Assembly: GCA_021794075.1 (NCBI GenBank)
Contig: JAJYRM010000030.1
Location: 1-39,052 of the forward strand
Origin: Bacteroidota bacterium
GTDB lineage: Bacteria > Bacteroidota > Ignavibacteria > Kryptoniales > JAKASW01
Direction: 5' to 3'
Length of the DNA stretch: 39,052 nt
The notes below the pieces were generated by a model. That model was given only the letters and a program-made list of their open reading frames with translations, searched no databases and was not told where the DNA came from. How positions within the stretch are numbered: position 1 is the first letter of the stretch; every line of letters begins with the position of its first letter. Shown here in pieces: positions 1 to 39,052 of the stretch. The position numbers were made by a program, and so were the translations under genes.

Positions 1-1
1 G

Positions 2-2545
2 CGTATCCAGGAGCTGCCGGACGCGAACGCGGCAGAGTCTGTTGGAAGGCTTCCCGGCATCTCTCTCATCAGAGAAGGCGGTCAGGCTACGCAGGTTGTG
101 ATCCGTGGATTGGCGCCACAGTACAACGAGATAACCGTTGACGGCGTGCAGATGCCTGGGAACGTTACTTCCCTTAATAATGCCGGTACCATCGAATCGG
201 GCGGCTCCGGGAACAGCGACCTCACTTCAGCTTACTCGTCCGGCGATCGTGGTGTTAACCTCAGCATGATATCATCGAGCATGCTGGGAGGCATTGAGGT
301 AACCAAGGCGATTACGCCGGACATGGACGCTGCCGTACTCGGCGGCGTCGTCAACTTCACCCTTCGCGAGGCGGCAACGAGAAAAGCTCAGTTGCATCTC
401 CTCGCCCAGGGAGGATACGATAACCTGAAGAGTACATATAACGATTATAAGTTCGTCGCCACTTTTGAGAAGCGTTTCTTTGACGGCAAATTTGGTGTGT
501 TTGCTGAGGGGGACGCCGAGCGGCAGAATCTTTCGGCCAACGAGCTTGGCGCAAGCTACAGCGTAAATAGCCCTAAGTTGAATGTCGCGAACCCGATTTA
601 TCTTGACGGGGTGACGCTCCAGGATATCCCAAGCACCCAGAAACGTTACGACGCTACCTTGACGTTGGATTACCGCCTCCCCGAAGGGAAGATCGGCTTG
701 ATGAACTTTTTCAGCTATGGTACCACCAACTCTGTGAGTCGCAGCGAGAGCTTCAATCTTGTCGATGGCGGCAACGACCATGTCTACGGTCTCCAAACGC
801 AACAACAAGATTTGATCGACGCAACAAGCATACTCGATTTCCAGCAGCAAATCTCCGCGTTGAACGTGCACATGAAACTTTCGAACGCTTTCTCTCAAAC
901 ACAGCTGCCTTACATAGACACATGGAATTTCATACAGGGATTGCCCACCGGCTACAGCTCACTGGCGGCCGAGAGCCTCAGTCCGACTCAGATTCCGGCT
1001 ATGGCTTTCGACAGCCTGCAGATAACTGGCCTGGACCTGTTGAAGCAAGCGTCCAGCATGCTACGGCAGGACGACATAGGGGCTCAGCTCGATTTGAAGA
1101 CAAACATAAATTTCTCCGACCAAATTACGAGTGTGCTTAAATTTGGCGGAGCGTTCAAGTACACTGACAGATCATTCAATTATTTGCAGGGTGATGGAAC
1201 AGTTTCGACGACGGCTCAGAGTGTAGTCACAGGCCTTGCCCAGGAGTTCCCCTCGATGCGACCCACATTAAATACGTTTGGTGCAATACTTCCACTATTT
1301 GTGGACAGCAGCTACAGCTATGGCAGCAATTTCCTTGGAGGCGGGTACAAGATGGGGCTTCCTATAAATCTGGCTCTCATGGAACAAGTGCTGAACATCG
1401 CGAGGAGGACGGGTACAGCTGAGACATGGTCCCATGACGCGCTACAATCGGGAATAAACAACTATTGGGGACAGGCATACAGAAGCGCGGGTTACGGAAT
1501 GATAACGGTTCATTTTGGTTCTAACCTGACTTTCCTGCCGGGTGTAAGATACCAGGTGTTGCAGACTGACTTTGGAGCCCCGAGGGCGACCGCCAGACTT
1601 GGCCCTGATTCGAGGTATTATTTTACACACAAAGACACGACCATGAACTTAACCCACGGATTCTGGCTCCCGATGGTCCATCTGATTTACAGCCCGACTT
1701 CATGGTTCCAGATTCACCTCGCATATACAAACACACTTAACTATCCCGATTACACAGATATAACGCCCGAGATGAGCGTCGGAAATAACAGTGTCGATTA
1801 TCACAATTATCTTCTCAAGCCGGCGAGATCGTCAAATTACGACGCCATATTTTCGGTCTATAATAATACCCTTGGCCTTGTTTCGGCCGACGCTTTTTAC
1901 AAGAAAATTTTCAATTTCATTTTCGCGACCGGTAATACATACGTGATTAACCCAGCCCAATATCCGGGAATTCCCGACTACACCGGCGGATATTCGTTAA
2001 CGACTTCTATCAATGATCCGTATCCCGTTTACGATTATGGCTTCGAGGTTGACTGGCAGACTCACTTCTGGTATCTCCCCGGCCCGCTTTCAGGACTGGT
2101 CCTGAACGTGAATTACACGCATGTCTATTCCGAAGGAAAGTATCCTTACACTTATCTCAATATCGTTCATCCTACGTATCCAGTCGTTATCGATACGGTC
2201 GTCACCAACTACGCGGATCGCCTCCTAGATCAGCCGAATGACATTGTCAACGTAACCCTTGGCTACGATCTGGGAGGATTTGGCGCTCGGGTCTCGATGC
2301 TTTACAACGGGAGCGTATTCCAGACAACCAGCTTCTGGCCGCAATTGCGATCCACTACGGCCCAATTCATTCAGTATGATGCTCAGGTAAAACAAAATCT
2401 TCCGTGGTCCGGCCTGCAGGTCTACCTGGATTTGAACAACATAAATAGTGAGCCGAACATACAGAATATTCAGGGCTCCGGATTCCCAAGTTACGAGTAT
2501 TATTACGGCATGACGGCAGATCTCGGGTTTAGATGGCGAATGTGA
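2..2545 (+). CDS. TonB-dependent receptor, 5'-truncated by window edge
   Basis: This is an outer-membrane receptor that would import a large ligand using TonB energy. The frame is already open at base 2 and begins inside the plug domain (RIQELPDANAAESVGRLPG), so the signal peptide and any N-terminal domain lie outside the window. The plug continues with VVIRGLAPQYNEITVDGVQ and GGIEVTKAITPDMDA, followed by a long beta-barrel rich in Tyr, Asn and Thr with alternating strands, ending FRWRM. The receptor at 35036-37948 shares the plug segment almost exactly, and also the barrel segment DWQTHFWYLPG, so the two are paralogues. No SusD-like partner follows; the next gene is the arsenic operon. The substrate is unknown. 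Family assignment is secure. Confidence 0.95.
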   Translation, partial: RIQELPDANAAESVGRLPGISLIREGGQATQVVIRGLAPQYNEITVDGVQMPGNVTSLNNAGTIESGGSGNSDLTSAYSSGDRGVNLSMISSSMLGGIEVTKAITPDMDAAVLGGVVNFTLREAATRKAQLHLLAQGGYDNLKSTYNDYKFVATFEKRFFDGKFGVFAEGDAERQNLSANELGASYSVNSPKLNVANPIYLDGVTLQDIPSTQKRYDATLTLDYRLPEGKIGLMNFFSYGTTNSVSRSESFNLVDGGNDHVYGLQTQQQDLIDATSILDFQQQISALNVHMKLSNAFSQTQLPYIDTWNFIQGLPTGYSSLAAESLSPTQIPAMAFDSLQITGLDLLKQASSMLRQDDIGAQLDLKTNINFSDQITSVLKFGGAFKYTDRSFNYLQGDGTVSTTAQSVVTGLAQEFPSMRPTLNTFGAILPLFVDSSYSYGSNFLGGGYKMGLPINLALMEQVLNIARRTGTAETWSHDALQSGINNYWGQAYRSAGYGMITVHFGSNLTFLPGVRYQVLQTDFGAPRATARLGPDSRYYFTHKDTTMNLTHGFWLPMVHLIYSPTSWFQIHLAYTNTLNYPDYTDITPEMSVGNNSVDYHNYLLKPARSSNYDAIFSVYNNTLGLVSADAFYKKIFNFIFATGNTYVINPAQYPGIPDYTGGYSLTTSINDPYPVYDYGFEVDWQTHFWYLPGPLSGLVLNVNYTHVYSEGKYPYTYLNIVHPTYPVVIDTVVTNYADRLLDQPNDIVNVTLGYDLGGFGARVSMLYNGSVFQTTSFWPQLRSTTAQFIQYDAQVKQNLPWSGLQVYLDLNNINSEPNIQNIQGSGFPSYEYYYGMTADLGFRWRM

Positions 2546-2659
2546 AAAGTGAAGTTGCCTATAGCGATCGTCGCACAATCTCAGGTAATGCCCGTATGAA
2601 TTCTGAGGAGTCTTTCGCGCGCAAATCCTTTTCTTTGCTATAGAAAGTCTTCTCGGCGC

Positions 2660-2688
2660 TTGACAACTTCGAATCTTTCTCTTATGTT
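2660..2688 (+). promoter_or_regulatory. Predicted sigma70-type promoter of the ars operon
   Basis: TTGACA at 2660-2665 is a perfect -35 box. A 17-base spacer leads to TATGTT at 2683-2688 as the -10 box. It lies 25 bases upstream of the arsR start, and the arsR operator begins at the last base of the -10 box. Confidence 0.65.
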
Positions 2689-2709
2689 ATATGCAAATAT
2701 AGGCATATA
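2688..2709 (+). promoter_or_regulatory. Predicted ArsR operator (perfect 7-bp inverted repeat)
   Basis: TATATGC and GCATATA form a perfect inverted repeat around an 8-base spacer (AAATATAG). It directly follows the -10 box and ends three bases before the arsR ATG. AT-rich dyads of this size over the start site are typical of ArsR/SmtB repressors, so bound ArsR would block transcription initiation until As(III) binds. The function is inferred; the symmetry is seen directly. Confidence 0.6.
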
Positions 2710-2712
2710 GGC

Positions 2713-3126
2713 ATGAGAGCCAATTCAAAGGCTGAAATACTCAAGATCCTCGGCGATCAGACCCGGCTTCGGGTCACCCATCTCCTCGCGGCGTCGAAGA
2801 AGTCCCTGTGTGTCTGCGAGATAGTGGATGCGCTGAAACTCCCGCAATACCAGGTGTCGAAGGGTCTTGTCATGCTGCGCCGGGCCGGCCTGGTGGAAGT
2901 CGACAGAAACGGGACCTGGGGGTATTATCATCCGAATATGACCGACGATGCGAACGCCGCACTTTTCGATTTCGTGAAAGATTATTGCGTGGGGGAGCCG
3001 TTCGATTCGGACATTGACGCACTGACTGGAAGACTCAAGCTTCGCGAGGGAGATAAATGCGTCGTGGGTTTCGTACCCGAAAAGAAATTGCGCAATCTCA
3101 TGCGGAAGAAGGGAATTGCCGCTTGA
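2713..3126 (+). CDS. arsR: ArsR-family arsenite-responsive repressor
   Basis: A 137-residue winged-helix repressor. The N-terminal part (ILGDQTRLRVTHLLA) is typical of the family, and the recognition region LPQYQVSKGLVMLRRAGLV is followed by a wing (DRNGTWGYYHP). Cys33 and Cys35 in SLCVCEIV match the ELCVCDL metal site of classical ArsR; Cys92 and Cys116 might add further thiol ligands. The ATG has no usable Shine-Dalgarno sequence: only AGGC touches it, and the operator fills the space in front, so translation probably starts on a very short leader. Its stop codon TGA overlaps the TTG start of arsC. It should repress the arsR-arsC-acr3 operon and release it on arsenite binding. Confidence 0.92.
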   Translation: MRANSKAEILKILGDQTRLRVTHLLAASKKSLCVCEIVDALKLPQYQVSKGLVMLRRAGLVEVDRNGTWGYYHPNMTDDANAALFDFVKDYCVGEPFDSDIDALTGRLKLREGDKCVVGFVPEKKLRNLMRKKGIAA

Positions 3127-3590
3127 CGGGCCAGAGAATCGCAACGAGGATACTAGTTCTCTGCACGGGCAATTCCTGCCGCTCCCAGATGGCGGAAGCC
3201 TTTCTCAAATCCTTCGCGGATGATCTCCAGGTTTATTCAGCGGGCACTGCCCCTGCCAGTAAGGTTCATCCCAAGGCTGTCCTGGTAATGAAAGAAGTCG
3301 GAATAGATATTTCCAACAATAAGACAAAAACTGTCCAGGAATTTCTGTCGCAGTCTTTCGATTATGTCATAACGGTCTGCGACAACGCAAGGGAAACGTG
3401 TCCGTTCTTCACGGGGAATGTTGAACACCGCTTGCACGTCGGATTTGAAGATCCCGCGGAAGCTGCAGGCTCGGAGGACGAAGTCATTTCGACTTTCCGC
3501 GCTGTCCGGGACGACATCAGAAAGACTTTTTACGAGTTCTATCTCAAAGAGATTAAAGAAAAGAAAATTAAGTATGGCGACAGTCTCTAA
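3123..3590 (+). CDS. arsC: Arsenate reductase, thioredoxin-coupled low-molecular-weight phosphatase type
   Basis: This cytosolic enzyme reduces arsenate to arsenite for export by the next gene. With a TTG start at 3123 it has 155 residues. Cys14 starts the P-loop CTGNSCRS, and Cys86 and Cys93 lie in VCDNARETC. The spacing 14/86/93 equals the Cys10/82/89 triad of pI258-type ArsC, in which the disulfide relay ends at thioredoxin. Asp110 in GFEDP is the expected general acid region. I prefer the TTG because it overlaps the arsR stop codon as TTGA, has AAGAAGGGAA upstream and places the P-loop near the N terminus. An ATG at 3057 would add 22 residues not expected in the family and overlap arsR by 70 bases. 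Confidence 0.93.
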
Positions 3591-4629
3591 AAGATTATCT
3601 TTCTTCGACAGATATCTTACGTTATGGATCTTCATGACCATGTTCCTCGGCGTCGCGGCAGGCTCCGTCGTGCCTCGCATCGCTTCTTTCTGGGATTCGA
3701 TGAGCAGTGGCGCGACGAACATACCTATCGCGGTCGGGCTCATTCTTATGATGTACCCGCCCCTCGCCAAAGTAAAATATGAGGAACTTGGCAAAGTATT
3801 CAGCAACGGAAAGATTTTGTCGCTGTCTCTCATACAAAACTGGGTCGTAGGCCCGGTGGTGATGTTCGTCCTGGCGATAGTTTTCCTTCACAACTATCCG
3901 ACATACATGGCTGGCCTTATCCTCATCGGTCTAGCGAGGTGCATTGCGATGGTCATAGTCTGGAACGAGCTGGCGCAGGGGAACACCGAATACGCCGCGG
4001 GGCTCGTCGCTTTCAACTCGGTCTTCCAGGTCCTGTTCTATTCTCTATACGCGTACGTCTTCATAACCATACTACCGAGGTGGCTCGGACTTAGTTCATT
4101 CAAGGTTGATATCACCATCGACCAAATCGCCGAGAGCGTCTTCTTCTACCTTGGAGTGCCATTCATTGCCGGAATAACGACGAGATTCCTGCTGATAAAA
4201 GGGAAAGGAAGGGAATGGTATGATAAACAGTTTGTTCCCAGAATAAGCCCGATCACTCCAGCCGCTCTGCTCTTCACGATATTTGTCATGTTCTCATTGA
4301 AGGGGAAACTCATTTTGCAGATCCCGCTTGATGTCGTGAGGATCGCGATCCCTCTTGCCTTTTATTTCATAATAATGTTCTTCGTCTCGTTCTGGATGGG
4401 GAAGCGGGTCGGCGCGGATTACGGCAAGACGACGACACTTTCTTTCACTGCAGCGAGCAACAACTTTGAGCTCGCTATCGCTGTGGCCATTGCTGTCTTC
4501 GGGATAAATTCGGGGGAAGCATTCGCGTCCGTTATCGGTCCGCTTGTAGAAGTTCCGGTGCTGATCGGCCTGGTGAACGTGGCGTTACGGTTCAAGAAGA
4601 GGTACTTTCCCGAAGTCTCGGAAGCGTGA
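3574..4629 (+). CDS. acr3: ACR3-family arsenite efflux permease
   Basis: This inner-membrane carrier exports As(OH)3, driven by the proton motive force. With the ATG at 3574 it has 351 residues, the usual ACR3 length, and about ten hydrophobic helices. Cys123 in GLARCIAMV and Glu299 in [11 protein letters not shown] match the two residues known to be essential in the family, and the segment [14 protein letters not shown] is also characteristic. The frame is open further upstream to 3418, but that part overlaps arsC and is not part of the protein family. The start lies 17 bases inside arsC, so translation is likely coupled. It is the last gene of the operon, followed by a strong hairpin. Confidence 0.94.
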
Positions 4630-4640
4630 ACGAATGATTT

Positions 4641-4667
4641 CCCGGCGGAGGATAAAACTCCGCCGGG
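4641..4667. terminator. GC-rich hairpin between convergent acr3 and dehydrogenase genes
   Basis: CCCGGCGGAG and CTCCGCCGGG form a perfect 10-bp stem with a 7-base loop. It sits 11 bases after the acr3 stop and 42 bases beyond the end of the convergent minus-strand gene, so it can act on both strands. Neither side carries a good T run, so it may need Rho or work as an mRNA 3' stabiliser. Confidence 0.6.
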
Positions 4668-4709
4668 TGCTGCTCGCCGATTGAGTTGACATTGGCTAAG
4701 TTTCCGACT

Positions 4710-5726
4710 CTATGGAATAAGGAGAGCCTTTATCGCGCGCCGTTCGTCCATGGCACGATATCCCTCAGAGACTTTATTGAGAGGAATCGTCAGGTCGAAG
4801 ACCTTCCCTGGGTTTATTTTTCTTTTCCACACAAGATCGATCAACTCGGGCAGATAACGTCTTACCGGCGCCGGGCCTCCTTGGAGGCGAACGTGAGTCC
4901 TGAACAACTCTTCTCCTTTTATTTGAACCCCGTGGGGGACTCCGACAAATCCTACAGCTCCGCCGGGTCGTGTGGAGCCGATCGCCTGCATCATCGATTC
5001 CTGTGTGCCTACGCACTCCAGCAACGAGTCCGCGCCTACTCCTTTTGTCAATTCTTTGATGCGAGCAACGCCTTCGTCCCCTCGCTCGCTTACGATATCT
5101 GTGGCGCCGAACTCGCGCGCGAGTTTCTGCCGCGATTCGTGACGGCTCATTGCGATTATTCTTCCGGCGCCCATCTGATTTGCCGAGAGCACACCGAGAA
5201 GCCCGACCGCTCCGTCACCAACGACCACCGCGGTCGAGCCCGGTCTTACGTTTGCCGCTTGGGCCGCAAACCATCCGGTGCCCATGACATCGGAAAGTGT
5301 GAGCAAACTTGGAATTAAGTCGTCCGGTGGGATGTCTGGCGTCGCGACCAGCGTACCGTCCGCGAGCGGAACTCGAAGGAATGGCGCCTGGGCCCCGATT
5401 ACCAACTCTTTCTGCACGCAGGAGGATTGATAGCCTGCATGGCAGTGTGGGCAAGTGTTATCGGAGGAGAAGAAAGATCCGATCACGAACTCTCCCGGTT
5501 TAATTGATTTTACCTCGCTTCCCACCTCCTCGACGATCCCGCAGTATTCGTGTCCGAATGGAGTTGGTTCGGCAATTCGCTGTATGCCGCGGTAAGTCCA
5601 CAAGTCCGAACCGCAGACGCAGGTTGCCGAGGTTCTGATGATGGCGTCCGTCGGCTTAATGATTTTTGGATCTTCGCGTTCCTCAAACCTCACATCACGC
5701 GGCCCATATATTACTGTCGCTTTCAC
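4710..5726 (-). CDS. Zinc-dependent medium-chain alcohol dehydrogenase
   Basis: A 338-residue cytosolic NAD(P)-dependent oxidoreductase of the zinc MDR family. The catalytic zinc ligands are Cys38 in CVCGSD and His59-Glu60 in GHEYCG. The cofactor fold starts with VVVGDGAVGLLG (residues 167-178). A structural-zinc lobe is shortened to Cys92, Cys95 and Cys103 (TCPHCHAGYQSSC) in place of the usual four cysteines, a form known in one subgroup of this family. The start is GTG at 5726, supported by AAAGGAAGA about eight bases upstream. It runs convergent to the ars operon and seems unrelated to it. The substrate cannot be told from sequence. Confidence 0.9.
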   Translation of the reverse strand: MKATVIYGPRDVRFEEREDPKIIKPTDAIIRTSATCVCGSDLWTYRGIQRIAEPTPFGHEYCGIVEEVGSEVKSIKPGEFVIGSFFSSDNTCPHCHAGYQSSCVQKELVIGAQAPFLRVPLADGTLVATPDIPPDDLIPSLLTLSDVMGTGWFAAQAANVRPGSTAVVVGDGAVGLLGVLSANQMGAGRIIAMSRHESRQKLAREFGATDIVSERGDEGVARIKELTKGVGADSLLECVGTQESMMQAIGSTRPGGAVGFVGVPHGVQIKGEELFRTHVRLQGGPAPVRRYLPELIDLVWKRKINPGKVFDLTIPLNKVSEGYRAMDERRAIKALLIP

Positions 5727-6202
5727 TCTAAGTCTTCCTTTCTTTGAGATTGGTCGGAGACCTGTTCTTATTCCATCTTCATCAAAGATAAAAATCTTGA
5801 AACAATTTTTGCCACTGGCAAAATCTTAAAGACAAGGCTATTCGTCTTCATGACGCTTAACTCGTTCTAATAATTGTCCGCTCGTTGAGATAATTACGCC
5901 GGAAGTAGTCGGCCTCGACCCGAAAAAAGCACTGCCTTTCTCCGTCCAAACACTTTCGGAGGTGCGAAGCTTTCGTCGATTCCGTTCAGTTTTCTTCGAC
6001 TCGCAGTCATATGCGGTCGCACTATCTAGAGACCTCCTGCCACAATTGGGGAAAAACGCGCAATGACTGCCAGAGGATATAAGTCGGCTCGGCCGAATTC
6101 GCAAAATAATTGGGAATCTTCAATCTGCTTTCCGGCATCATATTTGTGAAACTATTAGGCGTGATTCTTGTTATTCGAAAGGACAACTGGGTATTCAGGA
6201 GT
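5727..6202. other. Intergenic region without convincing gene
   Basis: This stretch lies upstream of both the minus-strand dehydrogenase and the plus-strand small Cys protein, so it should contain divergent promoters. On the minus strand TATCTTTG (plus-strand 5783-5790) matches the TAnnTTTG -7 element of Bacteroidota, but no well-spaced -33 element is visible. A 17-bp palindrome lies at 5807-5823. A minus-strand open frame at 5838-6104 has no family-like features and no good ribosome site, so I do not count it as a gene. Confidence 0.4.
5807..5823. promoter_or_regulatory. 17-bp perfect palindrome upstream of the dehydrogenase
   Basis: TTTTGCCA and TGGCAAAA flank a single C. The palindrome is 81-97 bases upstream of the dehydrogenase start and just upstream (on the minus strand) of the TATCTTTG element. 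The compact symmetric form suggests a repressor or activator site, though a short transcription-ending hairpin cannot be excluded. The site has the same 8-1-8 form as the palindrome at 20582-20598 but a different sequence. Confidence 0.35.
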
Positions 6203-6634
6203 ATGAGTAAGACGGTTAAGTATCTGAATCTGTTGGTCTTATTGACCTTCCTGGTCGGACAGGTTCAGTATGCTTATTCTGTCTATTTCTGCACGATGCT
6301 TCAAGCGCCTGTGCCCGCGCCCACAATGAAAATGAGCTCGGCCGAAGTTGGCTGGGGCAACACTTGCGACCATTGCTCGTCTGCCACACAGACGCTTGAG
6401 GGAGAGCAACTTGCCCAAGTCGATTGTGTGCGGTTAATTACCTCGCAAAAGAGTACGCTCGGTAGTTTTACTGAATCACAGAAGTTGATCCAGCATATTA
6501 TGTCGGTGTCGTTTGTGGGCAATCGCCTCCTAGCATTGATCGAGAAACCGTTGTCGACGACCTGCTCCCTAATACCTACTACATCTTCTCCTCCTTCAGA
6601 TATATCAATCTTCGATAGTAATCTTCGCATTTAA
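6203..6634 (+). CDS. Small signal-anchored Cys protein of the copper island (YFCT/CxxC family, copy A)
   Basis: I do not recognise a named family. The 143-residue product starts MSKTVKYLNLLVLLTFLVGQ, a signal peptide or membrane anchor, followed by VQYAYSVYFCTMLQ and later NTCDHCSS, a CxxC motif. The tail is Ser/Thr/Pro-rich and ends ISIFDSNLRI. The minus-strand gene at 17502-17939 is a divergent paralogue with the same order: anchor, LVGQVQY, YFCT, CxxC, Pro-rich region and a short terminal strand (NLNFRF). ATG 6203 is chosen because it matches the paralogue start; AGGAG lies very close (1 base away). The frame is open upstream to a TTG at 6110, which would bury the anchor. The position directly before cusC-like genes suggests a periplasmic metal-binding role, which is an inference. 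Confidence 0.7.
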   Translation: MSKTVKYLNLLVLLTFLVGQVQYAYSVYFCTMLQAPVPAPTMKMSSAEVGWGNTCDHCSSATQTLEGEQLAQVDCVRLITSQKSTLGSFTESQKLIQHIMSVSFVGNRLLALIEKPLSTTCSLIPTTSSPPSDISIFDSNLRI

Positions 6635-6801
6635 GTCCTTTCCTAACTGATAAGTCCTCTTGGACAAAGGTCCAGGCGCCGGATGTATTTTACTCCTTCA
6701 GCTACCTCTTTTGTCATCGGTGCTTGTCAATTTTTTCTTCTGATGTTCTCATTGTGCAGTGAATTGTCGCTGCATTGCAAAGGAAAATGGAAAGGCGAAG
6801 T

Positions 6802-8097
6802 ATGTTGTTTAAGAATTTTAAATTCTCAATTCTGAATATTGAACTGGGGCTGGTGATTGTTCTGCTGTTTGTGGTCAATGCGTTCGGGCAGTCTCAGCTG
6901 GATAGTCTCATCACCACATCGGTGCGCAACAATCCTGAAATCCAGATGGCCCGCTATCAATCGATGGCGGCACAGGCGAAGATAGGTCCGACAGGAACTC
7001 TCCCGGATCCACAACTCAGGGTGGGTGCCATGAACTTCCCGACTGATTTCAATTTCACGTCAGAGACCATGACCATGGTGCCGGACTTCACTTTAATGGA
7101 AATGTTCCCGTGGTTCGGGAAGTTATCTGCAGCGGCTGATGTGGAGAAATACGGCTATGAATCTTCGGCGGACAGACTGGCGAGTGTCACTCTTGACGTC
7201 GTGACCAATCTGAAAAAAGTCTATGGCCAGACATACAGCGTCGAAAAATCGATACGGTACCTTGAATACAAAAAGCGACTTCTGCAAAGCGTGGTGAAGG
7301 TTGCCGAACAGCTTTTCGCAGTTGGCCAGGTTCCGCAGCAGGACGTCTTCCGTGCCACCGCCGAGCTTACAATGGTACAGTCGGGCATCATCACCATGCA
7401 GGGCAAGCTGTCCGATTTGGAGGCGAGGCTCGGAGCCATACTCGGAAGGAATGCTCCGTACAGTATAAATGTAGATACGCTATCGCTGCCGAAGCTCGAA
7501 TCGCTCTCTACACTGGAGGCTCAACTACAGAGCGAAAACCCCGACCTGAGACAGGTAAAGAACATCGAGCGCGCAGCCGTGGCAAAGCAGGCGTATGCCA
7601 AGAAGGCCGCGATCCCGGATATCACCGCCGGCGTTTCGTACGGATTTCGCGGCGCTCTTATGCCGACCGGCATGAAAGCACCTAATCTCATGAGCGTTGA
7701 GGTAGGAGTAAGCCTTCCAATCTTTTTCGGGGACCGCCAGCAAAAGATAATCGATGAGGCGAATTTTACGCAGCATGCCGCAAACGAACAATATGGCGCG
7801 GTCGCGCTCGCGCTGGGCAGCCGGCTTCGCTCGACATATGCCGATGCGGAAGCGCAGGCGAAGCTTATCCCGCTTTATTCCAAGGAATTGATCCCGCAGT
7901 ATGAGGCGACCTACAACTCTTCGCTGTCATCCTACTCGGTCGGCAAAACGACATTCGCGATGCTGATCGATAATCTTACAACATTGATAAATGCGAAAAT
8001 AGAATTTGCGAAAATAGAATCGGAATATTTCTCCGCTTCGGCCGAGATTTCGAACCTTGTCGGAGAAGGCTCAGAAGATTATAGAGGTGTCAAATGA
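6802..8097 (+). CDS. cusC: TolC-family outer-membrane channel of a Cus-type exporter
   Basis: This is the outer-membrane exit duct of a tripartite metal pump. The product has about 431 residues, with a hydrophobic signal segment (LGLVIVLLFVVNAFGQ) and then two TolC repeats of long helices. The first repeat starts LDSLITTSVRNNPEIQMAR, and the second is centred on the region from ENPDLRQVKNIERAAVAKQ. The motif PDFTLMEMFPWFGKLSA resembles heavy-metal efflux TolC proteins. ATG 6802 has GGAAAGGCG upstream; ATG 6787 with AAAGGA is an alternative start. The stop codon overlaps the ATG of the adaptor gene as ATGA, so channel, adaptor and pump form one operon. Assignment to the Cus branch rests on the neighbours. 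Confidence 0.92.
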   Translation: MLFKNFKFSILNIELGLVIVLLFVVNAFGQSQLDSLITTSVRNNPEIQMARYQSMAAQAKIGPTGTLPDPQLRVGAMNFPTDFNFTSETMTMVPDFTLMEMFPWFGKLSAAADVEKYGYESSADRLASVTLDVVTNLKKVYGQTYSVEKSIRYLEYKKRLLQSVVKVAEQLFAVGQVPQQDVFRATAELTMVQSGIITMQGKLSDLEARLGAILGRNAPYSINVDTLSLPKLESLSTLEAQLQSENPDLRQVKNIERAAVAKQAYAKKAAIPDITAGVSYGFRGALMPTGMKAPNLMSVEVGVSLPIFFGDRQQKIIDEANFTQHAANEQYGAVALALGSRLRSTYADAEAQAKLIPLYSKELIPQYEATYNSSLSSYSVGKTTFAMLIDNLTTLINAKIEFAKIESEYFSASAEISNLVGEGSEDYRGVK

Positions 8098-9629
8098 GGA
8101 AAGCAATTTTAGCAGTCATACCGTTGATCGTGGCAGCGCTTATCCTGGCCGGATGCGGCAAATCAGGAGATGGAAGCAGTAGTTCAAACGGCGATTCAGC
8201 CAAAGTCGCCGACAATTCCAGCGGCCGGAAAATTCTTTATTGGTACGATCCGATGACGCCGACGATCCATTTCAATCATCCAGGTAAATCTCCGACGATG
8301 GATATGGATCTCGTTCCGATGTATGCGGACGGTGGTGAAAACAACCCGAACGTGATAAGAATCAATCCGGCGATGGTTCAGAACATCGGCGTGGTCACCG
8401 CGCCAGTCGAACGCAGAAGACTTACGCGGACGATCAATACTTACGGCGTGGTGATGCCGGATGAGAAGAGCATCAGCGACATAAACACACGTGTCAGCGG
8501 ATGGATTGACAAGCTTTATTTCGACTACACCGGCATGGAAGTGCGTAAAGCCCAGCCGATGGCCGTGATTTACAGTCCTGAGCTTATTGCAGCCGAGCAG
8601 GAATTCCTGCAATCTGTGAGCTTCGCCGATGTCAGCGGGAACACCGTCACTTCGTCAAACAGTCTCATCAGCAGCGCACGTGAACGCCTCCGATTCTTCG
8701 GGATGAGCGACAGTGAAATCAACGAGCTGCAGAAAACGGGTAAGGTCATCGACCGCGTCACAATCCATTCACCGAGCGATGGCGTAATTCTGGAGAAGGA
8801 TGTACTCGACGGCCAGAAAATTTCCGAAGGGCAGACTCTTTTCAGGGTTGCAAACCTGTATCACGTCTGGATTCTGGCAGATATTTTCAAAATCGACATG
8901 CCGTTCCTGAAGCTCGGCTCACCTGCGACCGTGACTTATAACAGCGGTGAGACTTATCATGGTACTGTCGACTTCGTCTACCCGGAAGTTGATGTCACCG
9001 CGAGGAGTGTCAAGGTCCGGATTCCTCTTCATAATCCCGGGATGACGATGAAAGTTGGACAGTATGTCGACGTCGCAATTCACTCTCCTGTCAGTTACAA
9101 CGCAATTGCCGTTCCTTCCGAGGCAGTCATCAACACAGGTTTGAGAAAGGTCGTCGCAGTCGCACTCGGTGGAGGAAGATTTGAAATACAACAGGTAGAC
9201 CTCGGCGCTTACGCGGGTGGGTATTATGAGGTGCTCGCCGGACTCAACGTTGGAGATACCGTAGTGATTTCGGGGCAATTCCTGATCGATTCAGACGCGA
9301 ACCTGAAATCGGCAGGTACCGCGATGGCCGGAATGAAAATGGGAAACGGAGAAAGGGAAGCTGGGGGGCAAGGAGAGATGGAGAATACGCGGGGTATGGA
9401 TTTGAATGGCAGAAAGTCAGAGGTCGGAGATCGGAAGTCAGAGAAGATGGAAATGCCAGGCATGGACATGCACGGCAAGGAGACGCCCCGTCCCGCACCG
9501 AACTCAGAACGACGCCTGCGTGCCGAAACGCACTCCGGCGTGCAGCCACGAACCAAGAACAACTCAACTGAACACATGGACATGCCCGGCATGAATATGT
9601 CGCACGACTCAAGCGGACAGGAGCACTGA
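8094..9629 (+). CDS. cusB: RND periplasmic adaptor lipoprotein with N-terminal metal-binding domain and Met-rich tail
   Basis: A 511-residue membrane-fusion protein. A lipobox (LILAGC, Cys21) anchors it. Residues about 48-77 hold a heavy-metal-binding domain with the typical YWYDPMTP and MDMDLVPMY motifs. The following barrel-sandwich, helical hairpin and beta domains (for example GWIDKLYFDYTGMEVRKAQ) match CusB-like adaptors. The last roughly 105 residues are unusual: MAGMKM, GMDL, MEMPGMDMHG and HMDMPGMNMSHD are separated by low-complexity stretches encoded by purine-rich or tandem DNA that looks like intergenic repeat sequence. Met/His motifs suggest Cu(I)/Ag(I) capture. The start overlaps the cusC stop, and the stop is one base before cusA. 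Confidence 0.93.
   Translation: MRKAILAVIPLIVAALILAGCGKSGDGSSSSNGDSAKVADNSSGRKILYWYDPMTPTIHFNHPGKSPTMDMDLVPMYADGGENNPNVIRINPAMVQNIGVVTAPVERRRLTRTINTYGVVMPDEKSISDINTRVSGWIDKLYFDYTGMEVRKAQPMAVIYSPELIAAEQEFLQSVSFADVSGNTVTSSNSLISSARERLRFFGMSDSEINELQKTGKVIDRVTIHSPSDGVILEKDVLDGQKISEGQTLFRVANLYHVWILADIFKIDMPFLKLGSPATVTYNSGETYHGTVDFVYPEVDVTARSVKVRIPLHNPGMTMKVGQYVDVAIHSPVSYNAIAVPSEAVINTGLRKVVAVALGGGRFEIQQVDLGAYAGGYYEVLAGLNVGDTVVISGQFLIDSDANLKSAGTAMAGMKMGNGEREAGGQGEMENTRGMDLNGRKSEVGDRKSEKMEMPGMDMHGKETPRPAPNSERRLRAETHSGVQPRTKNNSTEHMDMPGMNMSHDSSGQEH
9411..9446 (+). repeat. Degenerate GTCAGAG/TCGGAG repeat inside the adaptor gene
   Basis: Imperfect short repeats (GTCAGAG, GTCGGAG, TCGGAAGTCAGAG) lie inside the coding region for the Met-rich tail and encode the hydrophilic spacer RKSEVGDRKSEK. 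Purine-rich DNA at 9346-9390 and an ACCAAGAACAA-type stretch near 9549 look alike in style. Such short runs are more usual between genes than in coding DNA. Confidence 0.5.
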
Positions 9630-9630
9630 C

Positions 9631-12600
9631 ATGCTGGCGAAAATAATTGAATGGTCTATCAAGAACAGGTTCATCGTAATTGTACTTCTGATCTTCGTGC
9701 TCGCGGCAGGGTATTTCTCGCTAACGACGAGTCCCGTCGACGCGATACCGGATCTCAGCGACGTCGAGGTTATCGTTTACACCGAATATCCAGGCCAGTC
9801 GCCGACGGTCGTGCAGGACCAGGTGACTTACCCTCTGACCTCTTCGCTCATCTCACTCCCAAAGGCTAAAGTGGTACGCGGATATTCCTACTTCGGTTTC
9901 TCGCTGGTTTACATAATATTCAAGAGCGGAACCGATCTTTACTGGGCCCGGAGCAGGGTTCTGGAATATCTGAACTACGCCGCAAACCGTCTTCCTCCCG
10001 GAGTGACACCTTCACTCGGCCCCGACGCGACTCCTGTCGGATGGGTATACGAGTATGCTTTGAAGTCGAATAAGCGGAGTCTCGGAGATCTGCGAACGAT
10101 TCAGGATTATTATCTCAAATACGGTCTCGAATCGGTTCCCGGTGTCGCGGAAGTAGCGAGCGTCGGCGGTTATGTAAAGGAATGGCAGGCCACGCTCGAT
10201 CCGCGTAAGCTCCTCGCTTACCACATCTCGCCGATGCAGGTGATGAACGCCATAAAGCAGAGCAACAACGACGTCGGCGGAGACGTGATAGATCACTCCG
10301 GATACGAGCTGATGGTAAGAGGACTCGGTTACATCAAGACAATACGTGACATGAAGGACATACCGCTGGGGGTTTCGAAAGGCGGGAAGTTCTATCCGCT
10401 AGCCCAGGGCGCAAGGAGCACAGCGCAGAGCGTGGGCGGTAGTGGTGGGTCGATGGGAGGTAGTTCTGCCGGCGCAGGCATGTCTGGCGGCTCCGGAAAT
10501 TCGCAATTCGCAATTCGCAATCCGCAATCAAGTTTCTCCACAGGTACTCCGGTTCTTCTGGGCGATGTTGCAAACGTCCAGATTGTTGCCGCTGCACGCC
10601 GGGGAGTAGCAGACCTAAACGGGAAAGGAGACGTGGTCGCCGGAATTGTGGAAATGCGATACGGTGAAAACGCACTCAAGGTAATCGAGGGAGTCAAGCA
10701 GAAGCTCGCGGAGCTGAAGTCCGGACTTCCGCCGGATGTTCAGATCGTTCCCGTTTACGACCGCGCGCACCTTATCCACCGGGCCATCAACACGCTCGAA
10801 GATAAACTCATCGAGGAGTCGATAATCGTCGCGCTGGTCTGCCTCCTCTTCTTGTTCCATTTCAGGAGCGGGTTCGTCGCGATATTCACGTTGCCGACGG
10901 CAATTCTCATGGCGTTCATAGTCATGCGATGGCAGGGTCTCAACGCTAACATAATGTCGCTTGGAGGGATAGCCGTCGCGATTGGCGCCATGGTTGACTC
11001 CGCGATTATCATGATAGAGAACGCGCATAAGCACATAGAAGCAGATGGTGGCAAGACCGACCGCTGGAAACTGATCACTGAGTCGTCTAAGGAAGTCGGA
11101 CCTTCGCTCTTCTACTCTCTCCTCGTGATAACCGTTTCCTTCATTCCGGTCTTTGCCTTGACAGGTCAGTCGGGCCGGATGTTCAAGCCCCTTGCCTTCA
11201 CCAAGACTTACTCGATGGCTGCTGCCGCACTTCTCGGCATCACCGTCGTCCCAATACTCATGGGGTATTTCATTCGAGGAAAGATACCTCCGGAGGAAAA
11301 GAACCCGATCAACAGGATATTGATGCGGATCTACACGCCTGTTCTTGACTTCGTGCTGAAGTTCAGGTGGTACGTCCTGGGAGCGGTTGTTGTTGTACTT
11401 GGAATTACAATCTATCCCTATATGAAACTGGGATCTGAGTTTATGCCTCCGCTTTGGGAAGGAACATTCCTTTACATGCCGTCGACGTTCCCGGGCATTT
11501 CAGTTACACAGGCCCGGCAGACTCTCGAGATGACGGATAAGATCATAAAGAAATTCCCCGAAGTGTCGACGGTCTTCGGAAAAGCCGGAAGGGCGAACAC
11601 GCCTCTTGATCCAGCCGGGTTCGATATGTTCGAGACAACGGTCAACCTGAAGCCTCAATCCCAGTGGCCCAAAGGGATGACTCCTAAGAAACTGGAGACG
11701 GCTCTTAACGACGCGTTGCAGGTCCCGGGTCTATCGAACGTCTGGACCATGCCGATCAAAAACCGCGTCGACATGACGAGCACGGGAATAAAAAGCCAGA
11801 TAGGCATAAAGATCTTCGGACCCAACCTCGACTCTCTCCAAACAATAGGCGAAAGGATCGAGGCGCTTCTGCAGAAACTTCCGCAGACGCAGAGCGCGTT
11901 TGCCGAACGCGTCGAGTACGGCAACTATGTCGACTTCAATATAGACAGGACCGAAGCCGCGAGGTACGATCTATCGGTACAGGATATCGAAGATGTGATA
12001 CAGAGCGCTATCGGCGGCATGCCTGTTGGCAAGATCGTGTCAGGAATTGAACGTTTTCCGATAGACATCCGATATGGATTGGAGCAGCGCGACACTCCTG
12101 AACAGCTCGAGCGTGTGCTCGTCCCGACACCGACGGGCGCTCAGATTCCGCTCGGCGACGTGGCGAAGATGACGATTCACCACGGCCCGATGTTCATCCG
12201 GACTGAAGGTGCGATCCCGACGATCTACGTATTCGTCGATGCCAGCACATCGAACATCGGCGGTTACGTCGCTAAGGCGAAGAAATACCTCGACAATCAC
12301 TTGACTCTACCGAACGGATACTATATTACCTGGAGCGGACAGTTCGAGTTCATGCAGGAAGCCGCGAAGACGCTCAGGATGGTTATACCCGCGACACTGC
12401 TACTAATCCTTCTGATTATTTATCTAAATACCAGATCGCCGATCAAGACCGCGATTGTTCTCCTTGCATTGCCGTTCTCGCTTGTCGGCTCGTTCTGGTA
12501 CCTCTACATTCTTCACTACGATATGAGCGTCGCCGTATGGGTCGGCTTGATCGCGCTTGCCGGATTGAGCGCCGAGACAGGTGTTGTCATGCTTCTCTAT

Positions 12601-12912
12601 CTTGACATCGCGTACGACAAGATGAAGGGAGAGGGGAGAATGTTCACGCTGGCGCATTTGAAAGAGGCGATTCATGAAGGAGCCGTGCGGAGAGTGCGAC
12701 CGAAGATAATGACCGCTGTTGCGATACTTGCTGGTCTGCTGCCCATCATGTGGAGCACCGGAACGGGAGCGGACGTGATGAAGAGGATTGCTGCCCCGAT
12801 GGTGGGCGGCGTCATTACCAGTGTGTTGATGGAGTTCGCTATTTACCCGATAATATATTATCTGTGGAAAGGCCGCGAGTTGAAGCAAGAGATCCCGGCA
12901 GGGGGTGAATAG
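9631..12912 (+). CDS. cusA: CusA-type heavy-metal RND efflux pump
   Basis: A 1093-residue inner-membrane proton/metal antiporter that drives Cu(I)/Ag(I) export through the adaptor and channel. Twelve helices and two large periplasmic loops are visible. Asp456 in GAMVDSAIIMIENAHKH matches the CusA proton-relay helix; the CzcA branch has a different form. Met616 (LYMPSTFPG), Met666 (GFDMFETT) and Met715 (NRVDMTSTG) reproduce the CusA methionine triad with the same spacing (50 and 49 residues). In the first periplasmic loop about 45 extra residues, rich in Gly, Ser and Met, lie between GGKFYPLAQ and TPVLLGDVA; part of this insert is encoded by a 7-base tandem repeat. The later numbering shift relative to E. 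coli CusA fits this insert. Confidence 0.96.
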   Translation: MLAKIIEWSIKNRFIVIVLLIFVLAAGYFSLTTSPVDAIPDLSDVEVIVYTEYPGQSPTVVQDQVTYPLTSSLISLPKAKVVRGYSYFGFSLVYIIFKSGTDLYWARSRVLEYLNYAANRLPPGVTPSLGPDATPVGWVYEYALKSNKRSLGDLRTIQDYYLKYGLESVPGVAEVASVGGYVKEWQATLDPRKLLAYHISPMQVMNAIKQSNNDVGGDVIDHSGYELMVRGLGYIKTIRDMKDIPLGVSKGGKFYPLAQGARSTAQSVGGSGGSMGGSSAGAGMSGGSGNSQFAIRNPQSSFSTGTPVLLGDVANVQIVAAARRGVADLNGKGDVVAGIVEMRYGENALKVIEGVKQKLAELKSGLPPDVQIVPVYDRAHLIHRAINTLEDKLIEESIIVALVCLLFLFHFRSGFVAIFTLPTAILMAFIVMRWQGLNANIMSLGGIAVAIGAMVDSAIIMIENAHKHIEADGGKTDRWKLITESSKEVGPSLFYSLLVITVSFIPVFALTGQSGRMFKPLAFTKTYSMAAAALLGITVVPILMGYFIRGKIPPEEKNPINRILMRIYTPVLDFVLKFRWYVLGAVVVVLGITIYPYMKLGSEFMPPLWEGTFLYMPSTFPGISVTQARQTLEMTDKIIKKFPEVSTVFGKAGRANTPLDPAGFDMFETTVNLKPQSQWPKGMTPKKLETALNDALQVPGLSNVWTMPIKNRVDMTSTGIKSQIGIKIFGPNLDSLQTIGERIEALLQKLPQTQSAFAERVEYGNYVDFNIDRTEAARYDLSVQDIEDVIQSAIGGMPVGKIVSGIERFPIDIRYGLEQRDTPEQLERVLVPTPTGAQIPLGDVAKMTIHHGPMFIRTEGAIPTIYVFVDASTSNIGGYVAKAKKYLDNHLTLPNGYYITWSGQFEFMQEAAKTLRMVIPATLLLILLIIYLNTRSPIKTAIVLLALPFSLVGSFWYLYILHYDMSVAVWVGLIALAGLSAETGVVMLLYLDIAYDKMKGEGRMFTLAHLKEAIHEGAVRRVRPKIMTAVAILAGLLPIMWSTGTGADVMKRIAAPMVGGVITSVLMEFAIYPIIYYLWKGRELKQEIPAGGE
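10498..10529 (+). repeat. 7-base tandem repeat inside cusA
   Basis: About four and a half copies of AATTCGC (the fourth is AATCCGC) run in tandem within the cusA insert. Because the unit is not a multiple of three, each copy is read in a new frame, giving NSQFAIRNPQ. The DNA just upstream encodes a Gly/Ser/Met-rich linker. The reading frame stays open on both sides. Confidence 0.85.
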
Positions 12913-13062
12913 CGTTGACAACTGGAATAGCACCTGGAGCGGCGATGGTTCTCACCGCCGCTATGCTACAAGATAAACTACCAGTATCATCGAACTTGCA
13001 AAAGGGAAGACAGGACCCGTCGACAGAGTCGAATAGCGAATGCAACATTAAAGGAGACCAAG

Positions 13063-13206
13063 ATGGCTGGGAAGCTATTTCGTGGGATAGGCATTGCTCA
13101 ATGTGATGAGGCAAGAGGAGCCGGACCCGGAACGCAAATGTTCAACTTCTGCTTTCTCATCCGCTTTGGTGCATCCCTTGAAACTCGGATTAAGGAGTGG
13201 TTATGA
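13063..13206 (+). CDS. Candidate 47-residue protein upstream of the GDCCVFCSY gene
   Basis: The frame starts at an ATG with a strong ribosome site (AAAGGAG, seven bases away). Its stop codon overlaps the ATG of the next gene as ATGA. It encodes MAGKLFRGIGIAQCDEARG and then a short hydrophobic stretch (MFNFCFLIRFG), ending RIKEWL. No family is recognised. It could be a real small protein, a leader that couples translation to the next gene, or a relic. Support is the ribosome site and the stop/start overlap only. Confidence 0.4.
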   Translation: MAGKLFRGIGIAQCDEARGAGPGTQMFNFCFLIRFGASLETRIKEWL

Positions 13207-13427
13207 ATACAAAAGGAGAAGCAATTCGATTTGCCATACTCACCTGCCCAGACTGCGGTTTCAAGGAGAGGGTCGAGATGCCGACCAACGCCTGCCAACA
13301 CTTTTACCGGTGCCAGGGGTGCGAGAAAGTGTTGAAGCCTAAACAAGGCGACTGTTGTGTGTTCTGCTCATATGCCGACGTGAAGTGCCCGCCGCAACAA
13401 TTGGAGGAACATAGAGGAAATCCATAG
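13203..13427 (+). CDS. Small Cys-rich GDCCVFCSY-motif protein
   Basis: A 74-residue protein, probably cytosolic. It has a first pair of cysteines (TCPDCGF), a second (YRCQGCEKVL) and the diagnostic GDCCVFCSYADVKCPP block. I recall small proteins with a GDCCVFCSYG...CPP motif as conserved hypotheticals near metal-resistance genes in several phyla; this is memory, not a search. The eight or nine cysteines suggest a zinc or copper ribbon. ATG 13203 has AGGAG five bases upstream and overlaps the stop of the candidate ORF before it. It lies 290 bases after cusA on the same strand, consistent with a role in the copper island. Confidence 0.8.
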   Translation: MNTKGEAIRFAILTCPDCGFKERVEMPTNACQHFYRCQGCEKVLKPKQGDCCVFCSYADVKCPPQQLEEHRGNP

Positions 13428-13693
13428 TTCCTGAAGGATTGGCGAATCGCAGGCTCTTCATTGCAGTGCTGGCCGGCAAGATCACCCAAATCAGTCGACT
13501 ATGGAGAACGTCAAATGACAGCTTGACAGAGGTTCAACTCACTCGCGACCCTTTTATAGCTTTGTTCGCTTGCAGCGTGAGTGAACCTGCTGGTACGAAC
13601 GCGACGTCATCTTCCAACATTGCTTGTAAGTTAAGCCTACACCATGTCCTTAAGAAAGTGCCAGGATCGTCCGATATAGAAACAGGAAGGCAT

Positions 13694-14212
13694 ATGAAGA
13701 CATCCTTTTTGTTCGTAATCGCTCTCAGTCTGGTTCTCGACAGTTGTGGCGGAGGTCTCGAATTGACGATGAAGCCAAGTAAAGGGTTCAAGGTGAAATC
13801 GTCTGTAGAAGTCGAGAGCAACGGCTTCGACCCTTTAAGCCTAAGATCAAAAATTGCGAGAGCCCTCTTCAAGAATGGGATCAATGTCGAATCGCCGTTA
13901 TTCACCGCGGCCGGAAGCCCGCGTCAGCAAGATTTGGTGAGCCAGGCTGCAGCTCCAACAACTGTTGGGAAGTCTGATTCTGTGGCGGCTGGCTCATCTA
14001 CAGTTAATGGGCGGGGGCAAAGTCCCTTGTACTTTCTGGAGTTTACGTACAAATCAGATTACACATTCTCAGGGGGAGTGATTACGGATTTCTCTGCGAC
14101 TATCCTCAAAGCCGGAGAGATCGTTGGAGAGATAGGCTATCATGGCGGTCGAATGACGCCAGAACAGTTGGCAGAAAATGTCGGGAAAGAACTCGCGCAG
14201 AAATTGAAGTAA
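13694..14212 (+). CDS. Small predicted lipoprotein of unknown function
   Basis: The 172-residue product begins MKTSFLFVIALSLVLDSC. The LDSC sequence is a near-lipobox with Asp at the second position, so lipidation at Cys18 is likely but not certain. The mature part has a Ser/Ala/Thr-rich middle and a C-terminal domain (YFLEFTYKSDYTFSGG, then SATILKAGEIVGEIGYHG) ending in a helix (PEQLAENVGKELAQKLK). The order of strands and final helix recalls small envelope lipoproteins of the LpoB/CsgG type, but this is a loose resemblance. The ribosome site is AGGAAGG. It ends only 14 bases before the convergent multicopper oxidase gene. Confidence 0.75.
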   Translation: MKTSFLFVIALSLVLDSCGGGLELTMKPSKGFKVKSSVEVESNGFDPLSLRSKIARALFKNGINVESPLFTAAGSPRQQDLVSQAAAPTTVGKSDSVAAGSSTVNGRGQSPLYFLEFTYKSDYTFSGGVITDFSATILKAGEIVGEIGYHGGRMTPEQLAENVGKELAQKLK

Positions 14213-14226
14213 AGGCTGTTTTGATA

Positions 14227-16560
14227 CTAGTACGTGTACGCTATTCCTCCTCCCACTCCATAGTCTGAATCGTAATTGGCCGACAGCGAAAAGTATCTTG
14301 TCAATATGTAACTCATCCCTATGGCGTATTCGTTATCGGTGTTCCACATGCCGCTTAGTCTTAGACGCGAAGTCAACGCCAGATCGCTCCTGCTCAGCTG
14401 AAATCTCAGGTGCCCAGTATCATCAACTCGTAAGTCTGTCTGGATGAACAGTGGCAGGAGGTAGCGCACGCCTACTACTCCAACCGTTCGATTGTTTATC
14501 CGATATTCCTCAGTGCCGGGAACTATGTGGGGGAGCCTGTCAAGCTTTCTGAAATCCACGCCAACGTATGCTTCCAGGAATTGCGTATTACCGAAGAGCC
14601 GGCCGAAGCGGGCTTCCCCCTGGTAATCACCATGATAGTCGGCGGCGCCCGTAAACTGAAAAACATAACTCCGGCTTACGTCCCTTATTGTCGGGAAGAT
14701 GCCGTTGGACTGCGCCGCGGCATTGAGGGAAAAATACCAACTGTTATCCATGCTCACGAATTTCTGATAAGCGTCTTTTACAGTATCAACCTCAGCGTTG
14801 GGTGGGGCAGCCGCTCCGGAAGGAGAACCTGCGGGTGCCACGTTGAATACTCTCGCCATGCCGCTGTTCATGTGGTAAAGAATATGGCAGTGGTAGAACC
14901 AGTCTCCGGTATGCGGTTCGTTGAACTCGATTGTATCGGTCTCCATCGGCATCACGTCGAGCACATTCTTCATCGGATCGTAATCTCCGTGCCCGTTGAG
15001 AATCCTGAATGACGTTCCGTGGAGGTGCATCGGGTGGCGCATCATCGTTGAGTTGTGAATGATGATCACCACGTTTTCTCTCTTGCGCATCCTTATCCTG
15101 TGTGCTTGAGAAAGTGTCTTGTTGTTTATCGACCATTGATACCTGCGCATGTTTCCGGTAAGATCGAAATGCAGAGTGTCGGTTGGCCAATCCGGCAGAG
15201 TTGTTTTCACGGGCGACTTCAGCATGCCGTAATTGAGAGTCACGATACCACCCGGCGAATTGTCGCCCATGTCCATGTTCATACTCCTTCCGCCGGTATC
15301 TGATCCGGCCGCGGCGGACATGCCGCTCGTCCCAGACATTTCGTTCATACCCGACATCCCGCTCATTCCCGACATTCCGTTCATGCTGGACATACCGTCC
15401 ATTTTCCCCTTTGCGTGTTCACTTTTTGCCCTCGGGTGATTGTCCACATTAGGGTACATGGGACTAAACACATCGTATTCCTGGTCTGACATCTTCATAT
15501 TTCCCATGCCTCCCGATGAATACATCATATCGTTCATCGCCTGCATCCCCTTGAAGTAGTTGAGCTTCCCAAGTTTCGGAGCGTATACATTCTCTCCGCT
15601 GCCGAGCCAGAGCGATGCACTGCCCATGCGGTCTTCAGCGGTCGCAAGGAATTCATAGCTCTTGTTTCTTGGCACAGTCACGATAACGTCATAAGTTTCG
15701 CCTACGCCTATTATCATCCTGTCGACCTTGACCGGCACGTCGTCACCGCCGTCGCTGGCAATAACGGTCAGCTTGCCTCCTGCGAACTGCAGCCAGAAAT
15801 ACGTCGATGAGGAAGCATTTATGATGCGAAGTCTTACTTGGTCTCCTGCTCTGAGCCGTGGCAGGCGCCGACTCTCTCTTCCGTTCAGCAGGTACGCATT
15901 GTAGTGAACGTCGCTCACGCCCATCGCCGGCATCCTGTGCCATTCCTGTATGAACTTTGCGCCAAAGTATCCATTTATCAGCGCACCTCCCCAGCTCTGC
16001 ACGGATCCATTTTTTATGTTGTACCAATCGTTCCCGCTTTTGAGTGTGCGCATGACCTGATCGGGACTTTCGTTTGTCCAGTCGCTTAGTACGACGTCAT
16101 ATTGCGGGATCGTATCGGTAGGATGTCTTCTGTGGAGTATCAGTGCTCCATACTCTCCTATCTGTTCCTGGAAGCCCATATGAGAATGATACCAGTAAGT
16201 ACCATGCTGCACTATTGGAAACTTATACAAATGCGTTGTGTGGGGAAGGATAGGGGCGGTCGTCAGGTACGGAACTCCGTCCTGCGTGTTGGGAAGTATG
16301 AGCCCGTGCCAGTGAATCGATGTCGGCACGTTCATCATGTTGTGCACGTAAATTTCAGCTGTGTCCCCCTCCGTGAAATTCAATGTCGGCCCGGGTATGT
16401 GTCCGTTAGCCGCGATGGCTCTGACAGTCTTTCCCGTAAAGTTGACTGTAGTGTCGCTCACGTAGAGGTCATACCGCACAACTCTCTGCGCATACGCATT
16501 GGCAGCTGTAACCAGAATGAGGAATGTCGCGTATCTAGTGAGAATTCTTTTGTTGTTCAT
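14227..16560 (-). CDS. Multicopper oxidase fused to a C-terminal outer-membrane-barrel-like domain
   Basis: The 777-residue product has a signal peptide (LTRYATFLILVTAANAYAQ) and a CopA/laccase-type multicopper oxidase. Copper ligands are HWHG (His83, His85), YWYHSHMG (His126, His128), HPMHLHG (about 508) and HCHILYHMNSGM (about 557). Residues about 386-414 form an MSGM-type Met-rich segment like those that bind Cu(I) in CueO and CopA. After the oxidase the protein continues for about 190 residues as alternating amphipathic strands (for example EAYVGVDFRKL, FQLSRSDLALTSRLRLSG, YFSLSANYDSDYGVG) ending in GGGIAYTY, which looks like a CopB-type outer-membrane barrel. ATG 16560 precedes the signal peptide; ATG 16584 is possible. 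Likely role is Cu(I) oxidation at the outer membrane. Confidence 0.93.
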   Translation of the reverse strand: MNNKRILTRYATFLILVTAANAYAQRVVRYDLYVSDTTVNFTGKTVRAIAANGHIPGPTLNFTEGDTAEIYVHNMMNVPTSIHWHGLILPNTQDGVPYLTTAPILPHTTHLYKFPIVQHGTYWYHSHMGFQEQIGEYGALILHRRHPTDTIPQYDVVLSDWTNESPDQVMRTLKSGNDWYNIKNGSVQSWGGALINGYFGAKFIQEWHRMPAMGVSDVHYNAYLLNGRESRRLPRLRAGDQVRLRIINASSSTYFWLQFAGGKLTVIASDGGDDVPVKVDRMIIGVGETYDVIVTVPRNKSYEFLATAEDRMGSASLWLGSGENVYAPKLGKLNYFKGMQAMNDMMYSSGGMGNMKMSDQEYDVFSPMYPNVDNHPRAKSEHAKGKMDGMSSMNGMSGMSGMSGMNEMSGTSGMSAAAGSDTGGRSMNMDMGDNSPGGIVTLNYGMLKSPVKTTLPDWPTDTLHFDLTGNMRRYQWSINNKTLSQAHRIRMRKRENVVIIIHNSTMMRHPMHLHGTSFRILNGHGDYDPMKNVLDVMPMETDTIEFNEPHTGDWFYHCHILYHMNSGMARVFNVAPAGSPSGAAAPPNAEVDTVKDAYQKFVSMDNSWYFSLNAAAQSNGIFPTIRDVSRSYVFQFTGAADYHGDYQGEARFGRLFGNTQFLEAYVGVDFRKLDRLPHIVPGTEEYRINNRTVGVVGVRYLLPLFIQTDLRVDDTGHLRFQLSRSDLALTSRLRLSGMWNTDNEYAIGMSYILTRYFSLSANYDSDYGVGGGIAYTY
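15317..15403 (-). repeat. Met-Ser-Gly coding repeats in the multicopper oxidase
   Basis: Imperfect 9-to-12-base units encode repeated MSGM, MNGM and MNEM motifs in the interdomain segment of the oxidase. About nine methionines fall within 29 residues. Such segments bind Cu(I) in related oxidases; length variation between strains would be expected. Confidence 0.8.
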
Positions 16561-16594
16561 TTCCTGTAAGGCCTCTCTCGGCATGGTGGAAGCG

Positions 16595-16710
16595 AAACCC
16601 TAAACTCTAAATCCGAAATTCTAAGCAAATTCAAAAGTTCACAGTTCAATGATCACGAAACGGAATTTGCCTTTGTATTGCCTTGTGCCGATTTAGGATT
16701 TTTCTTGTTA
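16595..16710. repeat. Dispersed-type intergenic repeat with partial inverted symmetry
   Basis: The plus strand reads ACCCTAAACTCTAAATCCG and GAAATTCTAAGCAAATTC. The later part (GAATTTGCCTTTGTATTGCC, then GATTTAGGATTT), read on the minus strand, gives AAATCCTAAATC and then GGCAAATTC, so the element is a loose inverted repeat. The TAAAT/AATTC style resembles high-copy short repeats seen in some Planctomycetes and FCB genomes. It fills the gap between the cytochrome gene and the oxidase gene of the same strand. Confidence 0.5.
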
Positions 16711-16732
16711 TTCGAGATACATTCGTGACGAC

Positions 16733-17302
16733 CTAGTGTCCATGTTCGTCCATCTTCATGTTCATTTTCATGCTCTTCATGCTTTCGTTCGCCTTCTCCA
16801 TCGCCTTGTATTGTGCAGGAGTCATGTTCTTCATCTTCTCCAGGAAGGCAACCATGGCCCAAATCTTATCGTCGGTGTGAGTCTTTGCGAAACCAGGCAT
16901 GGCTGTGCTCTTTATGCCGTTCTTTATCACCCAGAAAAGATTTTGCGGGGGCATCTCTTTCGCCGACCGTGCGAGGTTCGGAGCCTGCGGGTATATTCCC
17001 ATGCCGGCTTCTGATTTCTCTAATCCGGGGCCGGCGTGACAGGTGACGCACATTTCGTTGTAATGGTCAAAGCCCATCGCGATCAACGAGCTGTCCGTCA
17101 AAGAAGGTACCTTGATCCCGTTTGCGTGATACTTGACGGAATTATCGCTGGTCGAGCTGAAGATCCAGCGGAGAAACCCGGGGTCGGGAGAGAGCGTGGA
17201 GACGTTGTACAGCGCGCCGGAAAGTCCGGTCCCGACAACGATTATGAATACGAGTAATTCGGCGATCAGGGTCGCGGCGATTGTCGCTATGATCCTTTTC
17301 AT
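16733..17302 (-). CDS. Membrane-anchored monohaem cytochrome c with Met/His-rich tail
   Basis: A 189-residue protein with an N-terminal anchor (residues about 4-30). The haem motif CVTCH gives Cys85, Cys88 and His89, and Met135 in TAMPGFAK is the likely sixth ligand, so this is a class I cytochrome c domain facing the periplasm. The C-terminal 30 residues contain SMKSMKMNMKMDEHGH, a Met/His-rich tail that could bind copper. The start is secured by GGAGGAATT directly before the ATG. It precedes the multicopper oxidase on the same strand with a 172-base gap holding a repeat. It could pass electrons to or from that enzyme; this is inference from context. Confidence 0.92.
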   Translation of the reverse strand: MKRIIATIAATLIAELLVFIIVVGTGLSGALYNVSTLSPDPGFLRWIFSSTSDNSVKYHANGIKVPSLTDSSLIAMGFDHYNEMCVTCHAGPGLEKSEAGMGIYPQAPNLARSAKEMPPQNLFWVIKNGIKSTAMPGFAKTHTDDKIWAMVAFLEKMKNMTPAQYKAMEKANESMKSMKMNMKMDEHGH

Positions 17303-17501
17303 AATTCCTCCAGGAATGGTTGTTGTTTCTTGTTATACATTTTGCCTGATGATATGTTGGTCAAGCCACCAAAATTAGTTGCGCGCGGAAAAGATAATCG
17401 CTTAGGAGGTTGACAGTGAGCTCAGTTGAACATGGTACGCTTCCGACATGATACCACTGCCGCGACCGGTCAGACCGTTCAGCTAAGCAATGGGTATTTT
17501 C

Positions 17502-17939
17502 TCAGAAGCGGAAATTTAGGTTTGTTATGTGTAATGGTAAGGGAGGGGGTGCCGCGGTGCTCAGCAGGCGATAACCGTCGGCTGAGTTTGGATTGAAAGC
17601 AATTTGACGGACGGGATGGAAAAACCCGCCCGTCTCAAAGTGGCCCGGATACTTATCGCTACTCGTGAAATTGCTTACGACACTCTTCGAATATGAATTC
17701 ATTTGAATGCAGTTGGGAGTGGTCAAGCTCAGTCCGTGCCGCTCCGGAATCATGCCTCGGCATTCATTGCAGATTGTCGAGCCTGACGTAATTTCAGATG
17801 AATGCGTGTCAATCCTCGGCCTGCCAACGACCGCGTGCAGATCGGTGCAGAAGTACGTTGTATAGACATACTGAACCTGCCCGACGAGCAGGGCTAGAGC
17901 GATTAGTGCGTGCGTATATTTGAGTGCAACTTTTATCAA
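17502..17939 (-). CDS. Small signal-anchored Cys protein of the copper island (YFCT/CxxC family, copy B)
   Basis: A paralogue of the gene at 6203-6634. The 145-residue product starts with TTG at 17939 (an in-frame stop lies ten codons upstream) and begins MIKVALKYTHALIALALLVG. Then come QVQYVYTTYFCTDLHAVVG, the CxxC motif STICNECRG, a His-containing middle part (YPGHFETGGFFHPVRQ) and a Pro-rich tail ending ITNLNFRF. Conserved with copy A are the anchor, GQVQY, YFCT and CxxC. No function is known to me. It lies upstream of the cytochrome and oxidase genes on the same strand, as copy A lies upstream of cusC, so each copy may be the first gene of a copper operon. The ribosome site is weak. Confidence 0.72.
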   Translation of the reverse strand: MIKVALKYTHALIALALLVGQVQYVYTTYFCTDLHAVVGRPRIDTHSSEITSGSTICNECRGMIPERHGLSLTTPNCIQMNSYSKSVVSNFTSSDKYPGHFETGGFFHPVRQIAFNPNSADGYRLLSTAAPPPLPLHITNLNFRF

Positions 17940-18011
17940 ACAAGTAATCTGATGTGTATTTTAGCTAACAAAATTCGCATCTTATAGTTCCAAAATAAAA
18001 TTTAGAGGGCA

Positions 18012-18605
18012 ATGAAAGTATTTGATAGCGGAATGCCGGATGAGGAGTACTGGAACAGCCTTTTCGACATTTCGCTTATCGTCGACTGGTTGGATCTTGA
18101 AGTTGTCAGAGATCCCATTGTCGAAATTGGCTGCGGTTACGGGACTTTCACAATACCAGTTGCAAGAGAAGCGAAAGCAGAGGTGCAGGCGTTCGACATC
18201 GATCAAGCGATGATCGAAACCGCGCGGAGGAACGCGGCGCGCGCCGACATTCACAACGCATATTTCAATCTGAGAGATGTCGTCGAAGACGGGACAGGAT
18301 TGGAGCCGGAGAGCTCAGGGATGGTGTTGCTCTTCAATATCCTGCATTTCGAGGGGCGGCGCGATTTGCTCGACGAAGCTTCCCGCATTCTGAAACCACG
18401 CGGAGTTGTTGCCATAATCCACTGGAGGAAAGACATTCCGACTCCTCGCGGACCAAGAGTTGAGTCGCGTCCCGATAAGGAGATGATAATGGACTCGATA
18501 AGGAATCTGGGATTGTCGTGCGACGGGAATAGCAGGATCATCGAGCCTTACCACTGGGGCATGCAGCTAATTAAATCGAGCAACAATTCCAAGGAAATCA
18601 AATGA
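18012..18605 (+). CDS. Class I SAM-dependent methyltransferase
   Basis: A 197-residue cytosolic enzyme. Motif I is VEIGCGYGTFTIP (residues about 37-49), followed by an acidic loop (AFDIDQAMIETARRNA), motif post-II (MVLLFNILHFEG) and LKPRGVVAIIHWRKD. This is the Methyltransf_11/25 type. ATG 18012 has AGAGGG upstream. The stop overlaps the ATG of the DsrE-like gene (ATGA), so both are co-expressed. It lies next to metal-resistance genes, but the Cys set of arsenite methyltransferase (ArsM) is absent, so an arsenic substrate is not supported. The substrate is unknown. Confidence 0.88.
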   Translation: MKVFDSGMPDEEYWNSLFDISLIVDWLDLEVVRDPIVEIGCGYGTFTIPVAREAKAEVQAFDIDQAMIETARRNAARADIHNAYFNLRDVVEDGTGLEPESSGMVLLFNILHFEGRRDLLDEASRILKPRGVVAIIHWRKDIPTPRGPRVESRPDKEMIMDSIRNLGLSCDGNSRIIEPYHWGMQLIKSSNNSKEIK

Positions 18606-18955
18606 ACATTCTTATTCTGATTGATGACGTTCCGTACGGAAGCGAAGTAGCTTACAACGCGTTCAGGATCGCGATGGCAATGGAGAAAGACCACAGCAAC
18701 GTGCAGGGCAATATTTTTCTAATGGCGGACGCGGTTGGCTGCGGGATTCCTCGCCAGAGCACACCGCAGGGTTATTACAATATCGAGAGAATGATTAAGG
18801 CGGTCGTTCAGAAAGGCGGAAAGAGCAAAACCTGCGGTACCTCCGCGGACGCGCGGGGAATAAAGGAGCTTGAACTTGTCGAGGGGGTAGAGATAAGCAA
18901 CATGAAGGAACTTGCCCAATGGACAGTGGACGCGGACAAGGTCTTTACATTCTAA
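18602..18955 (+). CDS. DsrE/DsrF-like sulfur-relay family protein
   Basis: A 117-residue protein with the DsrE-like alpha/beta fold: MNILILIDDVPYGSEVAYNA, FLMADAVGCGIP, a PQGYYNIERMI segment and KTCGTSADARGI. In many relatives the last motif is CGTC, with two cysteines. Here the second is Ser, leaving a single Cys there plus one in AVGCG. The family carries persulfide sulfur or acts in related thiol chemistry. Start and stop overlap with the methyltransferase upstream indicates one transcript. The exact role is not known. Confidence 0.82.
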   Translation: MNILILIDDVPYGSEVAYNAFRIAMAMEKDHSNVQGNIFLMADAVGCGIPRQSTPQGYYNIERMIKAVVQKGGKSKTCGTSADARGIKELELVEGVEISNMKELAQWTVDADKVFTF

Positions 18956-19099
18956 ATTCTCGGCGAAACCATTATTCGAACAATGATATTTTTCTTCAGA
19001 GCGAGCGAGAAGCGAAATTAATTCTCATTGATCCTATTCGTTGAGAAAGCACAAGGTGTAGTCTTAGAGATTCAATCCAGTACAAAGAGAGGAGTCGAC

Positions 19100-20026
19100 A
19101 TGATAGAAGACATTAATTCACCGCGGGAGCACTCTTCAGGAATGCGCCACCTTTTTATGAACAAAGGCGAGATCCGGGCCGGTTGGAGCATTGCGATTTT
19201 TGTCGGTCTCGTCGTGGCCATTTCCATTGCTTTCATTCTTCCTATGCGAATTCTATTTACCAGATTGAACTTGCCTCTGGATGGCTCCCTTCCTTATTCG
19301 ATGGGCGCTATAGAGTTCGCCACCTTCCTTGGAGTTTTTTTAGCTTCCGTCGTCATGACCCGCATCGAACACAAACCTGTCATCTCCTACGGGCTCGACG
19401 GACCGCTCCGCTTCAAGAATTTTATATACGGATTCCTCTGGGGATTTTTAGCTCTCTCTGTATTGGTCGGCGTGATGGCTCTCTTCGGATTTCTGCGGAT
19501 TGATGGAGAGCAGATCTTCGGTTTGAAGGCGATAAAGTATGCGTTGGAATGGGGAGCGGTTTTCATTCTGGTCGGGATGACAGAAGAATATATGCTAAGG
19601 GGTTATCTTCTCGCAACGCTCTCCCGTGGCATAGGATTTTGGTGGAGCGCCGTGATACTTTCGGTTGTATTCGGCAGTCTTCACCTCGGGAATCATGGCG
19701 AGTCGCCGGTTGGAATATTCTCGGCGTCTGCGATCGGCTTGATATTTTGTATGAGCCTGTGGTATCAGAAGACTCTCTGGTGGGCGATCGGATTTCATGC
19801 CGCCTGGGATTGGGCGGAGTCATATTTCTGGGGAGCCGCGGACAGCGGCCTGGTTGTAAAGGGGCATTTGTTGGGAGTTCATCCGCGGGGGAGCATACTT
19901 TGGAGCGGAGGAGCCACCGGTCCGGAGGGGAGCATGTTCATCGTGTTTCTCCTTATTATGATAGCTCTGTTCATGGTAGCAGTTTGGAGGAACAAGAGGA
20001 GGGGTTATGAAGCTGTCGCGGAATAG
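19100..20026 (+). CDS. CPBP-family intramembrane metalloprotease
   Basis: A 308-residue polytopic membrane protein (about eight helices) of the CAAX protease/bacteriocin-processing (ABI, Rce1-like) family. The three motifs are present: EEYMLRG with Glu162, Glu163 and Arg167; FGSLHLG with His195; and HAAWD with His233 and Asp237. The family cleaves membrane peptides or acts in immunity to bacteriocins. ATG 19100 is chosen because AGAGAGGAG lies six bases upstream. The frame is open back to 19028 but without a ribosome site. No bacteriocin or prenylated-protein gene lies nearby, so the target is unknown. Confidence 0.92.
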   Translation: MIEDINSPREHSSGMRHLFMNKGEIRAGWSIAIFVGLVVAISIAFILPMRILFTRLNLPLDGSLPYSMGAIEFATFLGVFLASVVMTRIEHKPVISYGLDGPLRFKNFIYGFLWGFLALSVLVGVMALFGFLRIDGEQIFGLKAIKYALEWGAVFILVGMTEEYMLRGYLLATLSRGIGFWWSAVILSVVFGSLHLGNHGESPVGIFSASAIGLIFCMSLWYQKTLWWAIGFHAAWDWAESYFWGAADSGLVVKGHLLGVHPRGSILWSGGATGPEGSMFIVFLLIMIALFMVAVWRNKRRGYEAVAE

Positions 20027-20688
20027 ATCGTGGGAAGTCTGGACCTAATCTCATAGGTGCCCGGATCCCTCTAACGCGATTGCCCGCGGCATCCATCTTT
20101 CGACATGCTGAACTAGCCTCCTCACATTCACTATTCGAGGTCTTGAAACGATAATCGATCACGCAATGCTTGGTTAGAACAGCGCGCCCTTCGGGTATTT
20201 TCGAAAGACTCCCTTACTCAGCAAAAGATTGCCACGATCTGCGAACATTGCGGCGCCGGCATTACCGTACGCTCGAGTGGAGCGCTTCAGATGTTGACGG
20301 CCTTAACGCTCGGTCCGCTGCCATTTGCCGTGAAACAAACCTTCAGCACGATTACGAACCCGGCATCGAAACATTCTTCTCGCTCAACGCTTTCCTTTCT
20401 GGACAGATCATTTCGGATTTTCAGCGCACAGTTCATCCGGGCTCGACAAGTCGATATACATTTGTGTCTACCTTTCACCTCTCCTTTCACGTCTGAGATT
20501 TTCTTGGCGCAGAAAGAGTCCCTGTCGTACTATGCGGGAAAATATTGCCCGACATTCTTGATTTCTCCGGATCACGCATCAAATTTCAACTTGAAATTAT
20601 GGCTTAGTTGTCGCATCTTACTTAGACCAAGTATAAACAATAAGTTAATCGTTTAAATTTCAAGTAGAAAGCACCTTTGGAGATATAA
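20027..20688. other. Long intergenic region upstream of the NRAMP-like gene
   Basis: No convincing gene. One plus-strand frame stays open from about 20146 to 20656 and contains CEHCGAG near its start, but it lacks a ribosome site and its first usable start codon (20291) follows that motif. The last 110 bases contain regulatory-looking sequence: a palindrome at 20582-20598, TTGTCG at 20607-20612, TATAAA 18 bases later, and a second AAATTTCAAG half site at 20655. Confidence 0.4.
20582..20598. promoter_or_regulatory. 17-bp palindrome and candidate promoter of the NRAMP-like gene
   Basis: AATTTCAA and TTGAAATT are perfect inverted copies around one C, located 91-107 bases before the transporter start and directly upstream of a -35-like TTGTCG (20607-20612) with TATAAA 18 bases further on. 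A further copy of the half site AAATTTCAA lies at 20655-20663, downstream of the promoter. The arrangement suits a metal-sensing Fur- or DtxR-class regulator, but the regulator is not identified. Confidence 0.4.
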
Positions 20689-21879
20689 GTGAGTGAAGCC
20701 ATTGAAGATAGAAGGACCTCGTCGAGAATTTGGGAATTATTGAAGATATGGGGACCGGCATGGCTGGTCATGATAGCGGATGTGGATGCCGCGAGCGTGA
20801 TAACTGCGGCCGAGAGCGGGGCGGTCTACGGAACCAAACTCATCTGGTTCCTGCTGGTCCTCATCGTGCCCCTCTACGTAATACAGGAAGTCGCCGGAAG
20901 AGTCGGCGCAGTGACCAACAAGGGGCTCGGTGAGCTCATAAGGGAGAACTACAGCAGGAAGACCGCGATCATCGCTTCCGTACCGATGGCGCTGGTTGAC
21001 GTAATCAGCTACATAGTAGAGTACACCGGAGCCGCGATAGGTTTCGAGATCCTTGGTGTACCACCACAGGTGTCGGTTCCGATCATTTTTATTGCCCATG
21101 TGCTTCTTGTTTATAAAAGGAAATATGTTCAGGCCGAGAGGCCGCTCGTTGTAATCTCGATCGTCTTCTCATTGGCTTGTGTCGCATCCGCATTTCTCAC
21201 CGCAAGAAAAGGTGTCGAGTTCACGCCATTTTACTTTTCAAGTTCCCCCAATTTTTTCTTCCTGCTGGCCGCGAACGTTGGGGCAGTGATCATGCCGTTC
21301 ATGCTATTTTACCAGGCATCCGCGACGGCAGAAAAGGGGATCACTTCAAAGAGTCTATGGGCTGTGAGACTTGAAACGGGGATAGGCGCTGCGGTCTCCG
21401 AGATTCTTATGGTCGCGATTGCCATTGCTGCGATCGGCATATCTGCCGGATCCCTACAGTTTGCTTCTCCGGTCATTCTGTCGAAAGCCTTGTCGGGAGT
21501 AGCTGGCAAATTCGCGCCGGATGTGTTTGCCCTCGGGCTCATCGCCGCGTCCTTCATCGCGCTTATAGTGATATCGCTGGGAAGCAGCTGGGGCGTCACC
21601 GAGGCTATGGGATGGGGGAGAGAAAACTGGTTCAAAGTATATATTATCGAATCGATACCTGCCGTAATACTTCCGATGATAACGCTGAACCTGATCAACC
21701 TGGCGCTAAGCCTGATGGTTCTTCAAATTGTCGTGCTCATAGGCCCGTCGATAATACTCGGATTCATCTCTTCCAACAAGAAGCTCATGGGAAAACATTC
21801 TCTCTCCGGGTCGAACAAGATCCTTTACTGGTCTTTCCTGGTACTAATTTTTGCAACCGGAGTAATAAGCATATTGTAA
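20689..21879 (+). CDS. NRAMP-related metal transporter with altered signature motifs
   Basis: A 396-residue, about eleven-helix inner-membrane protein of the NRAMP (MntH) family, as shown by PAWLVMIADVDAAS, ESGAVYGTKLIWFLL, QEVAGRVGAVTNKGLGELI and NVGAVIMPF. The usual helix-1 DPGN is D33-A-A-S36, and helix-6 MPHN is M202-P-F-M205. So the Asp and Met that bind the metal remain, but the Asn, the helix-breaking Pro-Gly and the His are lost. Other NRAMP-related clades with changed motifs carry different ions such as magnesium, so the substrate should not be assumed to be manganese. The start is GTG 20689 with TGGAG upstream. A palindromic site precedes it. Confidence 0.9.
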   Translation: MSEAIEDRRTSSRIWELLKIWGPAWLVMIADVDAASVITAAESGAVYGTKLIWFLLVLIVPLYVIQEVAGRVGAVTNKGLGELIRENYSRKTAIIASVPMALVDVISYIVEYTGAAIGFEILGVPPQVSVPIIFIAHVLLVYKRKYVQAERPLVVISIVFSLACVASAFLTARKGVEFTPFYFSSSPNFFFLLAANVGAVIMPFMLFYQASATAEKGITSKSLWAVRLETGIGAAVSEILMVAIAIAAIGISAGSLQFASPVILSKALSGVAGKFAPDVFALGLIAASFIALIVISLGSSWGVTEAMGWGRENWFKVYIIESIPAVILPMITLNLINLALSLMVLQIVVLIGPSIILGFISSNKKLMGKHSLSGSNKILYWSFLVLIFATGVISIL

Positions 21880-21900
21880 CTAATGTCCGTGCTACATTAG
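21880..21900. terminator. Weak hairpin after the NRAMP-like gene
   Basis: CTAATGT and ACATTAG form a 7-bp perfect stem with a 7-base loop starting one base after the stop codon. There is no following T run, so it is a weak candidate for termination or 3'-end protection. Confidence 0.35.
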
Positions 21901-22106
21901 CATGAAATAGGTTCTCTATCGCCCAACCGCGCCAGCGACCGGTAACCGAAATCCATCCTTCTCTCTTTACCAAAAATTATCTCGCTGTATTTATGGAAGA
22001 GGCCCAGGAGGGACAGTTTTGACCGTCAAGCGGGCTAAACGGACCAAGCGGTGACTTAAGGCACCCGGTTGATGTTCGATCGTCCTCTGAAATTTGAGGC
22101 GATAGT

Positions 22107-22973
22107 TCAGATCTTTTCCGCGTACACAATTCGCTCGACAGGCGTAGAGCCGAGTTTGCGTCCAGACGGCTTCAAGTACTCGTCGGCCAGATCGTCGTAA
22201 CCTCTGTCTTCGATTATTCTCCAGCCGTAATTGAGGAGGAACCCCGACAGCGCCTCAGGATCAAAAGCGGATTGCCAGATTCCGCCTTTGACGAATCTCT
22301 TATATCCACTCCCCCAACCGTAGAGAGTTTTGCCATCGAAGAAGTCCTTACGGACGTACGTGAAAGCAAGCAGACTCCCCTTTGTGGCATTCGAAAGAAA
22401 GCTGAAGACTTCCTCTATTCCTTTCGCGGTCAGGTACTGGGTTACCGCCTCCATAATGAAGAATGTTGGCTTGCCCGTGGAGTAGCCCCGCGAGGTTAGA
22501 GCAGAAGCAAGGTCTTCGCTATCGAAATCGATCGGCACCAGTTTCACATTCCCTGGGATTGTCCCGAGAGCGTTCCGAAGGCGGGTTTCTTTTGTCTCGA
22601 TATTGCCTGGCTGATCGATCTCCCAGATTGATGTTTCGGATAGAGAAGCGAGTCTGAAATTCCTGGTGTCGAATCCGGCGCCGAGGTTTACCACGGCTTC
22701 AATGTCTTTAGCGGAAGCGGTCAGTTTGTCGTCAATGTAACATTTTCTGCAAAGGAGGCCTCCCCAAATCCCGGGTTGACTTCTGTCGCTGAGCCCTATG
22801 ATCCATTCTCTCATCCACGACGGTTTTAGAAGTCTGACAAGAATTTTGGAACCAAGAGGAAGCATATGGTATGCAAGGCGGTCGGTGATAACACGTTGGC
22901 CGTCCGGATAGTTTTGCTCCACCGCGATTAGTGCTATCGGACCGATGCTGGTCTTAGCTGACGCTTCTGACAT
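22107..22973 (-). CDS. LCMT/TIGR00027-type SAM-dependent methyltransferase
   Basis: A 288-residue enzyme of the leucine carboxyl methyltransferase superfamily (PPM1-like). The family-specific motif VVNLGAGFDTRNFRL is present, with WEIDQPGNIETKE after it, the acidic VPIDFDSEDLAS segment and FFIMEAVTQYLTAKGIEEVF. In bacteria this family acts as O-methyltransferases, often in polyketide or small-molecule pathways; the substrate cannot be inferred. It is a single gene facing left, with no obvious partner, and probably an independent unit. ATG 22973 has no strong ribosome site. Confidence 0.88.
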   Translation of the reverse strand: MSEASAKTSIGPIALIAVEQNYPDGQRVITDRLAYHMLPLGSKILVRLLKPSWMREWIIGLSDRSQPGIWGGLLCRKCYIDDKLTASAKDIEAVVNLGAGFDTRNFRLASLSETSIWEIDQPGNIETKETRLRNALGTIPGNVKLVPIDFDSEDLASALTSRGYSTGKPTFFIMEAVTQYLTAKGIEEVFSFLSNATKGSLLAFTYVRKDFFDGKTLYGWGSGYKRFVKGGIWQSAFDPEALSGFLLNYGWRIIEDRGYDDLADEYLKPSGRKLGSTPVERIVYAEKI

Positions 22974-23279
22974 GCGACAAATTTAAAGCCGTTCCAGCAA
23001 ATCCTCCAGACTGAAGGGGCTCAGGAACCGCCCGAGCGAAATTTATCGCGCGGAGCTCCTGCCGTTGAGCTGCGAGCAACTTTCTGCTCGGCAAAACGAT
23101 CGGAAGTTTGCAGCAGACATCTGCATGCCGATAACTCGGACCATGCTCACTCGTCGAAGACAAAATAGAAGAGGGTAAAGAATAACTCCCGCCGACCCGT
23201 TACCGGAACGTGTCCCATGTAGTCATATCTAGTGAACCGGAAATGCCGGCGAGGAACAAATGAAGAAAGGAGATTGAAA
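22974..23279. other. Intergenic region between divergent genes
   Basis: This divergent spacer must hold the promoters of the LCMT-like gene and of the DUF6249-sigma operon. I see no clear -35/-10 pair or ECF-type promoter and no credible open frame. The last 15 bases carry the ribosome site GAAAGGAG for the next gene. Confidence 0.4.
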
Positions 23280-23651
23280 ATGGGTGAAGTGATTGGAACC
23301 TTGACGGGCTTTTTGGCGGTCCTGCTGATTTTTGGAGGGATTCCCGCTGCATTGGTCGTAGCGTACTCTTTCAGCCGGAAGGCCAGACACGCAGAAAGGC
23401 TTGCCATGATTGAGAAGGGGGTCGACCCCTCAACTTTCATGCACGAAGAAGCCTCCTCGGACACTGCTCTGATGTGGGGTATGCTCATTCTGGGAGTTGG
23501 ACTGGGATTGTTCCTGGGCTATATTCTCTCCGTGCTTACGTCGATGTCACAGGAATATCTCATGCCGGCATTAGCGCTCATATTCGGGGGACTCGGGCTT
23601 GTTGGATTCTTCATCTACCGGAATAAGAGCGAGGCTAAAAAAGCCGCTTAA
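23280..23651 (+). CDS. DUF6249-like small membrane protein
   Basis: A 123-residue protein with three hydrophobic helices and the segment KARHAERLAMIEKGVDPS between the first and second. This basic-acidic linker (ARHAERMALIEKG.DP) is a hallmark of DUF6249 proteins of Bacteroidota. ATG 23280 has GAAAGGAG seven bases upstream. The stop overlaps the start of the sigma factor gene (TAATG), so the two are translationally coupled. The function is unknown; the fixed link to an ECF sigma factor suggests an envelope-sensing or regulatory role. Confidence 0.82.
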   Translation: MGEVIGTLTGFLAVLLIFGGIPAALVVAYSFSRKARHAERLAMIEKGVDPSTFMHEEASSDTALMWGMLILGVGLGLFLGYILSVLTSMSQEYLMPALALIFGGLGLVGFFIYRNKSEAKKAA

Positions 23652-24217
23652 TGGAAGAGTTCTATCTGCGGCTCGTCCTCGAAGGAGATGTGTCGAAGTT
23701 TTCATGGTTCATCGACAGGTATAAGGATATGGCTTTTTCAATCGCGTATCGCGTGGTGAACAACAGGGAAGACGCGGAGGAAGTGGTGCAAGACGCCTTC
23801 CTGAAGGCCTTCAAGTCGCTGGAGAAATTCAGAAGAGGCTCGAGGTTCTCGACATGGCTTTACCGGATCGTGGTAAATACGGCGCTCACCAGGGTGCGCA
23901 GCGAGCCTCCAAAGATGGAAACATTTGACGAGACCGTCGCAAGCGATGTGGTCGTTGGAGAGGTCGAGTCGGCATACCGGGCGCTCGATCTGTCGGAGCA
24001 GAAGGAACTCGTTAACGACGCGCTTGTCGAATTGAACGTCGAGGACAGACTCATTCTCGTCCTCTACTACCTGGAAGAGAATACAGTTGAAGAGATCAGC
24101 GAGACGACAGGAATTGCCCGCGAAAACGTCAAGATGAAACTCCACAGGGCAAGAGGAAGGTTGTACGTCATTATGAACAATAAGCTTAAATCAGAAATTA
24201 GATCGGTGCTGAGATGA
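23651..24217 (+). CDS. ECF-type RNA polymerase sigma factor
   Basis: A 188-residue sigma-70 family factor of the extracytoplasmic function group. Region 2 is seen in FIDRYKDMAFSIAYRVVNN, REDAEEVVQDAFLKAFKSLE and FSTWLYRIVVNTALTRVR. Region 4 is LNVEDRLILVLYYLEENTVE and ISETTGIARENVKMKLHRAR. The middle linker is acidic and variable. It starts on the stop of the DUF6249 gene (ATG 23651) and ends overlapping the start of the following membrane protein, so all three make one operon. It is expected to be held inactive by the next gene product and to control envelope genes. Confidence 0.93.
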   Translation: MEEFYLRLVLEGDVSKFSWFIDRYKDMAFSIAYRVVNNREDAEEVVQDAFLKAFKSLEKFRRGSRFSTWLYRIVVNTALTRVRSEPPKMETFDETVASDVVVGEVESAYRALDLSEQKELVNDALVELNVEDRLILVLYYLEENTVEEISETTGIARENVKMKLHRARGRLYVIMNNKLKSEIRSVLR

Positions 24218-24603
24218 GCGAAACAAAAGAAGACAGGGTGACCAGAGAGATCCTGAAGCGCAGTGTCATTGACACGATCGATCCGGATTTCACCGAAATG
24301 ATGATGAAAAGAATTTACCGCGAGAACCGGAAGCGGCGAATAATGAAGAATCTCTTCGTGAACTTTTCAATATTTGCCATCATCGACACATTCATCCTCC
24401 TGGCGATTCGCTTGACGGGGCTCAGCGCGCTCGAGCTGGTCAACGCGTCCGTGAGTTTCTTGAATCGTCTTCTTGGTCAGGCGGGGCGATTCAAGGAGGC
24501 CATCGCCGGAAACGACCTCGCAATGTATCTGGTGCTGTCGATAGGGGGTATTGCCGCGCTACTCGCGATCATAGAGTTGAAACTGAACTCGTGGGACAGG
24601 TGA
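24214..24603 (+). CDS. Putative membrane partner (anti-sigma-like) of the ECF factor
   Basis: A 129-residue protein with a charged N-terminal part of about 45 residues (MSETKEDRVTREILKRSV, then DPDFTEMMMKRIYRENRKRR) and two hydrophobic helices (about 48-68 and 100-120). The start overlaps the sigma gene stop (ATGA). Layout and position fit an anti-sigma factor with a cytosolic N-terminal arm, but the HxxxCxxC zinc motif of the ZAS class is absent, so the identification rests on context. Confidence 0.7.
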   Translation: MSETKEDRVTREILKRSVIDTIDPDFTEMMMKRIYRENRKRRIMKNLFVNFSIFAIIDTFILLAIRLTGLSALELVNASVSFLNRLLGQAGRFKEAIAGNDLAMYLVLSIGGIAALLAIIELKLNSWDR

Positions 24604-24904
24604 CCACCGTTGACGGGATATGTATCTAAAGTGTAAACGGGATGGTGGAACAGGAGCGACGGTCCTATATCTTGGGTGGAAATTCACAGGATTTCAGCGC
24701 GATAAAACCGAATAATCGGAGGGCGGAGCCCTTGAAAATTTAGTGACAGTCTGCTTAATATGATTCGTGTCGGGGTAGAACGGCGAATCAGGTCTTCAAT
24801 TTGACCTTTTCAACATAAATGAAGAATCGGTCGCCCGGGTTTGCGCGAGGGCGATTCGGTGAATGAGAAGCAAACTTGTCAAACCATTAATAGCGGAGAG
24901 TTGC
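24604..24904. other. Intergenic leader region before the C1 peptidase
   Basis: No gene seen. TTGACG at 24610-24615 and TGTAAA at 24632-24637, 16 bases apart, could form a weak promoter right after the sigma operon, leaving a leader of about 260 bases. AGGTC/GACCT (24790-24807) with a short T run could form a small hairpin. The ribosome site GCGGAGAG precedes ATG 24905. Confidence 0.35.
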
Positions 24905-26140
24905 ATGAAAACTTTTACTCTTGCCCTTCTATTCTCCCTCTTTTCTTTTTGTGGAAACGCGTTTCCACAAGAGACTCAGCATGACTCGGCAATATTCGTT
25001 AAACCGACAAACGAATTCTTCGATTCCATAGAGACTTCGTTGAATAGGTTCTATCAGCGAGGCGACACGGATGTCATGCCGAGGAAAGCCATCAGCGTTG
25101 ATTTCAGCCAGTACGACGCGCCGAAGTCCATCAGCGACTTCAAACAATATTGGCACAACCCAACGATATCACAGGGCAACACCGGCACGTGCTGGGACTT
25201 TTCCACGACCTCGTTCCTCGAGTCCGAGGTTTACCGTCTGACGGGACGTAAGATGAAGTTCTCTGAAATGTATACCGACTACTGGGAATATGTCAGGAAA
25301 GCGATGGGCTATGTCGAGACGAGAGGGAAATCCAAATTCGGTCCTGGATCCGAGGCGAACGCGGTTCTGGTCGACTGGGAGAAGTATGGCATCGTCCCGG
25401 AGAAGGATTATACCGGGCTGCCGAATGGCCAGCCTTTCTACGATGAAACGAAGATGTACAATGAAATGTATTCTTACCTGAAATCGGTGAAGGCGGAAAA
25501 CGCCTGGAACCCTGCCGTCGTGAAAAGCACGATTGAGTCTATACTCGACCACTACATGGGCACGCCGCCTACGGAGATCAATGTCGAGGGAAAACAGATG
25601 ACACCGAAGGAATATCTTAAGGACGTTGTTAAGCTGAACCTGAACGATTATGTGTCGCTGGTATCGTTTTCAGATCGCCCCTACTACGAGTGGACCGAAT
25701 ACAACGTGTCCGACAACTGGTGGCACAGCAAAGGCTACCTGAACGTTCCGCTTCATGTCTTCATGGACGCCATCGATCACGCCGTTCGTTCTGGATACAC
25801 TATGGCGATTTGGGGAGACGTCAGCGAGCCAGGTATTTACGGACATGCAGGCATAGCGGTCATTCCGAACTGGGACATTCCCTCTAAATACATCGACGCG
25901 AATGCCAGGATATTCAGGTTTTACAATCACACGACAACCGACGATCACGGCATGCATCTGATTGGCTATACCGTGAAAGATGGAAAGACATGGTACCTCA
26001 TAAAGGATTCCGACTCTGGGTCAAGGAACAGCGACCATCCGGGATATGACTTCTTCAGCTCTGATTACGTGAAACTGAAGATGCTCGGAATAATGCTTCC
26101 CAAAAGCGCGATACCGGAAATCCTCAAAGATGTGAAGTGA
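24905..26140 (+). CDS. Secreted C1-family peptidase (bleomycin hydrolase/aminopeptidase C-like)
   Basis: A 411-residue papain-fold protease with signal peptide MKTFTLALLFSLFSFCGNAF. The active-site block is SQGNTGTCWDFST with catalytic Cys96, and the oxyanion Gln lies in SQGN. The His block is DDHGMHLIGY (His348). In place of the papain Asn (NSWG) the sequence is WYLIKDSDSGS, with Asp368, so the triad reads Cys-His-Asp. Some Bacteroidota homologues may share this change. The length and the long insert between Cys and His match bleomycin hydrolase/PepC. An upstream ATG at 24863 lacks a ribosome site, while 24905 has GCGGAGAG. It would act in the periplasm or outside the cell. A good terminator follows. 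Confidence 0.9.
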   Translation: MKTFTLALLFSLFSFCGNAFPQETQHDSAIFVKPTNEFFDSIETSLNRFYQRGDTDVMPRKAISVDFSQYDAPKSISDFKQYWHNPTISQGNTGTCWDFSTTSFLESEVYRLTGRKMKFSEMYTDYWEYVRKAMGYVETRGKSKFGPGSEANAVLVDWEKYGIVPEKDYTGLPNGQPFYDETKMYNEMYSYLKSVKAENAWNPAVVKSTIESILDHYMGTPPTEINVEGKQMTPKEYLKDVVKLNLNDYVSLVSFSDRPYYEWTEYNVSDNWWHSKGYLNVPLHVFMDAIDHAVRSGYTMAIWGDVSEPGIYGHAGIAVIPNWDIPSKYIDANARIFRFYNHTTTDDHGMHLIGYTVKDGKTWYLIKDSDSGSRNSDHPGYDFFSSDYVKLKMLGIMLPKSAIPEILKDVK

Positions 26141-26156
26141 GCAAAATTTAGCCGTC

Positions 26157-26180
26157 GGGGAGCTCCGGCTCCCCTTTTTT
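26157..26180 (+). terminator. Rho-independent terminator after the C1 peptidase
   Basis: GGGGAGC and GCTCCCC form a perfect 7-bp stem with a TCCG tetraloop, followed directly by six T. It lies 16 bases after the stop codon. Confidence 0.92.
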
Positions 26181-26282
26181 GTAAGCTCCTTTCGTCGCAC
26201 CATAGTTCTTCTGCCGCCAAAGTAAATTATATTTCCCTATCGTTGTTCCAAGGCGATTTTGTCCAACATTTTCCGGAGAAAT

Positions 26283-26774
26283 ATGATGTTGCCCACGGAC
26301 CAAGCATTGAGTGTGTCGAGGATAATACAGCTGATGCTCTCTCCCGCCGTTATGATTTCCGGTTGTGCCCTTTTGCTCATAAGCTCCAACGGGAGGTACA
26401 CCACGGTGCTCGAGAGGATTCGATTCATGATAGGAGAGAGAAGGCGCATTCTCGCAATCGATGCCGCTGGAGAGGCGCTTCCAGTTGGAAGCATGAACCC
26501 GGAGAGTGCCTGGCGGCAGATCAACTCTTTAAGCGTCCGGCTGAAATACGTGAAGAGCTCCATACTGAGTTATACCACGGCGATCAGCCTTTTCGTGGCT
26601 GCATCACTGTTGACCGGGATCGCCCTTGTTTCGGGAAGTATCGCGATTCAATATATTTCAACTGCGGCGTTTCTCGCCGGGATGCTGACGGTATTTGTCG
26701 GCGCGGCGTTCAGCGTGCTGGAGTCGAGGAAAGGATACAACATTGTCCAACTCGAAATCAAAGAAGAGGAATGA
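26283..26774 (+). CDS. DUF2721 membrane protein
   Basis: A 163-residue inner-membrane protein. The N-terminal helix with LMLSPAVMISGCALLLISSN followed by RYTTVLERIRFMIGERRR is the DUF2721 signature. Two more helices follow (about 95-140) and the C terminus is charged (QLEIKEEE). ATG 26283 with CGGAGA upstream is the likely start; a TTG 24 bases earlier is possible. The family is of unknown function and common in bacteria. It follows a terminator, so it is transcribed separately from the peptidase. Confidence 0.88.
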   Translation: MMLPTDQALSVSRIIQLMLSPAVMISGCALLLISSNGRYTTVLERIRFMIGERRRILAIDAAGEALPVGSMNPESAWRQINSLSVRLKYVKSSILSYTTAISLFVAASLLTGIALVSGSIAIQYISTAAFLAGMLTVFVGAAFSVLESRKGYNIVQLEIKEEE

Positions 26775-26891
26775 CAGTTGAGAACGGCGTCGATCTTGGC
26801 TCTTCAATAAAAAGTTTATTACCACATTTTGAAAAAGTTTGATATCTTATTGCCGTTTGCCGAACGACAAAAGGCAGACCCGGAGGTTAAA

Positions 26892-28268
26892 TTGAAAAGA
26901 TCACTCACCATATTATTACTTTTAGTAAGCCTGCTATTTTTAAACAACGGAGCGCGGGCAAAGCAACTCCATGAGGCGGAGCCCAGGATTGGCCTGACGC
27001 TCATTCCTCCTTCGCCTGTGACGACGCAGATAAGGGAAGACATACGCGGAGGTGTTTGGAACCATTCGAAGGTAAGCCGAAAATACGAGGTGGCTATCTA
27101 CCTCGACTCGGAAAAGCCCGGCGATGTCTTAAAAAGCGAGAATCTAACCATACCTGCAAAGTCGGCCGCCGGAGTCAGATATATTATGCCTACCGAAGGC
27201 AAAGCCGGCCATCACAGAATTATCATGGTCGTGAAGTCGGACGGCAAGGTGAGGCGGATCGAACAAAACCTGTCGATAATAAATTCGAAGTTCCGTTCGA
27301 CCGAGCGCATCGGCGGAGCCTGGGTTGGGATTACGCATTGGAGCGAGAAGGAAGGAAGGCACTGGAACGCGCAGATCAAAAAGATGACGGACGCCGATTG
27401 GAGAGGGTTAGTGCGGGGGATGCACGGCGTCGGGATGAACGTCATCGTGATTCAACAAGTGTTCGAGAATCAAGTCTATGATTATGAAGACTCGATAATA
27501 ACGCAGCACGGTTACAAGGGGCTGGCATATTATCCTTCAAAACTCTATCCGGGTCGCATGAAAATCACCGCCAAAGATCCGATCGGCGCGATACTCACCG
27601 AGGCGGACAAGCTGGGAATGCACGTCTTCCTCGGCGTGGGGATGTATGCCTGGTTCGACTACTCTCACGCATCGCTTGTCTGGCATGAAAAAGTGGCGAA
27701 GGAACTATGGAATCTCTATGGCTATCATCCTTCATTTTACGGATGGTACATCAGCGAAGAGGGGGACGGAAGCCTCGGAGACTCCACGCATCGGAGCCAG
27801 ATGGTGCGATTCTTCAAGGCGTTCACCCCGTACGTCCATCGCATGGCTCCCGGAAAACCGGTTATGCTGGCGACCAATTGCTGGCACCTCCTCGGAGCGC
27901 AGAGCACATATTTGAAAATGCTTCCCAACGTCGATATACTCTGCCCGTTCGCATTTGCCCGCATGCCGAAGGGCGATGAGACGGGTGCGCAGGCCGCCGC
28001 CCTGCTCGGACGTTTGTGCAAAGAGAGCGGTACTCACATGTGGCTCGACATGGAAGTCTTCGTCTTCGACAAGGAGGGGGGACTGATCCCTCGCCCTATT
28101 TCAGGCGTGATGAGCGATATGCATAAGTACACGAACTTTGAGGAAATCCTCTGCTATCAGTATCCGGGTCTGCTTACCGCGCCAAACGCCGCTGTCAAAC
28201 TTGGAGGCGGGCCCGCTGTTAAGCTTTATCTGGATTATCAGAAATACTTGAATAGCTTACCCAAATAA
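26892..28268 (+). CDS. Secreted DUF4434-like (glycoside-hydrolase-fold) protein
   Basis: A 458-residue secreted protein. The TTG start at 26892 has GGAGG five bases upstream and opens a signal peptide (MKRSLTILLLLVSLLFLNNG). An N-terminal beta-sandwich-like region (about 25-135) precedes a TIM-barrel part with GGAWVGITHW, GMNVIVIQQVFENQ, DPIGAILTEADKLGMHVFLG, HPSFYGWYISEEGDG and MWLDMEVFVFD. This pattern matches DUF4434 proteins, which are related to glycoside hydrolases. The Glu pair in WYISEE and the Glu in DMEVF are candidate catalytic acids, but no activity is known to me. It is probably cotranscribed with the YgjP-like gene (35-base gap). Confidence 0.85.
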   Translation: MKRSLTILLLLVSLLFLNNGARAKQLHEAEPRIGLTLIPPSPVTTQIREDIRGGVWNHSKVSRKYEVAIYLDSEKPGDVLKSENLTIPAKSAAGVRYIMPTEGKAGHHRIIMVVKSDGKVRRIEQNLSIINSKFRSTERIGGAWVGITHWSEKEGRHWNAQIKKMTDADWRGLVRGMHGVGMNVIVIQQVFENQVYDYEDSIITQHGYKGLAYYPSKLYPGRMKITAKDPIGAILTEADKLGMHVFLGVGMYAWFDYSHASLVWHEKVAKELWNLYGYHPSFYGWYISEEGDGSLGDSTHRSQMVRFFKAFTPYVHRMAPGKPVMLATNCWHLLGAQSTYLKMLPNVDILCPFAFARMPKGDETGAQAAALLGRLCKESGTHMWLDMEVFVFDKEGGLIPRPISGVMSDMHKYTNFEEILCYQYPGLLTAPNAAVKLGGGPAVKLYLDYQKYLNSLPK

Positions 28269-28303
28269 ACTGTGGAACATTACGATATATTCTGGTCCCG
28301 CAT

Positions 28304-29068
28304 ATGGATGAGCAGCTGAACATTGATGGTGTGGTGATAGACGTCGTTGTCAAAAAGATTCGGAACGTCCGGCTCGGCGTCTATCCGCCTGATGGGCGGG
28401 TCAGGCTTTCGGTTCCCAAAAGGCTGAATCCTGATTTAGCAAAGGCATTCGTCGTCTCCAAGCTTCCATGGATCAAGAAACAACAGGCGCGATTGCGGGA
28501 TATGGCTCGTCAGGCGCCGCGCACACTTGTCGACGGCGAGTTTCAATACCTGTTCGGAAGAAAGTACACTCTCAAAGTTGTGGATAACAAGAGCGCCGGA
28601 GGCGTCGTGGTGAGCGGCACCGCTCTTGAGCTGCACATCAGGAAAAATACTTCCGTTGTGGGTCGGCGTAAAATAATGTCAGAGTGGTATCGAAGCGAAT
28701 TGAAGAAGGCGATCCCGGGATTGATGCGAAAATGGGAGTCGAGGATCGGGGTATCGGCATCAGGCTTCGGTGTCAAATCGATGAAGACGAGGTGGGGTTC
28801 GTGCAACAGAAGGACGAGGATGATCTGGATCAACCTTGAACTCGCGAGGAGATCCGAGATATTTCTTGAATATGTGATAGTTCATGAGCTCGTGCATCTT
28901 CTCGAACCGGGACACAATGACAGGTTCAGGAAATATATGAGCGAGTTCATCCCGGAATGGAGAAAGTACCGGAGAGAGCTTAACGGTCCTATTGCCGGCG
29001 AACGTTGGAGCCGGAGCGATTCAGAACCGAGTTCCGATTCTCATTTCTCTTCCCGCTTCGCGCTCTGA
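28304..29068 (+). CDS. YgjP-like (DUF45, M48-related) metallopeptidase
   Basis: A 254-residue soluble protein. The N-terminal half has the typical YgjP pattern (VVVKKIRNVRLGVYPPDGRV, then WIKKQQARL). The SMKTRWGSCNRRTRMIWIN segment and the zinc motif VIVHELVHLLEPGHNDRF follow, with His194, Glu195 and His198; His204 is a likely third ligand. The last 25 residues are a Ser-rich tail without conserved sequence. The family is widely predicted to be a metal-dependent hydrolase, but its substrate is unknown. The ribosome site before ATG 28304 is weak. Confidence 0.9.
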   Translation: MDEQLNIDGVVIDVVVKKIRNVRLGVYPPDGRVRLSVPKRLNPDLAKAFVVSKLPWIKKQQARLRDMARQAPRTLVDGEFQYLFGRKYTLKVVDNKSAGGVVVSGTALELHIRKNTSVVGRRKIMSEWYRSELKKAIPGLMRKWESRIGVSASGFGVKSMKTRWGSCNRRTRMIWINLELARRSEIFLEYVIVHELVHLLEPGHNDRFRKYMSEFIPEWRKYRRELNGPIAGERWSRSDSEPSSDSHFSSRFAL

Positions 29069-29694
29069 CCGGGTGGTGCTGACGGGTAATTTTATAATCC
29101 CTCCTGCTTTTTGCCGATTGTTAATAGTCCGGCTAATTCCATTCTTCCTTCCTTTGCGCGCAGCCACGCGGTAAACATTACGCTAGGTGTTGTAAATATT
29201 ACGGAATCTTTCAGGCGTCAGTCTCCCGTAGTCGCATCATGAGTTGTCCTTTTAAGTCTTGAATCGGCGCCCGGGAAGTGATGGCGCTGGGGGGCTTGCA
29301 TAACGACTGATACGAATTGGGGGCGGTGACGCTATCCCTTTATCGATTTCAAGTCATTGATAACCAACCACTTGTATCTTAAGTATCTTGCCCTTTAATG
29401 TGGCGGTTTGAATCTGCCTGGGGAATTTTGCCGATGTGCCACGAGATCGGTTAAGGGAATCATACTCGCGAGGCTTATTTATGCGGTCACGCCCGCAAAA
29501 TACTGGCATAATTCTTGACGAATGTACTCAGTAAGGGTTCATCGTAGTGGCAAGGTTCGTAAGATAAGCTGTTTTAGGGCCATTCGACGCCACCTGGAAG
29601 CGATAGAGACATTGTTCAAAGTAATTTTTGACGGCGTGGTCAATACTAGCCAAGAGGCGTACCCGCCGGAAAATGAAGGCTCGGAGGAGGAAAC
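29069..29694. other. Long intergenic region, no clear content
   Basis: I see no supported gene or RNA. A short inverted repeat, CAAGT with ACTTG (about 29350-29374), is the only clear symmetry. TTGACG at 29515 has no good -10. A plus frame from 29522 runs into the following gene but lacks its own ribosome site. The region is probably a promoter and leader for the small membrane protein that follows. Confidence 0.4.
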
Positions 29695-30048
29695 ATGGCG
29701 ACTACGCACGGATCGAAGGCTAGCATTGGAAGGAAGGCGGAATCTTCGCCAGTTTTGATGTTGAAATTCCAGATGGATACAGCGCTTATACCCTGGAGCG
29801 GGGTGGCCGGTGGTCGGCATGTTCAGAAGTGGGCGGCAGTTATAGAATATTTGGTTTACACTTCGGTCGTTTTACTCGCCATTTACTCGGCCGCGATTTC
29901 GAGCTTTATGGTTTTGTTTTCTGCCATCGCGGTCGCGGGGACATACATAGTAGCGTCTCACATCCGCCAGACCCGTGCGGAAACGGGCTGCGGAATCTCT
30001 GGTGAGAATTACAGAAACCTGACCGTAGTCAACATCGGCAGGAATTAA
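29695..30048 (+). CDS. Small hypothetical membrane protein
   Basis: A 117-residue protein with an excellent ribosome site (GGAGGAGG) before ATG 29695 and a rho-independent terminator after it, so it is probably a real single-gene unit. Residues about 43-88 form one or two hydrophobic helices (VIEYLVYTSVVLLAIYSA, then MVLFSAIAVAGTYIVASH). The N-terminal part is basic and Ser-rich, and the C-terminal part is polar with one Cys. No family is recognised. Confidence 0.65.
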   Translation: MATTHGSKASIGRKAESSPVLMLKFQMDTALIPWSGVAGGRHVQKWAAVIEYLVYTSVVLLAIYSAAISSFMVLFSAIAVAGTYIVASHIRQTRAETGCGISGENYRNLTVVNIGRN

Positions 30049-30084
30049 ATCAAAGACTTTCAATCCAAATCTGCTCGCAATACC

Positions 30085-30112
30085 GGCCCCGCATCAATGG
30101 GGCCTTTTCTTT
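30085..30112 (+). terminator. Rho-independent terminator after the small membrane protein
   Basis: GGCCCC and GGGGCC form a 6-bp GC stem with an 8-base loop, followed by TTTTCTTTG. It lies 36 bases after the stop codon at 30048. Confidence 0.85.
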
Positions 30113-30375
30113 GTTTGTTCTTCGCTCCTCAGAAGAGTCCGAGCCGGATTTCACCCGACCTGCCCCTTTTCGTGGAATGCTTCTAAAGAGGCTGATAACA
30201 TTGCCTTTTGTTGTCGCGCGACATTCCGAACCGGCGAATGATTCCAGTAGTTCCTGACGTGTCCACTCGTCGACTTCCAAAGTGGCTTCACCATCAACGT
30301 CTTTGATGGGCGAATCGTCACTCGTAAGATGTTCTGCACCACCATATGGTCCCTTGATTCGAAACCCGAGATTAG

Positions 30376-30419
30376 TTAACTCTATCAGTCGAAGAGAATG
30401 ATCGGCTTCTCTTGGTTAA
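30376..30419. other. Nested stem-loop in the region before the DeoR operon
   Basis: An inner perfect 7-bp stem, AAGAGAA (30392-30398) with TTCTCTT (30407-30413), lies inside an outer 5-bp stem, TTAAC (30376-30380) with GTTAA (30415-30419). There is no T run. It overlaps the point where the minus-strand frames change, so it could be an RNA element, a slippery-site helper or chance. The rest of 30445-30685 shows nothing definable. Confidence 0.25.
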
Positions 30420-30685
30420 GATCGTTATGAAGAGTTCGATTCAATTGTCAAAATAAGTTCTTAAAGCCGAAGACATAAAAAGGGCAAGCAGGACAAACGA
30501 CATCCGGCTGAACCTGTTGCACGAGCAGTGAAGTAAGAAGATTCTCCCGCCGAACATCAGATAAAACTCTCCATCGGCAGAACCAATTTCCCCCTTTCCT
30601 GAAACCCACTTCATTCTGTCCATCGAAGCTTCCGTTTAGTCCCCAAAAGAATCAGACTCCGCTCTATTTATAAGCTAGAAAACAC

Positions 30686-30714
30686 TTGACATTAATGGTC
30701 TCGTTAAAGATATT
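30686..30714 (+). promoter_or_regulatory. Predicted promoter of the sugar operon
   Basis: TTGACA at 30686-30691 is a perfect -35 box. A 17-base spacer leads to GATATT at 30709-30714, which matches four of six -10 positions. It lies about 105 bases before the DeoR-type regulator start. Confidence 0.55.
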
Positions 30715-30717
30715 AAG

Positions 30718-30737
30718 CAAACAAAACGAAAGTAAAC
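30718..30737 (-). promoter_or_regulatory. Predicted DeoR-family operator
   Basis: Read on the minus strand the sequence is GTTTACTTTCGTTTTGTTTG. It resembles the repeated TTTCGTTTT operators of DeoR-family repressors such as AgaR and GlpR. A further CGAAA-containing stretch (AAAGCGAAA) lies at about 30751. The site starts three bases after the -10 box, as expected for repression of its own operon. Confidence 0.5.
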
Positions 30738-30818
30738 GCAATCATAGGAAAGCGAAATTTGGCCCAAACGATACTATTTGAAGATTCCGGCGTGGCAACT
30801 AGCGATTGAGGTGGTAGC

Positions 30819-31601
30819 ATGAAGCAACAGAACCACGATAAGATTTTTCAGGAAGAACGGATTCAGGAGATCATAAAGATACTCGAGAGGGAAGATCGCG
30901 TGTTGATAAATGATCTCTGCGAGACTTTCAACACAACGCCGGTGACGATCAGGAAGGATCTTGACCTGCTGGAGAAGCAGGGCGTTCTGAAGAGAACGCA
31001 CGGCGGAGCTATCCTGCACAAACCGCTTTTCCGCGGACTCGCCTTGAATGAGAAGGAGAAGTTGAACTCGGATGAGAAGGAGCGGATCGCGGAGGAGGCC
31101 GCTAAGATGATCAACGAAGGGGACGTGATCATAATCGACTCGGGTTCCACGACAACTTTCTTGGCAAGGAAGATGAAGGGAATGAAAGGCGTTACCGTCA
31201 TAACTAACGCGGTTAACATCGCCCTTGAACTCGCCGACAGCGACCTGGAAGTTATACTGACAGGGGGGGCGCTTCAGAAAAACTCTTCGACACTTGTAGG
31301 CCCTCTGGCCGATGAGATGTTGAAGAAGATCTCTGCCGACAAACTCTTTCACGGCGTCGACGGCGTCGATTACGATCTTGGACTTACCACGCCCGACATC
31401 ATAGAAGCAAACACGAGCCGCGTCATGATGGAACGCGCGGGAGAGAATATTCTCCTCGTCGATTCATCGAAGTTCGGCAGGAGAAGTCTCGGCGTCATAT
31501 GTCAAATCAAAGATATAGATAAAATAATCACCACGAGGAAAATGAGTAAGACGGAGCTGAAGAAGCTCAACGATCTGAATCTCGAAGTAATTGAAGTGTA
31601 A
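30819..31601 (+). CDS. DeoR/GlpR-family sugar-responsive transcriptional repressor
   Basis: A 260-residue regulator. The N-terminal winged helix (about 14-68) contains IIKILEREDRVLINDLCETF and VTIRKDLDLLEKQGVLKRTHGGA, the DeoR signature. The sensor domain (about 85-250) has IIIDSGSTTTFLARKM, TVITNAVNIALELA and TGGALQKNSSTLVGP, the ISOCOT-type sugar-phosphate-binding fold, ending with VDSSKFGRRSLG. ATG 30819 has GAGGTGG upstream. It is the first gene of a run with a propeller protein, SIS protein and ROK kinase, and probably represses them until a phosphorylated sugar binds. A matching operator sequence lies at 30718-30737. Confidence 0.94.
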   Translation: MKQQNHDKIFQEERIQEIIKILEREDRVLINDLCETFNTTPVTIRKDLDLLEKQGVLKRTHGGAILHKPLFRGLALNEKEKLNSDEKERIAEEAAKMINEGDVIIIDSGSTTTFLARKMKGMKGVTVITNAVNIALELADSDLEVILTGGALQKNSSTLVGPLADEMLKKISADKLFHGVDGVDYDLGLTTPDIIEANTSRVMMERAGENILLVDSSKFGRRSLGVICQIKDIDKIITTRKMSKTELKKLNDLNLEVIEV

Positions 31602-31616
31602 GAACAAGAGGAATAA

Positions 31617-32555
31617 ATGGGCAATCAGTCATCACAGAAACGAGAATACCCGCGGTTATTCGAAGACAAAGTTATCATAACGGGCGACGAGGGAAAGTGG
31701 GACGCCAACAAAGTGCATACGCTCTCCGTCGTGGAGGCAAACAAGGACGGCTATCGCTACTGGGGCTTTTACGCCTTGTGTAATTACGGCGGAAGCCCGG
31801 ACGTCAGGCAGGCGGGCCTCATCAGGAGCAACGATCTCACGAACTGGGACAAGTACGAAGGCAATCCGATTATTAAGAGAGACTGCCGGTGGCCAACTGT
31901 AATTTTCGCGAATTCGGTTTTCCATATGTTCTACGCCGAGTACGACGCGAACAATGACAGCCAGATAGTCATGCTCACCAGCGCTGACGGCATCAATTTC
32001 GGAAACAAGACCGTGATGGTACAGAGGGAGCTCGGCAGACAAAACCAGAATCCGTTCGCTTTCTACAACAAGGAAGATGGTCATTATTATCTGGCCTACT
32101 ACAGCGGCGTCGAGGCGAGCAACGACAAACCCCTGATAGGCAGAGACGGCATCGTCCAGAAGCAGGGCAATGCCGGTACTAAAAACGTCTGGCAAATCAA
32201 ACTGAAGAAGAGCAAGGATATCGCCGGACTCAAGGACGCCCAGCCAAAAGCTTTAATGACAGCGGATTACACGGTCGCTTCCCCTTCGATCATCTTTTAC
32301 AAGAACAGGTATCTCTTACTCGTCGAAGCTATCAAGGAGGGAATGTGGGATGGCAAGTGGGTCACGCTCGCGTTCGAGAGCGACAAGATTGACGGCGAAT
32401 ACACCGAGTTGAGCGGCAATCCGCTTTTGCCGGACAACGACGCGTGTGCCTTCCAGCATATCTTTGATGGCCAGCTGTACGTTTTTTATTCGCACTGCCT
32501 TGACCTGAAGAATTGGTATTGGGAGATCAGGTCCGTAAAGGCGGGAGCTAAATAG
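31617..32555 (+). CDS. Cytosolic five-bladed beta-propeller protein, glycosidase-like
   Basis: A 312-residue protein without signal peptide. Repeated blade motifs include YRYWGFYALCNYGGSPDVR, GLIRSNDLTNWDKYEGNPI, VFHMFYAEYDANNDSQIV, HYYLAYYSGV and NRYLLLVEAIKEGMWDG, typical of the GH43/GH32/GH130 clan of five-bladed propellers. The acidic residues that would be catalytic cannot be fixed by eye. GH130 members are cytosolic phosphorylases, which suits the missing signal peptide, while GH43 are mostly hydrolases. It starts 15 bases after the regulator gene with GAGGAA as ribosome site. It probably splits or processes the sugar imported by this locus. Confidence 0.8.
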   Translation: MGNQSSQKREYPRLFEDKVIITGDEGKWDANKVHTLSVVEANKDGYRYWGFYALCNYGGSPDVRQAGLIRSNDLTNWDKYEGNPIIKRDCRWPTVIFANSVFHMFYAEYDANNDSQIVMLTSADGINFGNKTVMVQRELGRQNQNPFAFYNKEDGHYYLAYYSGVEASNDKPLIGRDGIVQKQGNAGTKNVWQIKLKKSKDIAGLKDAQPKALMTADYTVASPSIIFYKNRYLLLVEAIKEGMWDGKWVTLAFESDKIDGEYTELSGNPLLPDNDACAFQHIFDGQLYVFYSHCLDLKNWYWEIRSVKAGAK

Positions 32556-32880
32556 GCTCCTTAAAAATGGGCGCACCGGTGGAAAGCGTCCTTCCGCCGA
32601 TAGCCCGGTGAAGAGCCATAAAGGACGCCATTGATCGATAGAAAATTGAAGCAGCACGAAATGACAATACAATTTGCACCTGCACGAGTGGTTAGTTTCT
32701 CTCCACTGCGATTCGGTGTTGTGGCACGCGAGGCAGCGGCATCCCAGCATACGGGGCCTTCTGCCGATTGTCTTGTCTTGCGGAGGAATGGTTATGCGCG
32801 GCTCGGGCTTGCCGTCCGCGTCACTTCCTTCATGTCCGTGCAGGATCCTGCTCGGGAATAAGAATGGTAAAGGAAACAGC
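32556..32880. other. Intercistronic region in the sugar operon
   Basis: No gene is supported. Overlapping inverted repeats lie at 32574-32628. Further on the sequence has no clear structure, and GGAAACAGC precedes the SIS start. The gap is large for an operon whose earlier genes are tightly packed, so an attenuator, RNA-processing site or internal promoter is possible. A minus-strand frame here shows a CLACH motif but overlaps the propeller gene and has no haem-protein context. Confidence 0.35.
32574..32628 (+). other. Interleaved inverted repeats (possible alternative RNA folds)
   Basis: Stem A pairs CACCGG (32574-32579) with CCGGTG (32605-32610). Stem B pairs GCGTCCTT (32586-32593) with AAGGACGC (32621-32628). 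The two interleave, so they can form only a pseudoknot or exchange with each other. A third, local hairpin pairs GGTGGAA (32578-32584) with TTCCGCC (32592-32598), including one G-U pair. It lies 18 bases after the stop of the propeller gene. Confidence 0.4.
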
Positions 32881-33933
32881 ATGAACAGTTTTGTCACTGA
32901 AATATTTTCACAACCGGAATCTCTTGCTAAAACGCTCGACTATTACGTCAGTGATGAAGGGAAGAAAAGGCTGAAGGCGGTAAAGGGCCTCATTGAAAAG
33001 GGAAACTACAAGAAAATAGTTTTCACCGGGATGGGGAGCTCATACTTCACGAGCTATGCGGCTTCCTGTTTTCTTAACGCCGCCGGCATCCAGGCCTTCG
33101 CGATTAACACTAATGAGCTTCTTTATTATCACTTCTCTGTGATTACTCCTGAAACTCTTGTCGTTTGTCTGTCCCAGTCGGGCGAAAGCGCGGAGATAGT
33201 GAAGCTTATTCAAAAACTGCCCGACGCCTCACGAATCATTGGCGTGACAAACGAAGAAAAGGGGACGCTCGCGGCCAAGTCGGGTATTGCCCTCCTCAGC
33301 AAGGCGGGCGTCGAGAGGATGACCTCCACGAAGACCTATACCGCCATCACGCTCGTTATGGCGATACTCGGATGGTACCTCAGCGATTGCTGGAACGACG
33401 AGAAGGTCGCGCAGGTCAGGCAACTCATAGCCGGCACCGAGAAGTTATTGAATAAATACAAGAACGGCATCGGCGAAGAACTGAAATTCCTCGGAGAGAT
33501 AGAGTTCCTTCAGTTCATCGGCAGAGGTCCCTCCTATGCCTCGGCACTTCAGAGTGAACTGATGTTCAAGGAAGCAGCGAAGATTGCGGCGTCCGGAACG
33601 ATGGGCGGAGAATTCAAACACGGCCCGATGGAGATGGTGAAGCCCGGATTCAAGTCGATACTTTTTGTCGCCGAAGGAAGCACTTACAATCAAAGCATAA
33701 GGATGGCTGTCGATATCGCGAAATTCCAGGGGAAAGTCCTGGTGATCACTAATAAGGATCCGAAGCTTTCCGGCAAAAACATTCGAGTGATCATCGCCGA
33801 TCAGCCGGATGAGCAGCTTTTCCTCATCCAGAGCATAATCCCCGTTCAGCTAATGGTCAACGAGTTCGGGATTGCCAATGGCACAACGCCCGGAGATTTC
33901 ATTCACGGCGGTAAGGTGACCGTCGACGAGTAG
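32881..33933 (+). CDS. SIS-domain sugar isomerase/deaminase (GlmS C-terminal-like)
   Basis: A 350-residue cytosolic protein with two SIS domains as in the isomerase half of GlmS, without the glutaminase half. The first has KIVFTGMGSSYFTSYAAS and CLSQSGESAEIVKLIQKL. The second has FIGRGPSYASALQSELMFKE and GGEFKHGPMEMV. The C terminus holds NGTTPGDFIHGGKVT. Stand-alone proteins of this type include NagB-II glucosamine-6-phosphate deaminases, AgaS and FrlB-type fructosamine-phosphate deglycases. Between a DeoR regulator and a ROK kinase, an amino-sugar or fructosamine phosphate is the likely substrate. ATG 32881 has AAAGGAAA upstream; the frame is open further 5' but without domain content. Confidence 0.9.
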   Translation: MNSFVTEIFSQPESLAKTLDYYVSDEGKKRLKAVKGLIEKGNYKKIVFTGMGSSYFTSYAASCFLNAAGIQAFAINTNELLYYHFSVITPETLVVCLSQSGESAEIVKLIQKLPDASRIIGVTNEEKGTLAAKSGIALLSKAGVERMTSTKTYTAITLVMAILGWYLSDCWNDEKVAQVRQLIAGTEKLLNKYKNGIGEELKFLGEIEFLQFIGRGPSYASALQSELMFKEAAKIAASGTMGGEFKHGPMEMVKPGFKSILFVAEGSTYNQSIRMAVDIAKFQGKVLVITNKDPKLSGKNIRVIIADQPDEQLFLIQSIIPVQLMVNEFGIANGTTPGDFIHGGKVTVDE

Positions 33934-33986
33934 CCTATAGAAGAATTGTGAAAATTATGACACGCGCCTGTTAGCAGGTTCATTTG

Positions 33987-34889
33987 ATGAAAGGGAAAAG
34001 AGATTTGGCCGGTGACATACTGATTGGAGTCGATTTCGGCGGGACAAAGATCCTCACCGGAGCGATGACCTCGCAAGGCGAAGTGGTTTGCGAACCGGTC
34101 ACGCTTCCGACGATAGGCAACGATGCGCCCGAGAAAATAATCGGCAGAGTCACCGATTCAATTGATCAGGTCCTCGACAGAACGGGGGCCGTTTCTGATG
34201 ACGTGGCCGGAATAGGAATGGGAGTCACCGGTCCAATCGATATCAAGAACGGGCGAATACTTGAATGTCCGCAACTCCCCACTTTGCATTTCTATCCTTT
34301 GAAAAAAATGATAGAGGAGCGCTACAGACGCCCGGTATACATGAACAACGACGCGAACTGTCTGATATATGGCGAGGCTCTTTTTGGGAGCGGCGTCGGA
34401 ATGAAAAATGTCATCGGCTTCACCCTCGGCACAGGCGTAGGCTGCGCGGTTATTCTTGACGGCAAGATATTTGTCGGAAATACCGAATCGGCAGGCGAGA
34501 TATGGCCATCTCCTTACCGTGATGGGACAATAGAGGATCTCGTGTCGGGCTCGGGTATTTCCAAGATCTATCGAAAAACGACCGGCCTGGAGAAGAGCGC
34601 GCTGGAGTTATCGCTGATGGCGGAGAAAGGCGATGCGGACGCGCTCGCGACATGGGAAGAGTTCGGTGAACATCTGTCTGTCGCGATGTCGTGGGCGGTG
34701 AACATCATAGATCCCGAAGTTGTGATACTCGGCGGCTCCATCGCCAACGCGTTCAAGTTCTTCGGACCGTCCATGGAGAAACATTTTAGGAAGCATGTCT
34801 GCCCGACGCCGGCAAGGGAGACTAAGGTGGTCTGCGCGAAGCTTGGCGCTAATGCCGGATTGATAGGAGCTGCTGCGCTAGCGCTATGA
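33987..34889 (+). CDS. ROK-family sugar kinase
   Basis: A 300-residue cytosolic kinase of the ROK family. The phosphate loop is ILIGVDFGGTKILTGAM (about 11-27). Asp122 in NNDANCLIYGE is the expected catalytic base. IGFTLGTGVGCAVILDGK and NIIDPEVVILGGSI are also typical. The zinc-binding HxxxxxxxCxCGxxGC motif found in many ROK kinases and repressors is absent: where GEIGH is usual the sequence is ESAGEIWPSPYRDGTIEDLVSG. Such zinc-free forms exist. There is no N-terminal HTH, so it is a kinase and not a repressor. It follows the SIS gene by 53 bases and probably phosphorylates the sugar or amino sugar. ATG 33987 is preferred over TTG 33984. Confidence 0.92.
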   Translation: MKGKRDLAGDILIGVDFGGTKILTGAMTSQGEVVCEPVTLPTIGNDAPEKIIGRVTDSIDQVLDRTGAVSDDVAGIGMGVTGPIDIKNGRILECPQLPTLHFYPLKKMIEERYRRPVYMNNDANCLIYGEALFGSGVGMKNVIGFTLGTGVGCAVILDGKIFVGNTESAGEIWPSPYRDGTIEDLVSGSGISKIYRKTTGLEKSALELSLMAEKGDADALATWEEFGEHLSVAMSWAVNIIDPEVVILGGSIANAFKFFGPSMEKHFRKHVCPTPARETKVVCAKLGANAGLIGAAALAL

Positions 34890-34938
34890 AGAACTTGAGG
34901 CCGGCAAATTGCGATTGAAATTCTTTGAAAGCTTGTTC

Positions 34939-34974
34939 ACCGGGAATCGCGTTCGATGTTTTTCGAGGCCCGGT
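34939..34974. other. Hairpin between ROK kinase and TonB receptor
   Basis: ACCGGG (34939-34944) pairs with CCCGGT (34969-34974). Inside the loop TCGA (34953-34956) can pair with TCGA (34963-34966). It could end the catabolic transcript in part, or stabilise the 3' or 5' part of the mRNA. The T-rich part is inside the loop, so it is not a classical terminator. Confidence 0.35.
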
Positions 34975-35035
34975 TCCATTTTGAAAGACAAAGCAAAATA
35001 CTCCCAACGAGTCTAAATCACCGAAGGAGAGAATA

Positions 35036-37948
35036 ATGTACCGAAAAATTACGGCTTTAATCGGCGTCTTCACGCTCGCATTGCTGGCCTTTGTGGCGCC
35101 CGGGTTGGCGGCGCAGGCCGGAACAATACAGGGCCATGTAGTAGACGCCCATTCCGGAGACGCGCTTCCAGGCGCGAACGTCTATCTAGTGGGCACCAGC
35201 ATGGGCGCCTCTACGGGACTAAACGGGAGTTTCATGATTACGAACGTCCCTCCCGGAGACTATACTGTCCGAACCACGTATGTCGGATATAAAACCAGCG
35301 TAACGCATGTCCGGGTTTCTTCGGCAGCGATTGTAAAAGAAGATATTAAGCTTGAAGCTGTCGGCGTCCAGGGGAAGGAAGTTGTCGTGACGGCGCAAGC
35401 TGCGGGACAAAACGCGGCAATAAACCAGCAACTTTCTTCCAACCAGATAGTGAACGTGGTCTCCGCGGCAAGGATACAGGAGCTCCCCGATGCAAACGCG
35501 GCCGAATCGGTTGGCAGGCTTCCTGGAGTGTCAGTTCTCAGAAGCGGTGGCGAAGCGTATGCCGTTGTGATACGAGGCCTGCAACCCAAGTACAATCAGG
35601 TCACCATCGATGGCGTCAAGATGGGCTCATCCAGCTCGAGCAGTGACTACACGGACTTAAGCATGATCTCGTCAAACATGCTTGGCGGCATCGAAGTCTT
35701 CAAGACGATTTCACCCGATATGAATGCCGATGTGATCGGCGGCGTGGTGAATTTCGAAATGCGCGAGGCGCAAGTCAAGAAACCCGGTGTTCCTGAAATC
35801 AGCCTGATTGGGCAGGGGGGCTACAACGCTCTCTCCGATGCTTATAACAAGTTCAATAATTATAAATATGTCGCTACTGTCCAGGATCGTTTTTTCGATC
35901 AGCGCTTCGGCGTGTTTGCCCAGGCGGATGTAGAAAGAATCAATCTCAGTTCAAATGAGCTCGGAGCTTCGTACGGAGAGTACGGAAACACGCTGACACA
36001 ATACGTTACCAACAGCCTGAGTCTTTACGACATCCCGCGTGACAGAAGGCGTTACAATGCCGCGCTGGTACTCGATTACAAACTCCCGGAAGGGTCGCTC
36101 AAGTTCACAAACTTCGCGAATACAGGCACAACGAACGTGACGAATTACAACGAATCGTTCGATCTGAATAACAACCTTCGCTATTACGGAATAGCGAACT
36201 CCAACGCGACATTGAGCAACATAGTGGACATACTCGATGTCAAGCAGCAGCTCCCGATCTTCCACGTCAGCCTGACGCTGTCGCATGTCTACTCGGCGAC
36301 GAACAGCCCCAACAGTTGGAATGCCAACTTCCAACAGACACAGGCCGGGCTAAACCAATTCATCAACAAGACGAATGTAAATCCTATAAATATTCCTGTC
36401 GCGGCAAGCAACGACATTTCGAACGCCTCTTTGTACCAGTTCAACGTCACCAACAGCTTCTACTGGCAGCGGGCTCTTGACGCTAAACTCGACCTCAGCA
36501 CGAACGTGAATTTCTCATCCAACGTGTCAGCGAAGATTAAATTCGGAGGTTCTTACAAGCATGTTATCAGATCCTACACGACGGACGTAATGAACGGCAC
36601 ATTGATAGGAAGCGGCGTGGCGCAATTCATCTCTCCCTACTTCAAGCTCCCGGCAGACGCGGCGAAGATGCAATACTGGGTAGATCCCAATTTCAATTTC
36701 GGGACTTTCCTGAACGGGAACTACAAGATGGTATCTCCGCTGAATTTCGGCATGTTCTCGCAGTTGCTCAACATACTAAACTCGAACTTACAGAACTACG
36801 TGCAGCAAAACCAGCAGGCGTGGTATGGCGTGAACACTGAAGCTTCGATAACAAATGATTACAAGGGTTACGAGAACACGGGCGCCTTTTACGCGATGGC
36901 CGATTTCAAAATTGGCCAGCAGCTGACACTCATTCCGGGCGTCAGGTATCAAAACCTCGAGACGATTTACACAGCTCCTCGCGGGTTCTCAAGCGCCCTG
37001 TCTTACTTCACCTACAACTACTACGACACAACCGTAACTCAGAATCACGGCTACTGGCTTCCTGACGTGTCCCTGAATTACAAGCCGCTATCGTGGTTGA
37101 GCGTCCGGCTCGCATATTCGAACACGCTTGCTTATCCCGACTTCAATACGATCACGCCGCGCATCAATGTTGGGTTGAGCAACTCTATCGCATGGAATAA
37201 CTTCGCGCTGATTCCTGGCCGCTCCGTAAACTACGACGTCGCCGTCTCGGTTTACAACGATGCCATCGGTTTGTTGACAGTCGACCCATTTCTCAAGCAG
37301 ATACGGAACCTCATATATTCATGGTCGTATTGGGTGACGGGCGTCCAGGCATTGCAGTATATACCTGCAAGTTTGCCGGGAACTCCACCGAACCCGAACC
37401 AATCGTATAATATCAGCACGTTTATCAACGATCCGTATGTTATAAACGATTACGGAGTCGAACTGGATTGGCAGACACACTTCTGGTATCTCCCCGGCGT
37501 GCTGTCCGGTATCGTGTTCGGCGCCAACTACACGCACATCTTTTCCAAGGCGCGCTATCCATACACCCTTACCAAGATCAGCAGCCGCAGCGTTCAGTAT
37601 ATCGATACTTCTTACACGGATCGTCTGATAGATCAGCCCGATGATATTCTTAATCTTACGTTAGGCTTTGATTACCAGGGATTCTCGGCCAGGGTAGCCT
37701 TCCTCTATGAAAGCGATGTTTTCTCGGGGGCGAATTTCTGGCCGCAACTGGCATCTTATTCCCCGATTTACAGGCGGTGGGATTTCGCGGCCAGACAGGT
37801 TCTCCCGTGGTATGGTATGCAATTGTATCTGGACATTAACAATCTCAACGGAGCGAACAACGTCAGCGTAATTCGTGCGGCGCAGGTGCCCACATCGGAG
37901 CAGGATTACGGCATGACTGCAGACATCGGCATTAAATGGAAGATATAG
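35036..37948 (+). CDS. TonB-dependent receptor with carboxypeptidase-regulatory-like N-terminal domain
   Basis: A complete 970-residue outer-membrane receptor. It has a signal peptide (LIGVFTLALLAFVAPGLAAQ), a carboxypeptidase-regulatory-like beta-sandwich (about 28-110; TIQGHVVDAHSGDALPGANV, then PPGDYTVRTTYVGYK), a plug with VVSAARIQELPDANAAESVG and VIRGLQPKYNQVTIDGVKMG, and a 22-strand-type barrel rich in Asn, Tyr and Ser. The C terminus is DIGIKWKI. AAGGAG before ATG 35036 is a strong ribosome site. It lies after a sugar-catabolic gene set and before a secreted beta-helix protein, and probably imports the corresponding glycan. No SusD follows. It is a paralogue of the receptor at 2-2545. 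Confidence 0.96.
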   Translation: MYRKITALIGVFTLALLAFVAPGLAAQAGTIQGHVVDAHSGDALPGANVYLVGTSMGASTGLNGSFMITNVPPGDYTVRTTYVGYKTSVTHVRVSSAAIVKEDIKLEAVGVQGKEVVVTAQAAGQNAAINQQLSSNQIVNVVSAARIQELPDANAAESVGRLPGVSVLRSGGEAYAVVIRGLQPKYNQVTIDGVKMGSSSSSSDYTDLSMISSNMLGGIEVFKTISPDMNADVIGGVVNFEMREAQVKKPGVPEISLIGQGGYNALSDAYNKFNNYKYVATVQDRFFDQRFGVFAQADVERINLSSNELGASYGEYGNTLTQYVTNSLSLYDIPRDRRRYNAALVLDYKLPEGSLKFTNFANTGTTNVTNYNESFDLNNNLRYYGIANSNATLSNIVDILDVKQQLPIFHVSLTLSHVYSATNSPNSWNANFQQTQAGLNQFINKTNVNPINIPVAASNDISNASLYQFNVTNSFYWQRALDAKLDLSTNVNFSSNVSAKIKFGGSYKHVIRSYTTDVMNGTLIGSGVAQFISPYFKLPADAAKMQYWVDPNFNFGTFLNGNYKMVSPLNFGMFSQLLNILNSNLQNYVQQNQQAWYGVNTEASITNDYKGYENTGAFYAMADFKIGQQLTLIPGVRYQNLETIYTAPRGFSSALSYFTYNYYDTTVTQNHGYWLPDVSLNYKPLSWLSVRLAYSNTLAYPDFNTITPRINVGLSNSIAWNNFALIPGRSVNYDVAVSVYNDAIGLLTVDPFLKQIRNLIYSWSYWVTGVQALQYIPASLPGTPPNPNQSYNISTFINDPYVINDYGVELDWQTHFWYLPGVLSGIVFGANYTHIFSKARYPYTLTKISSRSVQYIDTSYTDRLIDQPDDILNLTLGFDYQGFSARVAFLYESDVFSGANFWPQLASYSPIYRRWDFAARQVLPWYGMQLYLDINNLNGANNVSVIRAAQVPTSEQDYGMTADIGIKWKI

Positions 37949-37982
37949 AAAAGAGATGACGAGAGAGAACAAAAGGAGGTGT

Positions 37983-38001
37983 CGACGAAATCGTCTCGTC
38001 G
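37983..38001 (+). other. Small hairpin after the TonB receptor
   Basis: CGACGA and TCGTCG form a 6-bp stem with a 7-base loop, 35 bases after the receptor stop and directly after a strong ribosome-site-like AAAAGGAGG (37970-37978). The following GTG frame runs only 28 codons (Arg-rich). It may be an mRNA-processing or attenuation element within the operon. Confidence 0.3.
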
Positions 38002-38096
38002 CCGTAGAAGAATCAATGAATCATCGGGTGGCAGCCAGGAAGCTGTCGTCCGGAGGAACAACTAATAATAACTCATTTATCCTGAGGAGTCGTCAA

Positions 38097-39052
38097 ATGA
38101 AGAAAATGCTTACAGCGGCCACCATACTTGCGATGGCGGCATTTCTCAGCTTGCCAGCGAAGACACTGGCGGCGGGGAACGATACGCTTGTTGTTTACGC
38201 CAACGGACCGAGTTTGGATGCGATCATCAACGCGGACACCACATCGACCGGCGCGCAGGCACACAACGTATATGAACTAGTTTCACTCGACACAACCTAT
38301 TTGTATACCGGCGTCATAACGCCTAGGACGAACAATTTTGCGCTAATTGGAGTGCGCGGATCCGATGGCAGGCCCCCTTGCATCCAACCCGGCATTCTGC
38401 AGAACGGGTCGCCTGCCGGCCTCTTCTGCACGATCAGCGAGCCTGGGACCAACCTTATGGTCAAGAACATTTATTTCTTCGGAAGAGACAATAACAATGC
38501 TTGGACCGGAAATGGACTGTTCAGACTCGCAGCAGATTCAACCACAGTGCGCGTGGACAGCGTAATCATGGACGAGGTCCATGGCACGCCTCTTATTTAC
38601 ACTGGCCTGAACGATAACTTCTACATCACGCACAGCATATTCAGGAACATGGTATGGCCGAACAACTTCACTTCCCCCAGCCTGCTCGGTCCTGCATACC
38701 CGACATCGAATCCCGCAGATACCATCGTGGTTGATTTCAACACCTTCTTCTGCCATGAAGCGAGTACCGCCGGTGGCGGCGGACCGCTTACGAAGTACAT
38801 GGAATTCAATCATAACACTTCCGTGTTCAACTTCGAGTATCCAATCGGGAACTACTATTTCCAGTACTTCACGAATTACAAGATCGAGAACAACATTTTC
38901 TACGGCACATACGCTGCCGGCGTAACGATACATAGATATTTCACCACACACGTAACGCCGTTACAGCCTGTCGGAGCGATCGAGTTTGACACGCTTACCG
39001 CTGCCGAAGATACCACGTTTGATCCCGCTGATACCGGCAGCGCAACCTCAGA
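38097..39052 (+). CDS. Secreted beta-helix-like protein, 3'-truncated by window edge
   Basis: The frame runs open from ATG 38097 to the end of the window (318 full codons). The ribosome site is CTGAGGAG, about eight bases upstream. The product starts MKKMLTAATILAMAAFLSLP, a signal peptide cut after LAA. Then come short, regularly spaced strands such as NFALIGVRGSDG, LMVKNIYFFGRDNN, VRVDSVIMDEVHG, FYITHSIFRNMVW, IVVDFNTFFCHEA and YKIENNIFYG. This rung-like pattern (V.V...F) with Asn turns is typical of right-handed parallel beta-helices as in polysaccharide lyases or surface carbohydrate-binding proteins. It follows the TonB receptor, so it may bind or cut the imported glycan. The exact family is not recognised. 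Confidence 0.75.
   Translation, partial: MKKMLTAATILAMAAFLSLPAKTLAAGNDTLVVYANGPSLDAIINADTTSTGAQAHNVYELVSLDTTYLYTGVITPRTNNFALIGVRGSDGRPPCIQPGILQNGSPAGLFCTISEPGTNLMVKNIYFFGRDNNNAWTGNGLFRLAADSTTVRVDSVIMDEVHGTPLIYTGLNDNFYITHSIFRNMVWPNNFTSPSLLGPAYPTSNPADTIVVDFNTFFCHEASTAGGGGPLTKYMEFNHNTSVFNFEYPIGNYYFQYFTNYKIENNIFYGTYAAGVTIHRYFTTHVTPLQPVGAIEFDTLTAAEDTTFDPADTGSATS

Follow-up and report, generated by a model that had tools for sequence, protein, structure and literature searches.

A predicted natural fusion of a copper-resistance multicopper oxidase with a PcoB-like outer-membrane barrel in Bacteroidota

Can a multicopper oxidase of the CopA type and an outer-membrane barrel be carried by one polypeptide chain, and what would such a chain mean for the way the two partners work together? 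The question is raised by a gene in the 39,052-nucleotide stretch of Bacteroidota DNA analyzed here (the window), in which a minus-strand open frame spans 14227-16584 with its stop codon at 14227-14229. The likely start codon is the ATG at 16560, giving the N-terminus MNNKRILTRYATFLILVTAANAYA with a Sec-like signal, and the resulting reading frame of 777 residues indeed carries both an oxidase and a tail, as the first-pass annotation of this DNA had observed. In our judgement it is highly probable that the gene naturally joins a multicopper oxidase of the CopA/PcoA type to an outer-membrane barrel of the PcoB fold, including the export, location and oxidation steps proposed below. The earlier reading is supported in part: its structural proposal held (a predicted barrel, closest to PcoB), a CopB-type channel is putative, as are its proposals that Cu(I) oxidation is fixed at the outer membrane and that the Met-rich segment captures copper, and the arrangement is not unusual. 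The gene and its parts are as follows.

14227..16560, minus strand: entire fusion gene, oxidase plus predicted outer-membrane barrel (777 codons and the stop)
16489..16560, minus strand: Sec-like signal peptide without a twin arginine, residues 1-24 (sequence reading, compared with 21 unfused CopA signals)
14833..16461, minus strand: multicopper oxidase domains, residues 34-576 (Pfam PF07732, PF00394, PF07731; NCBIfam TIGR01480)
15226..15570, minus strand: Met-rich loop separating the second and third oxidase domains, residues 331-445, 20 Met (composition)
14737..14832, minus strand: linker containing a single predicted helix (594-605), residues 577-608 (AlphaFold models)
14230..14736, minus strand: predicted 12-stranded outer-membrane beta-barrel, residues 609-777, PcoB-like fold (AlphaFold, Foldseek, VIA-align; CopB profile link)

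The oxidase part is complete. Pfam Cu-oxidase_3, Cu-oxidase and Cu-oxidase_2 cover residues 34-576, all above cut-off, and the best NCBIfam match is the CopA subfamily TIGR01480 with 376.6 bits, under its cut-off of 478.95. All four copper-ligand blocks that had been noticed on first reading are present and invariant among 13 relatives, namely HWHG (H83, H85), WYHSH (H125, H127), HPMHLHG (H509, H512, H514) and HCHILYHMNSGM (H557, C558, H559, H563, M568), and with 12 of 12 ligands kept in this alignment the type 1 and trinuclear copper sites are complete. A full-length relative in locus L024 is 87% identical. The Met-rich segment holds 20 Met in about 104 residues, its length differs between relatives and its Met count varies from 10 to 22 in those aligned. 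It is probably disordered, as model confidence is low there, and by analogy with other CopA proteins it is likely to be a capture site for Cu(I). In four loci (L026, L028, L030 and L032) an extra N-terminal heavy-metal binding domain (HMBD, PF19335) stands ahead of the oxidase, making a three-part protein.

Structure prediction of the tail returned a barrel and not a globular fold. The AlphaFold model built from an alignment of 11 tails shows 12 antiparallel strands between residues 609 and 776 with a mean pLDDT of 80.1 and about 88 across most of the barrel, preceded by the linker helix. The same strands are given by the full-length model, which served for the strand count only, being weak in the oxidase part (mean pLDDT 53.7). 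About 190 residues had originally been assigned to alternating amphipathic strands ending in an aromatic residue; the barrel holds from near residue 609, residues 577-608 being the linker with its helix. The pattern itself was confirmed in the family of 52 tails, where 11 of the 12 predicted strands have one face that exceeds the other in hydrophobicity by at least some 1.8 hydropathy units; the C-terminal residue is the invariant Tyr777. Among solved chains PcoB (7PGE) ranks first for the barrel in Foldseek (E 6e-4), and in VIA-align PcoB reaches a Z of 15.5 with 154 residues aligned at an rmsd of 3.0, level with OMPLA (Z 15.8). The catalytic site of OMPLA lies in the middle of its barrel and needs a His. 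The high Z, together with an SNG motif, had raised the idea of OMPLA-like catalysis in the tail, which was rejected: the motif belongs to the first hairpin (residues 618-620), and the required His is absent from the tail. Pfam phospholipase A1 gave no match in the fusion protein at E up to 1; we take the likeness as one of fold only. The PcoB structure paper likewise reports that PcoB resembles OMPLA (PMC9210255).

At the level of sequence the link to PcoB and CopB is looser. The tail has no match in Pfam or NCBIfam scans, and the CopB profile PF05275, proposed as a check in the first reading, did not detect it in any of the 11 proteins scanned, nor in searches of its own genome and family; a profile search against PDB sequences also gave no real match. 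A profile-profile comparison of 52 tails with 22 CopBs reached a score of 30.5 across 161 columns, whereas 100 controls with shuffled columns averaged 14.2 and peaked at 20.6 and the reversed control gave 16.3, which weakly supports kinship between tail and CopB. With the whole protein as tblastn query, the match crosses separate, adjacent copA and then copB genes in Halomonas sp. THAF12 and Ruegeria sp. YS9. The pore of PcoB holds the conserved acid pairs D97-E207 and E130-E223, but the two of them that the alignments place, E207 and E223, are apparently not kept in the fused barrel: E223 aligns gap-free with Asn740 (in 98% of the fused family) and E207 with Arg724 (98% of the fused family) or with residue 725, the register being uncertain by one residue and neither choice being acidic in the window's protein. 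The description of the tail as CopB-type stands for its predicted fold, a 12-stranded barrel with PcoB closest, and fails for the PF05275 match. Since these acidic residues are seemingly lost, copper conduction by the barrel is putative, and the barrel might be a mere anchor that keeps the oxidase in place at the outer membrane without conducting copper. We regard this as a serious possibility, though not the favored one: the apparent loss of the acids and the Arg, Gln and Asn residues that the barrel conserves speak for it, but the strong conservation of many barrel residues and a fold closest to that of PcoB suggest that the barrel does more.

How the fused protein reaches its place can be approached through its signal. 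A twin-arginine motif (such as SRRTFL) is found in 20 of 21 unfused oxidases adjoining copB but in none of 23 fused ones, where the sole pattern match (L034) precedes the start codon, a comparison that is confounded by lineage, as fused and unfused forms occur largely in different families. This difference, predicted Tat signals on the unfused oxidases and none on the fused ones, is new here. Since TatC was present in all 46 fusion genomes tested, absence of the Tat machinery is not the reason for it. Tat carries folded proteins, and an outer-membrane barrel must remain unfolded until its insertion by BAM. The explanation that we offer is that the barrel is incompatible with folded Tat transport, so that an exported copper enzyme may switch its route when it is tied to a barrel unable to pass Tat. 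Sec would then export the fusion protein unfolded and BAM would insert the barrel, while the oxidase would fold and receive copper in the periplasm and remain attached to the barrel, next to its periplasmic opening. The N-terminus of the barrel, and hence the oxidase, is most likely periplasmic because of the even number of strands, as both ends of such a barrel face the periplasm in PcoB (PMC9210255). There the oxidase, in a 1:1 ratio with the barrel, would turn Cu(I), presumably supplied by the Met-rich loop, into Cu(II), serving copper resistance beside a Cus efflux system. In Caulobacter the disordered N-terminal domain of PcoB stabilises PcoA, and docking of the two has been proposed (PMC12509749); in the fusion the oxidase itself takes the place of this domain. 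A bolder version sees a self-contained oxidase-channel, in which the fusion forced the switch from Tat to Sec and with it metallation outside the cytoplasm, and Cu(II) is delivered directly into the barrel; in its extreme form, the barrel exposes the oxidase at the cell surface or couples it to electron transfer. This bolder version we consider doubtful.

Display on the cell surface could also be reached in the manner of an autotransporter, with the oxidase passed through the barrel. An N-terminal enzyme, a linker helix and a C-terminal 12-stranded barrel are indeed the type Va layout, and VIA-align matches the barrel to BrkA, EstA, NalP and EspP with Z values of 10 to 13. However, PcoB, OMPLA and NanC score above them, no Pfam autotransporter barrel matches at E up to 1, the barrel has a length of just 169 residues, and gene order and relatedness indicate CopA plus CopB, making this explanation very unlikely.

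The preferred reading, a copper-resistance fusion, can be compared with the genes around it, two groups of which are given here.

16733..17302, minus strand: c-type cytochrome with Met/His-rich end, directly upstream of the fusion (Pfam PF13442)
6775..12912, plus strand: CusC-, CusB- and CusA-like copper efflux genes (Pfam PF02321, PF16576 with HMBD, PF00873)

The cytochrome is paired with the fusion in all six same-genus loci checked as well (L003, L004, L005, L011, L013 and L024) and is not so paired in the 17 relatives examined from other groups; it is a probable operon partner of the fusion gene within this genus. The CusA-like pump (9631-12912) carries a Gly/Ser-rich in-frame insert at about residues 270-310 that ends in FAIRNPQSSF and has the look of an inserted repeat, and the CusB-like protein has a low-complexity tail resembling it. 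The copper genes are flanked by two small secreted-looking proteins (6110-6634 and 17502-17939) with cysteine pairs, a common VGQVQY near the start and no Pfam match, and by eye the window also holds an arsenic cassette (2713-4629) of an ArsR-like regulator, an arsenate reductase and an ACR3-type transporter. That the fusion serves metal or electron exchange, such as oxidation of Fe(II) or Mn(II), and not copper defence might be argued from the cytochrome c gene, from Pelobium manganitolerans among the relatives and from the role in Fe(II) oxidation proposed for PcoAB as a porin and oxidase (PMC5566968). We find this highly improbable, as the neighbours here and in relatives are copper genes (Cus, Cu P-type ATPase, DUF305, four-helix copper-binding protein) and the cytochrome is not conserved beyond the genus.

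To what extent is the fusion a feature of this genome only? A search for related loci returned 13, with both parts present in all 12 that are not cut by a contig end. In a plasmid collection the tail match lies beneath an annotated multicopper oxidase gene in 24 of 25 records and in the 25th continues through an unannotated oxidase copy, the hosts including Hymenobacter, Pontibacter, Spirosoma, Ornithobacterium and the fusobacterium Ilyobacter. Among 296 genomes of the phylum the tail was found in 50, and 51 of 56 near-complete tails (matches covering at least 150 tail positions) sit in one open frame of at least 700 aa, the other five being broken or truncated, one of them a pseudogene; an intact stand-alone tail gene was not seen in these genomes. 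A stop codon or frameshift between the parts was looked for and found in no intact relative. Apparent split genes were traced to a contig end (G082), a frameshift in oxidase domain 2 (G116), a frameshift plus contig end (G285), a stop and frameshift (G296) and, for a second copy in the window's genome, an insertion sequence. In this second copy an insertion that bears a transposase interrupts the linker near residue 604, shortly ahead of the barrel, and the halves of the gene lie on two contigs (G000:C233, locus L013, around 3145-3363, and G000:C127, locus L022). The premise that CopA and CopB are normally separate holds for most studied bacteria, but in several Bacteroidota families the fusion is the common form. 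An artefact of sequencing or assembly joining two genes, conceivable in a genome of 240 contigs, is already refuted by the same fusion in complete plasmids and dozens of independent genomes.

Unfused CopB (PF05275) occurs in 22 genomes of an equal draw of 296 from the phylum, and in 19 of 20 such loci of the phylum it is immediately preceded by an oxidase frame in the same orientation. Going by the genome identifiers listed, no genome has both the tail and a PF05275 CopB; for independent genomes, which these are not, zero overlap would have a probability of 0.014. When 44 oxidase domains are placed on a tree, fused and unfused proteins form the two sides of one branch with a support of 100/100, and this clean split fits a single fusion event.

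The direction in which PcoB moves copper is disputed, import (PMC9210255) standing against efflux with docking of PcoA (PMC12509749), and so is the contact between PcoA and PcoB. The fusion offers a natural test of how the partners work together, and as it keeps them in operon order it is strong indirect evidence that they act together; it also provides both as one complex of fixed 1:1 stoichiometry for purification, structure determination and reconstitution. In a literature search with subscription papers mostly outside its reach we found no account of a CopA-CopB fusion as such or under a name, and NCBI annotates the fusion proteins only as 'multicopper oxidase domain-containing protein'. 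One paper from 2024 describes G2EDV6 of Bizionia argentinensis as a multicopper oxidase whose C-terminal residues 611-809 are porin-like with some similarity to PcoB (PMC11213822), a single sentence that comes without structure, distribution, tree or signal-peptide comparison.

Compared with known systems, the fusion shares with PcoA and CopA (TIGR01480) three cupredoxin domains, all copper ligands and the Met-rich loop, but it scores below the cut-off of this family, has a Sec-like instead of a Tat signal, carries a barrel and forms a separate group in the tree. Its tail resembles PcoB and CopB (PF05275, 7PGE) as a predicted 12-stranded barrel with an aromatic end, in profile similarity and in its place after the oxidase, but it is not a separate protein, does not match PF05275 and is without the His/Met-rich disordered N-terminal domain. 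Cyc2 also joins a redox protein and an outer-membrane barrel in one chain, although it uses haem and not copper and is described as an N-terminal cytochrome that plugs a porin (PMC5566968).
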